Made by a program: the position numbers and the translations under genes
Origin: Paracoccaceae bacterium
Lineage (GTDB): Bacteria; Pseudomonadota; Alphaproteobacteria; Rhodobacterales; Rhodobacteraceae
Assembly (NCBI GenBank): GCA_033344815.1
Contig: JAWPMR010000001.1
Location: 1,536,136 to 1,600,135, forward strand
Length of the DNA stretch: 64,000 bases
Direction of reading: 5' to 3'
Shown here: positions 1 to 64,000 of the stretch, one piece after another
How the letters are laid out: each line of letters begins with the position of its first letter
Position numbering within the stretch: position 1 is the stretch's first letter
Notes under the pieces: model-generated
What the model saw: only the letters and a program-made list of their open reading frames with translations
Database searches by the model: none
Told to the model about the DNA's origin: nothing

Positions 1-141
1 ATCCGCCGGATGGACCGCTCGTTTGCGGCCGCTGGCGCGTTGGTGGATCAACTGGATGCGGCTTCATTGGCGCAAAAACGCCCGATATCACGGACACTTG
101 CGGCTGCTTTGCTGGACAAGGACCGTCCGGACGCGCGATAG
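1..141 (+). CDS. Hda/DnaA-like protein, C-terminal end (partial)
   Basis: The first 46 codons are the end of a gene whose start lies outside the window. The reading frame runs open from base 1 to a TAG at 139-141. The tail contains RMDRSFAAA, LVDQLDAASL and KRPISRTLAA, which resembles the C-terminal lid helices of the DnaA-related Hda/HdaA regulators. In Rhodobacterales a gene of that family usually stands directly before ppk, as here (41 bases apart). Known family role: with the beta clamp it promotes hydrolysis of DnaA-bound ATP and limits re-initiation. The ATPase motifs are not in the window, so the assignment relies on the tail and the neighbour. Confidence 0.6.
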   Translation: MRRMDRSFAAAGALVDQLDAASLAQKRPISRTLAAALLDKDRPDAR

Positions 142-182
142 TTGTCACGTAAGTATTACAAACCTCATCCTAAAAGGCCTGC

Positions 183-2357
183 ATGACACAAGCCGATTTT
201 CTGATCTCAGACTTTCCCGCCGCCGCAGAGATGCCCGATTTTGACCCGAAAGGGCCCGCACGGTTTTTCAACCGTGAACTCAGCTGGCTGGGGTTCAACT
301 GGCGCGTGGTGCAGGAGGCGGAAAACCCGCGCGTGCCCGCTCTCGAACGCTTGCGGTTTCTGTCGATCTCAGCGACCAACCTGGACGAATTCTATACGGT
401 GCGCGTGGCCGGTCTGCGCGAACTTGCGCATGCGGGAAATACAACTCCCGCAGCGGACGGTCTGAGTCCCTCCGAACAACTGCTCCTGATTGATGAAAAC
501 GCGCGCCAACTGCTAGAAACACAACAACGCGTGCTGGTGTCTTTGCTCAAAGAACTTGAAGGTGACGGGATTTTTGTCCTGCGCAATGGCGATCTGACGG
601 CTGCGGACCGCAAATACCTCGAAGAAGTATTCCTGACGCAGGTCTTCGCAGTTTTGTCCCCGCTTGCGATTGATCCCGCACACCCGTTTCCGTTCATTCC
701 CAACACCGGCTACGCACTTGCTTTGCAATTGGAGCGAACCTCAGACAAGCGCCCCCTGCAAGCGCTCTTGCCGATTCCTGCTCAGATCGAGCGCTTCATA
801 GCTCTTCCTGCAAAAGATGGACAAAACCGGTTTCTGCCGCTTGAAGAGCTATTGGTGCTGAATATTTCCGGCTTGTTCCCCGGTTACAAACTCAAGGCGC
901 ATTTCGAGTTCCGGGTGCTGCGTGACAGCGATCTCGAAGTCGAAGAAGAAGCCGAAGATCTGGTGCGCGAATTCGAAGTGGCCTTGAAGCGACGCCGCCG
1001 TGGCGAAGTTGTCCGTTTGACTCATTCTTCCGGGGCACCCGAAAAACTCAAAGCCGTGATCATGGAAGAACTCGACGTTGATCAGGAGGAAGTCATTGAA
1101 ATTGACGGTATGATCGGCGCGTCAGATCTCAAGGAACTGGTGCTGGAAAGCCGTCCCGATCTTTTGTGGCCAATGTTTGCACCGCGCATCCCTGAACGTG
1201 TGACCGATCATGACGGCGACATGCTGGCGGCCATTCGCAACAAGGACATGTTACTGCACCACCCCTATGAAACCTTCGATATGGTCGTGCGGTTCTTGCA
1301 GCAAGCGGCGCGCGATCCACTGGTCGTCGCGATTAAACAGACTCTTTATCGCACCTCCCGCGACAGCCCGATTGTCGAAGCACTTTGCGAAGCGGCAGAG
1401 GAAGGCAAATCCGTGACCGCTCTGGTGGAACTTAAAGCCCGCTTCGACGAGGCTGCCAATATCCGCCAGTCCCGCCGTCTGGAACGCGCAGGCGCGCATG
1501 TGGTCTATGGATTTCTGGATCTGAAAACCCACGCCAAAATCTCAACTGTGGTGCGCCGCGAAGGCAACCAATTGGTGACTTACACCCATTATGGCACTGG
1601 AAACTACCACCCCATCACAGCGCGGATTTACACAGACCTGTCCTTGTTTACTTGCGATCAGCGTCTGGGCCGTGATGCAACCAAAGTGTTCAATTATCTG
1701 TCTGGCTATGCGCTGCCTGATGGCCTGGACAATCTGGCGATTTCGCCAACGACTCTGAAACCACGACTGCTTGAGTTGATTGGCGCTGAAGCCGATTATG
1801 CCCGTGCGGGCAAGCCGGCGGTCATCTGGGCCAAGATGAACTCCTTGATCGACAGTCAGGTCATAGACGCACTTTACGCTGCGAGCCAGGCCGGTGTAAA
1901 AATCAGCCTTGTGATCCGGGGAATTTGCGGTCTGCGCCCTGGCGTCAAAGGCCTCAGCGACAACATCCGCGTTAAATCCATTGTTGGTCGGTTTCTTGAG
2001 CATTCCCGAATTGTCTGTTTTGGCAACGGCTATGGCTTGCCGCACAAGAAAGCGCGTGTGTTCATTTCATCTGCTGATTGGATGGGACGCAATCTCAACC
2101 GTCGGGTCGAAACACTGGTGGAAATCGAAAACGCGACAGTCAAGGCCCAGATCGTAAGCCAGATCATGGCCGCAAACCTTGCCGATGTGGCTCAAAGCTG
2201 GGTCATGGGGCCAGATGGCATTTTTGAACGCCCCCCGGTGCCAGAGGGTGCTTTTGCCTTCAACTGCCACCGTTTCTTCATGGAAAACCCATCACTGTCG
2301 GGTCGGGGGACTGCGGGCGCGTCAGATGTGCCGAAATTGACCCACACCGAAGACTGA
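183..2357 (+). CDS. ppk: Polyphosphate kinase 1
   Basis: PPK1 reversibly transfers the gamma phosphate of ATP to inorganic polyphosphate. The product has 724 residues, the usual length. An N-terminal helical domain ([14 protein letters not shown], about residues 29-42) leads into two phospholipase-D-like catalytic lobes. The motif THYGTGNYH places the phosphorylated histidine at H469 (E. coli H435), and FLEHSRI places the second catalytic histidine at H607 (E. coli H592). The C-terminal lobe carries the [16 protein letters not shown] signature. ppx follows after 94 bases, giving the common ppk-ppx pair. The ATG at 183 keeps the full N-terminal domain, although its Shine-Dalgarno sequence is weak. 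Confidence 0.97.
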
Positions 2358-2451
2358 ACATTGGCGTAAAAATCGTCGTAAAGAGATCAGCGAATGTTGA
2401 CCCGCGCGTCGTTTTTGAACAGGGTGCCCCTGCAAAATACCGGATGCCTGC

Positions 2452-4044
2452 ATGACCGAAACGACCGACCTTCCCGCACGCGCGGCACCGCCAACAGATC
2501 TAACGGATATCGGTTTGTTTGGGCGACCGCTATTTGAAGACCCAAGCGCACGCGCGTTGTCCCGCGTCGGGGTCGTGGATGTCGGATCCAACTCAGTCCG
2601 TCTGGTGGTTTTTGATGGTGCGGCGCGATCACCCGCCTATTTCTACAATGAAAAGATCATGTGCGCCTTGGGTGCAGGTTTGTCAGAAAGCGGCATTTTG
2701 AACCCGCAGGGCCGTATCCGCGCCCTGAGCGCACTGCGCCGGTTTCAACATCTGGCTCAGGGCATGGGTCTGGCAGAACTCACTGTCGTTGCGACAGCGG
2801 CTGTGCGTGATGCAAGCGATGGTCCCGACTTTCAGGACGAGGTACGCCGCGAAACGGGTCTGCGCATCTGGGCAATCGATGGAAAGGAAGAGGCGCGCCT
2901 CTCCGCGCAGGGCGTTCTGTTGGGCTGGCCCGGATCCTACGGGTTGGTCTGCGATATCGGTGGATCTTCGATGGAGCTTGCGGAAATTTCCGAGGGCCGT
3001 GTCGGTCGCCGCGTGACCTCTTCGCTGGGCCCTTTGAAACTGCGTGAAATAAAGGGCGGGAAAAAGGGGCGCGATGCCCACATCAAAGCGACCATGGCAG
3101 AATTGAAGGAAACCATGGGCAAGCAACGCGACCGTTTGTTTTTAGTTGGCGGATCCTGGCGCGCCATTGCCCGTGTTGATATGTATCGACGCGGTTATCC
3201 GCTGCACGTCTTGCATGAGTATCGGATGACGGCTCGGAGCGTGAGCGAAACTGTCAAATACATTCAAGCTGCGGATATTGACGTTTTACGCGGCGCTTGT
3301 GGCATTTCCTCAGCGCGCATGAGCCTTGTGCCTTTGGCCACCGAAGTTCTGAGCCGCCTGGTCAAAACGTTTCGCCCTAAAGACATTGCCATCTCGAGCT
3401 ATGGCATCCGCGAAGGCATGCTCTACGAACAAATGCCGCAACGGCTGCGCGACCGTGATCCATTGATTGAGGCCTGTCGCTTTGCGGAGGCCAAAGACGC
3501 ACGGATGCCCGGGTTTGGCAAATCACTCTATGCTTTCATCCACCCCATCTTTAAGTCCGTGCCCCTCGCAAGACGTCGCCTGATCAAAGCCGCCTGCCTG
3601 TTGCACGACGTCAGTTGGCGCGCGCATCCAGATTATCGGGCCGAGACCTGTTTTGACAATGCTACGCGCGCCAATCTGGGCGGCTTGAAACACTCCGAAA
3701 GAGTGTTTCTGGGGCTGGCTCTGTTACACCGCTATTCCAACAAGCGTGAAGGCACGCGGTTTGAAGATCTTTACAACCTGATCGACGAAAAAACGCAACT
3801 CGATGCCGAAATTCTGGGCAAGGCCATGCGTTTTGGCGCAATGCTATGGATGACACAGGATGCGGAACGCGGCACTCTGCGCTGGTATCCAAAGAAAAAA
3901 CAGCTCCATTTACGTTTGACGCCCGACATGGTTCCGCTTTTTGGCGAAGTGGCCGAAGCCCGATTGATGTCCCTTGCGTCCTCTCTTGGGGCGGAAGTGC
4001 AAATCAAGAAAGCACGGTCTTCGCAAAGTCAGAGATCAATCTGA
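2452..4044 (+). CDS. ppx: Exopolyphosphatase (Ppx/GppA family)
   Basis: Ppx removes terminal phosphates from polyphosphate, opposing the upstream ppk product. The 530-residue protein shows the actin-like ATPase fold signatures of the family: VVDVGSNSVRLVV (phosphate-1 loop, about residues 42-54) and CDIGGSSMEL (phosphate-2 loop, about residues 166-175). A C-terminal helical domain typical of long Ppx proteins contains an HD-like stretch (KAACLLHDVSWRAHPDYR). An N-terminal extension of about 40 residues before the first motif is common in alphaproteobacterial members. GppA (pppGpp phosphohydrolase) activity is possible in this family, but the ppk neighbour favours polyphosphate. The 3' end overlaps the convergent gene by 16 bases. 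Confidence 0.95.
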   Translation: MTETTDLPARAAPPTDLTDIGLFGRPLFEDPSARALSRVGVVDVGSNSVRLVVFDGAARSPAYFYNEKIMCALGAGLSESGILNPQGRIRALSALRRFQHLAQGMGLAELTVVATAAVRDASDGPDFQDEVRRETGLRIWAIDGKEEARLSAQGVLLGWPGSYGLVCDIGGSSMELAEISEGRVGRRVTSSLGPLKLREIKGGKKGRDAHIKATMAELKETMGKQRDRLFLVGGSWRAIARVDMYRRGYPLHVLHEYRMTARSVSETVKYIQAADIDVLRGACGISSARMSLVPLATEVLSRLVKTFRPKDIAISSYGIREGMLYEQMPQRLRDRDPLIEACRFAEAKDARMPGFGKSLYAFIHPIFKSVPLARRRLIKAACLLHDVSWRAHPDYRAETCFDNATRANLGGLKHSERVFLGLALLHRYSNKREGTRFEDLYNLIDEKTQLDAEILGKAMRFGAMLWMTQDAERGTLRWYPKKKQLHLRLTPDMVPLFGEVAEARLMSLASSLGAEVQIKKARSSQSQRSI

Positions 4045-4349
4045 GGCGGGACGTCCTCTTGCGGCGTCGCGTCAGGCTTTCGGCGAATTATGATATCCCC
4101 ATTTTCAAGGATCTCGGGAGTTTCATAGACGGACCAATCCTCAATCTGACCCATCAATTCGGCGAGCGCAGGTCCCATTTGTTCCATGAAGCCACGCATA
4201 CTCTCGAACGCAGGCTCCATTTCCAAGAGAAGGCCTTCCAGGAATTGCTGTGCACCACGCTCCATCATCGAGGGCGGATTGTCTTCCTGCGCCACCGCAA
4301 CCGAAGCTGTAAGGTGCAAGATGAGAAAAGCGTTCAGAAAGCGTCGCAT
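4029..4349 (-). CDS. Small secreted hypothetical protein
   Basis: A 106-residue protein with a signal peptide (MRRFLNAFLILHLTASVAVAQ, cleavage probably after the AQ or AVA site near residue 20) and an acidic, Met/Glu-rich mature part with repeated helical MExM-like segments around residues 28-75. The C-terminus is hydrophilic (IIIRRKPDATPQEDVPPQ). I recognise no catalytic motif. Similar short exported proteins next to EEP nuclease or ppx genes occur in roseobacters, but that is recollection. It is the last gene of a minus-strand run and its stop lies inside the end of ppx, so the two genes converge. Confidence 0.75.
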   Translation of the reverse strand: MRRFLNAFLILHLTASVAVAQEDNPPSMMERGAQQFLEGLLLEMEPAFESMRGFMEQMGPALAELMGQIEDWSVYETPEILENGDIIIRRKPDATPQEDVPPQIDL

Positions 4350-4386
4350 GTCCCAAGTATACTCTCAAACTGCCGATTCTTCGAGG

Positions 4387-5391
4387 TCAGATGTTCATGT
4401 CGACAGAAACCGGGAAATGATCCGAAGCAACCATCAACGCGTCGCGTAGCCGTAGATTTGCCTGGCATTCGGGATCGTCAATTGGATGCCAAATACGCCA
4501 GTTCCCAGCGCGCGCCCGCAAATCAGGGCTAACCATGATATAGTCCAACAATGCGAGAAGATGACGGTTTTCATCTTCAATCCAGAATCGTGCCGATGTA
4601 GGTCCTGTGTCTGACGCCGTGTCCGGCACTTGCATCGCATGCGGATCATAAAGAGCACCCGCCTCACCCTGCATGACTATTTCAACCGATGAACGGCCAA
4701 AAAGATCCTCGAATTCATCAAGCCCGGGCCCGTCATTGAGATCTCCCAGAACGATCAGCGGCGTATCATCTGTCAAATGTTGATCAATCCGAGCACGCAG
4801 CCAGATCGCCTGAGCCAATTGTTTACGTCTGTTGGCAATCGCCAATTTCATCGCCTGGGAGGCGTTGCGCGCGCCATGCGGTGCCTTGGATTTCAAGTGC
4901 GCGCCAATCAATTGAATTTGGCTCCCGGACTTAGTGGTAATCTCCAGTTCCAAAGGCGGTTTTGAAAACCGCACCTCATCGCGCACAGCGTCAATATCAA
5001 GGTCTATTTCAAGCGTGCCATCAAAACGGGGAACCTTGACGTTTCCCGGCATCGGAACATGGCGCGCTGTCAAAACGTCAGGGTCAAACAGCAAAGCAAT
5101 TTCCTGTTGCGTGTCGTTCATGAAACCCATCACCGCGGCGCGGGTACGCAGATCAAAATGGGCAGCAAAACTCTCTAACGCGGGGACGGTTTGGCGCTTG
5201 CCATTGGAATCGGGCGCCTCAATGATCATGATCGCGTCCGCGTCCATTGCCTGAAAGACGTCACCTAAGGCCGCGACCTGTTCGGCTTTGGTCACAGTGT
5301 AGCGTCCGGACAACTCGCCGCTTGGGTCAAGCCTGTTTTTGCGATCAAACAGCTTTGTGAACCACTCAATATTATATGTCGCCAAGCGCAT
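4387..5391 (-). CDS. Endonuclease/exonuclease/phosphatase (EEP) family protein
   Basis: This 334-residue protein has the ordered motifs of the EEP superfamily. MRLATYNIEWF carries the Asn and metal-binding Glu at the N-terminus, LIGAHLKSK is the central strand with the His, GDLNDGPG carries the catalytic Asp-Asn, and SDHFPV is the C-terminal His motif. Family members hydrolyse phosphodiester or phosphomonoester bonds in DNA, RNA or lipids using Mg2+; the substrate here cannot be read from the sequence. No signal peptide is visible, so it is probably cytoplasmic. Its ATG overlaps the stop of the upstream DjlA-like gene by one base (TGATG), suggesting translational coupling. Confidence 0.85.
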   Translation of the reverse strand: MRLATYNIEWFTKLFDRKNRLDPSGELSGRYTVTKAEQVAALGDVFQAMDADAIMIIEAPDSNGKRQTVPALESFAAHFDLRTRAAVMGFMNDTQQEIALLFDPDVLTARHVPMPGNVKVPRFDGTLEIDLDIDAVRDEVRFSKPPLELEITTKSGSQIQLIGAHLKSKAPHGARNASQAMKLAIANRRKQLAQAIWLRARIDQHLTDDTPLIVLGDLNDGPGLDEFEDLFGRSSVEIVMQGEAGALYDPHAMQVPDTASDTGPTSARFWIEDENRHLLALLDYIMVSPDLRARAGNWRIWHPIDDPECQANLRLRDALMVASDHFPVSVDMNI

Positions 5392-6083
5392 CAGTGGGCA
5401 GTGACGGCGATCTCATCCCAAGCACGATTGATATCCGCCATGCGCTTTTGGGCGAGCTGCATCGCCTCTTCGGGAACGCCGCGTGCCATCATGACATCGG
5501 GATGGTTTTCACGTACAAGGCGACGCCAGACGCTGCGTATTTCATCGTGGTTCATGTCTGGAGTGACGCCGAGCACAGTGTACGGGTCTTGCGGCGCGTC
5601 CGGTGCGAAACGCATCCTCAGTGCATTGAATTCAGCCTGTGGCAATTCGAAAATCTCAGCAACACGCTCAAGAAATGCATCCTCATTCGGGTGATAAAAC
5701 CCGTCAGCCATTGCAATATGGAACAGCCCCTCCAGCAGATCACGCAAGGTTTCAGGCGCTCCCGAAAACATGGATTTGATGCGCGCAGCGTAATCCTCAA
5801 ATCCGGTCACATCCTGCCGTGCAAGGTTAAAAACCTTGGCGGCCCCTGCTTCATCCTTGGCTGCAATGTGAAATACTTCCCGAAAAGCAGTAACTTCGTC
5901 GCGCGTCACCTGCCCGTCTGCCTTCGCCATCTTGGCACCCAGCGCAACGACCGCAATTGCAAACGCCACCGACCGTTCCGGCGGGCTGCGTAATTGATCA
6001 AATACCTGAGACAGACCTTCACCAGCGGTGAGGGCCGACAGGGCGTCAGAGATACGGGTCCAGATCGACATGCCGCTGAGCAT
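5391..6083 (-). CDS. DjlA-like co-chaperone (TerB domain plus J domain)
   Basis: The 230-residue product combines an N-terminal TerB-like helical domain (about residues 35-150, with ALGAKMAKADGQVTRDEV and IAMADGFYHPNEDAFL as the two metal-binding-type acidic turns) with a C-terminal J domain (about 165-230). The J domain has the Hsp70-stimulating HPD tripeptide at residues 194-196. DjlA in gammaproteobacteria is membrane anchored. Here there is only a short amphipathic N-terminus and no clear transmembrane helix, so it is probably a soluble DnaK partner. A second ATG at 6071 is an alternative start. It is translationally coupled to the EEP gene. Confidence 0.88.
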   Translation of the reverse strand: MLSGMSIWTRISDALSALTAGEGLSQVFDQLRSPPERSVAFAIAVVALGAKMAKADGQVTRDEVTAFREVFHIAAKDEAGAAKVFNLARQDVTGFEDYAARIKSMFSGAPETLRDLLEGLFHIAMADGFYHPNEDAFLERVAEIFELPQAEFNALRMRFAPDAPQDPYTVLGVTPDMNHDEIRSVWRRLVRENHPDVMMARGVPEEAMQLAQKRMADINRAWDEIAVTAH

Positions 6084-6123
6084 AGCTTCTCATGCCGGGT
6101 ATGTCAGGTGGTGAAGCGTCGCC

Positions 6124-6603
6124 TCATAGAACTTTCTGCATCAAAACAAGATCAAGCCATTGTCCTGATTTGTGCCCTACCTGTGGCATCCGCCCCACTT
6201 CTGCATATCCCAATTTTCGATGAAATACCTGAGCATCAAGATTGGTATGACTGATTGCGCCCACCATCACATGATGCCCTAATCCTCGCGCAGCACTTTC
6301 TGCCGCCTGCATCAAATGCCGCCCGACCCCAGATGCCTGATTTTCATCGGCCACTAGAATGGTGTGTTCGGCTGTTGCGGCATATCCGGGCCCTTCCCGA
6401 AAAGGGCCGAAGGTTACAAAGCCAATGAGTTTTTGGTTTGTCAGAGCAACAAAAAATGCGCCCGTTCGCACCCCGATCAAATCCATGATGTCGTGAACAG
6501 ATTTATCGACTGATGTGAAAGTCGATTGCGTATGGCGGATCATCTGATTCCAAAGGTCGGCTATTTGCACCGCATCCCGCAGTGTCGCAGCGCGGATCAT
6601 CAT
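6124..6603 (-). CDS. GNAT-family N-acetyltransferase
   Basis: A single-domain GNAT acetyltransferase of 159 residues. The N-terminal strand-helix MMIRAATLRDAVQIADLWNQM, the core strand GFVTFGPFR, the pyrophosphate-binding stretch VADENQASGVGRHLMQAAE and the late motif HRKLGYAEVGRMPQVGHKSGQWLDLVLMQK resemble phosphinothricin/amino-acid acetyltransferases (Pat/Bar/YncA group), which acetylate small amines using acetyl-CoA. The true substrate is unknown. Its start overlaps the stop of the upstream VOC gene by four bases (ATGA), so the pair is likely co-translated. Confidence 0.9.
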   Translation of the reverse strand: MMIRAATLRDAVQIADLWNQMIRHTQSTFTSVDKSVHDIMDLIGVRTGAFFVALTNQKLIGFVTFGPFREGPGYAATAEHTILVADENQASGVGRHLMQAAESAARGLGHHVMVGAISHTNLDAQVFHRKLGYAEVGRMPQVGHKSGQWLDLVLMQKVL

Positions 6604-7211
6604 GCCAGAACACGTCGGCCATGGGGCGTGTCAAATTCTGCCACAAGGCCACTTTCGCCCGTTTCATAGAACAGGCGATCATCCTTGAGATGCGGCGTGA
6701 AAACCGTTTGCAGGACAGTGGCTTGCGGATGTGACACAGTCAAACGGCGCAAGCGCACACCGCATTGGGCGAGCAGTTTCGCCGGACGCTCTTTTGTATC
6801 CCATTGAATGAGTGCCGGCGCACAGTTATCAAAGGGCAGAATTCCATTTTCAGGCACCGCCATACGCCAACGCAATGATCCACGCTGCAACGCCACGGGC
6901 CTCCCCATATCGGCTGGAATGTTCGACAGCGCCGCGTCAATATCATCAGTGCGGCAAATCCAGTTAGTCAAGCGGGGCGCACCAGTGAAACGGTCAAGAT
7001 CAAACCAGCGTGATCGGTCGGGGTCTGGTGCATTCGGATCGATTGCAATCGCTTCAAGGTAAAGCCAATCTTCCAAGCCCAACAAAGCGTTATGTGTGAA
7101 AAAGACATCATGCTGGCCGCCGGCTTGCAACTTTACACCAAGAGCCGCCTCGACATGTTCGATGGCTTCTACCAGCGTTTCACCGGCAATTGCAATGTGA
7201 TCAAACTCCAA
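6600..7211 (-). CDS. VOC-family (glyoxalase-like) protein
   Basis: The 203-residue protein begins MEFDHIAIAGETL and continues with LGVKLQAGGQHDVFFTHNALL and EDWLYLEAIAIDP, the pattern of the glyoxalase-like domain (Glyoxalase_3 type) in the vicinal-oxygen-chelate superfamily. H5, H35-type residues and E54 could be metal ligands. The second half (RWRMAVPENGILPFDNCAPALIQW) is the family's second beta-alpha-beta module. Members act in dioxygenase, isomerase or antibiotic-modification reactions, and no specific substrate can be named. It is the first gene of the minus-strand run VOC-GNAT-DjlA-EEP. Confidence 0.8.
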   Translation of the reverse strand: MEFDHIAIAGETLVEAIEHVEAALGVKLQAGGQHDVFFTHNALLGLEDWLYLEAIAIDPNAPDPDRSRWFDLDRFTGAPRLTNWICRTDDIDAALSNIPADMGRPVALQRGSLRWRMAVPENGILPFDNCAPALIQWDTKERPAKLLAQCGVRLRRLTVSHPQATVLQTVFTPHLKDDRLFYETGESGLVAEFDTPHGRRVLA

Positions 7212-7587
7212 CTCATCCTCCCCGGTTGTCTAACGTTTCGCCTCGTCTGAAGTGAAGGAAACTCAACAGTGATTGACAGTGCGAATGTCTTCGCAAAGAA
7301 GGCTGGGCACAAGAGGCATCACGCGCGATCGGCCCTTTTCATAACGGCCCGCAGGATGTGAACTGGTCAGTCGGAGTATGGATTTCCCTTTGTCGCGATC
7401 CAACATCTGACTTTGGCCGTTCGTTGAATAAGCCGGAAATTGCGCCCATTCGGCGCATTGATAGAACATAAAAACCCTGAGGTTTTTTTGGTCCGCACCC
7501 AAACCGCGCGGCGCGCAATGTCAAAAGGCGCAGCGCAAACAGCCATCGCAAGATTTATATTTTTCCCACAGAAAAGTCGTTATGCGA
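7212..7587. other. Intergenic region without a convincing gene
   Basis: This stretch lies between the mutase stop and the VOC start. Short open frames exist on the minus strand (7263-7502, 7339-7551), but they overlap each other, lack Shine-Dalgarno sequences and run through the hairpin at 7470-7489. I therefore see only the 3' trailer of the mutase transcript and the promoter region of the VOC gene. Confidence 0.6.
7470..7489 (-). terminator. Rho-independent terminator downstream of methylmalonyl-CoA mutase
   Basis: A perfect seven-pair stem AAAAACC / GGTTTTT with a four-base loop, flanked by T runs when read in either direction. It stands about 100 bases after the mutase stop, so it most likely ends that minus-strand transcript. 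The stem has only two GC pairs, so it may be weak. Confidence 0.65.
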
Positions 7588-9717
7588 TCACAATCTTGCA
7601 GCGGATATGAGCTTTAAAATATCCTGCGCCGCCTTGGGAATATTGGTACCGGGCCCAAAGATCGCTTTGACGCCTGCATCATAGAGGAACTGATAGTCTT
7701 GCTGCGGAATAACGCCGCCACAGATGACCAAAATATCTTCTGCACCTGCAGCCTTCAGCGCCTTAACTAACTGTGGCGCCAGTGTTTTATGCCCTGCCGC
7801 TTGCGAACTGATTCCAATCACGTGCACATCATTGTCGACGGCGTCTTGCGCCGCCTCTGCTGGCGTTTGAAACAGCGGTCCGACATCCACGTCAAAGCCA
7901 ATGTCCGCAAATGCGGTTGCGATCACTTTGGCACCGCGATCATGGCCATCCTGGCCCATCTTGACCACCAGCATACGTGGCCTGCGCCCTTCTGACTCCG
8001 CAAATTCCTCAACAGATTTCTGGATGGCGGCAAATCCTGCATCCCCTTCATACGCAGCCCCGTAAACGCCCGCGAGTGTTTTAACTTCGGCTCGGTGGCG
8101 TCCAAAGACTTCTTCCATCGCCATACTGATCTCCCCGACCGTTGCACGCGCGCGCGCCGCTTCGACCGCGGCCTCCAGCAAATTCCCACCCACAGCTGCG
8201 CGTCGCGACAATTCAGCCAGCGCGCTTTCACAAGCTGTCTCGTCCCGCTGGGATCTGATTTTGTCCAAGCGCGCGATTTGACTGTCGCGCACGGCGGCAT
8301 TGTCAATGTCCAGAATATCAATCGGATCCTCGGTGTCGCGGCGATATTTGTTGACGCCAACGATGACTTCCGTGCCCCGATCAATACCAGCCTGCCGGGT
8401 TGCAGCCGCCTCCTCGATGCGCAACTTTGGCATGCCAGAACCGACGGCTTTGGTCATACCACCCATTTCCTCAACTTCTTCGATCAGTTTCCACGCCGCT
8501 TCCGCAAGATCTGCCGTCAGCTTTTCGACGTAATACGACCCTGCGAGCGGATCGATAACATTCGTGACACCCGTTTCTTCCTGCAAAATCAGTTGCGTGT
8601 TCCGCGCAATTCGACTGGAATTTTCCGTCGGCAAAGCAATCGCCTCATCCAACGCGTTTGTGTGCAGCGATTGTGTCCCACCAAGCACTGCGCTCATCGC
8701 CTCATAGGCGGTCCGGATGACATTGTTGTAGGGGTCTTGTTCCTGCAGGCTGACCCCAGAGGTCTGGCAATGGGTGCGCAGCATCGAAGATTTTGGGTTC
8801 TTCGGTTCAAACTCTGCCATGATGCGGCTCCACAAAAGACGGGCCGCACGCAGCTTGGCCGCCTCCATGAAAAAATTCATGCCAATTGCGAAAAAGAACG
8901 AAAGCCGTCCCGCAAATTTATCGACGTCCATTCCCCGCGCGATGGCCGCGCGCACATATTCGCGCCCATCCGCGAGCGTGAAAGCAAGCTCTTGCACCAA
9001 ATTCGCCCCGGCCTCTTGCATGTGATAACCCGAGATCGAAATCGAATTGAACTTTGGCATGTAGTCAGAGGTGTATTCGATGATGTCCGCAATGATGCGC
9101 ATCGAGGGTTCGGGCGGATACACATAGGTGTTACGGACCATGAACTCTTTGAGAATATCGTTCTGAATTGTGCCCGATAGCAAGGACTTGTCATGGCCCT
9201 GCTCCTGCCCGGCAACGATAAAGCTTGCCAGAATAGGGATCACGGCACCGTTCATTGTCATGGATACGGACACCTGATCGAGCGGGATACCGTCAAACAG
9301 GATATTCATATCCTCAACGCTGTCGATAGCCACGCCGGCTTTGCCCACATCCCCCTCAACGCGCGGATGGTCACTATCGTATCCGCGGTGTGTGGCGAGA
9401 TCGAAGGCGACAGAAACGCCCTGCTGCCCGGCCGCGAGTGCGCGACGATAAAAGGCGTTGCTCTCTTCTGCTGTAGAAAATCCTGCGTACTGACGGATGG
9501 TCCAAGGACGCCCCGCATACATGGTCGCTTTGACGCCACGCGTGTAGGGCGCTTCACCTGGGATCGAACCCATATGGTCGAGATCTGCTGTATCATCCGC
9601 CGTGTAAACCGGCTGTACCTTGATACCCTCTAGAGTTTGCCAAGTCAGATCTTCAACCGATCTACCACGCAATTCGCTCTCAGCCAGGTCGCGCCACTTG
9701 TCTTTCTTCGTGCTCAT
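7588..9717 (-). CDS. scpA: Methylmalonyl-CoA mutase
   Basis: This adenosylcobalamin enzyme interconverts (R)-methylmalonyl-CoA and succinyl-CoA, the last step of propionyl-CoA assimilation. It has about 709 residues, the length of the single-chain large-subunit type. The N-terminal TIM barrel holds the substrate-binding stretch [16 protein letters not shown] and the [12 protein letters not shown] motif. The C-terminal domain has the base-off cobalamin motif DGHDRG (DxHxxG). The frame is open further upstream, but the ATG at 9717 has AAGGA seven bases before it. The start lies within the last 38 bases of the upstream sulfotransferase-like gene. pccA and pccB lie nearby and supply its substrate. 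No separate epimerase gene is in the window. Confidence 0.97.
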
Positions 9718-10621
9718 CGCCATGTCCTTGTGTCTGTGCGACGGCTGGCAGAATTTTTCCTGCTCTTGTCCGTGCATTATCCTCTGTCAGTGTGGCCAGT
9801 CCATCCGCTCCAGCGACCAACCACATCATATCGTCTGCATATGTTTCGCGCAGCGCGGAATTCTCTTCAGGTGTGAAGGGGTTCCATCTGTCCATGCCGA
9901 ACGGCAGTACGGCCCCCGCAACACCGCGGCCCGTCAAAACCCGTCTCAACTCAGCAAGATTGGGGGCGCGGTTGTGCCAACTGCGGTTTGTGTCTTTGGG
10001 CGCATCCACAGCCGCACCACGCGCCAGAAAAACTTCGGGCCGCCCAGCAAACTTCTCGAAGGGCAGCACCTTTATCTCAACACCTGGAACAGAACGGGCG
10101 ACATCCGCGATGACATCTCGCCACCCCCGCGGTGATTGTGCGATGTTCCGCAATTTTTCGCGATCTGGCACGTCATGCCCATGCGCAACGCCGTAAGACA
10201 AGGCGGAACTCCAATACATCTCCAAGCTTCGTGGACTAATCAGGATCGTCGACAATTGACCTTCAAAGGCGCGCGCAATTCGGGCCACACGCTCGCCGAT
10301 ACCAGCATAGAGCGTACCGGACTTGATGTTCTCAGATACCGATCCGCATATATCTTCGTCACTCACGACCAGCGTTTTGACCGCTCGAGCCCGCGCGGCC
10401 GTCAATTTTAGTTGCACGCGACCCTCTGCACGTTGGCGTAAATCACTTACCTTGGCGACTTCCGGCGTAGGCAGCAGACCCGCGAACAAGCCGCGCCGTG
10501 TCCGTTCCGGCCCCCAATAGTCAACACCCACCTCAGCCAAAGGCTTGACATGGCGGTGCATGTAATCCTGAAAACTCGTTGTGCCAGTGCGATGTGCACC
10601 GATATGAAGAACAACGTCCAT
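9680..10621 (-). CDS. Sulfotransferase-like P-loop protein
   Basis: The 313-residue product starts [18 protein letters not shown], a P-loop resembling the 5'-phosphosulfate-binding loop of sulfotransferases (HIGxxRTGTTxxQ variant often seen in proteobacterial 'sulfotransferase family' proteins). A later [12 protein letters not shown] segment could be the 3'-phosphate-binding strand. The acceptor is unknown. The frame extends 22 codons further upstream, but the ATG at 10621 puts the P-loop at the normal N-terminal position. The 3' end overlaps the mutase start by 38 bases. Such an overlap with a central metabolic gene is probably positional rather than a sign of a shared pathway. Confidence 0.7.
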
Positions 10622-10786
10622 GACGCAATTAACCCAATTTTTCGCGACCGCCCCAGTCGGCCCAACAGATGAGGTGAGCGTCAGCATTACTCCTAATCCC
10701 TTGCTTTGGATTTAATGGTAAATTTGCGCGTATTACCCATCGCATATCCTGCGCACGAGCCTATATTAGTCCTAACAGGAGACTCG

Positions 10787-11230
10787 ATGAAACCCATATT
10801 ACCCATTGTTATAGCGTGCTTTTTCGCCAACGGTATGGTGGCACAAACGACCGAGCCAGAACCAACTGAAATGCTGTTTCTGCAGATAGACGAGGTCGAT
10901 TTAAACCAATTTAAGTGGAAAAACCGCCCCGTGGTTGTATTTTCCGATAGCGAAAACAACCCAGCGTTCATAGAACAGATGCGATTGCTGCGCGAACGGC
11001 CCGAAGAACTTGCTGCACGCGACGTAGTAGTCATTACCGATACCGATCCCGACGCAATGTCTGATCTACGCCGAAAACTTCGTCCTCGCACGTTTATGCT
11101 GGTGATCATTGGCAAAGACGGCACTGTTAATCTGCGCAAGCCATTTCCTTGGGATGTTCGCGAAATTACCCGTACTATCGACAAAATGCCCCTGCGAAAA
11201 CGCGAAATACGACAACAGTCGGAGCGCTGA
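10787..11230 (+). CDS. DUF4174-type secreted protein
   Basis: A 147-residue exported protein. The signal peptide is MKPILPIVIACFFANGMVAQ. The mature part has a thioredoxin-fold-like pattern: RPVVVFSDSENNPAFIEQMRLL, then DVVVITDTDPDA, then RTFMLVIIGKDGTVNLRKPFPW, but no CxxC pair. This matches what I know of DUF4174 proteins. The start at 10787 was chosen because AGGAG stands five bases upstream and it gives a clean signal peptide; an upstream in-frame ATG does not. It is the only plus-strand gene inside the propionate cluster and is divergent from the sulfotransferase-like gene. Confidence 0.8.
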   Translation: MKPILPIVIACFFANGMVAQTTEPEPTEMLFLQIDEVDLNQFKWKNRPVVVFSDSENNPAFIEQMRLLRERPEELAARDVVVITDTDPDAMSDLRRKLRPRTFMLVIIGKDGTVNLRKPFPWDVREITRTIDKMPLRKREIRQQSER

Positions 11231-11280
11231 GCCCAGCGGTCCTGTCTTTGTATCAAGGCGGTTCCGTGCATTTGCATCGC

Positions 11281-13281
11281 CTATTCGAACTCCATGATCA
11301 CGTCGTCCACAGCGAGACTATCCCCGGCGGCCGCGTTGATCTTGGACACAACGCCCTTACGCTCAGCCCGCAGAATATTCTCCATCTTCATTGCCTCGAT
11401 GGTACAAAGCGCCTGCCCGTCCTGGACCTCATCCCCCACGGCAACATCCAGCTTCACCACGAGCCCCGGCATTGGGCAGAGCAGCATCTTCGATGTGTCT
11501 GGCGGCAGCTTCTCTGGCATTTTACGGGCCAATTCTGCCTGACGCGGCGTGCGCACGTGCACTTTCATGTCCGCGCCGCGCGTCCTGATCCTGAAACCGC
11601 CACTGATTTTGCCGACCTTCAGAATGAGCGGCTTGTCGGCAACAACCATTTTGGCCATTTGATCCCCGGGGGTCCAATCACCGCTGACACGCAATTCGGT
11701 ACTGTCCTCAAAACGAACCGTCGAGCCGGTCTGATCCGCGTCTATTGTGACGTCATAAGACTGTCCCTGAAGGCGAACATTCCATTCTGATCCGACCTTG
11801 CGCTCGTGGTTGTCCATGCGTCCAGACACGCGCGCACGGCGAATTTCGGCAACCCGGTGCATCGCCGAACAAGCCGCCGCAATGCGATGCAACTCGTCGT
11901 TCGCCAACGTCACACCCTCAAAACCGTCGGGGTATTCTTCGGCAATAAAGGCAGTGGTCATATCACCCGAAACGAATTTTGGATGGTCCATGACGGCAGA
12001 AAGGAACGGCAGGTTGTGGCCGATACCTTCGACTTCAAAGCTGTCCAAGGCGACGCGCATGCGTTCAATCGCCTCGCCGCGTGTCGGCGCCCAAGTACAC
12101 AGCTTCGCAATCATCGGATCGTAATACATGCTGATTTCACCACCTTCATACACGCCAGTGTCATTGCGCACGACATGCTCAGGTTCGGTAACTTCCTCTG
12201 GCGGGCGATACCGCGTCAAACGCCCGATGGAAGGCAAGAAACCACGATAGGGATCTTCGGCGTAAAGCCGATTTTCGATGGCCCAACCATTCAACTTTAC
12301 GTCTGATTGCTTGAGGGTCAGCTTTTCACCATTGGCAACGCGGATCATCTGTTCGACCAGATCCACATCTGTAATCAACTCCGTGACGGGATGTTCGACC
12401 TGCAGACGGGTGTTCATTTCGAGAAAATAGAAATTCTTGTCGCCATCGACGATGAATTCAACGGTCCCGGCGGATGTATACCCCACGGCCTGCGCAAGAG
12501 AGACCGCCTGTTCACCCATGGCTTTGCGGGTGCCTTCATCCAAAAACGGGCTCGGGGCCTCTTCGACAACCTTTTGGTTACGCCGTTGGATCGAACATTC
12601 CCGCTCCCCCAGATAGATGCCGTTGCCATGCGCATCACAGAGGACCTGAATTTCAATATGGCGCGGTTGCGTGACGAATTTCTCAATGAAAATACGATCA
12701 TCACCAAATGAATTGGCCGCCTCGTTCTTTGAAGACTGAAAACCCTCGCGGGCTTCTTCGTCGTTCCATGCAATGCGCATGCCCTTGCCGCCGCCCCCCG
12801 CAGAAGCCTTAAGCATGACCGGATACCCAATTTCCCCCGAAATCTTGACTGCCTCATCGGCGTCCTCGATCACGCCCATGTATCCGGGCACGGTGCTGAC
12901 ACCGGCTTCTTGTGCGATCTTCTTGGAGGTAATCTTGTCCCCCATCTTTTCGATCGCACCTTTGGGTGGACCGACAAATGCCACACCTGCCTGCGCCAGC
13001 GCGTCGGCGAACTTGGCGTTTTCGGACAAGAACCCATACCCCGGGTGCACAGCCTCAGCGCCAGACGCCTTGATCGCAGCCATCACGTTATCAATGACAA
13101 TATAGGATTGATTGGCAGGGGGTGGCCCAATATGGACCGCTTCATCCGCCATCTGAACGTGCAACGCTTGTTTGTCCGCGTCTGAGTAAATTGCGACGGT
13201 TTTTATTCCCATCTTGCGGGCAGTCTTTATGACACGGCAGGCGATTTCGCCCCGATTGGCGATCAGGATCTTGTTAAACAT
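11281..13281 (-). CDS. pccA: Propionyl/acetyl-CoA carboxylase alpha subunit (biotin carboxylase plus BCCP)
   Basis: PccA carboxylates its own biotin with ATP and bicarbonate, and PccB then transfers CO2 to propionyl-CoA to make methylmalonyl-CoA. The 666-residue protein begins MFNKILIANRGEIACRVI (biotin carboxylase N-domain), has the ATP-grasp glycine loop KASAGGGGKGMRI and the catalytic stretch EMNTRLQVEHPVTE. A PCC-type BT linker region follows, and the C-terminal biotinyl domain has EAMKMEN with biotinylated K632. The start at 13281 is supported by AAGGA six bases upstream and by the family N-terminus. pccB lies about 2.2 kb upstream on the same strand. Confidence 0.96.
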   Translation of the reverse strand: MFNKILIANRGEIACRVIKTARKMGIKTVAIYSDADKQALHVQMADEAVHIGPPPANQSYIVIDNVMAAIKASGAEAVHPGYGFLSENAKFADALAQAGVAFVGPPKGAIEKMGDKITSKKIAQEAGVSTVPGYMGVIEDADEAVKISGEIGYPVMLKASAGGGGKGMRIAWNDEEAREGFQSSKNEAANSFGDDRIFIEKFVTQPRHIEIQVLCDAHGNGIYLGERECSIQRRNQKVVEEAPSPFLDEGTRKAMGEQAVSLAQAVGYTSAGTVEFIVDGDKNFYFLEMNTRLQVEHPVTELITDVDLVEQMIRVANGEKLTLKQSDVKLNGWAIENRLYAEDPYRGFLPSIGRLTRYRPPEEVTEPEHVVRNDTGVYEGGEISMYYDPMIAKLCTWAPTRGEAIERMRVALDSFEVEGIGHNLPFLSAVMDHPKFVSGDMTTAFIAEEYPDGFEGVTLANDELHRIAAACSAMHRVAEIRRARVSGRMDNHERKVGSEWNVRLQGQSYDVTIDADQTGSTVRFEDSTELRVSGDWTPGDQMAKMVVADKPLILKVGKISGGFRIRTRGADMKVHVRTPRQAELARKMPEKLPPDTSKMLLCPMPGLVVKLDVAVGDEVQDGQALCTIEAMKMENILRAERKGVVSKINAAAGDSLAVDDVIMEFE

Positions 13282-13338
13282 GGGATGTCCTTTTGAAGTC
13301 TGGAAGTCTGGTGCCGCCAAATGGGGCAATATGGCGGT

Positions 13339-13354
13339 CATAACGCGCGTTATG
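13339..13354. promoter_or_regulatory. Perfect 16-bp palindrome upstream of pccA (candidate operator)
   Basis: CATAACGCGCGTTATG is an exact palindrome centred about 65 bases before the pccA ATG, inside a wider GGTCA...TGACC frame. A symmetric site at this distance fits a dimeric regulator. It does not match the TTTGCAAA-type elements before pccB, so a different factor, or a chance palindrome, is implied. Confidence 0.4.
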
Positions 13355-13561
13355 TGACCGAAACAATTTCCGGGAACGCGTCAAGCTTTTTTGGGGTGGG
13401 GCACTTATCCGCAGCCGTTCTTCGCGCGAAAAGTGCCATTTGGACGGGAAGGGTCGCGGAACAGATATCCACCGAGGTCGCCGCACGGTTGTTTTTCTGT
13501 TTGACGAAACCAATCGCAAACCTGCTGTACCCGCGGGCCCTACGATCCAACGCCAGGACAA

Positions 13562-13606
13562 GAAAAAGGCGGACAGTTTGAATGCATTGACGCAAAACTG
13601 TCCGCC
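13562..13606 (-). terminator. Strong intrinsic terminator (minus strand)
   Basis: Arms GGCGGACAGTTT (13568-13579) and AAACTGTCCGCC (13595-13606) pair perfectly over 12 bases. Read on the minus strand the stem is followed by TTTTTCTT. It is 170 bases beyond the stop of the 115-residue hypothetical gene, further than a normal terminator, and a second hairpin lies in between. Confidence 0.7.
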
Positions 13607-13715
13607 AGGGGAAGGGGTACGAATAGTGTACACAGACGCAATGCGGGGATATTCGCGCGCTCCTGCAGAATTGACGATACTCGTATGGGTTGAATTCGCT
13701 AGTCCCTTGAAGATG

Positions 13716-13740
13716 AAGCCTTTGCGGTAAGCAAAGGCTT
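13716..13740 (-). terminator. Perfect 10-bp hairpin after the hypothetical gene
   Basis: AAGCCTTTGC and GCAAAGGCTT pair exactly around a five-base loop. On the minus strand it lies 37 bases after the stop at 13777 and is followed by a pyrimidine-rich tail, so it may stabilise or end that transcript. There is no uninterrupted T tract. Confidence 0.45.
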
Positions 13741-13776
13741 GCCGATCTGAAGGCTCAACAAGCAAAAAAACGCCGA

Positions 13777-14124
13777 TCATTCCTCAAATGCCTCCGGAAA
13801 GGACAGACGGGCGACGCGTTCATCGATAACCAGCATCGCTTCGTAATCGGCTGCATCAAAAGGATCTGTCGCGGGTATTACCTCGCGCCCGAATATCCAC
13901 GACAAGCGGCCTGCATCCAGATTGCCCCTCTCAAAAGGTTCATTGCCGAAATGCGCCCAAAGAGCTTTGAAAAAAGCGGCATCCGCGCGACGATCCGCCG
14001 GTTTGCGGTCATTGAAACGCGCACGTTCCGTCAAGGGCGTAACGCCACGCGGATTAAACCTGCGAAGTGTAAAGTGATAGTCTGTGCCGGGTAAACGACC
14101 GGGAAACCCTCGATGCTTCAGCAT
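13777..14124 (-). CDS. Hypothetical protein, 115 residues
   Basis: The start at 14124 has AAGGA seven bases upstream, and from there the sequence reads as one soluble domain: MLKHRGFPGRLPGTDYHF, RRFNPRGVTPLTERARFNDRKPADRRADAAFF, then WIFGREVIPATDPFDAADYEAMLVIDERVARL. It is rich in Arg/Asp and lacks a signal peptide or membrane segment. I do not recognise the family. The frame stays open for another 71 codons upstream, but that part is Cys-rich with unlikely composition. It lies between pccA and the DUF6497-cupin-RidA-pccB set on the same strand. Confidence 0.65.
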   Translation of the reverse strand: MLKHRGFPGRLPGTDYHFTLRRFNPRGVTPLTERARFNDRKPADRRADAAFFKALWAHFGNEPFERGNLDAGRLSWIFGREVIPATDPFDAADYEAMLVIDERVARLSFPEAFEE

Positions 14125-14317
14125 GACGAGGTCCTTGCCAACGCCGAGGTCATCATGAGGGCCTCGATTTCGTTCCATGCATCTGTTACACAACGCACAA
14201 AAGCTGAGGCGTGCTTGCTCGGCGACACGCCAAGGATGGCTGTAGAGCACCCAGATGCAAACACATGCACAAAACGTGACACTGAATCGTATCGCTGAAA
14301 TGCACAACAATCGTCCA

Positions 14318-14698
14318 CTATATCCCCTCCCAAACACAAGTACCTGATGTCACCCGGAACAAATCAATGAACTGCGTTACCTCCGGATCGGACACACCAA
14401 ATTCAATCGGCTGATCGGATAACATCACCGCGACTATCTCCGGGCTGAGGTCAAACTCTGCGATGTAGGGCAAAGCCACCTCGGTGCATAGAAATTCCAA
14501 GTCAGGTTCGGCCTGCGTAAAGGTGATTGTGCCACCGTCTTTGGCGATCTGCGGGGCCAGAAATCGAAACCGAAGCCAGGTTTCGGTTCCGACTTCTTCG
14601 ATCAGAACATCAAAGAGATCCACGGGCTGACCGGACGGCGTGTCCAACACCGGCATCAACACGCTGGTAACGAACACGGCGGCTGCGGCAAGACTCAC
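14318..14698 (-). CDS. DUF6497-type secreted protein
   Basis: A 126-residue protein with a short signal peptide (MSLAAAAVFVTSVLMPVLD). The mature domain has GTETWLRFRFLAPQIAKDG, EPDLEFLCTEVALPY and SDPEVTQFIDLFRV, ending near a conserved Cys (SGTCVWE). This resembles DUF6497, a family I know mainly from Rhodobacterales next to propionyl-CoA carboxylase genes. Two cysteines (in LCTE and GTCVW) could form a disulfide in the periplasm. Its start overlaps the cupin stop by four bases. Confidence 0.75.
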   Translation of the reverse strand: MSLAAAAVFVTSVLMPVLDTPSGQPVDLFDVLIEEVGTETWLRFRFLAPQIAKDGGTITFTQAEPDLEFLCTEVALPYIAEFDLSPEIVAVMLSDQPIEFGVSDPEVTQFIDLFRVTSGTCVWEGI

Positions 14699-15093
14699 GG
14701 CGCTACCTCATCACGGGTATCAAAACTCGCAGGCGATACGATCTCCAACAGCTCCAGATCATCCGAGTGGCGCACTTCCCGGTGCCTGATGCCTGGTGGC
14801 TGTAACACGCATGAACCCGCCCGCAGCATGTGTTCTCCCGAGCCTTCGTACTCGAACACAACCCACCCCTGAAGGATGTAGACCATCTGAAAATCCAGAT
14901 CGTGGCTGTGCCAACTGGCCGGGCTCTCCATGCCCGGCACGGCACGTATCAAATGCGCCCCATAGGCTCCTTGCGTCGCATCACTGATCCCAAGGTCGCG
15001 ATATTCAAAAAACGGGCGCAGCCCGGCCCCCTCGAATTTGCCAGCATCTGCATGGGCGATGGTAAAGGCCTGATTTTTCCACAGCTGGGTCAT
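14695..15093 (-). CDS. Cupin-domain protein
   Basis: The 132-residue product is a small beta-barrel cupin. The first metal motif is PASWHSHDLDFQMVYILQGWVVFEYEG and the second is LRAGSCVLQPPGIRHREVRHSDDLELLEI, giving His-x-His...Glu/Gln and a C-terminal His. Small cupins act as enzymes or ligand sensors. Here it sits between RidA and DUF6497 genes with four-base overlaps on each side, which implies one coupled transcript starting at pccB. Confidence 0.88.
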   Translation of the reverse strand: MTQLWKNQAFTIAHADAGKFEGAGLRPFFEYRDLGISDATQGAYGAHLIRAVPGMESPASWHSHDLDFQMVYILQGWVVFEYEGSGEHMLRAGSCVLQPPGIRHREVRHSDDLELLEIVSPASFDTRDEVAP

Positions 15094-15488
15094 TCACTGC
15101 TCCGCCGATGTGCGATGCAATCGATTTCCACCAGTGCACCCACCGCCAATGCTGTAACACCTATCGTGGTGCGCGCGGGCAATCGCGAGGCCGGAAAATA
15201 GCCTTTGTATGTATCGTTGAACGTCGCATAGTCGCGTTCAAATTCCGTCAGATAGCAACGGCATTGCATCACGTCACTCAAATCCAGATCGAGCCCCGCC
15301 AGCACCGTTTGCAGGTTTGCCATGACTTGTCGGGTTTGGGCCTCTATTCCGACGACCAAGGGCGCATCCGGCGCGCCAGGCACCGTCGGCATCTGCCCGG
15401 TCAACACCACCCAGCCGTCTTCTTCAACTGCATGGGAAAACGGTGCGACATGTGTGGGCGCATCAGAAATATTATGGAAAAGCGGCAT
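15090..15488 (-). CDS. RidA-family protein
   Basis: A 132-residue Rid/YjgF/YER057c protein. It shows the trimer-forming fold with VLTGQMPTVPG, QTRQVMANLQTVLAGLDLDLSDVMQCRCYLT and the C-terminal LPARTTIGVTALAVGALVEIDCIA with the invariant Arg of the TR[ST]TxxV motif. Archetypal RidA hydrolyses reactive enamine/imine intermediates from PLP enzymes; the specificity of this paralogue is unknown. It follows pccB by only 11 bases and overlaps the cupin gene, so it is probably in the pccB operon. Confidence 0.9.
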   Translation of the reverse strand: MPLFHNISDAPTHVAPFSHAVEEDGWVVLTGQMPTVPGAPDAPLVVGIEAQTRQVMANLQTVLAGLDLDLSDVMQCRCYLTEFERDYATFNDTYKGYFPASRLPARTTIGVTALAVGALVEIDCIAHRRSSE

Positions 15489-15499
15489 CTGTCAGGCCT

Positions 15500-17032
15500 C
15501 TAAAGCGGGATGTTATCGTGCTTTTTCCATGGCATCTGCGAGTGCTTGTTACGCAGCGACGCGAAAGCGCGCGCAATCCGTTTGCGCGTCGTGCGTGGCA
15601 TGATCACCTCATCCACAAAACCGCGTTCGGAGGCCACAAATGGATTTGCGAAACGCTTTTCGTAGTCCGCCGTGTGTTTCGAGATTTTTTCGGTATCCCC
15701 CAGATCGGCGCGATGAATGATTTCGGTCGCGCCCTTTGCTCCCATCACAGCAACCTCTGCCGTGGGCCAGGCGTAATTGAAATCCGCACGCAGATGCTTT
15801 GATGACATCACCACATAAGCCCCACCATAGGCCTTGCGGGTGATCACCGTCACCATCGGCACCGTGGCTTCGCCATAAGCAAAAAGCAGTTTGGCCCCGT
15901 GCTTGATCACACCGCCATATTCCTGACTGGTGCCCGGTAAGAACCCAGGCACATCCACAAGCGTCAGGATCGGAATTTCAAAGGCATCGCAAAAACGCAC
16001 AAACCGCGCAGCCTTGCGCGAACTGTCAATGTCGAGACACCCGGCCAACACCATCGGCTGGTTGGCGACCACGCCCACGGTGCGTCCTTCCAGACGAATG
16101 AAGCCAGTTATGATGTTCTTGGCAAAACCCTCTTGGATTTCGTAAAAATCGCCCTCATCCCCAAGCTTCAAAATCAGCTCTTTCATATCATAGGGCGTGT
16201 TCGGGTTTTCCGGTACCAGCGTATCCAGCGAGGCTTCCAGTCTGTTGGGATCATCAAAGAACGGCCGCACGGGTGGCTTTTCGCGATTGTTGGAGGGCAG
16301 AAAGTCGATCAGGCGACGCACCTCTGCCAGCGCCTCGACATCGTTTTCGAAAGCCGCATCCGCAACCGAACTTTTGCGCGTATGGGTCGAAGCCCCGCCC
16401 AGCTCCTCTGCGCTGACCTGCTCATTGGTCACGGTCTTGACCACGTCGGGACCCGTCACAAACATATAAGAGCTATCTTTCACCATGAAGATGAAATCGG
16501 TCATGGCCGGCGAATACACCGCGCCCCCCGCACAAGGCCCCATGATCACACTGATCTGCGGGACAACACCAGAGGCGGTAATATTGCGTTGAAACACCTC
16601 ACCATAGCCCGCAAGAGAATCCACACCCTCCTGAATGCGCGCACCGCCGGAGTCGTTAATACCAATCACTGGCGCACCGTTTTGCACCGCCATATCCATG
16701 ATCTTGCATATCTTTTTGGCATGGGTTTCGGAAACCGATCCCCCCAGCACGGTGAAATCCTGACTAAACACGTAAACAAGGCGACCATTGATCGTCCCCC
16801 AACCCGCAACAACACCGTCACCGGCGGGCTTTTGGCTTTCCATGCCAAAATCAGTACAGCGATGGGTGACGAACATGTCAAATTCTTCGAAGCTACCCTC
16901 ATCCAGCAACAACTCCACCCGCTCGCGCGCAGTCAGCTTGCCACGCCCGTGCTGTGCATCAATCCGTCCTTGACCGCCGCCCATTCGGGCCGTCTCCCGG
17001 CGCTCTTCCAATTGTTGCAGAATATCTTTCAT
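15500..17032 (-). CDS. pccB: Propionyl-CoA carboxylase beta subunit (carboxyltransferase)
   Basis: PccB moves CO2 from carboxybiotin on PccA to propionyl-CoA. The 510-residue length matches the family. The N-terminal half has [33 protein letters not shown] and the acyl-CoA oxyanion loop GGARIQEG...[12 protein letters not shown]. The C-terminal half has DVPGFLPG and [11 protein letters not shown] for carboxybiotin binding. It is the first gene of a minus-strand set with RidA, cupin and DUF6497. Upstream DNA carries TTTGCAAA-type elements like those before the ScfR-type regulator gene, which suggests induction by propionyl-CoA. Confidence 0.97.
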
Positions 17033-17094
17033 GACGACCCCGTTACATTGATTGCATGCACCATATCGTCAAGCGTGGCAGGATCGAAGGACAT

Positions 17095-17151
17095 TTTGGC
17101 AAATTTGCAAACTATATTCACACCAGTCGGTGCATATTGCAAATCAGCAAA
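17095..17151. promoter_or_regulatory. Candidate PccR/ScfR binding sites upstream of pccB
   Basis: Two clusters of half-sites: TTTGGCAAATTTGCAAA (17095-17111) and ATTGCAAATCAGCAAA (17136-17151). They lie about 60-120 bases before the pccB ATG and about the same distance before the divergent MFS gene. PccR of Rhodobacter sphaeroides is known to bind TTTGCAAA repeats in front of pccB. The same element stands before the ScfR-type gene in this window. Confidence 0.65.
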
Positions 17152-17213
17152 CAGTCGTTCATGCATACCAGCTATGCGTGGACAACAAAACAACACTCGC
17201 ATAGGTTTTTGCG

Positions 17214-18443
17214 ATGCGAAATCCCCCCGTCATTCGTTTTTTGGACAGAACGACACCGCCCCATATTGTGACGCTGATCTTGCTGGCAGGCATGTCCGCG
17301 ATGGTCATGAATATATTCCTACCCAGCCTGCCGAATATGACCGAGTATTTCCAGACCGAATATAGCACGATGCAGTTGTCGGTCGGACTTTATCTGGGCG
17401 TAAGCGCAGGTCTGCAAATCCTGATTGGCCCTATCTCGGACAAATACGGACGCCGACCCGTGCTTCTCTGGGGGTTGATCATTTTCATGATCGCCACAAT
17501 CGGGTGCATCTTCGCGCCCACGGCCGAGATTTTTCTCGCCTTCCGCGTCAGCCAGGCCGTTGTGGCCAGTGCCATGGTGCTCAGTCGCGCAGCGGTGCGT
17601 GACATGTTTGATCAGGATCAGGCCGCCTCCATGATCGGGTATGTTACGATGGGCATGGCGATTGTACCGATGGTCAGCCCAATGTTCGGCGGTATATTGG
17701 ACGAATTCTTTGGCTGGCACGCAAACTTCTGGGCTCTCTTTCTGCTGGGCGGCCTGACGCTATGGCTCGTCTGGGCTGATCTGGGGGAAACGGCAGTGAA
17801 AAGCGGTAAAACGCTGCCGCAGCAATTTGCCGAATACCCTGAACTTCTCACATCGCCGCGCTTTTGGGGATACTCGCTTGCGGCTGGTTTTTGTTCCGGA
17901 GCCTTTTTCGCTTATCTCGGCGGCGGGCCATTTGTGGGTTCAGTTGTCTTTGGCCTGTCCCCTTTCTGGGTAGGGATGTACTTCGGCGCGCCAGCCTTGG
18001 GGTATTTTTTTGGCAATATGCTGACCGGCCTGCTTGCCCAACGCGTCGGACTGAACAAGCTTGTGCTGATCGGCAGCCTGATCAACGCAGGCGGTGTCTT
18101 TTTATCTTTGATGATCTTTTTTGCCGATTATGGAAGTGCCCTCAGCTTTTTCGGTTTGATGACTTTCGTCGGTCTTGGCAACGGATTGGTGATCCCAAAT
18201 GCCACCGCAGGTATGTTGTCCGTGCGGCCTCATCTGGCAGGTTCAGCGTCAGGCCTCGGGGGCGCAATCATGATTGGCGGCGGCGCGGTGTTGAGCGTGC
18301 TGGCTGGTGCCTCTCTGAGTGCGGGCACAGGCGCGTTTCCTTTGCTGTATATCATGTTGGGGACGTCCACGGCCGCTGTGATTTCGATCCTGATGGTCTA
18401 TCGCCGGGAACGGCGTCTCGCGGTGGAAAACCCAACGGTTTGA
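17214..18443 (+). CDS. Bcr/CflA-type MFS drug-resistance exporter
   Basis: A 409-residue, 12-helix major facilitator protein of the DHA1 group. The loop 2-3 motif A reads GPISDKYGRRPVLLWG (about residues 68-83), the family motif C-like stretch is in helix 5 (GYVTMGMAIVPMVSPMFGGIL), and the N-terminus MRNPPVIRFLDRTTPPHIVTL precedes helix 1. Bcr/CflA transporters export drugs, dipeptides or cysteine pathway metabolites by proton antiport. It is divergent from pccB with a 181-base intergenic region, so the PccR-type sites may influence both. No terminator is obvious after it. Confidence 0.92.
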   Translation: MRNPPVIRFLDRTTPPHIVTLILLAGMSAMVMNIFLPSLPNMTEYFQTEYSTMQLSVGLYLGVSAGLQILIGPISDKYGRRPVLLWGLIIFMIATIGCIFAPTAEIFLAFRVSQAVVASAMVLSRAAVRDMFDQDQAASMIGYVTMGMAIVPMVSPMFGGILDEFFGWHANFWALFLLGGLTLWLVWADLGETAVKSGKTLPQQFAEYPELLTSPRFWGYSLAAGFCSGAFFAYLGGGPFVGSVVFGLSPFWVGMYFGAPALGYFFGNMLTGLLAQRVGLNKLVLIGSLINAGGVFLSLMIFFADYGSALSFFGLMTFVGLGNGLVIPNATAGMLSVRPHLAGSASGLGGAIMIGGGAVLSVLAGASLSAGTGAFPLLYIMLGTSTAAVISILMVYRRERRLAVENPTV

Positions 18444-19787
18444 CACGCGATTAGACCATGATGGTGCACTGGCAGATCTCTCTTCAGTAACCCGCGGCTC
18501 TGAAAGAAAAGGTGGGCTGCCAAAACAGCACTTTTCAGGATGAAAGGGCACTTTTAAGCGGAAAATTCAGGTCCAGAAACGCCAATCCAGTGTTGGCAAT
18601 TGTGCATAACCCGCCATCTCGGTCTGTGCATGTCGACAAGTCGGCTTTTCTCAAGTTATTGGGTCGGTTTCTGCAGTGTTGGATTGGCCCACTTCTGTCT
18701 GAGTGCTGGGTTTTTGATTTCAGGTCGGACTCTATTGTGGGTCAGGCGAGCACTCACTGAATCAATTCTAGGTTTGAAGGTACCAAAACGGTTTCACCTG
18801 CACCCCTTACCCAATGCCTGAATGATGTCTGATTTCTAGCTGGACCGTCTGGTTCGGTTCGTCTTGGCCGGGATGGGGATAGGAATACGCAATGACCTGT
18901 AAATCCACCAAGGCGCGGAAAACCTTTGTTGTTGCGTGAGGCGGAGACGGTAAAGCGGTTGCCGCGGCCAACCAGACCACATCTTGCAATAGAGACAAGT
19001 CACATAGCGGAATGTGATCGACAAAGGTGAAACGGAAGCGTGAGCTTGGAGCCGGGAAACGCTGGTGGATATGTTGATGCACTGAGGCGTGCCGCTCGAC
19101 CAGATTGAAAAGATTGACCCCTTACCGCGCACAATCTCCGGGCACCGTTACGATCGGGCAACGTATGCATCAACGCCTTCTAGAACAGCCCCCGGGCCGC
19201 ATGTTCGACAAGCCTGGGTGCGCTGCGCGTGAAGGTACGGTCAAAATGATGGCGTCTATTTCCTAATCCAGCGCAAGGGGCGATCAGGAAAGCCATTAGC
19301 CACATTCGTGACGGGACCAAAACAAACTGGGAAAAAATTTCCGACACAAGTTGGGATCAATCATCCTTTGGCGTTATAGAACACTCCATTTTGCCCATCA
19401 CCTGACACAGCAAATACCTTTTTGGGCTTGCTTGACAGGGCGGACGATCAAACTGATCAGATCATTGGCGTCGAAGGCACTTGCACTTTGGTTATCAGCT
19501 CGCAAGTTGCGTCAGGTAGGCCCTGGGGTTGACCGCGACGCCTTTTTTGCGGCCCTTTGGATAAATCTAGGAAAGGCCGTGATCTTATTTTGCCCGATCC
19601 AAGACTAAGGAAAGTGGCATGACATCAGGCAGTGCAGTCTTGGTTTCACTAGCGTCACTTCACGGCGAGGATTTTGGCTTTGGGAGAACCCTCACCGATC
19701 AGCCAACTTACCGTTGCTCGATACACCAATTGAAGGGTCGGCATTAAACCAAATCTTAACCAAGAAAGATGCACCTTGCCGTCACTG
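18444..19787. other. Long non-coding, probably decayed region
   Basis: About 1.3 kb without a convincing gene, unusual in this dense window. Short frames (plus 19351-19608; minus 18807-19082) lack ribosome sites and recognisable domains. Near 18522-18556 the plus strand carries GCACTTTT twice about 20 bases apart, a spacing seen in the multiple terminal repeats of IS21-like elements, so this may be the scar of an insertion sequence. GAGTGCT and AGCACTC form a loose inverted repeat near 18698-18754. The last part should contain the promoter of the ScfR-type gene. Confidence 0.5.
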
Positions 19788-19828
19788 TTTTGCAAATATA
19801 GCTTTTGCGAATCCGCAAAGTTGCAAAG
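19788..19828. promoter_or_regulatory. Candidate autoregulatory PccR/ScfR sites
   Basis: Four TTTGC/GCAAA half-sites occur within 41 bases: TTTTGCAAA (19788-19796), TTTTGCGAA (19803-19811), CCGCAAAG (19813-19820) and TTGCAAAG (19821-19828). The block ends 25 bases before the regulator's ATG, a position where a bound protein would block or modulate its own transcription. It matches the elements in front of pccB. Confidence 0.6.
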
Positions 19829-19852
19829 CGACCTGAAAGGGGTACTCGGGGG

Positions 19853-21253
19853 ATGGCTACACAAAAACTGTATGCCGGCGCAAAACTGCGTGAATTGCGC
19901 ACGAGGCTGGGGCATACACAAAAGGACTTTGCAGCCAAACTTGGCGTCTCCTTGCCCTATCTGAATCAGATGGAAAACAACAACCGTCCGGTGTCGACAA
20001 CGGTTGTTCTGGCTTTGGCGCAGGAATTCGGCCTGGATGTCACAGAATTGAGCGCTGGCGACAGCGAACGTTTGGTCAGTGACATGAAAGAGGCCATTGC
20101 AGATCCGCTTTTTGCAGAAACCCTGCCACCCCTCGCCGATCTGAGGCTGGCCGCCTCAAATGCGCCCACATTTGCCCATGCTTTTTTGGAACTGCACCGA
20201 AGTTATCGCCAGATGCAAGAACGCCTTGCATCTCTGGATGAGGTACTGGGGCGCGAAGATGCCCGCGCCACGCCGAGCCCCTGGGAAGAGGTACGTGACT
20301 TTTTCCACTATTGCGACAATTACATCGATGCTGTTGACCGCGCCGCCGAACATTTTGCCACAAAAGAAGGCGGGCACAAAAATATCCGTGTTGCCGCAGT
20401 TTCGGCCCTTGGGAATAGCGGTGTAACTGTTGGTTTTGTTGACACTGACAAGCTGCGCAGCTTTGATCCCGAGACCAACGAATTGTCGCTGTCCCGACGT
20501 GCGCCACCAGAAACACAGACGTTCCAATTGTTGTTGCAGGTCGCACTGATCAAGCAGGAAGCGCTTTTGGAGGCTACGCTCGATCTGGCAAGGTTTCATA
20601 CCGCCGAAGCGCGCGCCATTGCCAAACTTGGTCTTGCCAATTATTTCGCTGGTGCCGCCCTGATGCCCTATGGTGTTTTTCAAAATGAAGCCAGCGCTTG
20701 CCGACACGATGTCGAAGCTTTGGCGGGGCATTTTGGTGCCTCTATCGAACAAGTTGCGCACCGGCTTTCGACATTGCAACGCCCTGGGTCTAAGGGGATA
20801 CCTTTCTTCTTTGTCAGGGTCGATCAAGCCGGTACGATCACGAAACGTCACTCTGCCACACGGTTGCAATTCGCCCGTTTCGGAGGGGCCTGCCCTCTCT
20901 GGAATGTGCATCGGGCATTTGAATTGCCCGGCCAGTTCCTGCGCCAGCTTGCTGAAACGCCCGATGGGGTGCGCTATATCAATCTGGCCCGCGATGTGTC
21001 AAAGCCGGCGGGCCGTTTTGGGGCTCCTGTACGGCGCTACGCCATCGCTTTGGGCTGCGAAATACGTCATGCGCGCGATCTCATTTATGCAGATGGGATG
21101 GATCTCGGACGCGACGGCGCATTTGAACCTATTGGCATCTCATGCCGCATCTGCGAGCGGACAAACTGCCATCAACGCGCGCTGCCACCCCTGGAAAGGA
21201 CCCTGCGCGTCGACCCAAATCTAAGAGATGTTCTACCCTACCAGATCGACTAG
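19853..21253 (+). CDS. pccR: Short-chain fatty acyl-CoA regulator (ScfR family, PccR-like)
   Basis: The 466-residue protein has an N-terminal XRE/Cro-type HTH (about residues 8-62: GAKLRELRTRLGHTQKDFAAKLGVSLPYLNQMENNNRPV). A central IrrE/M78-like helical region (ARFHTAEARAIAKLGLANYFAGAALMPYG) and a C-terminal DUF2083 domain with Cys motif CRICERTNCHQRALPPLE follow. This is the layout of ScfR regulators (PccR, RamB), which sense acyl-CoAs. PccR of R. sphaeroides activates pccB on propionyl-CoA. Closeness to pccB and the shared upstream elements support the PccR assignment over other ScfR members. The ATG at 19853 starts just before the HTH; an upstream TTG frame runs through the operator and is unlikely. 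Confidence 0.88.
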   Translation: MATQKLYAGAKLRELRTRLGHTQKDFAAKLGVSLPYLNQMENNNRPVSTTVVLALAQEFGLDVTELSAGDSERLVSDMKEAIADPLFAETLPPLADLRLAASNAPTFAHAFLELHRSYRQMQERLASLDEVLGREDARATPSPWEEVRDFFHYCDNYIDAVDRAAEHFATKEGGHKNIRVAAVSALGNSGVTVGFVDTDKLRSFDPETNELSLSRRAPPETQTFQLLLQVALIKQEALLEATLDLARFHTAEARAIAKLGLANYFAGAALMPYGVFQNEASACRHDVEALAGHFGASIEQVAHRLSTLQRPGSKGIPFFFVRVDQAGTITKRHSATRLQFARFGGACPLWNVHRAFELPGQFLRQLAETPDGVRYINLARDVSKPAGRFGAPVRRYAIALGCEIRHARDLIYADGMDLGRDGAFEPIGISCRICERTNCHQRALPPLERTLRVDPNLRDVLPYQID

Positions 21254-21945
21254 CGTTTTGCCCTGCGCCAACCTGCATCGCGCGCCTGCACAGGCGAACA
21301 AAACCACCGTTCGCCCTTTTCGGGTCGAATGCCGGTTCGCTCATAGTCACGCTGACCCGGCATGTGAAAAATCTTCACGCCCTTGGTCGATATATTGCCT
21401 TTGATCATGCATTCACGATCCGGTGGAACTCTCCCGATCGCGCGCGTTTGGCGAAACTGTGACGGGTTTTGTACGCGGCTTGCGTGCAAACCCACGTCAC
21501 GCACCGCCGCAGCCTTTTCCGCCAAAACATAGTCTTGCGCATATTTGCGGTAGGCAAATGCCAAGCCGGAACTGACAATTTCATAGCCCATATCTTGCCC
21601 TTGGACACGACACCGCGCCACGACGCGATTGTAGCGATCGACGGTCACAGCCTCACAGGTCGCGAGCTTACCGGCGAACATCGCCATAACCTGCTCGCTC
21701 ACCCAAGCTCCGCATTTCCAGTTTATGCCTTGCTCGGTCTTGCAAGTCTGATCTGCTTCGGGCGCATCGATCCCGTGTATACGAATACGGGTATCAGCCA
21801 CCTCAATCGTATCTCCGTCGATGACCCGCACCGGACCGGAGAGCCCCTGCGCGGCGACCGGGGCCAAAGGAAGCGCTAAGGCTCCCACCAAAATACTGAT
21901 CAGAAATTTTCCCACAGGTGGGATATGATATCTGACAACAGGCAT
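21250..21945 (-). CDS. Secreted SNase-like nuclease with C-terminal sunset domain
   Basis: A 231-residue exported protein. Signal peptide about residues 1-33 (FLISILVGALALPLAPVAAQ). The staphylococcal-nuclease domain spans about 35-155: VIDGDTIEV gives the Ca2+-binding Asp residues, IRIHGIDAPE gives Arg55 and Glu63, and YNRVVARC gives the second active-site Arg. The last 50 residues (CMIKGNISTKGVKIFHMPGQRDY...KGERWFCSPVQARDAGWR) form a sunset domain, a small Cys-containing module often fused to thermonucleases and other exported enzymes. It probably degrades extracellular or periplasmic DNA/RNA. The 3' end overlaps the convergent regulator gene by four bases. Confidence 0.9.
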   Translation of the reverse strand: MPVVRYHIPPVGKFLISILVGALALPLAPVAAQGLSGPVRVIDGDTIEVADTRIRIHGIDAPEADQTCKTEQGINWKCGAWVSEQVMAMFAGKLATCEAVTVDRYNRVVARCRVQGQDMGYEIVSSGLAFAYRKYAQDYVLAEKAAAVRDVGLHASRVQNPSQFRQTRAIGRVPPDRECMIKGNISTKGVKIFHMPGQRDYERTGIRPEKGERWFCSPVQARDAGWRRAKR

Positions 21946-21980
21946 TACAAGAAGAACTGTTAACCAAGGTTATCAGACGG

Positions 21981-23642
21981 TTAACGCTGTGATGTTTCCC
22001 AACGCGGATGCAACCAGGGCACATCGTTCGATCTAGCCAGAGGATCGCGTCCCAAGAGATGATCGGACACTTTTTCCCCGACCATGATCGAGGGCGCATT
22101 AAGATTGCCGTTGGTGATCCTTGGAAAAATGCTGCTGTCAGCCACGCGCAGACCTTCGACCCCAATCACCCGCGCTTGAGGATCAACGACAGCCATAAGG
22201 TCATCAGCCCGCCCCATGCGACAGGTGCCGCAGGGATGATAGGCACTTTCGGCGTGTTCCCTGATGAAGCTATCCAGTTCCTCATCCGATTGGAGGCTGG
22301 CACCGGGTTGTATTTCCTTTTTTACGAAGGGTTTGAACGCTTCCTGTGCAAAGATCTCACGGGTCAGGCGAATGCAGCGCCGGAAATCCGTCCAGTCCTC
22401 CTCTTCAGACATGTAATTGAAAGAGATGCGCGGTGCTGCATCTGGATCTGCGGACGCCAGACTGACAGAGCCGCGCGATATTGATCGCATGGGCCCCACA
22501 TGGGCCTGAAACCCATGACCTTCTGGCGCGACCTTGCCATCATAGCGCACAGCAATCGGCAAAAAATGGTATTGGATATCGGGATAGGGCACACCTGACC
22601 GGGACCGAATGAAAGCACTGCTTTCAAACTGATTGGACGCGCCCATGCCCGTTTTTGTAAACAACCATTGAGCCCCAATCAGCGCTTTTGACACCGGGTT
22701 CCAGTGTTTGTAAAGCGTAATGGGCTGACTGGCTGCCATTTGAATATAGAGTTCCAGATGATCCTGAAGATTCTGCCCAACGCCGGGTCGGTCAGCGATG
22801 ACGTCAATTCCATGTTCTGCAAGATGCGCCGCCGGGCCGATACCAGATAACATCAATATTTTTGGAGAGTTAATTGAGGAGGCCGCCAGCACGACTTCCC
22901 GGTTGGCCTTGATGATTTCGCGACCACGACCATTGCAAATTTCAATACCCGTTGCGCGATCATTTTCAACGATGACACGTTGCGCAAGACCATTCACCAG
23001 CGTGCAGTTGGCGTGTTTAAGTGCCGGTCTCAAATAGGCGTTCGCAGCCGACCACCGGCGGCCTTGCCACACCGTCTGCTCCATCGGGCCGAAACCTTCC
23101 TGCTTCTGCCCATTGTAATCTTCCGTTGTTTCATACCCCGCCTGACGCCCGGCTTCTACAAAGGCTTGATACAGCGGGTTCTTGCGCGGGCCTCGGCTCA
23201 CATGCAGGGGGCCATCCGTACCACGCCAAGCCGGGTCCCCGCCATGTCCGTTGTCGTGCCAGCTTTCCATACGTTTGTAATAGGGCAGAACGTCAGCATA
23301 CCCCCAACCCTCAGCGCCTTGCTCTTCCCAATGGTCAAAATCCATCGCGTGGCCGCGTACATAGACCATGCCGTTGATGCTCGAGGATCCGCCAATCACT
23401 TTACCCCTCGGACAGGCAAGACGCCGATTGTTCAAATGCGGCTCAGGCTCTGAGGAAAACCCCCAATCATAGCGTTTCATGTTCATCGGGTATGAAAGCG
23501 CTGCAGGCATCTGGATGAAGGGCCCGACGTCGCTGCCGCCATGCTCAATAACAATAACCGATGATCCTGCCTCTGCCAGTCGATACGCCATGGCACAGCC
23601 CGCACTGCCTGCGCCCACAATCACAAAATCCGCTTGCATCAT
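21981..23642 (-). CDS. betA: Choline dehydrogenase (GMC oxidoreductase)
   Basis: BetA oxidises choline to betaine aldehyde with FAD. The 553-residue product starts [26 protein letters not shown] (FAD Rossmann motif), has the GMC signature 1 region [19 protein letters not shown] and the C-terminal catalytic stretch [13 protein letters not shown] followed by [26 protein letters not shown]. It is the last gene of the bet cluster, 82 bases after betB on the same strand. Membrane association is typical for the family, though no helix is visible. Other GMC alcohol oxidases are possible in isolation, but the cluster makes choline the clear substrate. Confidence 0.96.
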
Positions 23643-23724
23643 TCTTCTTTCTTATCCGGATGGCACCGCGCGGCACGCGCACAAAACATGGCGTGCGCTG
23701 GAGCGCTCTTTTGGATCACATCTG

Positions 23725-25182
23725 CTAAAATGGCGCTTCCAAATCGCCCATGCGCACATAGACCGATTTCAACTGGCTGTAATGCGCGATAGCTGCTTTG
23801 GAATTTTCACGCCCTACCCCCGACGATTTTGATCCCCCAAAAGGCGCCTCGACAGGTGCGTCATTGTAAGTGTTGATGTAGCAGGTACCTGCTTCAAATC
23901 CGGCCGCAACCCTATGCGCACGCGCCAGATCCATTGTAAAAACACCTGCGGCCAAACCGAATTCTGTATTATTTGCACGAGCCATCACATCCGCCTCATC
24001 GCTGAAATCGAGCACTGCCATCACAGGTCCAAAAATCTCTTCCCGTGCAATGACCATGTCATCCGTCACATCAGCGAAAACGGTCGGTTGCAGATAGAAA
24101 CCTTCCCGGTCCACACGCGCACCGCCCGTGACAAGCCGCGCGCCCTCAGCCTTACCTTTTGCAATGTAATCCAGAACAATCTTCATCTGGTTTTCCGATA
24201 CCATTGGACCAAAACTCGTTTCCGGCCGCATTGGGTCACCAATCACAGCGTTGGCCAGCCTTTCACCGAGGCGCTTCAGAAACGCCTCCCGGATGGCGGT
24301 GTGTACAAAGACGCGTGTGCCATTTGAGCAAACCTGGCCGGAAGAATAGAAATTCCCCAGGATTGCCCCGCTGACCGCATTTTCGAGATCAGCGTCCTCA
24401 AACACGATGATCGGGGATTTTCCGCCCAGTTCCATGGTCACATTTTTGATCCCCGTCGCGGCTGCGGCGTAGACCTTACGACCCGTGGGAACCGACCCGG
24501 TGAGAGATACTTTCTCCACGCGCGGGTCCGAAACCAGAGCGCCGCCTACCTCGCCCATGCCTTGGATGACGTTGTAGACACCGGCTGGTAACCCGGCCTC
24601 GTGCAGTATCTCCGCGAACTTCAACGCGCAAAGCGGCGTGGTTTCAGATGGTTTGAACACCATACTGTTTCCGCAAGCCAGCGCTGGGGCGCCCTTCCAA
24701 CAGGCGATTTGCGTCGGGTAATTCCAGGCACCAATACCGACACAAACGCCCAAAGGTTCGCGGCGGGTATAAACCCAATCCTCGCCCAGTTGGATATGCT
24801 CACCGGTCAGGGTCGCTGCCAACCCACCAAAGTATTCCAGTGCATCCGCACCGCTGGTGGCATCCGCCACACTGGTTTCCTGATAGGGTTTACCGGTATC
24901 ATAGGTTTCCAGAACGGAGAGCTCATGGTTGCGCGCGCGGATCATATCCGCGGCACGGCGCAGAACACGGCCACGTTCGGTACCAGTCATGGCCGCCCAG
25001 GCTTGCTGCGAGTCTTGCGCAGTTGCCAAAGCCTTCTCAATGATTTCCGGAGTGGCGGCATGGACGGTCGCGATGACCGCTCCCGTTGCAGGGTAAATCA
25101 CCGGGATCGCCGTGCCCGAAGTATCTTCGACATAGGCGCCATTAATGAAATGGCTGGCCTTGGGTTGTGTTGAATTGGTCAT
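23725..25182 (-). CDS. betB: Betaine-aldehyde dehydrogenase
   Basis: BetB oxidises betaine aldehyde to glycine betaine with NAD(P)+. The 485-residue aldehyde dehydrogenase has the cofactor loop [16 protein letters not shown], the general-base motif MELGGKSP and the nucleophile stretch [17 protein letters not shown], plus the C-terminal [10 protein letters not shown] and [14 protein letters not shown]. Length and motifs match BetB. It stands between betC and betA in one direction, with 41 bases to betC. Confidence 0.96.
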
Positions 25183-25223
25183 AGCGGGTCTTTCATCAGG
25201 CGTGTGTCAAATCTAAAACAGCG

Positions 25224-26732
25224 TCATTCCCCACGGGGAAAACGCTTGCTGTCTTCGAGAATATTGAGATCCATATGGTTGCGCATGTATTGCTCTGAGG
25301 CTGCGCGCAGCGGCTGGTAATCCCACGGAAAATACCCGCCCTGACGCAGCGCGTCATAAACAACCCATCGCCGCGCCTGGCTCTTGCGCACATCCGCGTC
25401 ATAGGCGTCCAAATCCCATCGGGCCTCGGATTTCGCCTTGAGCTGGCTCAATGTGCCTTGATGCTCTGGGACGTCCGCAAGGTTTCTTAACTCATGAGGG
25501 TCCGCGTCCAGATCAAAGAGCTGATCGGGGTCCAGCGCACAGCGGTTGTATTTCCACCTGCCATAGCGCAACGACACCATCGGCGCATATGTGGCCTCTG
25601 CCGCGTATTCCATTGCCACGGGTTCGGTCCGCTCGACACCCTGCCCCATAGGGACAAGAGACGCGCCGGTGGTCCATTCCAAGACTTCTTCCATCGAAAC
25701 GCCTGCCAGATCGCATAGCGTCGGACAAACGTCGATGTTCGAGACCGGTGTGGTGTGCAGGCCCGGTGCCATCTGCGGTGCGCAGATCATCAGCGGCACG
25801 CGGGACGATCCTTCAAAAAAAGACATCTTGAACCACAGACCACGCTCCCCCAGCATGTCGCCGTGATCGGAAACAAACAGGATGATCGCCTCTTGCCGCG
25901 TATCCTCGAGGGTTTGCAGTATCTCGCCGACCTTGTCGTCCAGATAGCTGATGTTGGCGAAATAGGCCTGACGGGACCGTTTTATGTCCGTCTCGGAAAT
26001 GTCGAAGCTGCGCCAGTCGTTCGCATCAAAGATACGTTTGCTGTGGGGGTCCTGATCCTCGTAGTCAAAGGCCGGAATTTCTGGCAACAGATGCCCGCAA
26101 TCCTCATAGAGGTCCCAGTATTTCTTGCGCGCGACATAGGGGTCGTGCGGATGCGTGAAACTGACGGTCAAACACCAAGGGCGCTCATCCGCGCCGCGTG
26201 ACAGATCATACAATTTGCGCGTCGCGTTGAATGCAACCTCGTCGTCATATTCCATCTGGTTCGAAATCTCGGCAACCCCGGCACCCGTCACGGAACCCAT
26301 GTTGTGATACCACCAATCGATCCGCTCGCCCGGTTTGCGATAATCCGGCGTCCAGCCGAAATCGGCAGGGTAAATATCCGTCGTGAGGCGTTCCTCGAAA
26401 CCGTGCAATTGATCCGGGCCGACAAAGTGCATCTTGCCTGACAGGCAGGTCTGATAACCGGCACGACGCAAGTGATGCGCATAGGTCGGCACGGAAGACG
26501 GGAATTCTGCCGCGTTATCGTAAACGCCTGTGGCCGAAGGCAACTGCCCCGACATGAACGCCGCGCGACCGGGCGCGCAAAGTGGTGAGGCCGTGTAACT
26601 GTTCTTGAAACGGGTGGAGCGTGCGGCCAGTTTTTTAAGGTTGGGCGCATGCAGCCAGTCAGCAGGACCATCGGGGAAAAGCGTTCCGTTCAACTGATCG
26701 ACCATCAGGATAAGAATATTGGGCCGGCTCAT
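25224..26732 (-). CDS. betC: Choline-sulfatase
   Basis: BetC hydrolyses choline-O-sulfate to choline and sulfate, feeding the betaine pathway. The 502-residue alkaline-phosphatase-fold sulfatase has the formylglycine motif C-x-P-x-R at CAPGR (C52). The metal ligands are in PNILILMVDQLNGTLF and in VSDHGDMLGERGLWFK. The C-terminal TYAPMVSLRYGRWKYNRCALDPDQLFDLDADPHE region is characteristic of choline sulfatases. No signal peptide is present, so it acts in the cytoplasm. It overlaps betI by four bases (ATGA). Choline sulfate is a known marine osmolyte. Confidence 0.95.
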   Translation of the reverse strand: MSRPNILILMVDQLNGTLFPDGPADWLHAPNLKKLAARSTRFKNSYTASPLCAPGRAAFMSGQLPSATGVYDNAAEFPSSVPTYAHHLRRAGYQTCLSGKMHFVGPDQLHGFEERLTTDIYPADFGWTPDYRKPGERIDWWYHNMGSVTGAGVAEISNQMEYDDEVAFNATRKLYDLSRGADERPWCLTVSFTHPHDPYVARKKYWDLYEDCGHLLPEIPAFDYEDQDPHSKRIFDANDWRSFDISETDIKRSRQAYFANISYLDDKVGEILQTLEDTRQEAIILFVSDHGDMLGERGLWFKMSFFEGSSRVPLMICAPQMAPGLHTTPVSNIDVCPTLCDLAGVSMEEVLEWTTGASLVPMGQGVERTEPVAMEYAAEATYAPMVSLRYGRWKYNRCALDPDQLFDLDADPHELRNLADVPEHQGTLSQLKAKSEARWDLDAYDADVRKSQARRWVVYDALRQGGYFPWDYQPLRAASEQYMRNHMDLNILEDSKRFPRGE

Positions 26733-27304
26733 GTGCGCGTATCTAGCAGAAGGTTAAGAGCCTCAAGTGCGGTTCGCCGCGCCGCATCCGGACTCTGGGA
26801 TCGCGACAGCGCCGCGCGCAAATAGAGACCGTCGATCAGCGCAGCCAGTGTTTCAGCCGCCGCTCCCGGGTCATCAAGCAAGGGGCGCAGCGCATGGCTC
26901 AGGTTGGATTTCAACCGCCTTTGATATAGTTGCAAAAGGCGCAGCATATCCCGATTGGTTTGCGCTTGCGCATAAAGCGTCATCCACGCGCTCACCGTGT
27001 CTGGCGCAAAACAGGTCGGCGAAAAACTGGCTTCAATCAGGGCGACAGCCCGGTCTTTTGGCGACCTTGCCACGCTCAAACCCCGACGCACTTCAACCCC
27101 AAAATCCCTTAGGATCTGGCGCATCGCTGCCAGGAATATCTGGTCCTTGCCGCCGAAATAGTGATGCGCCAAGGCCGTGGACATCCCCGCACGTTTGGCG
27201 ATTTGGCCAACCGTTACGTCCATGGAACCTCTGGAGGCGAGTTCCGCAATCGTCGCATCTACGAGCGCAGACCGACGGATCGGTTCCATTCCAATTTTCG
27301 GCAT
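26729..27304 (-). CDS. betI: TetR-family repressor BetI
   Basis: BetI represses the bet genes until choline is present. The 191-residue protein begins MPKIGMEPIRRSALVDATIAEL and has the TetR HTH VTVGQIAKRAGMSTALAHHYFGGKDQIF. The rest is the helical ligand/dimer domain. The ATG at 27304 was preferred because GGGGA lies shortly upstream; an ATG four codons earlier has no ribosome site. As first gene of betI-betC-betB-betA it would repress its own operon. A symmetric site stands 46 bases upstream. Confidence 0.93.
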   Translation of the reverse strand: MPKIGMEPIRRSALVDATIAELASRGSMDVTVGQIAKRAGMSTALAHHYFGGKDQIFLAAMRQILRDFGVEVRRGLSVARSPKDRAVALIEASFSPTCFAPDTVSAWMTLYAQAQTNRDMLRLLQLYQRRLKSNLSHALRPLLDDPGAAAETLAALIDGLYLRAALSRSQSPDAARRTALEALNLLLDTRT

Positions 27305-27349
27305 AAGATTCCCCATTGCAAGCAGCGAGGATCAAATAACGGTTTTTTT

Positions 27350-27363
27350 ATTGATCAGTCAAT
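27350..27363. promoter_or_regulatory. Candidate BetI operator
   Basis: ATTGA-TCAG-TCAAT is an inverted repeat with five-base perfect arms, centred about 52 bases before the betI start and just before the end of the convergently placed DMT gene. Known BetI operators are AT-rich inverted repeats containing TTGA/TCAA arms, so the match is reasonable but short. Confidence 0.5.
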
Positions 27364-27372
27364 CAACAAAAA

Positions 27373-28278
27373 CTACACCTTGGTCGCGTGGACTGTGGGA
27401 GTTGTTTCGCCACGCTTCAAAACCGCTTCGCGCCATGTGATAAAAACCACCGAGCCCAAAATCACGACGCCACCGATAAGAACCCAGACATCAACGGCTT
27501 CACCGAAGATCAGATATCCAATCAAAACCGCCCAAATCAGCTGGGCAAAGGTCACAGGTTGCGTGACGGTAAGGGGTGCGGCGGCAAAAGCCAGTGTCAT
27601 CGTGTAGTGCCCCGCAACCGCAAAACACGCCACACAAAACAGCAGCGCCAGATCCCCAAGCGTCGGTGTGACCCAAACCGCAAGAGCAAAAGGCGCCAAC
27701 ACAATCGTGACGAAAATAGAGAGCATTGCGACCACGACGGATGGTTTGACCTCATCCGCCATCACCTTTGCCGTCAAATAGGATACGCCAAATAGGACGG
27801 CCGTCAGCAGCATCGCCAGATGGCCACTACTAACTTCGCGAAACCCTGGTCGCAGGATGATCAGCGCACCAATCAACGCCGCCATAACGGCCAACACGCG
27901 TCGAAACGCCAGCTTTTCGCCCAAGAACAAGGCGGCACCGATGGTCACGTATACAGGAGCCAGATAATTCATCGCGGTCACGTCTGCGATGGGAATGCGC
28001 ACCATCGCATAAAACCACAGCATCACGCCGCACCCGTGCACCAGCCCACGAACCCCGAATAGCCCCCATTGTCGTTTGCTAAGACGTGTTTGACGCAAGG
28101 ATCCAATCGCTGGGATTAAGAACACCAGCCCTAACAAGTAGCGAAGAAACGCCATCTCGACCGGCGGTAAACGTGGCCCGATGTACTTCACCAATGCGGT
28201 CACAGCAACAAAACACAGACCCGTAACGAACATCCAAAAGATGCCAACAACCGGACGATGTGAGGTATGGATAGCCAT
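27373..28278 (-). CDS. DMT-superfamily transporter (two EamA domains)
   Basis: A 301-residue inner-membrane protein with ten predicted helices arranged as two EamA repeats (about 12-145 and 155-290). The typical helix-3/4 segment MAFLRYLLGLVFLIPAI and the repeat ends MNYLAPVYVTIGAALFLGEKL and VTFAQLIWAVLIGYLIFGEAVD are clear. DMT permeases export amino acids, purines or related metabolites; the substrate is not readable. It ends 69 bases before betI on the same strand, but is more probably an independent unit than part of the bet operon. Confidence 0.92.
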   Translation of the reverse strand: MAIHTSHRPVVGIFWMFVTGLCFVAVTALVKYIGPRLPPVEMAFLRYLLGLVFLIPAIGSLRQTRLSKRQWGLFGVRGLVHGCGVMLWFYAMVRIPIADVTAMNYLAPVYVTIGAALFLGEKLAFRRVLAVMAALIGALIILRPGFREVSSGHLAMLLTAVLFGVSYLTAKVMADEVKPSVVVAMLSIFVTIVLAPFALAVWVTPTLGDLALLFCVACFAVAGHYTMTLAFAAAPLTVTQPVTFAQLIWAVLIGYLIFGEAVDVWVLIGGVVILGSVVFITWREAVLKRGETTPTVHATKV

Positions 28279-28317
28279 CTGCCATAGACACCGTGTTTTT
28301 CTGCAATCCGCAAGGGC

Positions 28318-28917
28318 TTATGCCCACAATAACCCGGCCGCGATGGCGCACATTGTAAGCGCTATTAACCCATCCAGGACGCGCCAGCTGGCCGCGCGGG
28401 CAAAAAGTGGGGCCAGAATCCGCGCACCGTACCCCAGTGCGAAAAAAAAGCTGATGCTGGCCAAAACTGCGCCCGTGCCGAACAGGAACCGGTCTTCATA
28501 TTGCGCCGAGATCGACCCAAGCAGGACAACTGTGTCCAGATAGACATGTGGGTTCAGCCATGTGATCGCCAATAGTGTGAGGAGTGTGGACAGCAAGGGT
28601 TTCACTGCTGCGCCATCGGTCTGCAGCGCGTGCCCCCCCCTCCAGGCCGAGCGCGCATTGCGCCATCCATACCACAGCAAAAACGCCGCGCCGCCATAGC
28701 GCATTGCCATTTCGAACCATGGCAACCTTTCCGCCAAAGCGCCAAAACCAGCCACCCCGCTTGCAATCAAAATAGCATCGGACATTCCACAGGTCAGGCA
28801 CACCCAGAACACATGCTCACGGCGCAGTCCCTGCCGCAGCACAAAAGCATTTTGGGCACCAATCGCCACGATTAATGAGAGACTTAGCAAAAAACCGGGA
28901 ACAAAGGTATCAAACAC
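28318..28917 (-). CDS. LysE/ArgO-family amino-acid exporter
   Basis: The 199-residue membrane protein shows the LysE signature LSLIVAIGAQNAFVLRQGLRREHVFWVCLTCGMSDAILI at the N-terminus, the WLNPHVYLDTVVLLGS motif in the middle and six helices in total. LysE/ArgO pumps lysine or arginine out of the cytoplasm. It is divergent from an ArgP/LysG-type LysR gene with an 89-base intergenic region, the classical arrangement in which the regulator activates the exporter when basic amino acids accumulate. Confidence 0.94.
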   Translation of the reverse strand: MFDTFVPGFLLSLSLIVAIGAQNAFVLRQGLRREHVFWVCLTCGMSDAILIASGVAGFGALAERLPWFEMAMRYGGAAFLLWYGWRNARSAWRGGHALQTDGAAVKPLLSTLLTLLAITWLNPHVYLDTVVLLGSISAQYEDRFLFGTGAVLASISFFFALGYGARILAPLFARAASWRVLDGLIALTMCAIAAGLLWA

Positions 28918-29006
28918 GGCGAAGCTCCTATCAGGGTCTCGGATTGACTAAAAGCGGGCGCGGCATTAATCAAATTAAACATACTAACTTCAAGTAAGAA
29001 TTACTA

Positions 29007-29912
29007 ATGCCAATTGACCCGCATCAGCTGGCCGCCCTGGCGTCCATTGTACGTTGTGGCAGTTTTGAGGCAGCCGCCGCGCAGCTGAACGTCACACCGT
29101 CGGCGATTTCGCAGCGCATCAAAACCTTGGAAGAGTCAGTGGGCACCACCTTGATCTATCGTGGCCAACCCTGCCTGCCGACACCCGCTGGTGTTAAGTT
29201 GGCGCGTCACGCAGACGACGTTGCTTTGCTGGAATCTCACGTCAGGCGCGATATCGCCCCGACATCTCACGCAGCCGCGCCGCGCGTCCGGATCGCTGTG
29301 AATGCGGACAGCCTCGCCACATGGCTTGTACCAGCACTGTCACAAGCACCTGATATGCTGTTTGAGCTAGTAATTGATGATCAGGACACTTCTTCAGACT
29401 GGTTGCTGCGCGGGGCGGTCAGCGCGGCGGTGACAGGAGAAGCGCGTGCGGTGTCAGGCTGTAACTGCCAAGACCTGGGATCGCTGCGCTACATCGCGAC
29501 TGCCAGTCCGGATTTCATGAAACGATGGTTCGACGCCGGGATCACCGCAACAACCCTCGCGCGCGCGCCGATCCTGACCTTCAATTCAAAAGACAAACTG
29601 CAACATCGCTGGATCGCGCAAGTCACCGAGGTAAAGTTAACGCCACCGGCACATCAACTGCCCTCCACCCATGCCTTTATCGATGCCGCTCTTGCCGGGC
29701 TCGGGTGGGGACTCAATCCGCTCTCTCTTGTGGAGGGTCACCTCAAACGCGGTACCCTCGTGCCAGTGATCCCCGATGCGCCATTGGACGTGGGTCTTTA
29801 TTGGCAATCCAGCCGGTTAATGTCCGCGGCTCTGACCCCCCTTACACAGGGGATCAGAACCGCTGCACTGAAACATCTCGTTCAAAACTCTCACACAAGT
29901 GTGATGCGTTAA
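29007..29912 (+). CDS. ArgP/LysG-type LysR-family regulator
   Basis: A 301-residue LysR-type activator. The N-terminal winged HTH reads LAALASIVRCGSFEAAAAQLNVTPSAISQRIKTLEESVG. The effector domain includes the ArgP-like NADSLATWLVPAL and LGWGLNPLSLVEGHL segments. ArgP (IciA) and LysG regulate ArgO/LysE exporters in response to arginine or lysine, and the divergent lysE gene fits. The exact ligand is inferred from context. A short TCACAC/GTGTGA hairpin lies at the very end of the gene without a T tract. Confidence 0.93.
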   Translation: MPIDPHQLAALASIVRCGSFEAAAAQLNVTPSAISQRIKTLEESVGTTLIYRGQPCLPTPAGVKLARHADDVALLESHVRRDIAPTSHAAAPRVRIAVNADSLATWLVPALSQAPDMLFELVIDDQDTSSDWLLRGAVSAAVTGEARAVSGCNCQDLGSLRYIATASPDFMKRWFDAGITATTLARAPILTFNSKDKLQHRWIAQVTEVKLTPPAHQLPSTHAFIDAALAGLGWGLNPLSLVEGHLKRGTLVPVIPDAPLDVGLYWQSSRLMSAALTPLTQGIRTAALKHLVQNSHTSVMR

Positions 29913-30000
29913 GTTTAATCACAAAAATCTGATCCTTGATGATTGGCGTATATATAATTGTTCCCCATATGATGAGGAGAGTAATAAGGATGTGTTTCAA

Positions 30001-30258
30001 ATGTTAAATAACTTACACAGTTTGGATCTGACCGCAGACGATATCGAAATGATAGAATCTGCGTTGCACACCCAAAAGAAAATTCTGGCCGTTCAAAGCG
30101 AAGCCGGCGGCAGTGGTGCACGTAAAAAGTTGACGAATTTGAAAAACTTGATGAAACGCATCAATCGCAATTCGCGCCGCAAAACGATCCCTCAAACCCA
30201 AAGCTGGTCAGATTACGCCCGCATGCTGTTTTGCACGGACTGCAACCAGACCCGATAG
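30001..30258 (+). CDS. Small hypothetical protein, 85 residues
   Basis: The product (MLNNLHSLDLTADDIEMIES...) is a charged helical protein with a basic centre (SGARKKLTNLKNLMKRINRNSRRK) and a short C-terminal tail with two cysteines (MLFCTDCNQTR). I do not recognise the family. Upstream are GAGGAG and AAGGA; AAGGA lies ten bases before the ATG, and a GTG three codons earlier is an alternative start. It may be a nucleic-acid-binding small protein, but this is only a guess from the basic segment. It lies between an ArgP-like gene and yebC, convergent with the latter. Confidence 0.6.
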   Translation: MLNNLHSLDLTADDIEMIESALHTQKKILAVQSEAGGSGARKKLTNLKNLMKRINRNSRRKTIPQTQSWSDYARMLFCTDCNQTR

Positions 30259-30292
30259 TTAGTTTGCGCCAGGCAGGCACTAATAAAAGCCG

Positions 30293-30321
30293 CACTTGCA
30301 TTCGGGTCCGCCTTGCAAGTG
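30293..30321. terminator. Hairpin between convergent genes
   Basis: CACTTGCA and TGCAAGTG form a perfect eight-pair stem around a 13-base loop in the 81-base gap between the 85-residue gene and yebC. There is no T tract on either side, so it may be a stabilising 3' structure rather than a true terminator. Confidence 0.35.
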
Positions 30322-30339
30322 TCAAAATGGCGCCGCGTC

Positions 30340-31080
30340 CTATAACTCTGCCATTACCTCATCGGATGCATCAAAGTTCGTCGTGACACGCTGAACGTCA
30401 TCATCATCCTCAAGCGCGTCAATCAGTTTCATCAGCTTTTGCATGCTTTCAAGATCCATCTCGGTCGTGATGGTCGGCTTCCAAACCAGTTTAGTACTCT
30501 CGGACTCGCCCAGCGTGGTCTCCAATGCCGTTGCGACGTCGTTCAAATCGGTATCGGCACACCAGATTACATGGCTGTCTTCCGCACTTTCGACATCCTC
30601 AGCGCCCGCTTCAATGGCCGCCATCATGACGCTGTCTGCATCCCCCGCATCTGCGCCATAGGTCACTTCGCCTTTGCGGTCGAACATAAAACCCACACTG
30701 CCGGTTTCTCCAAGATTGCCCCCATTCTTGGTAAAGGTCGAGCGAACCGTAGAAGCTGTTCGGTTGCGGTTATCCGTCATCGCCTCGACAATCACGGCCA
30801 CACCATTCGGGCCATAGCCCTCGTAACGGATTTCTTCGTAATCATCACCGTCCCCCGCCTGGGACTTCTTGATCGCACGATCAATGTTGTCCTTTGGCAT
30901 GGATTGGGACTTGGCCTCTTTAATGGCCAAACGCAACCGTGGGTTCTTGTCCGGATCAGGGTCGCCCATCTTGGCCGCCACGGTAATTTCTTTGCTGAAT
31001 TTCGAGAACAGTTTTGCGCGCACAGCATCCTGTCGCCCTTTGCGGTGCTGGATGTTTGCCCATTTTGAGTGGCCGGCCAT
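30340..31080 (-). CDS. yebC: YebC/PmpR (TACO1) family regulator
   Basis: A 246-residue YebC protein starting with the diagnostic [19 protein letters not shown] and containing [36 protein letters not shown] and [18 protein letters not shown]. YebC proteins bind DNA or ribosomes; recent work on the family links some members to translation of proline-rich stretches, while others act as transcription factors. In many proteobacteria it lies near ruvC. Here it is alone, convergent with a small hypothetical gene. Confidence 0.95.
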
Positions 31081-31147
31081 TGGAACTTCCCATTCTTTGG
31101 TTTTGGAAGTGTTTATCCGCCTGACAAAGAACGCTCAACCCCTGTGG

Positions 31148-31417
31148 CTATAAGGTCCAAAGTGCCAGGATGGTCAGTATAAGCCGCAAGCCCAAACCCA
31201 AGGTCAGTGCAGCAAGCATCCAATTTGGCATGACCCGCGCAAAATCCTGAAAATAACGCGCTTCTTCACGTTTCAACTGAACGGTCTGTGCGTCAACGCC
31301 CCCTGTGGCCAGTTGATCGGCCTGCCGTTCGTACCAACGCGACCGCAATAGATAGGAGCAAGCCCAAATTGCGGGACCCAGGATAAGCGCGTCAGACAGC
31401 AAAGTCGCGGAAATCAC
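31148..31417 (-). CDS. Small membrane hypothetical protein
   Basis: An 89-residue protein with an N-terminal hydrophobic segment (SATLLSDALILGPAIWACSYLL), a charged middle (RSRWYERQADQLATGGVDAQTVQLKREEARYFQDF) and a C-terminal helix (WMLAALTLGLGLRLILTILALWTL). The two helices and cytoplasmic or periplasmic middle suggest a hairpin membrane protein. No family is recognised. Its start overlaps the stop of the HTH gene by four bases, so the two are translated together. Confidence 0.65.
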   Translation of the reverse strand: MISATLLSDALILGPAIWACSYLLRSRWYERQADQLATGGVDAQTVQLKREEARYFQDFARVMPNWMLAALTLGLGLRLILTILALWTL

Positions 31418-31818
31418 TTTTTGATAGCATTCAGCTCGATTCGGTAGCCCAACGCTTCAGCCAGAGCATAAAGCTTCCACAACGTTGGTCCGGTCTTGGA
31501 CTCTCCGCGCGCGATGCGCGACAGCGCGGTGTGATCAAAACCCAGTCTTGCGCCAATTTCACGCCCGCTGAGAGGTGTTTCCTTGAGCATCTGCGCAATC
31601 ACCTGCGCGCCCAATGTCCGCGCCAATTCCTCGCCAACATCGCGGAAAATTGCGTTTTTCTCGCCCGGGCTGAGGGCTTCGAACGTGGTTTGATGCCCCT
31701 GTTCATTCAGTGGCGCAAGGGTCACATCGGAGGTCTTTGCCGTCCTGGAGGCTTTGCGCCTGACCGCCCGGTGAGTTGGTTTGGTCTCCGTGCCCGCATT
31801 GACGTTCATTTCAGTCAT
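31414..31818 (-). CDS. HTH (XRE-type) regulator, antitoxin-like
   Basis: The 134-residue protein has a basic N-terminal tail (AVRRKASRTAKTSD) and a C-terminal HTH: LARTLGAQVIAQMLKETPLSGREIGARLGFDHTALSRIARGESKTGPTLWKLYALAEALGYRIELN. The ending in a beta-strand after the helices is common in HigA/MqsA-type antitoxins. A palindrome just upstream could be its own operator. It is followed by the overlapping small membrane gene and preceded, 98 bases away, by a 163-residue unknown gene. It may be a plain regulator rather than an antitoxin. Confidence 0.75.
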   Translation of the reverse strand: MTEMNVNAGTETKPTHRAVRRKASRTAKTSDVTLAPLNEQGHQTTFEALSPGEKNAIFRDVGEELARTLGAQVIAQMLKETPLSGREIGARLGFDHTALSRIARGESKTGPTLWKLYALAEALGYRIELNAIKK

Positions 31819-31852
31819 AGATCACCATCTTTTCTTACGACTTGAAGGTATG

Positions 31853-31868
31853 TTGCCTCACAAGACAA
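31853..31868. promoter_or_regulatory. Palindrome upstream of the HTH gene
   Basis: TTGCCTCACAAGACAA is an imperfect 16-base palindrome (TTGnCT-N4-AGnCAA, one mismatched pair), 35 bases before the HTH gene's ATG, a usual place for an autoregulatory operator. Confidence 0.45.
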
Positions 31869-31916
31869 CAGATATGAAATAAGTGCCTTCGTGTCAAGGC
31901 TTCACAGAGCGATGCA

Positions 31917-32408
31917 TTAAGGCTTTGGAAGCGCGCGCACCTGTGAAATCAGCTGTCTTGCACGCTTTGCGTCACGCAAATCGGACAATCGTCGATCACA
32001 ATCAGCCAGCGTGCCAACCGACAAGAAAGCCATGCGCCGATCTGGCTGTTCAGTGTAGAGCACGACACTTGCCAACTCAAATTTGCGCGACCGGAAACGG
32101 GCAAAATAGCCCTGAGAGTCAGGGTCGTTTAAGCCTTTAACAGACTGAAACAGAACGGGCTTTTCAAAGTTGCATAGAAACGCACCAAATTCTGGCGGCG
32201 GATAATCCTGTCTAATATGGCGCGATTGTTCTATATGGCTCCAGCGCAGATGGTCTGCCCTGCGCCAACTGTGTTCAATCCCGCGCAGATACCTGATCAA
32301 CCCAAAAATCCGCAGTTTCGCCTTGGAGGCCGCCCGTGGTCCCAGCTTCCCGGCCTCTTCCAGCGCGGTCGAAAATCCGTTGGTGATTATGAAGTTCAAA
32401 TCAGACAT
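31917..32408 (-). CDS. Hypothetical protein, 163 residues
   Basis: A soluble protein with an N-terminal MSDLNFIITNGFSTALEEAGKLG, a Trp/Arg/His-rich middle (HSWRRADHLRWSHIEQSRHIRQDYPPPEFGAFLCNF) and an arginine-rich C-terminal half (FARFRSRKFELASVVLY, DCDRRLSDLRDAKRARQLISQVRALPKP). No family is recognised. The cluster with a downstream HTH and a small membrane protein could be a toxin-regulator arrangement, but no catalytic motif supports it. It is divergent from the SLC13 carrier. Confidence 0.55.
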   Translation of the reverse strand: MSDLNFIITNGFSTALEEAGKLGPRAASKAKLRIFGLIRYLRGIEHSWRRADHLRWSHIEQSRHIRQDYPPPEFGAFLCNFEKPVLFQSVKGLNDPDSQGYFARFRSRKFELASVVLYTEQPDRRMAFLSVGTLADCDRRLSDLRDAKRARQLISQVRALPKP

Positions 32409-32461
32409 AACCGCAGTTGAGGCAAAAAAATCTTGAAATCAAGAGCGTGGGGCATCAAGGC

Positions 32462-34234
32462 GTGACTTCTGACCAAATCATTCTGTTCACCCTCTTTGGC
32501 GCCGTCTTTGGCTTGCTCCTCTGGGGCCGGTTCCGTTACGATATCGTGGCTTTTTCCGCGTTGATGATTGGTGTCGTTCTGGGCGTGGTGCCCACAGAAA
32601 ACGCATTTTCAGGCTTTGGGCATCCAGCAACATTGGTGGTCGCGCTTGTGCTTGTGGTCTCGGCCGGGTTGGTCCGTTCGGGCGCAGTATTCTTGATCAC
32701 CCGTACCTTGGTTGATGCCTCGCGTAGCTTGGGCGCACATATCGCGCTGATGGGTGCCATCGGTGCCGTCTTGTCTGCGTTCATGAACAACGTCGCCGCA
32801 CTCGCGTTGCTCATGCCCGTTGACATACAAACCGCACGCAAAGCCGGGCGCTCACCGGGATTGAGCCTGATGCCGCTCAGTTTTGCGACTATTTTGGGGG
32901 GTATGGCAACACTGATCGGCACCCCACCAAACATCATTATTGCGTCCATCCGAGAAGAGTCCCTGGGCGCGCCATTTGCGATGTTTGACTTTGCGCCCGT
33001 AGGAGGAGTCGCTGCCTTGGCCGGACTGGTCTTTGTTGCGCTGATCGGGTGGCGTCTGATCCCGCAAAGCGACGAGACAAACACGGCCCCACAGGATATT
33101 TCCCAATACATTGCCGAATTGACCGTCCCAGACGAAAGTAAACACATCGGCAAAAGGGTTTCGGAACTGAGCGAGCCAGCCGACAAAGCGGATGTGGCGA
33201 TCCTGGGGCTGATCAGGGACGGCAAGAGACGCTACGGTCAGGCCCGGAACGCGGTCCTGCAAAAAGGCGACGCCCTCGTTCTGGAAGCCACCCCAGAGGC
33301 ACTGGACGAATTCCGCACAAGTCTGGATCTGGCAATTGCGGACACAAAGCGCGAAGAAGCCCTGCGCGCAGATGGTGACGGCGTCGAAATCATCGAAGTT
33401 GTCGTGACCGAAACCGCGCGCATCAACGGCAAGACGGCTCAGGCTATCGGCCTTGCATGGCGACAGCGCAGCGTGCTGCTGGGCATTTCCCGGCAAGGCC
33501 AGAGGATCACGAAGCACCTGCGCAAAACTGAAGTCCGTACAGGTGATATTTTGTTGTTACTGGTCCCTCGCGACACAGGACAAGATGTGACCGATTGGTT
33601 GGGCTGCCTGCCGCTGGCGGATCGCGGTCTTGCAGTGACGGAAAATAGCAAGGTCTGGCTGGCCATCGGATTGTTCGCTGGCGCCGTGATCGCCGCCAGT
33701 TTTGGGTTGCTCTATTTGCCGATCGCGCTCGGTCTGGTTGTCGTGGCTTATGTTTTGACCCGCATCGTGCCCTTGAGCGAATTATATGATCATATCAACT
33801 GGCCAGTTGTTGTCCTGCTCGGTTCCATGATCCCGCTTGGCGCCGCTCTTGAAAGTTCTGGCGGAACCGAATTGATCGCCGGCGCATTGTTATCGTGGAC
33901 GCACGGCTTGCCAGCCTGGGCAGTTCTGACAGTGCTGATGATTGTCACCATGACCCTGTCCGATGTGCTCAATAACACGGCAACCACGATTGTGGCGGCG
34001 CCCGTGGGGATCCAGATGGCACAGTCGCTTGGCGTGTCCCCGGACCCATTCTTGATGGCGGTTGCGGTTGCCGCATCCAGTGCGTTCCTGACCCCGATTG
34101 GCCACAAGAACAATACTCTGATCCTTGGACCGGGCGGTTACAAATTCGGTGATTACTGGCGGATGGGTTTGCCTTTGGAGGTGATCATCGTTGCGGTTTC
34201 CATTCCAACGATCCTCTTCGTCTGGCCGCTGTAA
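32462..34234 (+). CDS. SLC13/DASS-type permease with two TrkA-C domains
   Basis: An inner-membrane carrier of about 590 residues. The first helical bundle contains the SNT-like motifs FMNNVAALALLMP and LIGTPPNIII. A cytoplasmic insert of about 200 residues carries two TrkA-C-like repeats (ESKHIGKRVSELSE... and VVVTETARINGKTAQAIG...), and the second bundle has SDVLNNTATTIVAAPVGIQMA and TPIGHKNNTLILGPGGYKFGDYWRMG. Family members move sulfate, dicarboxylates or other anions with Na+ or H+. The start is uncertain: GTG at 32462 gives the usual N-terminus, while the frame is open back to a TTG at 32417. Confidence 0.88.
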   Translation: MTSDQIILFTLFGAVFGLLLWGRFRYDIVAFSALMIGVVLGVVPTENAFSGFGHPATLVVALVLVVSAGLVRSGAVFLITRTLVDASRSLGAHIALMGAIGAVLSAFMNNVAALALLMPVDIQTARKAGRSPGLSLMPLSFATILGGMATLIGTPPNIIIASIREESLGAPFAMFDFAPVGGVAALAGLVFVALIGWRLIPQSDETNTAPQDISQYIAELTVPDESKHIGKRVSELSEPADKADVAILGLIRDGKRRYGQARNAVLQKGDALVLEATPEALDEFRTSLDLAIADTKREEALRADGDGVEIIEVVVTETARINGKTAQAIGLAWRQRSVLLGISRQGQRITKHLRKTEVRTGDILLLLVPRDTGQDVTDWLGCLPLADRGLAVTENSKVWLAIGLFAGAVIAASFGLLYLPIALGLVVVAYVLTRIVPLSELYDHINWPVVVLLGSMIPLGAALESSGGTELIAGALLSWTHGLPAWAVLTVLMIVTMTLSDVLNNTATTIVAAPVGIQMAQSLGVSPDPFLMAVAVAASSAFLTPIGHKNNTLILGPGGYKFGDYWRMGLPLEVIIVAVSIPTILFVWPL

Positions 34235-34375
34235 CGCCTCCACAGAACGATTGAAACCCGGACGCTGATCAAAAACCTTTGTTTTCTCGGACAAAATCGA
34301 GAAAGGTTGTGCAATGGCACACAAATTGATGCCGGCAAGGGCACATAAGATGACCTGACAAGACATGGGATAAGA

Positions 34376-35425
34376 ATGGATTTGCAACGCGGCTTTTCGA
34401 AAATCATGGTTCTCCTTTTGCTTTTGGTAATGGGGTTTCCTCTGTTGGCCGAGGAGCATGTGACGGCCGATGCTGACATTTGTTCTCTTACAAACTACCG
34501 GATCGATGTCCGCCCGAACTCAGATGGTCCACCGACAGAAGTGACCGTCGGCATGCGGATCATGGATATCACCGAAATCAACGATGTGGACCAAACCATC
34601 AGCGTTGATCTGGCGGTCAAATTGGCGTGGACGGATCCGCGCCTTGCCCCTTTTGCGGGATGCAGATTGGAGTCAGAAGATATTTGGTTTCCAACGTTGG
34701 TTTTGCGCAATTCAGGACGGCTATTCCAACGGTGGCCGGATAGCGTAAGCGTTGATGAAGGAGGCAAGGCGATTATCATTCAGCGGATATCCGGGACATT
34801 TGCAAGCTACGTCACCCTGCGAGAATTCCCTTTTGACAAACAGGAAATCGATCTTGAGTTTTTTGCCCTTGAATGGGGTCTGGACAAACTGACGATCAAA
34901 AACGACGAAGTGTTCTCGGGCGGGAGCAGCCGGATGAACATTTCTGACTGGGCCGTGACGAATGTGAGCGCGCATGCTGATGAGGTGCAAATACATGCCA
35001 TGCAACAAATGCATGCAGGCTTAACCGTAACGATTTCTGCCAAACGGTTCCTGTCCTATTATGTCTGGAAAATCCTTTTTCCAATCGCGATGATCGTCAT
35101 TATGTCTTGGTGCGTCTTTTGGATCGAGCCCAGCGAGTTCGGCACCAAGGTCGGTCTGTCCGCCACTTCTGTTCTCACCATGATCGCTTTTATTTTTGCG
35201 ACAACAAACCTGCTGCCCAGACTAGGATATTTCACCACCTTGGATCGTTACATCGCAGGCGCCACATTTTTGGTGTTCCTGGCGTTGTTGCAGTCCTTGA
35301 GCACTGGTTTTCTTGTCTCGAAACAGCGCGAAAGCACGGCCGCGACCATGGATCGGTTCAGCCGCATTCTGTTTCCGGCCGTTTTCGCGGCCTTTTGCGT
35401 CGCCATCCTGTCACATCAACTCTAG
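34376..35425 (+). CDS. Pentameric ligand-gated ion channel (bacterial Cys-loop-receptor homologue)
   Basis: A 349-residue protein with signal peptide (about 1-25). The extracellular ligand-binding beta-sandwich (about 30-225) includes WTDPRL, DIWFPTLVLRN and the Pro-loop LREFPFDKQEIDLEF (F151-P152-F153-D154). As in GLIC and ELIC the two Cys-loop cysteines are absent. M1 is FPIAMIVIMSWCVFWIEPSEF, M2 GTKVGLSATSVLTMIAFIFATTNLLPRL (about 256-282, with E254 at the cytoplasmic mouth), M3 DRYIAGATFLVFLALLQSL and M4 RILFPAVFAAFCVAIL. It would form a pentameric cation-type channel gated by an unknown ligand or pH. It lies between two SLC13 carriers, 141 bases after the first. Confidence 0.93.
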   Translation: MDLQRGFSKIMVLLLLLVMGFPLLAEEHVTADADICSLTNYRIDVRPNSDGPPTEVTVGMRIMDITEINDVDQTISVDLAVKLAWTDPRLAPFAGCRLESEDIWFPTLVLRNSGRLFQRWPDSVSVDEGGKAIIIQRISGTFASYVTLREFPFDKQEIDLEFFALEWGLDKLTIKNDEVFSGGSSRMNISDWAVTNVSAHADEVQIHAMQQMHAGLTVTISAKRFLSYYVWKILFPIAMIVIMSWCVFWIEPSEFGTKVGLSATSVLTMIAFIFATTNLLPRLGYFTTLDRYIAGATFLVFLALLQSLSTGFLVSKQRESTAATMDRFSRILFPAVFAAFCVAILSHQL

Positions 35426-35444
35426 CGTGAAATGCGCTGCCCGC

Positions 35445-37226
35445 TCAAAGCGGCCAGATCAGCGGAATGATCGTGGATACAATCAGCGCCATGCTGAGAT
35501 TCAAGGGGATGCCAAGGCGCATGAAATCGGTGAATTTGTACCCTCCCGGTCCATAAACCAGCGTGTTGGTCTGATAGCCAATCGGCGTGGCAAAGGCACA
35601 TGAAGCGGCAATCATGACGGCAACAACCAGAGGGCGCGGATCGAGCCCCAAGGCAGATCCCAAACCGATGGCCAAGGGCGTCATGATCACCGCTACCGCA
35701 TTGTTGGACACTACTTCGGTAAAGGTGGAGGTCAGTAAAAACACCACCAAAACCACCAGCGTTGGTGGCATGTTCATCAGCGCGGGTGATACCCCATCAA
35801 CAATAAGGGCCACCGCGCCGGAATGCTGCAAGGCCGCACCCACGGCGAGCATTGCAAAGATCAGCGCCAACAAACGACCGTCAATGAAAGAAAACGCCTC
35901 ATCTGCGTCAATGCAGCCGGTGACCAGCACCAAGGCCACCGCCAGGACGGCCAAAAGCAAAATTGGCGCTACGTTGAAGGCCGCCAGTAGGACAATGCCC
36001 GCCAGTGCCAGAATGGCGATAGGCGCGTGACTTCGGCGAAAGCCGCGCGCTGAGGGCTGGGACACATCGACCATATCCATTTCTGCGGCGAGACGCTGGA
36101 TATCGTCCGGCGCACCCTCGAGCAACAAGGTATCACCGATTTTGACCACCAGATCATCAAGCTGACGCCCGATGTTCTGATTGCGCCGATGCACGGCCAG
36201 CGGATAAACACCATACCGGCGACGAAGGCGCATGTCTCCCAGTGAGCGCCCCACCATTCGGCACCCCGGTGTGATCAGCGCTTCCACAGTTGATGTTTCC
36301 ACTGCCGAAACCTGATCCACGCGCTTTAGTTCCTTGGTGGTCTGAAGGCTCAGCAGTTCCGTCATCTGGGTCCGCAACACCACGCGATCCCCGACCTGCA
36401 AGGCAACGTCCTTGAGGTTGCGCCTGAGCGAGGCATCCCCGCGAATGACGTCGATCAGACGCACACCGTCGCGTTTGAAAAGCTGCACGCTCAGGACATC
36501 ACGCCCGATCAGGTTGCTTTCCGGCGGAATTACAGCTTCGGTGAAAAATTTCATCTTGGACCGGTTCGAAAGCATATTGGCCATGCTGTCCCGGTCCGGT
36601 AAGAGCCGCGGCGCCAGAACGGACATGTATAAAAGTCCCCAGATACAGACTACAACGCCGATCGGGAAAATTTCGAAGATCGTGAAGGGCTCGAGCCCCT
36701 GCCCGCGCGCGACCCCATCGACAAGAAGATTTGTCGATGTCCCGATCAGGGTGAGTGAACCGCCCATTATCGCCGCGTAGCTGAGCGGGATCAGTAATTT
36801 TGACCCTTTTGCGCCCAGCGTCTGGCTGAGTTGAACAACAACCGGAATCATGACCACTACGACAGGGGTGTTGTTCATGATCGCAGAAGCCCCCATCACG
36901 CACAGGATCACGCCGGCAACCGCCGATTTCGGATGTGTCTTTGCATAGCGTTCCGCAATTTGCGTCAACACTTCAAGCGAGCCCGTGCGCACCAGCGCCC
37001 CCATGATGATGAACATGGCCGCAATCGTCCAGGGGGCTGGGTTGGACAGTACTGCAAGCGCGTCGTCATAGGGCAGGACACCCAAAAGCAGCATCAGCGC
37101 AGCCCCCATGATGGCAACGACTTCGGTTGGATAGACCTCGCGCACAAACATAAAGAACATTACGGCAACAACGCTCAGGGTCAGAACGGCGCTAACGGGT
37201 GACGATGGTTCGATCAGCGGGAGCAA
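35445..37226 (-). CDS. Second SLC13-type permease with TrkA-C domains
   Basis: A 593-residue carrier with the same architecture as the gene at 32.5 kb: first bundle with IMNNTPVVVVMIPVV and LIGTSTNLLVDG, a cytoplasmic insert with TrkA-C-like repeats (ESNLIGRDVLSVQLFKRDGVRLIDVIRG and TPGCRMVGRSLGDMRLRRRYG), second bundle with FTEVVSNNAVAVIMTPLAIGLG and TPIGYQTNTLVYGPGGYKFTDFMRLG. The two paralogues differ in the first substrate-loop motif (GTPPN versus GTSTN), suggesting different anions. It converges on the channel gene with a 19-base gap and follows the DMT gene by 52 bases. Confidence 0.92.
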   Translation of the reverse strand: MLPLIEPSSPVSAVLTLSVVAVMFFMFVREVYPTEVVAIMGAALMLLLGVLPYDDALAVLSNPAPWTIAAMFIIMGALVRTGSLEVLTQIAERYAKTHPKSAVAGVILCVMGASAIMNNTPVVVVMIPVVVQLSQTLGAKGSKLLIPLSYAAIMGGSLTLIGTSTNLLVDGVARGQGLEPFTIFEIFPIGVVVCIWGLLYMSVLAPRLLPDRDSMANMLSNRSKMKFFTEAVIPPESNLIGRDVLSVQLFKRDGVRLIDVIRGDASLRRNLKDVALQVGDRVVLRTQMTELLSLQTTKELKRVDQVSAVETSTVEALITPGCRMVGRSLGDMRLRRRYGVYPLAVHRRNQNIGRQLDDLVVKIGDTLLLEGAPDDIQRLAAEMDMVDVSQPSARGFRRSHAPIAILALAGIVLLAAFNVAPILLLAVLAVALVLVTGCIDADEAFSFIDGRLLALIFAMLAVGAALQHSGAVALIVDGVSPALMNMPPTLVVLVVFLLTSTFTEVVSNNAVAVIMTPLAIGLGSALGLDPRPLVVAVMIAASCAFATPIGYQTNTLVYGPGGYKFTDFMRLGIPLNLSMALIVSTIIPLIWPL

Positions 37227-37278
37227 TGCGGTTCAACCTGTATTTGATATGCGACCAGCGTTGAGTTTCGCTGATAGA

Positions 37279-38190
37279 TCAGCCGGGGGCAAGCGTCGCT
37301 TTGGGACGCGGCTGCACCAGATACATGCCTGCAAACATGAGCAGCATTGCAACCCACACGCCGCCTGAATAAGCCTCATCAAGAATGAGTTTCGCCCAGA
37401 GCACACCGAAGCCCGTGACCAGATAGCTGACCTGCACTGCAAAAACCGAGCCCGCACGCCCCACCATCCAGACATACCCCGCGTAGACGATCACGTGGAT
37501 TAGCGACGCCAAAATCAATGCCTGGCCTTCGTGGGTCATCGCTGCTGCAACCGGGATCCATTGTCCAGACAGGATAGCAACGGGCAGCATGATAATCGCG
37601 CCCATCAGCGACGCGCCATAAAGAACCTGAAAAGGATCCATTCCTGCTGTACCGAATTTCGCGACCAAATTACCCTCAAGCCCATAGCACAGACCACTGA
37701 CGAGCGCGATTATCACCCAAAAAACTGCGATATTCAGCATTGATGCACCCGGCACGGCAATCAGAAACACGCCACAGAAGCCCAGAAACAGACCAAAAGC
37801 CCGGCGCCCTGAAAACTGATCCAACCCCATCAGCAGCGCGATTGCAAAGGCCCACATGGGCACCATCGACAGTAAAATCGATACGATGCCCGAAGGCAGA
37901 TGCACAATCGCTTGATAGGAGGTCGTATTGGGGATCATCGTGCCGAAAACGGCAACCATCAGGCAAATGCTGATCTGTTTTCGCCCTCTGGGCAACTGCG
38001 TGCCGCGCACAGCGCAGAAACACGCCATAAGGGCAGCACCGATGAAGAGTTGCCAAAAGATCAATCCAAAATGCTTGTAACCTGTGGACACCGCGATTTT
38101 CGCCAACGGCTGCGTCAAGCCCCAGCCCGCACCCATGACCACCAGTGTGGCAGCACAGACCAGAACCTCACGCGTCGACAATTGCGTCAT
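37279..38190 (-). CDS. DMT-superfamily (EamA) transporter
   Basis: A 303-residue permease with ten helices in two EamA repeats. The first repeat has LVVMGAGWGLTQPLAKIAVS and LPSGIVSILLSMVPMWAFAIALLMGLD; the second has CYGLEGNLVAKFGTAGMDPFQVLYGASLMG and AVQVSYLVTGFGVLWAKLILDE. Substrate unknown. Its start overlaps the YmdB stop by four bases, so it is co-transcribed with it. Confidence 0.92.
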   Translation of the reverse strand: MTQLSTREVLVCAATLVVMGAGWGLTQPLAKIAVSTGYKHFGLIFWQLFIGAALMACFCAVRGTQLPRGRKQISICLMVAVFGTMIPNTTSYQAIVHLPSGIVSILLSMVPMWAFAIALLMGLDQFSGRRAFGLFLGFCGVFLIAVPGASMLNIAVFWVIIALVSGLCYGLEGNLVAKFGTAGMDPFQVLYGASLMGAIIMLPVAILSGQWIPVAAAMTHEGQALILASLIHVIVYAGYVWMVGRAGSVFAVQVSYLVTGFGVLWAKLILDEAYSGGVWVAMLLMFAGMYLVQPRPKATLAPG

Positions 38191-38999
38191 GGTGCTGCGG
38201 CTTGCAGGAGCCCGCCGTCACGCACCATTGCAATTCGGGTTGCGCGCCCAGTCTTGTCGTCTGTTTCCAGATAGACCCCGGACAGCGTGGCCGTACCATT
38301 GGCCGGCGTAAAACGATCGCGTGGCATACCGGTTATGAACCGCCGCAGCGGTTCCGCCTTGTCCATACCGATGACCGAATTGTAGTCACCACACATGCCA
38401 GCGTCGCTCAAATAGGCGGTGCCGCCCGGCAGGACCATCGCGTCTGCTGTCGGCACATGTGTATGAGTACCCACCACAAGACTGGCGCGTCCGTCGCAGA
38501 AATGGCCCATCGCCATCTTTTCAGACGTCGCTTCGCAGTGCATGTCCACGATGATCGCCTGCGCCATGCCCCCCAACGGGTGGGTTTTCAGTACAGTGTC
38601 AAGGGCTGAAAACGGATCGTCAAAAGGGCGTTTCATAAAGACTTGCCCCAGTGCCTGCGTCACCAGAACCTTGCGACCATTCTTGGCGGTAAACAATCGT
38701 GCGCCCTTGCCCGGTGCCGATTTGGAAAAGTTCAACGGGCGGATGATGCGCGGTTCCTGTTCGATGAACCGCAGCATGTCTTTTTGATCAAACGCATGGT
38801 CCCCAAGCGTCAGGCAATCCGCACCCGCATCCAGCAAAGTCTTGGCATGTGCACCTGACAGGCCGATGCCAGAGGTTGCGTTTTCACCATTTACGACAAT
38901 AAAATCCAGCCTCCACGCCTCACGCAGACGGGGCAGGTTTTCGGTTATGGCGCGCCGACCGGCACGCCCCATCACATCGCCTAGAAACAAGATTTTCAT
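38187..38999 (-). CDS. YmdB-family metallophosphoesterase
   Basis: The 270-residue protein shows the full set of dimetal phosphoesterase motifs in the YmdB variant: MKILFLGDVMGRAGR, VVNGENATSGIGLS, TLGDHAFDQKDML, IVDMHCEATSEK and VGTHTHVPTADA. Bacillus YmdB is a phosphodiesterase acting on cyclic nucleotides and affects biofilm and motility choice. The ATG at 38999 begins exactly at the family N-terminus; an upstream in-frame ATG would add an implausible 26 residues. It is translationally coupled to the downstream DMT gene. Confidence 0.92.
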   Translation of the reverse strand: MKILFLGDVMGRAGRRAITENLPRLREAWRLDFIVVNGENATSGIGLSGAHAKTLLDAGADCLTLGDHAFDQKDMLRFIEQEPRIIRPLNFSKSAPGKGARLFTAKNGRKVLVTQALGQVFMKRPFDDPFSALDTVLKTHPLGGMAQAIIVDMHCEATSEKMAMGHFCDGRASLVVGTHTHVPTADAMVLPGGTAYLSDAGMCGDYNSVIGMDKAEPLRRFITGMPRDRFTPANGTATLSGVYLETDDKTGRATRIAMVRDGGLLQAAAP

Positions 39000-39125
39000 G
39001 TCCGATGGGTAGGGTGCGGCGGCGCTCAGGGCAAGGGGTTGGATTAATAATCTTGACGCGCAGGTTGATGGCACCATGCCTGTTTTTCAGGTATGCTAGA
39101 TCGACCAGCGGCGAAGGAGCAGAAA

Positions 39126-39959
39126 ATGGCATGGCGTGATATCAAATCTTCGGGCGGGCTCGCTGTCATTACCGGCGGGGCAAGCGGCGTTGGTCTGGCC
39201 GCTGGGAAATACCTTTCTGGCGAAGGCTTTGAAGTGCTCTTGGTTGACGTGAACGCAGATCAACTCGCCACCGCCGCCAAGGACTTGCGTGCTTCAGGAG
39301 CCAGGGTTCACACTCAGGTCACAGACGTTTCGGATGCCGCAGCAGTATCAGCTTTGGCGGATGTCGCCTTTGGACTCGGTCGGGTTGCCATTCTCATGAA
39401 CAATGCAGGCATCGGTGTAGGTTCATCGACGTGGGAAAACCCCGAAGCCTGGCGCAAAACCTTTGACGTAAATCTGTTTGGTATTCTTAACGGTGTTCAG
39501 GCATTTGTGCCGCGGATGATTGAGGCCGGTCAGCCTGCAGCAGTTATCAACACCGGATCAAAACAAGGCATTACGACACCGCCGGGCAATCCCGCCTATA
39601 ATGCCTCAAAAGCCGCCGTAAAAGTTCTGACGGAACAACTCGCCCATGAGCTTCGTGAAAGTAACGCACCCATTGATGCACATTTGTTCGTTCCCGGGTT
39701 CACATACACCGGCATGATTGCAGCGATCATGCCAGTGAAACCGGACGGCGCCTGGACCAGCGAAGAATGCGTGAACTATCTGTTTGGTCGAGTCGCAAAG
39801 GGTGATTTCTACATTCTGTGCCCGGATAACATGGTGGACGAAAGAACAGACGCCCGCCGCGTTCTGTGGGCGGCGGGCGATATTGTGGAAAATCGCCCTG
39901 CTTTATCTCGATGGCATCCAGACTGGGGCGAGGCATTTTCCGCATTCGAAAAAGAATAG
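39126..39959 (+). CDS. Short-chain dehydrogenase/reductase
   Basis: A 277-residue classical-type SDR. The cofactor loop is ITGGASGVGLAAG (TGxxxGxG), the structural motif is NNAGIGVG, and the active site is NTGSKQGITTPPGNPAYNASKAA, which gives the Ser, Tyr and Lys of the triad. The Asp after strand 2 (LLVDVNADQL) favours NAD(H). Substrate unknown. AAGGAG stands six bases before the ATG at 39126, which was preferred over an ATG eleven codons upstream. It ends four bases before the convergent outer-membrane gene. Confidence 0.92.
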   Translation: MAWRDIKSSGGLAVITGGASGVGLAAGKYLSGEGFEVLLVDVNADQLATAAKDLRASGARVHTQVTDVSDAAAVSALADVAFGLGRVAILMNNAGIGVGSSTWENPEAWRKTFDVNLFGILNGVQAFVPRMIEAGQPAAVINTGSKQGITTPPGNPAYNASKAAVKVLTEQLAHELRESNAPIDAHLFVPGFTYTGMIAAIMPVKPDGAWTSEECVNYLFGRVAKGDFYILCPDNMVDERTDARRVLWAAGDIVENRPALSRWHPDWGEAFSAFEKE

Positions 39960-39963
39960 CGCT

Positions 39964-40572
39964 CTAGAACCTGCGCGTCAGACCGATGCGCAGCACGGTG
40001 GTGTCGGTTTCGGTTTCCCTAAACGATCCGCTGAAATTCTGCTCGGACGCCTGCCATTCGTAGTGCACCGCCTCAAGCCGGGTTGACCATTGTTCGTTGA
40101 TTGCGAACTCCGCGCCTAACCCAAGACCAAACGATCCTATCAGATCGTCGTCATTCGACCCAGCCGGGCGCGTCCCTGCATCCGTAATCCCAAGCCCCAA
40201 AATACCATAAAAATATGCCCTTTCGGTCGCGTAGCCCGCCCGAACGCGAGGTTCCAGCAGGAAAGACCCGTCAAAATCGGTTGTACCAAGAGCGGTATCA
40301 GACGCAGTTCCGTTGGATTCGAGACGCGATAATACAACTTCTGGGGTCCAGACAAAATTCTGACCGCGACGGATCCCGTAACCCGCATAAATACCAACGC
40401 CCGTAGCTTCATCAGACAGATCATGCACCGTGCTGTTTTGTACCTGAGAGGACGTATCCGTGTGGTCGATCGACAATCCGAAGTACCCACCCGTCCAACG
40501 TTCCTGTGCATCCGCACTCAAAGTCAAAGCAACAAGTATCGTACCTGCCAAAAACAACTCTCGATAGTTCAT
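39964..40572 (-). CDS. Outer-membrane beta-barrel protein
   Basis: The 202-residue protein has a signal peptide (about residues 1-23, ending ADAQ) and alternating amphipathic strands (WTGGYFGLSID, GVGIYAGYGIR, LEPRVRAGYATERAYFYGILGLG, STRLEAVHYEWQ). It ends in RIGLTRRF, the terminal Phe used by the BAM machinery. This is the OmpW/OmpA-barrel-like 'outer membrane beta-barrel' type, with eight likely strands. GAGG lies six bases before the ATG at 40572. Function is probably surface structure or small-molecule passage. Confidence 0.85.
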   Translation of the reverse strand: MNYRELFLAGTILVALTLSADAQERWTGGYFGLSIDHTDTSSQVQNSTVHDLSDEATGVGIYAGYGIRRGQNFVWTPEVVLSRLESNGTASDTALGTTDFDGSFLLEPRVRAGYATERAYFYGILGLGITDAGTRPAGSNDDDLIGSFGLGLGAEFAINEQWSTRLEAVHYEWQASEQNFSGSFRETETDTTVLRIGLTRRF

Positions 40573-40683
40573 TTGAAACCTCATATGATGTGAAAGAAAG
40601 GCAAATAATTAGCCTTCAGATTGCATTAATTATTGTTTTACGATAATTTTTGCAAGTAATGTTTTTATGTGGAGTGACCATTC

Positions 40684-41247
40684 ATGTTCGACAGTCTTGA
40701 CCGGCAGACTAAAATTGCTGTCACCGCGCGTGCTGGTGTGTGGTTCAGCACCTTGGCTTTATGTCTGGCGCTGCTATTCGCTGCTTACTTCATCTTTCTG
40801 TCCATCAACGATCCACAAAAGTTAGGGCAAGAGTTGGCCGGCGAACTTGAGCTCGACATCGACAGCCTGCGACTGACCACCGCGACTGCGCTTCTCGCCT
40901 CAACGATCTGGCTGATCACCGACTTCATAGCTGTTGCGATGGTCTTGCTCATCCGCCAGCTTTTTGCGGGTATTCGTGAAGGCACAGGCATATTCACCCA
41001 AAAGACAGCCATCCGGTTACGCCGTGTGGGCTGGGTGCTGGTTCTGATCGTTCCGGTGAGCGCGATTGTGGATGGAGTCGCAAGGGCAATTTTGCGCTAT
41101 TTGGCAGAGCCTACCAGCATTGTCTTTGGGGTCGGTTTTAAGGATGGCGATGTATACGCTGTCATCTTGGGACTCATGCTTGTCGCATTGGGTCACATCA
41201 TGGTGGACGCCGCGCATTTGGCAGAGGAAAACAAGGCTTTTGTCTGA
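40684..41247 (+). CDS. DUF2975 membrane protein
   Basis: A 187-residue protein with four hydrophobic helices (about 16-38, 62-88, 108-132, 152-175). The helix-2 region ATALLASTIWLITDFIAVAMVLLIRQLFAGIREGTGIFTQKTAIRLRRVG matches DUF2975, which in Firmicutes is coded with a small HTH protein (YoaS/YozG pairs). The same pairing occurs here: the next gene overlaps by eight bases. The role is unknown; a membrane partner that sequesters the HTH protein is one proposal. Confidence 0.85.
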   Translation: MFDSLDRQTKIAVTARAGVWFSTLALCLALLFAAYFIFLSINDPQKLGQELAGELELDIDSLRLTTATALLASTIWLITDFIAVAMVLLIRQLFAGIREGTGIFTQKTAIRLRRVGWVLVLIVPVSAIVDGVARAILRYLAEPTSIVFGVGFKDGDVYAVILGLMLVALGHIMVDAAHLAEENKAFV

Positions 41248-41479
41248 TCCGGATCAAGACCCAGGAACACGCATCACCGTCACGCTTGATGTTATGCTGG
41301 CCCGGCGCAAGATGCGTTCCAAAGAACTGGCGGAACGGGTGGGCATCACCGAGCAAAACGTATCGTTGCTGAAGTCCGGCAAGGTCAAGGGCGTGCGCTT
41401 TGAAACGCTCGCGCGGATTTGTGAGGCCCTGTCCTGCCAGCCCGGCGACATCCTGATTTATGAAGACCCCGATGATTAG
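41240..41479 (+). CDS. Small XRE-type HTH regulator paired with DUF2975
   Basis: A 79-residue HTH_26-type protein: ITVTLDVMLARRKMRSKELAERVGITEQNVSLLKSGKVKGVRFETLARICEALSCQPGDILIYED. The start is probably TTG at 41240, preceded by GAGGAAAACAAGG and overlapping the DUF2975 gene by eight bases; the first ATG would remove part of the first helix. The short CxPGD ending is typical for YozG-like regulators. Its last four bases overlap the convergent cyclo-ligase gene. Confidence 0.85.
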   Translation: MSDPDQDPGTRITVTLDVMLARRKMRSKELAERVGITEQNVSLLKSGKVKGVRFETLARICEALSCQPGDILIYEDPDD

Positions 41480-42036
41480 CGCAGATCGCGTACTCCGGTC
41501 TCGGTTACGATGAAATCCAGTTTCTGATCTGTGACTTCCAGGGGCAGTGTTTGGAATTCTTGTGCGCCATACGCAAAGCCGACGGCCAGCGTTGGGCGGG
41601 CTGCGCGCAGCGCTTCCAATGTGCGATCATAAAATCCCCCGCCGTAACCTAGCCGCCCGCCCTGAGCGTCAAAGGCAACCAAAGGCACGATCACGATTTC
41701 TGGTTCAAAGAACGAAGGATTTTCCGGAATTCGCGCGCCGAACGGCCCATCGATCAGCGGCATCTCCGGCTCCCAATGCGCAAACTTCAAGCGCTGTCCG
41801 GCCTCAACAATCACCGGAATCCCGACAGGCCCATAAGCTGCTGCTTCGGCCATTGCCGGCACCGGATCAATCTCTGTGCGGATTGGCATATAGCCCGAAA
41901 TCGCCACCCCATGATGACCTGCCAAAAGCCCTGACAGCATGCCCGCGCCCGTTCCAGAATCAGCCGCATGTGCCGCTTTTCGGCGTGCAAAAGCGTCTTT
42001 GCGCGCTGAAGCTTTGATTTCCGTGAGGTCCGTCAC
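41476..42036 (-). CDS. 5-formyltetrahydrofolate cyclo-ligase
   Basis: This enzyme converts 5-formyl-THF to 5,10-methenyl-THF using ATP. The 186-residue length and motifs fit: N-terminal KASARKDAFARRKAAH, central IRTEIDPVPAM and the C-terminal ATP-binding QGGRLGYGGGFYDRTL. The gene overlaps mgtE by four bases (ATGA), a pairing seen in other Rhodobacterales as I recall. It is convergent with the DUF2975/HTH pair. Confidence 0.93.
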   Translation of the reverse strand: MTDLTEIKASARKDAFARRKAAHAADSGTGAGMLSGLLAGHHGVAISGYMPIRTEIDPVPAMAEAAAYGPVGIPVIVEAGQRLKFAHWEPEMPLIDGPFGARIPENPSFFEPEIVIVPLVAFDAQGGRLGYGGGFYDRTLEALRAARPTLAVGFAYGAQEFQTLPLEVTDQKLDFIVTETGVRDLR

Positions 42037-43424
42037 AAAAGAACCAGTGCTGCGAGACCTAAAAACGCGAAGAAACCAACCACATCGGTGACCGTTGTCA
42101 CAAAGGCTCCCGATGCGAGTGCCGGATCCACGCCAACGCGATCCAGCACAACTGGTATCGCAGTACCCGCAAGCCCGGCCACCACAAGGTTAATGACCAT
42201 CGCTGCCGCAATGACGTAGCCAAGTGCGGGTGAACCGAACCAGATGATGCCGATCGTCCCCATGATGACGGCGAAAATGAGGCCATTCACCAAGCCCACC
42301 AAAACCTCGCGACGAATGACCCGCCAGACATTGGCACCGGTGAGATCCTTGGTAGCGATGGCGCGCACAGCGACAGTCAACGACTGCGTTCCGGCATTCC
42401 CGCCCATCGAGGCCACGATCGGCATCAGCACGGCAAGTGCCACGATCTGCGCAATCGCCGCCTCAAACTGCGCGATCACAAGACTGGCGGCTATGGCCGT
42501 CACCAGATTGACCGCCAGCCAGGGCAGGCGTTGCTTTGTCGTTTCGACCACGCGGTCCGACAAAGACCCTTCGCCGACACCGGCCAGGCGCAGAATGTCT
42601 TCTTCGTGTTCTTCATCCAACACGACCATGGCATCATCAATTGTAATCACGCCGATCAATCGGTCCTCATCATCCACCACGGGCGCGGAAATCAGGTGAT
42701 ATTGGTTAAACGCATAAGCCACATCGGATTCATCCTGCAACGCGGGAATGACCTGAAAGGTTTCTTCCTTGATATCGAGCAGTTTCGTCGCGCGTTTAGA
42801 CCGCATCACCTTTCCCAAGGTGACATTGCCAATCGGGTGCAATCGCGGATCAACGATGACGATATGATAAAACTGAGCGGGCAGTTCTTCTTCCGGCGTA
42901 TTGCGCAGATGATCAATCGCTTCGCCCACGGTCCAATGTTCGGGGGCCATCACGACCTCGCGCTGCATCAGACGTCCGGCCGAATATTCCGGATACCCAA
43001 GCGCGCGTTGCACTGCATCCCGATCAACGTCTTCGAGCGCGTCAAGGATGGCTTCTTGTTGGTGGTCCTCGAGGTCCTCAACCAGATCAACAACATCGTC
43101 ACTGTCCATGTCCCGCACGGCCTGGGTCAGCACTTGCGGGGTCAAAACGGCAATCACTTCCTCGCGCACCGACTCGTCGAGTTCCGAGAGAATTTCACCG
43201 TCAAATTCGCGCCCATAAAGGCGGATCAGGCGGGATCGGTCAAAGGCGTTGATCTGCTCCAGTAAATCCGCAATATCAGCGGCATGAAGCGGCTCCATCA
43301 GCTCCGTGAGTTTGGCCGCATCTTCGATATCGACAGCGTAGAGAATTGCTGAAATCGCCTTGGGACCAAGCAGATAGGCGTCTTCTTCTATCTCCGCTTC
43401 AAGCTCTGTTGTTTGATCAGACAT
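42033..43424 (-). CDS. mgtE: Magnesium transporter MgtE
   Basis: A 463-residue MgtE channel. The N-terminal superhelical MgtE_N domain spans about residues 30-135 (acidic, e.g. VLTQAVRDMDSDDVVDLVEDLEDHQQE). Two CBS domains follow (about 140-265), and five transmembrane helices from about 290 carry the pore signature VALAVLMPIVASMGGNAGTQSLTVAVRA. Cytosolic Mg2+ binding to the N-domain/CBS sensor closes the channel. It is the upstream partner of the cyclo-ligase gene. Confidence 0.96.
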   Translation of the reverse strand: MSDQTTELEAEIEEDAYLLGPKAISAILYAVDIEDAAKLTELMEPLHAADIADLLEQINAFDRSRLIRLYGREFDGEILSELDESVREEVIAVLTPQVLTQAVRDMDSDDVVDLVEDLEDHQQEAILDALEDVDRDAVQRALGYPEYSAGRLMQREVVMAPEHWTVGEAIDHLRNTPEEELPAQFYHIVIVDPRLHPIGNVTLGKVMRSKRATKLLDIKEETFQVIPALQDESDVAYAFNQYHLISAPVVDDEDRLIGVITIDDAMVVLDEEHEEDILRLAGVGEGSLSDRVVETTKQRLPWLAVNLVTAIAASLVIAQFEAAIAQIVALAVLMPIVASMGGNAGTQSLTVAVRAIATKDLTGANVWRVIRREVLVGLVNGLIFAVIMGTIGIIWFGSPALGYVIAAAMVINLVVAGLAGTAIPVVLDRVGVDPALASGAFVTTVTDVVGFFAFLGLAALVLL

Positions 43425-43533
43425 CCATGTGACCCCCTACCCCTGCGCAGACCATAAGGGGGTGCCTGATAGGATACAATGCAACATCCAAACGCCAGTT
43501 GTCGCGCACCTGCAAAGCGCCTAGACACGACGC

Positions 43534-44835
43534 ATGAACAGCCAAACTCTCCTCCTGGGCCAGACCTTCGAAAGTCGGGCAAATCCGCTGATATTCCCCT
43601 GGGAGGACGCGGTCAGCGTCAATAGCACCGGGGCTGTACTGATCGAGAATGACAGGATTGCCGCCGTGGGTGATCGCGATGCGCTGCGCCATGCACATCC
43701 CAAAGCGCGCATTGTGGATTATGGCGAAAACCTGATCTGTCCTGGTTTGGTAGACGCGCATGTGCACTACCCCCAAACCGCGATCATTTCCAGTTGGGGC
43801 AAACAGCTGATCGACTGGTTGAACACCTATACGTTTCCCGAAGAAATGCGCCTGCAAGATCCCGATTATGCCCAAAGGATCGCGGCGCGGTATTTTGATC
43901 TGGCACTCGATCATGGCACCACGACCATGTGTTCCTATGCCACGAGTCATCCCGTCAGCGTGGATGCGTTTTTTACTCAGGCCGCCAGGCGGAATATGCG
44001 GGTCGTTGCCGGCAAGACCTGCATGGATCGCAATGCGCCAGTCGGTCTCTGTGACACGGCGCAATCTGCCTATGACGACAGCAAATCTCTGCTGCAACGC
44101 TGGCATGGCAAAGGGCGTGCGCATTACGCGATCACGCCGCGGTTTTCGCCGACCTCTACCCCGGATCAGCTTGCCGCCTTGGGTGCGCTTTGGGCTGAAT
44201 ACCCCGAATGCCTGATGCAGACACATATCAGCGAACAACTGCCTGAGATCGCCTGGGTGCGCGCACTGTACCCAGAAGCGCGCGATTATCTGGACACCTA
44301 TGAAACCCATGGCCTGCTCGGTGAACGCGCGGTTTTCGGACACGCAATTCATCTTGAACCACGCGAGATTGACCGCATTTCAGAAACTGGCGCGGCGCTG
44401 GTGCATTGCCCGACCTCCAACAGCTTTATCGGGTCTGGATTGATGGATTTGGCAGGGCTGGCTGCGCGCAAAATCCCGTTGGGTTTAGCGACGGATACAG
44501 GCGGCGGGTCATCTTTTTCGATGCTGCGCACCATGGCAGCCGCTTACGAAATCGCTCAATTGCGTGGGACTGCTCTGCACCCGGCCCGGCTTTTGTGGTT
44601 GGCGACAGCCGGTTCAGCGCGCACCCTGCATTTAGAAGACAGGATCGGCACGCTGGCGACAGGGTTTGATGCAGATATCACCATCCTTGATCTCGCCTCG
44701 ACCCCAGCCATTGCCCAACGGGCGCATGAGGCTGAAACAATTTGGGAAGCTGTGTTTCCCACGATCATGATGGGCGATGACCGAGCAATTGCTGATGTTT
44801 GGATCGCAGGTCGTAGCTGTAAAGAAGCTAATTGA
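43534..44835 (+). CDS. guaD: Guanine deaminase
   Basis: GuaD converts guanine to xanthine and ammonia in purine catabolism. The 433-residue amidohydrolase has the Zn motif PGLVDAHVHYPQ, the guanine-deaminase-typical FPEEMRLQDPDYA segment, the second metal region HISEQLPEIAWV, GHAIHL, and LATDTGGGSSFSMLRTMAAAYEIAQL. It is divergent from mgtE and convergent with the CAP gene. The nearby 8-oxoguanine-deaminase-type gene suggests a purine salvage/catabolism locus. Confidence 0.94.
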   Translation: MNSQTLLLGQTFESRANPLIFPWEDAVSVNSTGAVLIENDRIAAVGDRDALRHAHPKARIVDYGENLICPGLVDAHVHYPQTAIISSWGKQLIDWLNTYTFPEEMRLQDPDYAQRIAARYFDLALDHGTTTMCSYATSHPVSVDAFFTQAARRNMRVVAGKTCMDRNAPVGLCDTAQSAYDDSKSLLQRWHGKGRAHYAITPRFSPTSTPDQLAALGALWAEYPECLMQTHISEQLPEIAWVRALYPEARDYLDTYETHGLLGERAVFGHAIHLEPREIDRISETGAALVHCPTSNSFIGSGLMDLAGLAARKIPLGLATDTGGGSSFSMLRTMAAAYEIAQLRGTALHPARLLWLATAGSARTLHLEDRIGTLATGFDADITILDLASTPAIAQRAHEAETIWEAVFPTIMMGDDRAIADVWIAGRSCKEAN

Positions 44836-44844
44836 TTTAGGGGA

Positions 44845-45270
44845 TCAGCAACCGGGCGTGGCCAACACCATGACCCAGATCTGATCAGGCCCTTCAACCA
44901 AAGCGAACTGCGACACCTCACGCGAAAGCATATTGCGACGATGCCCGGGCGATTCCGACCAGTCTTGCATGACTTCCGGCATGGATTGCTGACCTTTGGC
45001 AATATTCTCGGCGACAATACACCAGCCATACCCTTGCCGGGATACCCGCTGGGCGACGTCCGAACCATCACTGCCCATATGATCGAAAAGACCGGATTGC
45101 GCCATATCCGTTGCATGCGCCAAAGCTGCGGCTTCAAGCTCTGTTGAATAGGTTAGCGGGGCGCGATCGTTGAGCGCCCTGTAGTCATTTATGGATTGAA
45201 GCGCCACCGGATCCGCACACGCGGCGCAGGTGGGCAGCCAAATAAACAGGGCGCAGATGACGCGCCTCAC
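44845..45270 (-). CDS. Secreted CAP-domain (SCP/PR-1) protein
   Basis: A 141-residue exported protein: signal peptide MRRVICALFIWLPTCAACA, then a CAP domain with INDYRALNDRAPLTYSTELEAAALAHATDMAQSGLFDHMGSDG, VAENIAKGQQSMPEVMQDWSESPGHRRNML and a terminal ALVEGPDQIWVMVLATPGC. The putative metal His residues of CAP proteins are H52 and H110-type. Function of bacterial CAP proteins is not settled (possibly proteolytic or binding). Its start overlaps the deaminase stop by four bases, an odd partner for a purine enzyme. Confidence 0.9.
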   Translation of the reverse strand: MRRVICALFIWLPTCAACADPVALQSINDYRALNDRAPLTYSTELEAAALAHATDMAQSGLFDHMGSDGSDVAQRVSRQGYGWCIVAENIAKGQQSMPEVMQDWSESPGHRRNMLSREVSQFALVEGPDQIWVMVLATPGC

Positions 45271-46607
45271 ATCTCATCCCGCAGCGCGCGGGCCAAGCAG
45301 TTTTGACGTTCGATCAGCGCGCCCATATCAAGCCTTGTGATCTGTCCATCGCGCACGACATCGCGACCTTCGACAAACAAATCGCGCACGGTCGTTGGTC
45401 CAGCTAATAACAATGCGGCAGGGTCCCAACTGCCTGCGGCTTCAATTCCCGAGACATCCCAAACTGCAATATCCGCGCGGCATCCTACGGCGATGCGCCC
45501 GCAATCGGGTCGTCCCAACACGTCCGCTCCGCCACGGGTCGCGATTTCAAGGGCGGTCCGTGCGCTCATCGCGTCTGCGCCCTGTGCCACACGTTGCAAA
45601 AGCATTGCCTGACGGGCTTCTGACACCAGATTGCCTGCGTCATTGCTGGCAGATCCGTCCACGCCGAGGCCGACCGGCACGCCCGCCGCGCGCATCGCTT
45701 TGACAGGTGCTATGCCACTGCCCAATCGGCAGTTCGAACAGGGGCAATGCGCAACACCTGTTTTGGTTTGCGCAAAGAGCGCTATCTCGGAAGCATCGAG
45801 CTTCACGCAATGCGCGTGCCAGACATCCGGCCCGACCCATCCCAGATCCTGCGCATACTGCCCCGGTCGGCAGCCAAATTTCTCCAGCGAATAGGCGATA
45901 TCTTCTTCGTTTTCCGCCAAGTGGGTGTGCATCATCACGCCTTTGTCGCGCGCCAGGAGTGCCGCCTCACGCATCAAGTCTCGGCTCACTGAAAACGGTG
46001 AACAGGGCGCGACCCCTACGCGGCACATGGATCCGACGGATGCATCGTGAAAACCGTCAATCACCCGAATGCAGTCTTCCAGAATGACGCTCTCTTTTTC
46101 CACCAGGCTGTCTGGTGGCAGACCTCCCTCCGAGACACCAATACTCATTGCACCGCGCGTCGGATGAAAACGCAAACCAACCTCGACAGCGGCATGAATG
46201 GTGTCTTCGAGCCGGGCACCATTTGGAAAAAGGTAGAGGTGATCACTGCTCAACGTGCACCCCGACAGGGCCAATTCTGCCAATCCAACCTGTGTAGAGG
46301 TGAAAACATGCTCCGCCGTAAAACGTGCCCAAATCGGGTAAAGCGTTTGCAGCCAACCAAAAAGCAATGCGTCCTGTCCGCCCGGGACAGCGCGTGTCAG
46401 AGTTTGGTAGAGGTGATGATGCGTGTTCACAAGTCCGGGCGTAACCACACAGCCATCAACATCAACCACTGGCGCATCTGAGGTCAGATTGGAGCCGATT
46501 TCCGCAATCACGCCATTGCAAATCAGGATATCCGCACCCTTCAATTCGCGTCGCGTGTCATCCATTGTCACAACACATTCGGCACCGCGCAAAAGGAGTG
46601 ATGTCAT
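45267..46607 (-). CDS. 8-oxoguanine deaminase (AtzB/TrzN-like amidohydrolase)
   Basis: The 446-residue amidohydrolase has VTPGLVNTHHHLYQTLTRA (metal HxH), the 8-oxoguanine-deaminase hallmark LFGWLQTLYPIWARFTAEHV, SDHLYLFPNG, MHTHLAENEEDIAY, WHAHCVKLDASE and GLGVDGSASNDAGNLVSEARQAM. These match the 8-oxoguanine deaminase/hydroxydechloroatrazine hydrolase group; 8-oxoguanine to urate is the likely reaction. It overlaps the hisN-like gene and the CAP gene by four bases on either side, so the three form one transcript. Specific substrate within the group is uncertain. Confidence 0.88.
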   Translation of the reverse strand: MTSLLLRGAECVVTMDDTRRELKGADILICNGVIAEIGSNLTSDAPVVDVDGCVVTPGLVNTHHHLYQTLTRAVPGGQDALLFGWLQTLYPIWARFTAEHVFTSTQVGLAELALSGCTLSSDHLYLFPNGARLEDTIHAAVEVGLRFHPTRGAMSIGVSEGGLPPDSLVEKESVILEDCIRVIDGFHDASVGSMCRVGVAPCSPFSVSRDLMREAALLARDKGVMMHTHLAENEEDIAYSLEKFGCRPGQYAQDLGWVGPDVWHAHCVKLDASEIALFAQTKTGVAHCPCSNCRLGSGIAPVKAMRAAGVPVGLGVDGSASNDAGNLVSEARQAMLLQRVAQGADAMSARTALEIATRGGADVLGRPDCGRIAVGCRADIAVWDVSGIEAAGSWDPAALLLAGPTTVRDLFVEGRDVVRDGQITRLDMGALIERQNCLARALRDEM

Positions 46608-47422
46608 GTTATCGCCTGACTTAACAAAGCAAGAGCCTCGGCATGCAACTGCGTATTCGCTGCCGCCAGAGCCCGCCCCCCCAGATGCGCAGGACCACCC
46701 TGCCAGTCCGTCACAATGCCCCCGGCTGCTTCGATAAGCGCAATTGGCGCCTGTATATCATAGGCTTGCAAGCCCGCCTCTATCACCAGATCGATCTGAC
46801 CCGCCGCCAGCAAAGCATACGCATAACAGTCCATGCCGTACCGGGTGAGTTTGGTTTTTTCAGCGACTGAGTGGAATGCCGCGCGCTCCTGCGGCGTGCC
46901 CACTTCTGGAAATGTGGTGAAAATAACCGCATCCGCCAATGATTTCGTGCGCCGTGTTTCCAGCGACAACTGTCCTTGCGGGCCGGTCATGCGCGCGCGC
47001 CCTGCGCATCCAATGAATCGTTCGCCGATGTAGGGTTGGTCAATCAAACCATAAAATGGCCCCTGATCATCAGAAACCGCGATCAAGACACCCCAGGTTG
47101 GCGTCCCGCTTACAAATCCACGGGTGCCATCAATCGGGTCCAACACCCAAGTCAATCCGCTGGATCCGGGCTTGGCCCCGAATTCCTCGCCGAGAATGCC
47201 ATCCTCGGGATGTTCGATTGCCAGAATAGACCGCATGGCCTGTTCGGCTGCACGATCTGCTTGCGTGACTGGATCATAACCCTTGTCGAGCTTGTTTTCC
47301 GTGGACAGATCATAGCGCCGGAAATAGGGTAAAATGGCCTTTCGCGCGGCGACAGCGAGCCTCTGCGCGGTTGCGTCCAGGTTCGCAATCTCTTCAGGTT
47401 TATGCCGCTTTGAATCGCTCAT
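46604..47422 (-). CDS. hisN: Histidinol-phosphatase-like inositol monophosphatase family protein
   Basis: A 272-residue Mg2+-dependent phosphatase of the IMPase superfamily. Metal and active-site motifs: YDPVTQADRAAEQAM, GILGEEFG, WVLDPIDGTRGFVSGTPTWGVLIAV (DPIDGT) and the C-terminal AYDIQAPIALIEAAGG. The GTRGFVSGTPTWG signature and length are typical of HisN, the histidinol-phosphate phosphatase of actinobacteria and alphaproteobacteria. It is first gene of the hisN / 8-oxoguanine deaminase / CAP run and overlaps the next gene by four bases. Other IMPase substrates remain possible. Confidence 0.88.
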   Translation of the reverse strand: MSDSKRHKPEEIANLDATAQRLAVAARKAILPYFRRYDLSTENKLDKGYDPVTQADRAAEQAMRSILAIEHPEDGILGEEFGAKPGSSGLTWVLDPIDGTRGFVSGTPTWGVLIAVSDDQGPFYGLIDQPYIGERFIGCAGRARMTGPQGQLSLETRRTKSLADAVIFTTFPEVGTPQERAAFHSVAEKTKLTRYGMDCYAYALLAAGQIDLVIEAGLQAYDIQAPIALIEAAGGIVTDWQGGPAHLGGRALAAANTQLHAEALALLSQAIT

Positions 47423-47519
47423 GTGTCACTGGTGCCAGCGCAATTCCAAAGACTCAAGTGCCGCAACCCAATGGATGGGGTGCGGATTCGCTTTTTAGAC
47501 TGTCAATTGTGCGATCCGC

Positions 47520-47891
47520 TCAAGCGACGTCGCTGAGGACCCGCGCAAGCTCAAACAAGCGTCTGCGTTGATTTTCAGGTATCGCATAATAGGAGCGCAC
47601 GAGGTCCATTGCTTCTTTGTCACCCATCATGTCAGCCGGAACCGCATCACTTATTGTGTCGGAAGCATCATCGGTCTTCAGACCTTCAAAGAAGAAAGCC
47701 ACATCGACTTCCAATGCATCTGCAATGTCCCACAGGCGCGACGCGCTTACACGGTTCGCTCCCGTTTCATACTTCTGAATTTGCTGAAACTTGATGCCAA
47801 CGCATTCCGCAAGCTTTTGCTGAGTCATTCCGACCAGCCAACGACGCTGACGAATTCGCTTTCCAACATGAACGTCTACGACGTGTACCAT
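47520..47891 (-). CDS. XRE-family HTH regulator
   Basis: A 123-residue protein with an HTH at the N-terminus: VGKRIRQRRWLVGMTQQKLAECVGIKFQQIQKYETGANRVSASRLWDIADALEVDVAFFFEGL. This is the common alphaproteobacterial SinR-like type. The C-terminal half is helical and acidic (DAVPADMMGDKEAMDLVRSYYAIPENQRRRLFELARVL). The ATG at 47891 has AAGGA eight bases upstream; the longer open frame adds an AT-rich stretch that is probably promoter. Target genes unknown. Confidence 0.88.
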   Translation of the reverse strand: MVHVVDVHVGKRIRQRRWLVGMTQQKLAECVGIKFQQIQKYETGANRVSASRLWDIADALEVDVAFFFEGLKTDDASDTISDAVPADMMGDKEAMDLVRSYYAIPENQRRRLFELARVLSDVA

Positions 47892-48398
47892 CTGCATATT
47901 CCTTACACTTACCTTGTCAAGAAGGTGGCCTACCGACTGGTATAACGAGTGGCACAACCTAGCCGCGATCACCAAAATACCGTTACATTGCGAAACAATA
48001 ATGTAATTCGGGTTTCGATCAACAGGAAACACTTCCCATTCACGTGAGCACAGCCCGTCAAAAACACATCTTGAACCGTCTTATCTATAGATTTCAGCAC
48101 CTTTGCCAAAACCGCCTCCGAGAGGCTTTTTCTATTAAAGTTTTTACTAAATGCTCAAATTTCAGGACAAATCTACTACTTTAAGTTGATTTTGGTGGAT
48201 CTGAAGGATCACATCAGCGGCAAAACACAAGATGGAATCATGCCTTCACCGGCCCGTTTTCCTGCTGATAGAGATCGGCGGAATTCGTCTCGATTGCGCG
48301 ATTTTTGGCGGATACCCGCCGCTCCAAGCCAGAAACTCAATTTAAATTCAACCGTGGGATATCTGCAAATGACTAGGCGCACCCGGTGCGACGACGAC
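47892..48398. other. AT-rich intergenic region with a terminator-like hairpin
   Basis: About 500 bases between two minus-strand regulator genes. A plus-strand frame (48186-48440) overlaps the end of the LysR gene, has no ribosome site and no recognisable domain, so I do not call it. A TTGACA element lies on the minus strand close before the XRE gene start. The hairpin at 48114-48131 is listed separately. Confidence 0.5.
48114..48131 (+). terminator. Orphan intrinsic terminator (plus strand)
   Basis: GCCTC-CGA-GAGGC followed by TTTTTCTATT on the plus strand. No annotated plus-strand gene ends upstream of it. Read on the minus strand the tail (GGTTTTGG) is weaker but could serve the LysR transcript 285 bases away. 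It may mark a small RNA. Confidence 0.55.
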
Positions 48399-49274
48399 TC
48401 ATCCCGCGCGCAACCGAACAGAATCAACGCCCGCAAATGATCGTCTTAGAAAATCCGCCAGCGTATCATGCACTATGCCTTTCTTGCCTTGCGCGCCATA
48501 AAGGTTGATCAACTGCGTCGGCAGATCCGGTAGTGCGCCACCATGATCAATCCGCTCCAGATGCGGTGGTTCGGTGCCTTCAATCATCGTGTGAACGGCC
48601 AAGTCAGCGCTCACCGTCGCTTCGATCGTGCGGTCACTTTCAGTTTCGACGATCACATCCCATGGGATACCAGATGCATCCAGCGCTTCGACAACACGCG
48701 GCCGGAAAGTGCATAATCTGCCAAAGGCGAGCTTCAGAGGCTTTTGCCGCCATGCGGCGCCCCCCGGCGCGCCAATCCAGCGCAACGGTTTCTTGCAGAG
48801 TGTCTGCGCCCCGGGTTCAACATTGTTTTCTGTTGTCAGGATCAGGTCACATTCGCCCCGGCCAAATTTCTCCTTGAGCGCGCGGGTATAAGACGAGACC
48901 AATTGAACCTTCACGCGTGGGAAGGCCGCGTGAAATTGTTTGAGCACCTGAGGTATGGCAGGATAGACAATGTCGTGAGGCACGCCCAACACGATTTCAC
49001 CTTCATGCGCCTGATCGGTCAACCGACCAATCACCTCATCATTTAATGCGACCATGCGGCGAGCGTAGACAAGCAATTGTTCGCCCGATGCCGTCAATGC
49101 AATGGTGCGTCCGGACCGATCAAGTAATTCCAGTCCCAACAATTCCTCAAGGCGTTTCAGCTGCATTGAGACCGCAGATTGCGTCAGATGCAGGAAACCG
49201 GCTGCACGGGTCACACCGCCGGCATCTGCAACAGCAACAAAGGATCGCAGTGTCGTGACGTCCAGATTTCTCAT
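48399..49274 (-). CDS. LysR-family regulator
   Basis: A 291-residue LysR-type regulator. HTH: LDVTTLRSFVAVADAGGVTRAAGFLHLTQSAVSMQLKRLEELLGLELLDRSGRTIALT. The effector domain includes GEIVLGVPHDIVYPAIPQVLKQFHAAFPRVKVQLVSSYT and DLILTTENNVEPGAQTL, close to the LrhA/HexA subgroup. It is divergent from a DUF1127 gene, with repeated motifs in the 117-base intergenic region, and probably controls it and itself. Confidence 0.93.
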   Translation of the reverse strand: MRNLDVTTLRSFVAVADAGGVTRAAGFLHLTQSAVSMQLKRLEELLGLELLDRSGRTIALTASGEQLLVYARRMVALNDEVIGRLTDQAHEGEIVLGVPHDIVYPAIPQVLKQFHAAFPRVKVQLVSSYTRALKEKFGRGECDLILTTENNVEPGAQTLCKKPLRWIGAPGGAAWRQKPLKLAFGRLCTFRPRVVEALDASGIPWDVIVETESDRTIEATVSADLAVHTMIEGTEPPHLERIDHGGALPDLPTQLINLYGAQGKKGIVHDTLADFLRRSFAGVDSVRLRAG

Positions 49275-49291
49275 ATCAAAATTCCTGATGC

Positions 49292-49363
49292 ATTACTTCA
49301 CAAACATTCTCTTCACTAATGAAACACGTGCTGCCATATATATCAAGTAATTTGATGAAACAC
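49292..49363. promoter_or_regulatory. Repeats in the LysR/DUF1127 divergent promoter
   Basis: ATTACTT (49292-49298) is inverted as AAGTAAT (49345-49351), and ATGAAACAC occurs twice in direct orientation (49319-49327 and 49355-49363). The arrangement is suitable for binding of the LysR protein as a tetramer. Confidence 0.4.
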
Positions 49364-49391
49364 TGAGAACGCATCACGAAAGGTACACACA

Positions 49392-49607
49392 ATGGCTTTG
49401 ATCGATCACTTCGCTACAACGACGCAACGCATATCCGGCAACCGTGTCATGTCTCTGATAGCCCTTGTTGGGCTCTGGCGCTCTCGTCGCGCTCTGGCAC
49501 GACTTGATACCCGTGCTTTGGAGGACATCGGCGTGACGCGGAACGCGGCTGATTTGGAGGCGAACCGCCCCTTCTGGGACGTGCCAGAAACGTGGAGAAA
49601 CCAATGA
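49392..49607 (+). CDS. DUF1127 (YjiS-like) small protein
   Basis: A 71-residue protein with a helical N-terminus and the DUF1127 signature LWRSRRALARLDTRALEDIGVTRNAADLEANRPFWDVPE. Related small Arg-rich DUF1127 proteins in alphaproteobacteria influence RNA turnover and phosphate or stress responses. Divergence from a LysR gene is a frequent Rhodobacterales arrangement. Confidence 0.9.
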   Translation: MALIDHFATTTQRISGNRVMSLIALVGLWRSRRALARLDTRALEDIGVTRNAADLEANRPFWDVPETWRNQ

Positions 49608-49784
49608 GAAACCGGCCCATTCGGTCAAAACAAGCCGTTACTTCAGCCTTTGTTATCTATTTTTGTACAATCAAAAAGAATACCACCTAAAAAACCTTGA
49701 AATGCGGCTCGATGACACCGATATTCTGCACAGAACGCGCAGAAGGTCTGTTGCGTGAATAAAAAAGTTATTTTGGAGGTCTTA

Positions 49785-50522
49785 ATGGCTGACGTGAATA
49801 CAATCCGGTCCGTCGCCGGATCCCGCGCCGACCAGATTGATGAGGGTCTGCGCACCCATATGAGCAAAGTCTACGGAACGATGTCCGTGGGCATGTTGAT
49901 CACATTCGCAGTCGCTTGGGCGGTTGGTACCGCTCCCGCTCTGCTGTCGGTCTTTCGTGATCCGATCACTCTGCAACCCAACATTCTGGGCTGGGTTATC
50001 ATGTTTGCACCCCTTGGCATGGTGTTCGCCTTCGGGGCCGCGATCAATCGTTTGTCGGCCGCAGGCGCGCAGCTGTTCTTCTACGCTTTTGCGGGCGTGA
50101 TGGGTCTGTCGCTGTCTTGGATTTTCGTTGCCTTTACCGGGTTTTCGATCGCACAGATCTTCCTGATCACATCGATCGCCTTCGCAAGCCTGTCGCTTTG
50201 GGGCTACACAACAAAGAAAGACATCTCTGGCTGGGGTAGCTTCCTGATCATGGGCGTTGTCGGATTGGTTGTAGCGTCCATCGTGAATATCTTCCTCGGA
50301 TCACCAGCGATTATGTTTGCCGTTTCCGCGATCGGTGTTTTGATTTTCGCTGGTCTCACGGCCTATGATACACAGAACATCAAGAATACTTACTTGGCAC
50401 ATGCGCAGCATGGCGATCAGGAATGGCTTCAGAAATCCGGGATCATGGGTGCGCTGAGCCTCTATCTGAACTTCATCAACATGTTCATGATGCTGCTGTC
50501 GCTCTTTGGCAACCGAGAGTAA
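49785..50522 (+). CDS. BAX-inhibitor-1/YccA family membrane protein
   Basis: A 245-residue protein with seven hydrophobic helices. It starts MADVNTIRSVAGSRADQIDEGLRTHMSKVYGTMSVGMLITFAVAW and ends with the family's TAYDTQNIKNTYLAHAQHGDQEWLQKSGIMGALSLYLNFINMFMMLLSLFG. Family members (YbhL, YetJ, TMBIM) form pH-sensitive Ca2+ leak channels or bind FtsH. GGAGG lies five bases before the ATG at 49785, which was preferred over an ATG ten codons earlier. A strong terminator follows. Confidence 0.95.
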   Translation: MADVNTIRSVAGSRADQIDEGLRTHMSKVYGTMSVGMLITFAVAWAVGTAPALLSVFRDPITLQPNILGWVIMFAPLGMVFAFGAAINRLSAAGAQLFFYAFAGVMGLSLSWIFVAFTGFSIAQIFLITSIAFASLSLWGYTTKKDISGWGSFLIMGVVGLVVASIVNIFLGSPAIMFAVSAIGVLIFAGLTAYDTQNIKNTYLAHAQHGDQEWLQKSGIMGALSLYLNFINMFMMLLSLFGNRE

Positions 50523-50546
50523 CAGTCACTCTTCCGACATTTATCA

Positions 50547-50581
50547 AAGCCGCCGGGACCTTGTCTCGGCGGCTTTTTTCT
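50547..50581 (+). terminator. Intrinsic terminator of the BAX-inhibitor-1 gene
   Basis: AAAGCCGCCG and CGGCGGCTTT form a ten-pair stem around an 11-base loop, followed by a T run, 25 bases after the stop codon. Confidence 0.92.
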
Positions 50582-50804
50582 ATCCAGACATTTAATCCTG
50601 AGGAAGAGACACCCTTGAACAGGCCCGTCAGCGTTGATTGATCCCGGGCGGGATTGGTCTGATCCTGACAAAGCATGTCTCTCCCCGAAGAAATCGGCTG
50701 CGCCGAGTGCTCCTCAGGCCCTTTCCGACCCAGTTCCCGCAGTCTTTGCAGGTGAAGACCACGGTAAGGCTGCCGTATCTCGGGTGGCGTTAACGGCCTT
50801 GAAT

Positions 50805-51326
50805 TCAAGGCTTTACGGCAAAGCTATCCATGAAACTTGTGACCTGAGCAGTCTTTGTCAACTGATGTACGTTCAGATGCGGATGGTCTTGGATCAAACG
50901 CACCAAACGCGCGCGGTGGCTCGATCTGGTGCGCCATATCCAGCGGTAAAACTCCGCTGTTTCGGAATGCAGCCCCTCCTGACATCCCTCTGCCATGTCC
51001 GGTCTTTGGCGACCGTAGTAGCGCAGCATGCGATACGTCACGCGCCACAGACGCAGGCTTACAGGCAGGTCCAGCCAGATCAAACAATCCGCACGGGTCG
51101 CGCGATGATCATAGGTTGTTGAGAAGCCGCCTTCAAATATCCACTTGGGCGATTCCTCGATTTTCAACGCCATCGCCTTGCGCTCCGGTGTGGCCCGCGC
51201 AACCCACCCCGGGGTCCAGTGGATATGGTCCATATGATAGACAGGCAGGCCGGTCCGCACGCCAAGAAAGCGCGCCAGAGTGCTTTTCCCCGACCCTGAT
51301 CCCCCAACGATCATAACGCGCTGCAT
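50805..51326 (-). CDS. P-loop kinase-like protein (FlaR/adenylate-kinase-like)
   Basis: A 173-residue P-loop NTPase: Walker A GGSGSGKSTLA at the N-terminus, then LPVYHMDHIHWTPGWV and IFEGGFSTTYDHRATRADCLIWLDLP, the pattern of the 'DNA topology modulation protein FlaR' kinases. The ATG at 51326 has AGAGG eight bases upstream; a longer frame runs through the rpmG terminator. Real activity is unknown: the FlaR name comes from limited work and these proteins look like small-molecule kinases. A perfect 16-base palindrome (GCCTTGAATTCAAGGC, 50796-50811) covers the stop codon. Confidence 0.85.
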   Translation of the reverse strand: MQRVMIVGGSGSGKSTLARFLGVRTGLPVYHMDHIHWTPGWVARATPERKAMALKIEESPKWIFEGGFSTTYDHRATRADCLIWLDLPVSLRLWRVTYRMLRYYGRQRPDMAEGCQEGLHSETAEFYRWIWRTRSSHRARLVRLIQDHPHLNVHQLTKTAQVTSFMDSFAVKP

Positions 51327-51351
51327 CAAAGATGCCTCTCCATGCACAAAC

Positions 51352-51377
51352 AAAAAAAGCCGCGCAAACTGCGCGGC
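51352..51377 (-). terminator. Intrinsic terminator of rpmG
   Basis: On the minus strand GCCGCGCA-GTT-TGCGCGGC is followed by seven T residues, 26 bases after the rpmG stop and just before the P-loop kinase gene. Confidence 0.93.
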
Positions 51378-51402
51378 CACTTCACCTACAAAGAAATCAA
51401 TC

Positions 51403-51570
51403 TTACTTGATTTTGCCTTCTTTGTATTCAACGTGCTTGCGCGCCACCGGGTCGTACTTACGCACAACCATCTTCTCGGTCATGGTGCGGGCGTTTTTCT
51501 TGGTGACGTAGAAATGGCCTGTCCCCGCCGAGGAGTTCAGACGAATCTTGATCGTGGTTGGCTTGGCCAT
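51403..51570 (-). CDS. rpmG: 50S ribosomal protein L33
   Basis: A 55-residue ribosomal protein with [50 protein letters not shown]. There are no cysteines, so this is the zinc-independent (C-minus) form usual in alphaproteobacteria. It has its own strong terminator and is probably monocistronic. Confidence 0.98.
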
Positions 51571-51966
51571 GTTATCTCTCCTGCTGCAGCGGTCCTCCGG
51601 TGAGGGGCTGCGTGAAATCCTGAACCCCGGCTTTTAACCAGATGGGCTGGCGAGTCAACTGCAAAAGGACCGTTTTAGCGTGGCCCTAAGTGGTCATCCT
51701 GCGGCCGGCACCCTTGGGTAAACGCAGCGCACGCGCAACGATTTTGCCACGCGCCGCCACACCTTTCCCCTCAGCCTGGGTTAACGCCTTTTTTCAAGGG
51801 GGGAATCGCGAGGCACAGCCCGTACACAAGCTGTACACACCCTGTGCACCGAGAATGCACGGATGCGGTGGTTAAGAGATCGCGCGCAGCACTTTATGAG
51901 CAAAGCGTTGCGCAACCGGCTGGCGGTCAAAAACCGCATCCCGCCCAGCGCAGCGGGGGGAAATAT
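51571..51966. other. Region between rnpB and rpmG
   Basis: About 400 bases with no certain gene. A minus-strand 24-codon frame (51686-51760, GTG start, AGGGG upstream, product rich in Arg/Lys) is possible but unproven. GTACACAAGCTGTACAC (near 51831) is an inverted repeat. Downstream of rnpB on the minus strand a CCCGC/GCGGG hairpin precedes GGTTTTTG, a probable weak rnpB terminator near 51930-51960. Confidence 0.5.
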
Positions 51967-52358
51967 GCGCGGAAGGCCTGTAAGCCGGATTCTGTTCCCC
52001 GGGGCGCAAACCCCGGTTCGATGACCATTCCTCTTGCCACCCGGTTGCCCGGACAGCTCTAGCTGCCAACCCGGATCTGCTGGGGCAAAAGCAGCCCTGT
52101 CTTGCGACGCGCGATCCCTATTTGGCATTGCTCCCGGTGGGGCTTGCCGTGCCACCCCTGTTGCCAGCGGCGCGGTGGGCTCTTACCCCACCGTTTCATC
52201 CTTACCCCTTTGCATTGCTGCGCGCGGGCGGTTTCATTTCTGTGGCGCTTTCCGTCAGGTTGCCCTGCCCGGGCGTTACCCGGCACCGTTGCTTTTTGGA
52301 GTCCGGACTTTCCTCGACACCGGTTGAAGGGTGCCGCGGCCATCCGGCCTTCCGCGCG
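51967..52358 (-). ncRNA. rnpB: RNase P RNA (type A)
   Basis: The catalytic RNA of RNase P, which matures tRNA 5' ends. On the minus strand the 5' part reads GAGGAAAGTCCGGAC (near 52315) and the 3' part CAGAATCCGGCTTACAG (near 51980), the two universal conserved blocks. The P1 helix is formed by GCGCGGAAGGCC at the 5' end and GGCCTTCCGCGC at the 3' end, a perfect 12-pair match that fixes the approximate ends. Length of about 390 bases fits alphaproteobacteria. Open frames that cross it are not genes. Confidence 0.96.
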
Positions 52359-52454
52359 CCCCGAGATGCGATGAATTGGCCGGCGGGTCAAGAGCTGGCA
52401 AAGGTCGGACGCCTCCGGCGGGAGTATTTCCGACCAAAAGAAGCGGGCCGACCC

Positions 52455-53108
52455 TCAGGTGCGTGCCGTCTCCAATGCGATGAAGTCTTCAGCCACCAGC
52501 GGGCCAAGCGCCTGCGGTCTGAACCGCAGCCTGACCGCCGCCAGCAGGATGTCATCGCCTACATCCGCCGTGAACCCGAGCGCCTGTGCGCAGGTGCGGA
52601 ATTCAGCCGCTGTCGGCGCTGTCGAAGTCCTCCCGCTCTCGCCGTACACCGCCAACCCCTGCGCCGCCAGCCGCGCCCAGTCAAAGCGGGGGCCGGGATC
52701 GAATTTCCGACCAGGGGCCATGTCGGAATGGCCGATGACATTGTTCGGTACAATCCCGTGGCGCGCGATGATGTCGCTCAGCAGGATTTCCAGCGCCGCC
52801 ATCTGCGGTTCAGGGAAGGGATGATCGCCGCCGTTGTCGAGTTCAATCCCGATGGAGCGGGAGTTTATGTCATCTTGCCCGCGCCATTCCCCGGCCCCAG
52901 CGTGCCAGGCGCGTTGATCTTCGGGCACCAGCTGGGTCATCTGCCCGTCGCGGGCGATCACATAGTGGCAGGACACTTGTGCCTGTGGATCGCACAGGCG
53001 TTCGATGGCGGCCTCAGCGCTTTGCATGGCGGTATAGTGCAGCACTACAATTGACGGTGTCAGGCCGTCGCGGCGCGGCCCGCAATTTGGCGAGGGATGC
53101 TGACGCAC
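52455..53108 (-). CDS. N-acetylmuramoyl-L-alanine amidase (AmpD type)
   Basis: A 217-residue amidase_2 enzyme. Zn ligands correspond to H24 (VVLHYTAM), H127 (VIGHSDM) and D137 (GRKFDPG), and SRSIGIELDNGGDHPFPEPQM is the family's central strand. AmpD cleaves 1,6-anhydro-muropeptides during cell-wall recycling. There is no signal peptide, in keeping with a cytoplasmic role. The C-terminal 60 residues carry a helical peptidoglycan-binding-like tail. It lies just downstream of the excalibur lipoprotein gene. Confidence 0.92.
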   Translation of the reverse strand: MRQHPSPNCGPRRDGLTPSIVVLHYTAMQSAEAAIERLCDPQAQVSCHYVIARDGQMTQLVPEDQRAWHAGAGEWRGQDDINSRSIGIELDNGGDHPFPEPQMAALEILLSDIIARHGIVPNNVIGHSDMAPGRKFDPGPRFDWARLAAQGLAVYGESGRTSTAPTAAEFRTCAQALGFTADVGDDILLAAVRLRFRPQALGPLVAEDFIALETART

Positions 53109-53114
53109 CCGGAC

Positions 53115-53828
53115 CTAGCCGCCTGAGGCCCTGCGAAACGGTGCCGGATCCCACGTGCAGGCATAGCCATCCCCATCCGGATCAAGCCCTCTGCGGTCGC
53201 GCACGGGCCCGCCGCGCCCGAGGAAATCGATCTGTGCCAGATCAGGAGAGGCGTAATCCGCGCAATTGCGCTCCGCACGGCTCTCGCCGCCAAAACCCGC
53301 CCGGGCATAGACGCTCTGACCCTTTGGATGTTTGGTCTCCAGTGCGAAGGCCACGATGTTGGGCTGGGCGTCGGTTGAGCGCGTGGGCAATGCTTCTGGT
53401 TGAACGACCTCATATTGCGCGGCGTTACTGGCAATCCGCTCGGCGTCACTTTCGATGGTCTGGCGTTCTGCGACGGCATCGAAGTTGTTTTCATCAGAAA
53501 TGCCTGGATTATTCACCGCAGCCGTGGACGCCGCGCCGGAAACGGTGGGTGGGGCTGGTACGCTCCCCTGCGTCGCCCCGGCCCGTGTTTGCTCCAGAAC
53601 CCGCGTGGTTTCCGCCGCTGTTGCCTCAGCGGAGCCCGGCAAGGGCGATCCCAGCGGCTGCCCCGCCGCCTCCGGCAGGTCAAACGGATTGGTTGCCAGC
53701 GCCGTTTCCCGCTGAAGCTGCGCCTGGCTTGAGTTGGCGGCATTGCTGGTCCCGTAATCCGGGGTCACGGAGGCGCAGGCACTCAGCGTCGCAAGAGCGA
53801 GCCCCGCAATGTAAACACGTGGTGTCAT
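53115..53828 (-). CDS. Lipoprotein with C-terminal excalibur-like domain
   Basis: A 237-residue exported lipoprotein: lipobox LSAC with the lipidated C18, a long low-complexity Ala/Thr/Ser/Pro linker (about 20-150), then a domain around 170-233 with NCADYASPDLAQIDF and LDPDGDGYACTWDPAPFR. The DxDxDGxxC ending is the excalibur Ca2+-binding motif, a disulfide-containing module. Its role is unknown; it stands six bases before the AmpD gene, perhaps pointing to the cell envelope. Confidence 0.85.
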   Translation of the reverse strand: MTPRVYIAGLALATLSACASVTPDYGTSNAANSSQAQLQRETALATNPFDLPEAAGQPLGSPLPGSAEATAAETTRVLEQTRAGATQGSVPAPPTVSGAASTAAVNNPGISDENNFDAVAERQTIESDAERIASNAAQYEVVQPEALPTRSTDAQPNIVAFALETKHPKGQSVYARAGFGGESRAERNCADYASPDLAQIDFLGRGGPVRDRRGLDPDGDGYACTWDPAPFRRASGG

Positions 53829-53867
53829 TGAAAAACATGCCTGTCGTTGCTTTTGTAATGGGTCAAA

Positions 53868-55355
53868 TTACCACCATTTGCCCGGCTTGGCCACAAAACC
53901 GGCGGCGGTTTCCAGCGCATGGGCGGCGCAGAGCAGGTCAGCTTCTGCCCAGGGTTGTCCGATCAGTTGCAGCCCCAGCGGCAAGCCTTGTTTATCAAGG
54001 CCCGTGGGCACGGCAATGCCCGGCAACCCGGCGAGGTTCACCGTCACGGTGAAGACATCATTGAGATACATCGCCACGGGATCCGCATCCGTCATTTCCC
54101 CCAGACCAAAGGCCGCAGAGGGTGTGGCGGGTGTGAGGATCGCGTCAATGCCCTGTGCGAACACGGTCTCAAAGTCGCGTTTGATCAGGGTACGCACCCG
54201 GCGCGCGCGGTTGTAATAGGCGTCATAGAACCCGGCGGAGAGCACATAGGTGCCGATCATCACGCGGCGCTGCACCTCGGGGCCAAAGCCTTCGGCGCGG
54301 GTCTTTTCATACATCTCGGTGATGCCATCGCCCTGCTCCAGCCTGGCGCGGTGGCCATAGCGCACGCCGTCATAGCGCGCGAGGTTCGAAGACGCCTCCG
54401 CCGGGGCAATCACATAGTACGCGGGGAGCGCGTATTTTGTATGGGGCAGCGAGATATCGACGATCTCGGCACCGGCATCTTTCATCATCGCGATGCCTTC
54501 AGCCCAAAGCGATTCAATTTCATCGGGCATGCCGTCCATGCGGTATTCCTTGGGGATACCGATCTTTTTGCCCCGGATGTCCCCGCTGAGCGCGGCCTCG
54601 AAATCCGGCACCGCCAGATCAGCAGAGGTGCTGTCCTTGGCGTCATGTCCGGCCATGGCTTGCAGCATGATCGCCGCATCGCGCACAGATTTGGTCATCG
54701 GACCCGCCTGATCCAGAGAGGAGGCAAAAGCCACAATGCCCCAGCGCGAGCAGCGCCCATAGGTTGGTTTGATCCCAACGGTCCCGGTGAACGCCGCAGG
54801 CTGGCGGATGGAGCCGCCTGTGTCCGTACCGGTTGCGGCCAGACATAAATCTGCCGCCACCGCAGAGGCGGAGCCGCCCGAAGAGCCCCCCGGCGTGAGT
54901 GGCGCGGTATCATTGCCGCGACGCCACGGGTTCACCGCATTGCCGTAAACGGATGTTTCATTGGACGAACCCATGGCGAATTCATCCATGTTCAGCTTGC
55001 CCAGCATGACCGCGCCCGCATCCGCGAGATTTTGGCTGACGGTGGATTCGTATTCCGGCAGGAACCCTTCGAGAATCCGCGATCCGGCCTGAGAGGCCAC
55101 GCCTTTGGTGCAAAACAGATCCTTGATGCCGATCGGCAGTCCACACATGGCGGGCGCGTCACCTTGAGCGATGCGCGCATCCGCCGCCGCTGCGCGTTCC
55201 AGCGCCAGTTCCGGTGTTTTGTGCACAAAGGCGTTCAAATCACCGGCGGCATCAATCGCGCCAAGGCAGGCCCCGGTCAGCTCTTTGGAAGTGGTTTCAC
55301 CCGCCCGCAGCGCATCGCGCGCGGCTGCCAGCGTCAGTTCATTCAGATCAGCCAT
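53868..55355 (-). CDS. gatA: Glutamyl-tRNA(Gln)/aspartyl-tRNA(Asn) amidotransferase subunit A
   Basis: GatA supplies ammonia from glutamine for conversion of Glu-tRNA(Gln) to Gln-tRNA(Gln). The 495-residue amidase-signature enzyme has [13 protein letters not shown] with the catalytic Lys and [34 protein letters not shown] with the two catalytic Ser. Its ATG shares one base with the gatC stop (TGATG overlap), as is usual for gatCA. gatB is not in the window. Confidence 0.97.
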
Positions 55356-55642
55356 TAGTCAACCACCTTCGGCACGGCAAAAAACCCCTCACGGGCATCA
55401 GGCGCATTGGACAGGATTTTGGCTTGCTGATCCCCTGCGCGCACGACGTCGACGCGACGTTTGAGCACTTGGGGCGTGACGGATGTCATCGGCTCAACAC
55501 CGTCAATGTCCACTTCGTTCAATTGTTCGATGAAACCCAATATCGTGTTGAATTCGCCCGCCAACGCAGGCAGCGCTTCTGGTTCCACTTTGATCCGGGC
55601 CAGCTTGGCCACGCGGGCGGCTGTGGTTTCATCAATAGACAT
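55355..55642 (-). CDS. gatC: Glutamyl-tRNA(Gln) amidotransferase subunit C
   Basis: A 95-residue Gat[23 protein letters not shown], then [28 protein letters not shown] and the C-terminal [26 protein letters not shown]. GatC wraps around GatA and ties it to GatB. One-base overlap with gatA indicates coupled translation. Confidence 0.97.
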
Positions 55643-55968
55643 CGCGTTTCCTTATCTGCTTGGCATTGGCGTTTAGCGCCATGCGCGCGCCTTGCCAAGA
55701 CTTGGCCGAATGGAAACCGCAATCATCCGCACTGGCCTGCCCTGAATGCACGGATCGCCCGCGACATCCGGATGAAATACCGCTGAATACCGGCATAAGA
55801 TCCTCAATCTTCAAAAACACCTTGGCAAAACGAACCGCCGTCCAAGGGTCATATTACCAGCCCAAACCAAGCCGCTTTGCTCGTGCGTGGCAGAATCCCG
55901 GTGCAGGAGGTTCCCCTCCCTTGCAAAAGCCGGTTATGATCATGCCGTTGAACATAAGGAGCGGAACC
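55643..55968. other. Divergent promoter region gatC / UPF0173
   Basis: About 325 bases. The plus-strand frame of the UPF0173 gene stays open through all of it, but no family N-terminus lies there and a good ribosome site precedes 55969. Promoters for gatCA (minus) and the hydrolase (plus) must lie here. No further gene or strong structure is seen. Confidence 0.6.
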
Positions 55969-56658
55969 GTGAAGATCATTTGGCTGGGGCATGGCAGTTT
56001 TCGTCTGGAAATCGCAGATCAGGTTCTGCTTGTGGATCCCTGGCTGACCGGCAACCCCATGCTGCCCGAGGATCAGCACGCCGCCGCCACAAATGGGGCC
56101 ACGCATATCCTGATCACGCACGGACATTTCGATCACACCGCAGATGTTGTCAATCTGGCCAAAACGCTGTCGATCCCCGTCGTCGGCATCTACGATCTGA
56201 TGAGCCATTTTGAACAATCCGAAGACCTCTCCACCATTGGGTACAACATCGGGGGCACCGTACAATTGGGCGAGGTGGCTGTATCAATGGTACCCGCGCT
56301 GCATTCCAACACGCTGTCCAGCAATCCAACCATTTCCCCCGGACGCGAAGCCGGGTTCATCCTGAAAGCCGAAGGACATACGGTCTATCTGTCCGGGGAT
56401 ACCGGGATCATGGCGGATATGGACTGGATCGGGGATTACTACAAACCCGACATCGGCATCCTGAGCGCAGGCGGGCATTTCACCATGGATATGGCGGGGG
56501 CCGCCTATGCCGCGAAACGGTATTTTGATTTCAAAACGGTGATCCCGTGCCACTACCGCACGTTCGAAATTCTGGAACAATCAGCCCAGGTCCTGAAAGA
56601 CGCAGTCTCAGGGGTCGAGGTGATCGAACCCGAGGTAATGACCCCTATCACCCTCTGA
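55969..56658 (+). CDS. UPF0173 metal-dependent hydrolase (MBL fold)
   Basis: A 229-residue metallo-beta-lactamase-fold protein. It starts with GTG: KIIWLGHGSFRLE, AAGGAG lies seven bases upstream. Motifs: LVDPWLTGNP, ILITHGHFDHTADV (HxHxDH), PALHSN, VYLSGDTGIMADM and IPCHYRTFE. This is the UPF0173/UlaG-like group, whose substrate is unknown. The frame is open far upstream but that part is not conserved. It is divergent from gatCA. Confidence 0.92.
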   Translation: MKIIWLGHGSFRLEIADQVLLVDPWLTGNPMLPEDQHAAATNGATHILITHGHFDHTADVVNLAKTLSIPVVGIYDLMSHFEQSEDLSTIGYNIGGTVQLGEVAVSMVPALHSNTLSSNPTISPGREAGFILKAEGHTVYLSGDTGIMADMDWIGDYYKPDIGILSAGGHFTMDMAGAAYAAKRYFDFKTVIPCHYRTFEILEQSAQVLKDAVSGVEVIEPEVMTPITL

Positions 56659-56903
56659 TCCGCAACCACACATGGTTCGGGTGTCGGCCGATGACATCTC
56701 ACAACACTCCTGTGTCCAGGCACCGTAGGGTGGGCTTCAGGCCACCGCTCCCGCAGAAGATCTGACCGCACAGACATCATACGGGGGGCTGTACAGCAAT
56801 TCGACTGAAACCTGACTCACTTGTTCGCGGCCTCTCCTTTCGGTCGAACGCAAAAAGCGATGCAGAATACCTATCGTCAATGTCGAAGCGCTATAGGCCA
56901 CCG

Positions 56904-57353
56904 CTACCTGCGTGCCAGAAAGAACGCGCGCAGATAGGCCTCTGATTCCGCAGCGGCAATGCCTTCAAAAACCTCGGGCACGTGATGGCACTGGGGATGA
57001 GCAAAGACGCGCGCGCCCTGTGCCACGCCGCCCGATTTGGGGTCACTTGCCCCATAATAAAGCCGTTCAATCCGTGCCGCTGAAATCGCCGCCGCGCACA
57101 TGGCACAAGGCTCCAGCGTGACATAAAGCGCATGACCCGGCAGACGCTCGGAGCCCAGCGCCGCACAGGCCGTGCGCAGCGCCAGTATTTCCGCATGTGC
57201 GGTGGGATCCTTCAATGCGCGTGTGCGATTGCCCTCGGAGGCCACCACATCACCGCTCGGATTGACGATCACCGCCCCAACAGGCACTTCGCCGCGCTTG
57301 GCCGCCGCGCGCGCCTCAGAGAGCGCCTGTTGCATATGAGAGTTGAATTCCAT
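56904..57353 (-). CDS. tadA: tRNA-specific adenosine deaminase
   Basis: TadA deaminates A34 to inosine in the tRNA(Arg) anticodon. The 149-residue protein carries the cytidine-deaminase-fold Zn site: HAEILAL (His and catalytic Glu) and PCAMCAAAI (two Cys), with N-terminal MQQALSEARAAAKRGEVPVGAVIV. The start at 57353 has GGAG close upstream. A much longer open frame on this strand continues antisense through the neighbouring pseudouridine synthase gene and is not part of the protein. Confidence 0.95.
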   Translation of the reverse strand: MEFNSHMQQALSEARAAAKRGEVPVGAVIVNPSGDVVASEGNRTRALKDPTAHAEILALRTACAALGSERLPGHALYVTLEPCAMCAAAISAARIERLYYGASDPKSGGVAQGARVFAHPQCHHVPEVFEGIAAAESEAYLRAFFLARR

Positions 57354-57416
57354 CTGCTCCAAATGCCCGCAAACCGCGCCCTTTCGCAAGGCTTTCAAAC
57401 AGGATAAGGCGAGCCC

Positions 57417-58277
57417 ATGTCTGACCCCAGCCCCAAAACGCCGCAAGGCGATCGCATCGCCAAAGTCCTCAGCCGTGCCGGCATTGCCAGCCGCCGCGAA
57501 GCCGAACGCATGATCGAAGCGGGGCGCGTGCGCGTCAATGGCACCCAAATCACCTCGCCCGCGCTGAATGTTACGCCCAAGGACGCCATTCTGGTGGATG
57601 GCAAACCGATTGCGGCACCAGAACCGCCGCGTCTGTGGCTGTTTCACAAACCCATCGGCCTTGTGAGCACGGATAATGACGAAAAGGGGCGCGATACGAT
57701 TTATTCCGCGCTGCCGGATGACCTGCCGCGGGTGATGAGCGTGGGGCGTCTGGACATCAACTCCGAGGGCTTGCTGCTGCTCACCAATGACGGGGGCGTC
57801 AAACGCCAACTCGAATTGCCCTCCACCGGCTGGCTGCGACGCTACCGGGTGCGGGTGAATGGCCGCCCCAGTGATGACACGCTGGAACCGCTGCGCAAGG
57901 GCGTCACCGTTGAGGGCGAGAACTTTCAACCCATGAGCGTGACCATAGATCGCCAGCAAGGGGCCAATGCCTGGCTGACAATTGGCCTGCGCGAAGGGCG
58001 CAACCGTGAAATCCGCCGCGCTTTGGCGGAGGTCGATCTCTCGGTGAACCGGCTGATCCGCATCAGTTACGGCCCGTTTCAGCTCGGCGACTTGAAACAG
58101 GGTGAGGTCGAAGAGGTCCGGCGCAAAACCGTGCGCGATCAATTGGGCCTGGAAATTGAAGACCCCAGCGGCACGGCCACGAAAAAACCGGCCAAAGTCA
58201 CGCGCCAGCGCAACGCCCGGCCCGCCAAGACCGGGCCAAAACCGGGTACGTCGCGCCCGCGTGGCAAACGCACCTGA
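57417..58277 (+). CDS. RsuA-family pseudouridine synthase (RluB-like)
   Basis: A 286-residue 23S/16S rRNA pseudouridine synthase. An S4 RNA-binding domain (about residues 12-60: RIAKVLSRAGIASRREAERMIEAGRVRVNG) is followed by the catalytic domain with GRLDINSEGLLLLTNDG, where the Asp after RL is the nucleophile, and LREGRNREIRRA. The C-terminal tail is basic (AKVTRQRNARPAKTGPKPGTSRPRGKRT), suitable for rRNA binding. The RluB/RsuA group pattern (GRLDxNSEGL) supports RluB, but the exact target base is inferred. Confidence 0.94.
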   Translation: MSDPSPKTPQGDRIAKVLSRAGIASRREAERMIEAGRVRVNGTQITSPALNVTPKDAILVDGKPIAAPEPPRLWLFHKPIGLVSTDNDEKGRDTIYSALPDDLPRVMSVGRLDINSEGLLLLTNDGGVKRQLELPSTGWLRRYRVRVNGRPSDDTLEPLRKGVTVEGENFQPMSVTIDRQQGANAWLTIGLREGRNREIRRALAEVDLSVNRLIRISYGPFQLGDLKQGEVEEVRRKTVRDQLGLEIEDPSGTATKKPAKVTRQRNARPAKTGPKPGTSRPRGKRT

Positions 58278-58472
58278 CCTCACATCTGACAAATCGCGCC
58301 GAAATTTCCCCCTCACGCTGCGCAGGCACCGTGACCAAATAGCGTTTCGGGGACGGCAAAGTCGTTTTTTCAAGCTTGGACGGCGCGTTAGAGCTTCCCT
58401 GCGTGATACTAGAACTGGCCAGCCGCGCCGCATGCGCCTATATTCATGTCAACACATGTCCGGGGAGACAGA

Positions 58473-58562
58473 ATGACGCCGACACCCATTCAGAAGGTCG
58501 CCTATCTGGCGCTCCTGCTTCTTATGACCGGTGTCGCTGCCGGGCTCTTGGGCGGACTCTGA
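58473..58562 (+). CDS. 29-residue membrane peptide at the head of the XpaC-TelA operon
   Basis: The tiny frame MTPTPIQKVAYLALLLLMTGVAAGLLGGL is one transmembrane helix, preceded by GGGGAGA at five bases, an excellent ribosome site. The stop lies four bases before the XpaC ATG, which otherwise has no clear Shine-Dalgarno sequence, so translation is probably coupled. It may be a real microprotein or a leader; its placement and helix make coding more likely than not. Confidence 0.6.
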   Translation: MTPTPIQKVAYLALLLLMTGVAAGLLGGL

Positions 58563-58566
58563 GCCT

Positions 58567-59454
58567 ATGGCAAAACGGTTCGGCGGCAAATACAGCCCAC
58601 AAAACACCGCATCTGACGATCAACCCGCGCCGCGCGGGACATTCACCGGCGCGCAGGTCGATCCGGTGGGCGCGCGGGCGAACCTGATGTTCCTGCCTGC
58701 CATTGTGCTGGTGTTCATGTCCCTGACACAAGGAGCCCTGGGCCTGACGCTGGGGTTGCTGGGCGCAGGTGCGATGACGCTGGGCGCGTGGTTGCTGCGC
58801 GGGGGGCTGATCGCGGAAGCGGCGTTTAACGCCCGCAAGGTTGCGCGCCGCCCGGCCCTGCCCCGCAAGGTGCTCGCGGCCTGTTTGGCCGGGGTGGGCA
58901 CCGGGCTCGCCGCGCTAAGTCATGAGGGGGGCATTGTGGCGGCTGTTTTGTTTGGTGTGACGACAACGGGGTTGCACCTGACAGCCTTCGGGATTGATCC
59001 GTTCAAGAGCAAGGGCATAGAAGGGATCGACACCTTTCAACAGGACCGTGTTGCGCGCGTCGTGGATGAGGCTGAGGCTCATATGGCGGCGATGAATGAC
59101 GCGCTCAAACGCGCAGGCGATCGGCATGTGTCCGCCCGGATGGAACAGTTTCAGACGGTCGTGCGGGATCTTATTCGCACCGTCGAGGAAGACCCGCGCG
59201 ATCTGACGGCGGCGCGCAAATATCTGGGCGTCTATCTGCTGGGTGCGCGCGATGCGAGCGTCAAGTTTGCCGATATCTATGCCCGCACCCAGGACGCCGA
59301 AGCGCGCGATGACTATATGGCGCTGCTGAATGATCTGGAACGTAATTTCACCGACCGCACCAAAAAGCTGTTACTGGATGATCACAGCGATCTGACGGTC
59401 GAGATCGAGGTCCTGCGGGATCGTTTGCAACGCGAAGGAGTGCGTCTGGACTGA
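58567..59454 (+). CDS. XpaC-like (5-bromo-4-chloroindolyl phosphate hydrolysis) membrane protein
   Basis: A 295-residue protein: hydrophilic N-terminus with FGGKYSPQ, two hydrophobic hairpins (about 38-77 and 100-143) and a C-terminal soluble part rich in Arg/Glu helices (VARVVDEAEAHMAAMNDALKRAGDRHVSARMEQFQTVVRDLIRTVEEDP...). XpaC (PF10112) was named for a phosphatase phenotype and is often found with TelA. It is probably not a classical phosphatase. Start at 58567 was chosen by position after the 29-residue gene. Confidence 0.85.
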   Translation: MAKRFGGKYSPQNTASDDQPAPRGTFTGAQVDPVGARANLMFLPAIVLVFMSLTQGALGLTLGLLGAGAMTLGAWLLRGGLIAEAAFNARKVARRPALPRKVLAACLAGVGTGLAALSHEGGIVAAVLFGVTTTGLHLTAFGIDPFKSKGIEGIDTFQQDRVARVVDEAEAHMAAMNDALKRAGDRHVSARMEQFQTVVRDLIRTVEEDPRDLTAARKYLGVYLLGARDASVKFADIYARTQDAEARDDYMALLNDLERNFTDRTKKLLLDDHSDLTVEIEVLRDRLQREGVRLD

Positions 59455-59483
59455 CGCATCAAAATGAAAAGGACGAATTGAGC

Positions 59484-60680
59484 ATGACCGAGACGACACG
59501 TGCAAAAGCCACTGAGAGCCTGAAGATGGTGGAAGAAGTGACCGCCGTTGTGCTGCCTGAACCCATCGAAGCAAACGCCATTGTGCCACTGGCAGAAGCG
59601 GATGCGCCGGTCAGTGCGGAGATTTCCAAGCGCATGGCGGAGATTGACATGTCCAACACGCAATCCATCGTCTCGTTCGGATCGCGCGCACAAGTCGAAT
59701 TGCAGGAAATCAGTCAGGCCATGCTGGGCGGTGTGCGCAACAAGGATGTCGGCCCCGCCGGGGACAGCCTGCGCAATATCGTGACCACAATCCGCGGCTT
59801 TTCAATCTCTGAGCTGGACGTGCGCCGGGATCGTAGCTGGTGGGAAAAGCTGATGGGCAAGGCCGCGCCTTTTGCCAAGTTCACCGCCCAATATGAAGAA
59901 GTACAAGGCCAGATTGACCGCATCACCGATGATCTGCTGGCGCATGAGCATACGCTTTTGAAAGACATCAAGTCGCTGGACATGCTCTATGAAAAGACGC
60001 TGCAGTTTTACGATGAACTGGCGCTTTATATTTCGGCGGGCGAAGAAAAACTGCGCGAGCTTGATGACACGGTGATCCCGGCCAAGGCGGCAGAGGTCGA
60101 CAAGGCAGCGGAAAACGATCAGGTGATGGTGGCGCAGGAACTGCGGGATCTGCGCGCGGCACGCGATGATCTGGAACGCCGTGTGCATGACCTGAAACTG
60201 ACCCGTCAGGTCACGATGCAATCGCTGCCGTCGATCCGTCTGGTGCAGGAAAACGACAAATCGCTGTTGACCAAGATCAATTCCACGCTGGTCAACACGG
60301 TGCCCCTCTGGGAGACGCAATTGGCACAGGCCGTCACCATTCAGCGCAGCGCCGAGGCTGCACAGGCCGTGCGACAAGCCAATGACCTGACCAATGAATT
60401 GCTGACCGCCAATGCCAAGAACCTGCGCGAGAGCAACAAGGTGATCCGCGAAGAAATGGAGCGCGGTGTCTTTGACATTGAGGCCGTCAAACAGGCGAAT
60501 GCCGACCTGATCGGCACCATCGAAGAGAGCCTGCAGATTGCGGATGAGGGCAAGGCGCGCCGTGCGGCGGCAGAAACCGAGTTGCAGGAAATGGAGACCA
60601 AGCTGCGCGACACATTGGCCAGCGCGAAATCGCGCGGTGATGGTGTGGGTGACACAGCGGCGGTTTCTGTACCGCGTTGA
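59484..60680 (+). CDS. TelA-family toxic-anion-resistance protein
   Basis: A 398-residue cytoplasmic, helix-rich TelA/KlaA/YceH protein: AQVELQEISQAMLGGVRNKDVGPAGDSLRNIVTTIRGF, WWEKLMGKAAPFAKFTAQYEEVQGQIDRITDDLLAHEHTLLKDIKSLDMLYEKTLQFYDELALYI, IRLVQENDKSLLTKINSTLVNTVPLWETQLAQA. TelA affects tellurite resistance and membrane/antibiotic stress in several bacteria. It is 29 bases after XpaC, its usual partner. ATG at 59484 is used; a TTG two codons upstream is possible. Confidence 0.93.
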   Translation: MTETTRAKATESLKMVEEVTAVVLPEPIEANAIVPLAEADAPVSAEISKRMAEIDMSNTQSIVSFGSRAQVELQEISQAMLGGVRNKDVGPAGDSLRNIVTTIRGFSISELDVRRDRSWWEKLMGKAAPFAKFTAQYEEVQGQIDRITDDLLAHEHTLLKDIKSLDMLYEKTLQFYDELALYISAGEEKLRELDDTVIPAKAAEVDKAAENDQVMVAQELRDLRAARDDLERRVHDLKLTRQVTMQSLPSIRLVQENDKSLLTKINSTLVNTVPLWETQLAQAVTIQRSAEAAQAVRQANDLTNELLTANAKNLRESNKVIREEMERGVFDIEAVKQANADLIGTIEESLQIADEGKARRAAAETELQEMETKLRDTLASAKSRGDGVGDTAAVSVPR

Positions 60681-60681
60681 G

Positions 60682-61629
60682 GTGACGCTGCGGCGCACCC
60701 TCCTGCGCGCAAGCGTTCTGGCCTTTGCGGGCGTGGCTTTGGTCGCTTGCGATCTCGCCCAGCCTGTGGCTGGCGTCAAAACGCCGCGCGTTCGCCCGTC
60801 CGATCTTGGCACCCCGCAGGTGCGCCCGACATCACAGGCCAGCGCCGAGTTGCGCAGCTATCTCGTGCAGGTGCAATCCGCCCAGCTGGGTCAGGGCTTG
60901 TTGCGTCAGGATGGCGGCGGCGCAGACACGCCATTCACCGCAGATATGCTGGCGCGGAATTTCGAACGCATCGTTTTTTTCAATGAATACGCCAGCGATC
61001 TGGAGGGGCGCGGGGGCGAAAGCCCGTTGCGTCGCTGGGCCGGGCCGGTGCGTGTCGGCACGATCTTTGGCCCGGGCGTTCCGCCCTCTCAGCGCGCCAG
61101 CGACAATACCATCATCCGGGACTATGCGCGCAGGCTGGGCCAGATTTCGGATCATCCGGTCATGAATGCGCCGAACCAGAATTTCATTGTCATTGTCGCC
61201 AGTGAAGACGACAGAAACGACGCGCTGGACGCCGCAGCGGCCAGAATTCCGGCCATTGGCCGCGCCAGCCTGAATGCGCTGCGCAATCTGCCACGCGATA
61301 CCTATTGTGCAGTGGCCGCGTTCGCCGCCGGGCCTGATCCCAATACATATACGGCAGCAGTCGCCATCATCCGGTCGGAAAACCCCGACCTGATACGGCT
61401 GAGTTGTGTGCATGAAGAAATGGCACAGGGGCTCGGTCTGGCCAATGACAGCCGCGACGCCCGCCCGTCGATCTTCAACGATGATGATGAATTCGCACTG
61501 CTGACGCGACATGACGAGATGCTCTTGAAGATGCTCTATGACCCCAGGCTCGAACCGGGCATGAGCGCGGCCGAGGCCGCACCGATCACACGCATCATTG
61601 CGCGCGAAATGATAAACGGACCCCTCTAG
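60682..61629 (+). CDS. DUF2927 lipoprotein
   Basis: A 315-residue protein starting with GTG at 60682, one base after the TelA stop. The N-terminus MTLRRTLLRASVLAFAGVALVAC has a lipobox LVAC, so it is probably lipid anchored. The domain (MLARNFERIVFFNEYASD, LRRWAGPVRVGTIFG, NFIVIVASEDDRNDALD, SCVHEEMAQGLGLANDS and DDDEFALLTRHDEMLLKMLYDPRL) matches DUF2927. The CVHEEMAQGLGLxND block resembles a degenerate HExxH zinc peptidase of secreted type, with E of HEEMAQ. Several longer starts inside telA are less likely. Confidence 0.85.
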   Translation: MTLRRTLLRASVLAFAGVALVACDLAQPVAGVKTPRVRPSDLGTPQVRPTSQASAELRSYLVQVQSAQLGQGLLRQDGGGADTPFTADMLARNFERIVFFNEYASDLEGRGGESPLRRWAGPVRVGTIFGPGVPPSQRASDNTIIRDYARRLGQISDHPVMNAPNQNFIVIVASEDDRNDALDAAAARIPAIGRASLNALRNLPRDTYCAVAAFAAGPDPNTYTAAVAIIRSENPDLIRLSCVHEEMAQGLGLANDSRDARPSIFNDDDEFALLTRHDEMLLKMLYDPRLEPGMSAAEAAPITRIIAREMINGPL

Positions 61630-61654
61630 GGTCGGACGTAAAGGACTATGCAAT

Positions 61655-62767
61655 ATGGGTATTTTTGATTTTCTGTCCGGTGAATTCATCGACGTCATTC
61701 ATTGGGTGGACAACACGCGTGACACGATGGTCTGGCGGTTTGAGCGTGAAGGTCACGAAATCAAATACGGTGCCAAACTGACCGTGCGCGAAGGTCAGGC
61801 GGCGGTTTTCGTGCATGAAGGGCAGCTTGCGGATGTGTTCACGCCCGGTCTTTACATGCTTGAAACCAACAACATGCCGATCATGACGACGCTGCAACAT
61901 TGGGATCACGGGTTCAAAAGCCCGTTCAAATCGGAAGTGTATTTCGTCAATACAACCCGGTTCAACGATCTGAAATGGGGCACAAAAAATCCGATCATCT
62001 GCCGCGATCCGGAGTTTGGCCCGGTGCGGCTGCGCGCCTTTGGCACCTACTCCATCAAGGTCAGCGATCCGGCGAAATTTCTGGTCGAAATCGTCGGGAC
62101 AGACGGCGAATTCACCATGGATGAGATCAGTTTCCAGATCCGCAATATTCTGGTGCAGGAATTTTCACGCACTCTTGCGCGCGCCGGGATCCCGGTCATG
62201 GACATGGCGGCAAATACCCGCGAGTTGGGACAGCTTGTGGGCAAGGAAATTGCCGCGCAATTGGCGGAATACGGGCTGAGCATGCCCGAGCTATACATCG
62301 AAAACATATCGCTGCCGCCAGCGGTCGAAGAGGTCATGGACAAGCGCTCCTCCATGGGCGTGATCGGAAATCTCAACGAATACATGCAGTTTCAGGCGGC
62401 TGAGGCGCTGGGGCGCGAGGGCGCGGGTGCCGCGGCCATTCAGGCGGGCCTTGGTGCGGGTCTGGGCATGCAAATCGGACAGGCGGCTGCCAGTCAGGGA
62501 CCCTGGGGCGCACGCGCAGCCCCGGCGCCGATTGCTGCGCCACCGCCGCCGCCCGTCGAACATGTCTGGCACATCGCTGAGGCGGGCCAAACCAAAGGGC
62601 CGTTTTCCAAGGCCGCTTTGGGACGCATGGCCACTGAGGGCGCTCTGAGCCGGGAAAGCATGGTCTGGACACCGGGTCAGGATGGCTGGATGCGCGCCGA
62701 AGATGTCGCGGAACTGGCGCAACTTTTCACCGTTCTGCCGCCCCCGCCACCACCGCCACCGGCGTGA
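61655..62767 (+). CDS. SPFH-domain protein with C-terminal GYF-like domain (YdjI-like)
   Basis: A 370-residue protein: N-terminal SPFH domain (about residues 10-260: GIFDFLSGEFIDVIHWVD, VREGQAAVFVHEGQLADVFTPGLYMLETNN, ISFQIRNILVQEFSRTL), an Ala/Gly/Pro-rich linker, then a GYF_2-type module (VWHIAEAGQTKGPFSKAALGRMATEGALSRESMVWTPGQDGWMRAEDVAEL) and a proline-only tail. This matches YdjI-type 'virion core protein' SPFH proteins, which are peripheral to the membrane and linked to PspA and zinc-ribbon partners. Fits an envelope-stress complex with TelA. Confidence 0.92.
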   Translation: MGIFDFLSGEFIDVIHWVDNTRDTMVWRFEREGHEIKYGAKLTVREGQAAVFVHEGQLADVFTPGLYMLETNNMPIMTTLQHWDHGFKSPFKSEVYFVNTTRFNDLKWGTKNPIICRDPEFGPVRLRAFGTYSIKVSDPAKFLVEIVGTDGEFTMDEISFQIRNILVQEFSRTLARAGIPVMDMAANTRELGQLVGKEIAAQLAEYGLSMPELYIENISLPPAVEEVMDKRSSMGVIGNLNEYMQFQAAEALGREGAGAAAIQAGLGAGLGMQIGQAAASQGPWGARAAPAPIAAPPPPPVEHVWHIAEAGQTKGPFSKAALGRMATEGALSRESMVWTPGQDGWMRAEDVAELAQLFTVLPPPPPPPPA

Positions 62768-62779
62768 GGAGAATTTAGC

Positions 62780-63511
62780 GTGAAAGGATTTGACACTAAG
62801 ACCCAAGAAGCACTGTCAGTTTACGTATATATATTGATGGACGGTACAAAACCTTTCTACGTCGGCAAAGGCACGGGAAACAGACTGTTCGATCATGCGA
62901 GGGGCGTTGTTGAGCAAGACAAGGCTTCCGAGAAGATTGAACGAATACTGCAGATCAAAAAGGAAGGGCGGGAAGTTGGACATGTTATTGTGCGTCATGG
63001 GCTCACGAATGAGGAAGCATTTCATGTCGAAGCCGCTCTTATTGATCTGCTCAGAAATTTCGATGATGGCCTAAGCAACATAGCTGCAGGACGTTACTCC
63101 AATATCCTGGGATGGAGGTCCGCAAACGACATCATCGCCGACTATGCAGCGAAACCACTTGAAAAACTGCATCACCCTGTTGTCATCATCAATATCAACA
63201 CTTCCTACAAACGCGGATCCGACGCTCTTTCAATTTATGAAGTAACGCGCGGCGATTGGGTTATAGGCGAGAAAGGACGCGAGACTGTGAAATTTGCATT
63301 GGCAGAATACCGCGGGCGCATCGCCGAAGTGTTTGAAATTGCATCTTGGGAACCCGTTTTTGCAGGGGTATCGAAAGCAGACAAAGATAAATTTCGATGG
63401 AGGTTCGCTGGAAAAATCGCTAGTGATACCGTGCGCGACCAATATCTAAATAGGTCAATCGCCCACGTCAAAACACGCGGAGCGTCTAACCCAATCCGAT
63501 ATACGATTTAG
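62780..63511 (+). CDS. LEM-3-like GIY-YIG domain protein
   Basis: A 243-residue protein. The N-terminal GIY-YIG domain reads YVYILMDGTKPFYVGKGTGNRLFDHA (Y15, Y17; F26-Y27-V28-G29; R35), with the possible catalytic E84 in EEAFHVEAALIDLL. This is the variant with KGxGNR, like eukaryotic LEM-3/Ankle1 nucleases. The C-terminal 120 residues (WVIGEKGRETVKFALAEYRGRIAEVFEI, KFRWRFAGKIASD, GASNPIRYTI) form a second conserved-looking part that may recognise a substrate. The gene is AT-richer than its neighbours and packed between them with gaps of 12 and 2 bases. Confidence 0.85.
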   Translation: MKGFDTKTQEALSVYVYILMDGTKPFYVGKGTGNRLFDHARGVVEQDKASEKIERILQIKKEGREVGHVIVRHGLTNEEAFHVEAALIDLLRNFDDGLSNIAAGRYSNILGWRSANDIIADYAAKPLEKLHHPVVIININTSYKRGSDALSIYEVTRGDWVIGEKGRETVKFALAEYRGRIAEVFEIASWEPVFAGVSKADKDKFRWRFAGKIASDTVRDQYLNRSIAHVKTRGASNPIRYTI

Positions 63512-63513
63512 TT

Positions 63514-64000
63514 ATGGTGTACGAAACGACCTCGAAGACCAAGCTTTCCGAGCACCATTTTCCCTGTGACAAATGCGGCGCGGATTTGCGGTTTGATCCC
63601 TCCGAACGTCAGCTGGTGTGCGATCACTGCGGCAACAGCCAGGCCTTGGGCGGCGGTCCCTGGGGGAAAACCCAGATCAGGGAATTGGATTTTGACAGCG
63701 CCTTAAACGCATCCCTGCCCGCCCTTGAGATGGAGGAAACGCGGGTTTCCAAATGCCCCAACTGCGCCGCTGAGGTCGAGTTTGATCCCGACATACACGC
63801 CACGGAGTGCCCGTTTTGCGCCACGCCGGTGGTGACGGATACGGGCAATCACCGCCACATCAAACCACGCGCGGTTTTACCCTTTGCCTTTGATGAAAAG
63901 ACCGCGCGCGCAGCCATGACCAACTGGCTGGGCCGCTTGTGGTTTGCCCCCAGCGGGCTTCAGGATTACGCGCGCAAGGGGCGCAAGATGCAAGGGATCT
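63514..64000 (+). CDS. Double zinc-ribbon protein (YdjG-like), 3' end cut off
   Basis: The first 162 codons of a gene that runs past the window. Two TFIIB-type zinc ribbons are seen: C18-C21/C36-C39 (PCDKCGADLRF...VCDHCGNS) and C81-C84/C99-C102 (KCPNCAAEVEF...ECPFCAT). Then HIKPRAVLPFAFDEKTARAAMTNWLGRLWFAPSGLQDYARKGRK begins a further domain seen in proteins often mis-named primosomal/helicase. Related to Bacillus YdjG, a partner of the SPFH protein YdjI. It begins two bases after the GIY-YIG stop. Confidence 0.88.
   Translation, partial: MVYETTSKTKLSEHHFPCDKCGADLRFDPSERQLVCDHCGNSQALGGGPWGKTQIRELDFDSALNASLPALEMEETRVSKCPNCAAEVEFDPDIHATECPFCATPVVTDTGNHRHIKPRAVLPFAFDEKTARAAMTNWLGRLWFAPSGLQDYARKGRKMQGI

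Follow-up and report, generated by a model that had tools for sequence, protein, structure and literature searches.

Gene layout at the locus

The window, a 64,000-nucleotide stretch of the genome of a Paracoccaceae bacterium (contig JAWPMR010000001.1), closes with seven genes on the plus strand (Table 1). The successive gaps of 4, 29, 1, 25, 12 and 2 bases given in the initial annotation were confirmed exactly when the genome sequence was re-read. Reading past the window end, as had been proposed there, showed that the zinc-ribbon gene extends 626 bases beyond it and shares 4 bases with a nitroreductase gene, with more ORFs on the same strand close behind. As the window ends inside the zinc-ribbon gene and the same-strand ORFs continue, the limit of seven genes is partly artificial.

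Table 1. Features at the end of the window; all positions are numbered from its first base.
Feature	Position	Strand	Remarks
Sigma-70-like promoter candidate, TGGCCA-17-TATATT	58416-58444	+	
Single-pass membrane peptide, 29 aa	58473-58562	+	small conserved ORF
XpaC-like membrane protein	58567-59454	+	PF10112, Pfam E 1.6e-25
TelA	59484-60680	+	PF05816, Pfam E 4.9e-106
DUF2927 lipoprotein	60682-61629	+	PF11150, Pfam E 3.9e-61
SPFH-GYF protein	61655-62767	+	Band_7_1 E 3.5e-101; C-terminal GYF_2 E 2.4e-19
GIY-YIG nuclease	62780-63511	+	LEM-3_GIY-YIG, Pfam E 1.3e-15
Double zinc-ribbon protein, 370 aa	63514-64626	+	in-window part 63514-64000

The Pfam matches place PF10112 and PF05816 genes side by side, as in the XpaC-TelA pair lmo1966-lmo1967 of Listeria; YaaN of Bacillus is a TelA homologue. 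Compared with the Listeria pair, the locus encodes in addition the SPFH, zinc-ribbon and DUF2927 proteins and the 29-aa peptide. The zinc-ribbon protein has two CxxC...CxxC pairs and a C-terminal hydrophobic helix, identified by eye, and its Pfam zinc-ribbon matches all fall below the cut-off. Sequence searches for solved relatives returned none for the zinc-ribbon or DUF2927 protein. For TelA the sole hit, a chance one at E 0.44, is not credible, and for the SPFH protein there were only a match to its GYF part (7z3c, E 7.5e-4) and a second hit due to chance.

The promoter candidate is the only sigma-70-like match on both strands of the 8.7 kb scanned; with an average of 2.9 matches in shuffled sequences, the match itself is not significant. 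Every base of its TATATT is identical in at least 17 of 19 aligned upstream regions from the genus. The spacing of the genes and this weak match suggest that the operon may be read as one transcript.

Conservation of the core operon

We surveyed two sets of loci: 19 genomes of the genus (18 besides our own), and a wider set of 80 loci in relatives, the best of at least 560 and therefore skewed to near relatives. Eight contigs occur in both (L004=L123, L005=L122, L006=L126, L007=L129, L008=L125, L015=L131, L017=L132 and L045=L127), so together the sets hold 90 distinct loci, and the 98 rows of our gap table stand for about 90. The genes for the peptide, XpaC, TelA, DUF2927, SPFH and zinc-ribbon proteins form a conserved operon of the family Rhodobacteraceae. 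XpaC is found at 76 of the 80 relatives' loci and the zinc-ribbon gene at 78. XpaC and TelA lie at most 100 bases apart in 72 of the 73 loci where both are complete, as do TelA and DUF2927 in all 74.

Among 149 family genomes, TelA (PF05816) was found in 133 and a Band_7_1 match in 134. With two weak Band_7_1 matches (G059, G122) excluded, 131 genomes carry both TelA and SPFH, 15 carry neither and 3 carry only one of them (Fisher p 1.5e-17). The two genes are within 6 kb of each other in 123 of the 131 genomes having both; in seven of the other eight they are on different contigs and in one they are 38 kb apart. No DUF2927 hit was obtained at locus L081, where the operon is present, or at four loci from other families (L140, L141, L143, L152), where XpaC, TelA, SPFH and zinc-ribbon genes are clustered. 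Most sampled members of the bacterial family retain the cluster.

A homologue of the peptide, 28-29 aa long, is encoded 1-5 bases upstream of XpaC in all 19 genus genomes, so that it is a genuine gene and not a chance ORF. Of 72 family loci in the wider set, 37 fitted the strict pattern applied first. A looser one, drawn up after viewing these sequences, fitted 67 of the 72, versus none of 1440 shuffled upstream regions.

The initial annotation had proposed a combined membrane-associated system with the nuclease as one of its parts. What stands of that proposal is the conserved operon around XpaC-TelA, SPFH, zinc ribbon and the DUF2927 lipoprotein: the core genes are commonly adjacent in relatives, and the GIY-YIG gene is absent from the relatives' operons.

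The GIY-YIG gene and the gap that holds it

The GIY-YIG protein matches the PADLOC model PD-T4-3 (E 7.6e-44, residues 2-242 to 4-253 of 256) and the crystal structures of two-domain CMoRE enzymes in PDB entries 9u75 (E 7e-28 over residues 8-242) and 9u7u (E 1.5e-25). The CMoRE motif is given in the available text of its description as GIYxY-YIG with a third tyrosine (PMC12923530), and Y15-V-Y17 and F-Y27-V-G of our protein align to YVY and FYVG of 9u75. Arg35 (GNRxF) and Glu84 (VEAALID) align to the same residues in both CMoRE chains and, on our reading of the alignment, would be catalytic. The likeness is full-length and includes the C-terminal sensing region. The protein differs from CMoRE/PD-T4-3, most members of which carry an inserted negatively charged loop, in the region of this loop, where it has EQDKASE, four residues shorter than 9u75 with its DDD and with fewer consecutive acidic residues, and its gene lies within a stress-like operon. 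Judged by sequence, it looks like a CMoRE/PD-T4-3-like single-gene type IV restriction enzyme, related to one known to cut viral DNA.

At this operon the GIY-YIG gene occurs in one of the 19 genus genomes, our own, and at none of the 80 wider-set loci, an absence that rules it out as a co-conserved partner. Its GC3 is 0.463 versus 0.68-0.74 for its neighbours, making it AT-rich. Of 295 family genomes, 16 gave PD-T4-3 matches, and several of these matches were weak or incomplete; in the 15 genomes other than our own there is no operon gene within about 1.5 kb of the match, and G266, the one other genus genome scanned, was not matched. Because it is missing in relatives, has a foreign base composition and is a member of a family of single-gene restriction enzymes, the nuclease appears foreign to the operon. 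It looks like a recent stray passenger in a gap prone to insertion.

That gap, between the SPFH and zinc-ribbon genes, is at least 300 bases long in 49 of 73 loci. The same length is reached by the DUF2927-SPFH gap in 6 of 74 loci and by the two gaps further upstream in none (0/73 and 0/74). In the genus relatives it is either occupied by RidA and b561-like genes or empty. Across the filled gaps most hold only RidA, b561-like or SnoaL-like genes, and the remainder contain genes of metabolism and regulation in either orientation. The b561-like name rests on one Pfam match above the cut-off (L020, E 7.6e-8), with L022 below it and the others assigned by BLAST similarity; our own genome has two PF01292 (b561-type) matches elsewhere. 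Locus L073 was excluded from the gap table for a misplaced hit (gap -1113), and the gap of -3 at L121 is a readthrough artefact, b561 being present there. The compact fit of the GIY-YIG gene, with 12 and 2 bases on its sides, would also suit a selected role in the operon.

Such a role is what the initial annotation had envisaged. In one rival reading of this kind, the core would sense the membrane breach of phage entry and the GIY-YIG protein would cut the DNA at the membrane, which fits the tight gaps, the lack of any sigma-70-like match specific to the nuclease gene and, in the accessible text of one report, a membrane-bound nuclease that cuts phage DNA (PMC13190303). We consider it very improbable, given the gene's absence from the operons of relatives (a count in which eight contigs are shared), the PD-T4-3 matches that stand apart from operon genes elsewhere in the family, and the description of CMoRE, in the text available, as a system of one component that works in E. 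coli (PMC12923530). That this gap so often reaches 300 bases, unlike the other gaps compared, could also mark it as a slot reserved for interchangeable defence cargo. In a PADLOC scan of 33 ORFs from 20 gaps (19 of the 21 with unassigned content, plus L060; L047 and L157 were left out), PD-T4-3 matched only one ORF, the window's own gene. The other models matching gap ORFs, two PDC-M37B, DolB and mad2 with one member each, probably all hit the ClpB-like ORF of L078; the ORFs are longest-ORF picks, some of which may be spurious in GC-rich DNA. With RidA, b561-like and SnoaL-like genes as the usual contents, we give the cargo slot very little chance, and as a general rule it is unsupported.

A probable PspA-free membrane-stress module

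The stress roles that had been noted for TelA/XpaC and YdjGHI do appear in the available text of published accounts. The core resembles the PspA-YdjGHI operon of Bacillus subtilis in encoding an SPFH and a zinc-ribbon membrane protein together, like YdjI and YdjG in the accessible text of two papers (PMC9239133, PMC8581546), and one could take it for an ordinary phage-shock module of that type. However, TelA and XpaC replace PspA and YdjH here, the DUF2927 lipoprotein and the 29-aa peptide are extra, and PspA (PF04012), the defining part, had no match in our own genome at E up to 0.001. PF04012 matched in 28 of the 149 family genomes (25 over the cut-off) versus the 133 with TelA. We therefore rejected the Bacillus-type module, which has next to no probability. 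A defence role of the core, which had also been suggested, found no backing in PADLOC: among the five larger core proteins scanned (the 29-aa peptide was left out), XpaC, TelA, DUF2927 and SPFH had no match at E up to 1, and the three matches of the zinc-ribbon protein (E 0.07-0.15) are not credible.

It is instead likely that the locus combines a conserved, PspA-free module for membrane surveillance or repair with a recently landed CMoRE/PD-T4-3 gene. By analogy, the core probably works similarly to PspA-YdjGHI in membrane surveillance. The membrane-anchored zinc-ribbon protein and XpaC would recruit SPFH, SPFH would gather helical TelA at the damaged membrane, and the lipid-anchored DUF2927 protein, with its predicted protease fold, would be the outer arm; we infer this order of recruitment from Bacillus YdjG/H-YdjI-PspA. 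Placing TelA in PspA's position is a guess, since the TelA structure model is poor (pLDDT 69, pTM 0.49). What this weak model matches in the PDB (best Z 12.1) is a mixture of long-helix proteins without evidential weight, and that neither PspA nor ESCRT-III is among the 50 structural matches listed proves nothing. The nuclease gene would have landed recently in the SPFH-to-zinc-ribbon gap, the usual place of RidA and b561-like genes, and would now probably be read from the operon promoter; its product should cut modified-cytosine DNA, which for CMoRE means DNA with 5hmC or 5ghmC, alone and without the core. An open-access literature search for roseophages with hydroxymethylcytosine gave no match beyond an unrelated E. 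coli phage.

The DUF2927 protein has an invariant Cys23 behind a hydrophobic helix, as in lipoproteins, and its structure model has a pLDDT of 88.8. Residues 93-289 are predicted to have the fold of matrixins, the matrix metalloproteases of the metzincin clan. In VIA the model aligns to MMP7 over 147 residues with Z 11.1 and an rmsd of 2.9, and every one of the 50 Foldseek matches listed is a matrixin, the best having E 0.0089 and prob 0.99 and none an E below 0.001. Unlike matrixins with their HExxHxxGxxxH, it carries EExxQxxGxxND, so that the zinc histidines correspond to E245, Q249 and D256 while Glu246 is retained. E245-E246-x-x-Q249...D256 is invariant among 59 operon DUF2927 proteins, and the HExxHxxGxxH/D zinc site is missing from all 59; of 20 further DUF2927 ORFs, 2 have HExxHxxGxxxH. 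The model thus predicts that the zinc histidines were replaced in concert by Glu, Gln and Asp. Between them the 59 members matched 20 Pfam families with E values of 1 or less, and none of these is a peptidase family. We found no published description of DUF2927 among the matches listed in the open-access literature searched, including that on metzincins and lipoproteins, nor one of the operon (searched with XpaC, TelA, SPFH, zinc ribbon, YdjI, YdjG, YaaN and PspA). A more tentative possibility is that the PspA-free TelA/SPFH membrane machine, with its 29-aa peptide, has as its outer arm a new metzincin-fold class whose Glu/Gln/Asp site would make it either an enzyme that uses a hard metal or a sensor that detects envelope damage by binding.

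The restriction gene captured within a conserved operon is a caution against inferring function from the neighbours in one genome. To the core the analysis adds a conserved tiny membrane protein, of a kind that automatic annotation is likely to overlook, and for DUF2927 it supplies a fold prediction together with a defined, altered active site that can be mutated. The family-level operon thereby becomes a testable membrane-stress module without PspA.

The conserved operon core

The seven plus-strand genes of the initial annotation, with gaps of 4, 29, 1, 25, 12 and 2 bases, were observed rightly: a re-read of the window (G000:C1:1536136-1600135 on genome coordinates) matched them exactly. Pfam backs the families named there, XpaC (PF10112), TelA, DUF2927, SPFH with GYF_2, and a LEM-3-like GIY-YIG domain. 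Read beyond the window end, as had been advised, the zinc-ribbon gene stops at window coordinate 64626. A nitroreductase gene shares 4 bases with this end and more same-strand ORFs lie close behind, which we take by appearance to include a D-tyrosyl-tRNA deacylase and a glycerate kinase. These downstream genes overlap or abut, and the transcript may extend beyond the seven genes.

We surveyed 80 loci, the highest-ranked of at least 560 by SPFH protein similarity. XpaC is found in 76, TelA and DUF2927 each in 77, and the zinc ribbon in 78. Contig ends explain some of the missing genes (loci L041 and L057), and in one long locus, L081, TelA adjoins SPFH without a DUF2927 hit. The host SPFH protein is 90-94% identical to that of named Roseobacter species and bins. 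All 18 other genus genomes carry XpaC-TelA-DUF2927-SPFH-gap-zinc ribbon. The core order is conserved; the GIY-YIG gene is present in none of the 80 loci.

Of 149 evenly drawn genomes from the family, 133 encode TelA, 134 Band_7_1, and 142 DUF2927. TelA and SPFH are both found in 131, neither in 15, with only three discordant. The two lie less than 6 kb apart in 123 of the 131; in the remaining eight they are on different contigs (seven) or 38 kb apart (one). Across the class, 22 of 240 genomes have a TelA match (above the cut-off in 20) and 35 have one to DUF2927. Of 18 regions fetched around TelA in other families (L138-L155), four (L140, L141, L143 and L152) have XpaC, TelA, SPFH and the zinc ribbon clustered without a DUF2927 hit, the last two hits spaced by about 130 bases or less. 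L144 has a similar cluster with a weak SPFH match, and L154 a DUF2927 hit on the opposite strand 4.6 kb from TelA. In the rest, these queries found TelA, in some cases with XpaC, or hit nothing. As the other-family clusters are without a DUF2927 hit, DUF2927 appears to have been added to the operon in the host's family.

A 28-29-aa single-helix peptide is encoded in all 19 genus genomes, ending 1-5 bases upstream of XpaC. A strict peptide pattern fits 37 of 72 loci of a wider set; a loosened pattern, devised after inspecting the ORFs of that set, finds a 24-32-aa ORF in 67 of the 72 versus 0 of 1440 shuffled upstream regions. This peptide is a genuine gene. Upstream is a TATATT box, each of whose bases is shared by 17 or more of the 19 genus rows. 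It belongs to the sole sigma-70-like match in the 8.7 kb scanned, which is no evidence by itself because shuffles yield 2.9 on average.

The GIY-YIG nuclease and the SPFH-to-zinc-ribbon gap

Along its full length the nuclease matches PADLOC PD-T4-3 (E 7.6e-44); it also matches the crystal structures 9u75 (E 7e-28) and 9u7u (E 1.5e-25), and is very probably a CMoRE homologue. These structures are CMoRE, which PMC12923530 shows to be a type IV restriction enzyme that acts as a single component on 5hmC or 5ghmC DNA, its nuclease domain being N-terminal and its sensing domain C-terminal. In E. coli K-12, PD-T4-3 protects from four Tevenvirinae phages, according to a passage in PMC12409345.

The initial annotation counted this gene as part of the operon and its stress-like system. 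At the same position, the 18 genus relatives hold RidA and/or b561-like genes (16) or nothing (two). The gene has a GC of 0.471 and a GC3 of 0.463, versus 0.58-0.63 and 0.68-0.74 for its neighbors. PD-T4-3 matches 16 of 295 family genomes, several weakly or partially, and no operon gene was found within about 1.5 kb in the 15 besides the window genome. The whole genome of one genus relative (G266) has no PD-T4-3 match; the other 17 were viewed at the operon region. The nuclease is thus in all likelihood a passenger in the operon, and its membership in the stress-like system is not supported. One of the 15 other family matches (L137), 45% identical, has an extra N-terminal region in its ORF and adjoins what are presumably the ribosomal-protein genes rpsI and rplM, named by eye.

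The gap itself is insertion-prone. SPFH and the zinc ribbon are at least 300 bases apart in 49 of 73 loci; a distance of this size occurs between DUF2927 and SPFH in 6 of 74, and in the two upstream gaps in 0 of 73 and 0 of 74. We surveyed 98 slots, some 90 of them distinct. Empty slots number 29; another 48 have only b561-like, RidA or SnoaL-like genes, and 21 contain at least 300 bases of unassigned DNA, alone or beside such genes. ORFs in the unassigned slots include VWA-Hint, YdjC-like, rhamnose isomerase, LytTR, CZB, methyltransferase and ClpB-like, five of the seven on the opposite strand. A general role as a defense slot is not supported: among 33 slot ORFs from 20 loci, PADLOC assigned PD-T4-3 to the window's nuclease only, with four other models (two PDC-M37B, DolB and mad2) matched by one member each. 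A ClpB-like AAA gene (L078) is probably the source of the DolB and PDC-M37B matches. The b561-like small membrane proteins and RidA recur in relatives' operons (L119-L135, L003-L082) and are absent from that of the window genome.

Coordinates of features in and around the operon and in fetched loci (L-numbers)
Feature	Location	Strand	Remark
GIY-YIG nuclease	window 62780-63511	+	Between SPFH-GYF and zinc-ribbon genes
Nitroreductase (by Pfam) and further ORFs	window 64623-65294 and on (L002 8623-10860)		Overlapping or abutting, downstream of zinc-ribbon gene
Nuclease relative	L137:5277-6401	-	Host's family
ClpB-like AAA gene	L078:9252-11081	-	In gap
Second DUF2927 gene	G000:C1:418144-418743 (L158)		Outside operon; HEEVAQALGPLND at motif position

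Predicted fold and metal site of DUF2927

A DUF2927 model from 59 sequences (mean pLDDT 88.8, pTM 0.82) gave only matrixin structures in the best 50 rows of Foldseek, the top at E 0.0089 (prob 0.99) and none reaching E 0.001. The best 50 rows of VIA-align 2 were also all matrixins, with MMP7 at Z 11.1 and rmsd 2.9 over 147 residues. Sequence-profile searches of DUF2927 found no peptidase, so the matrixin assignment rests on predicted structure. At the metzincin zinc-site position the operon protein has E245-E246-x-x-Q249-x-x-G252-x-x-N255-D256, invariant across the 59 sequences.

We aligned 27 rows, seven operon proteins and 20 DUF2927 ORFs found in 19 of the 20 stretches fetched, including two paralogues from the host family. 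Columns 245/246/249/256 are E/E/Q/D in 24 rows, S/Q/R/A in L172, and H/E/H/H in L174 and L175, whose alignment is less sure because their matches are the weakest (E 1.2e-9 and 2.1e-7), though neighboring conserved Cys, Gly and Asp columns anchor it. The concerted replacement points to a changed metal or else a binding function. L174 and L175, from other families of the class, are distant relatives with a canonical-looking HExxHxxGxxxH and, judged by this motif, are possibly active metalloproteases. Most family genomes with any DUF2927 match have two or more.

A variant of known stress modules

In Bacillus, passages in PMC8581546 report that the SPFH protein YdjI is required, with YdjG and YdjH, for PspA to reach the membrane; PMC9239133 describes YdjG as a membrane protein with a zinc ribbon. 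Both genes of the Listeria XpaC-TelA pair are among bacteriocin-responsive genes, and a telA-type mutant had raised sensitivity to nisin and tellurite (excerpt of PMC12791056, citing Collins 2010). PspA has no match in the window genome and is matched in no more than 28 of the 149 genomes drawn from the family. Unlike Bacillus PspA-YdjG/H/I, the operon has TelA in the position of PspA and DUF2927 as an extra outer lipoprotein. By this analogy, TelA in place of PspA, SPFH and zinc-ribbon partners, and the added lipoprotein could carry out membrane surveillance, a mechanism we propose tentatively. The core represents a new form of the known stress modules. Two of its elements are new, the tiny peptide, which is conserved, and a DUF2927 protein whose fold is predicted to be that of a matrixin and whose metal site is swapped.
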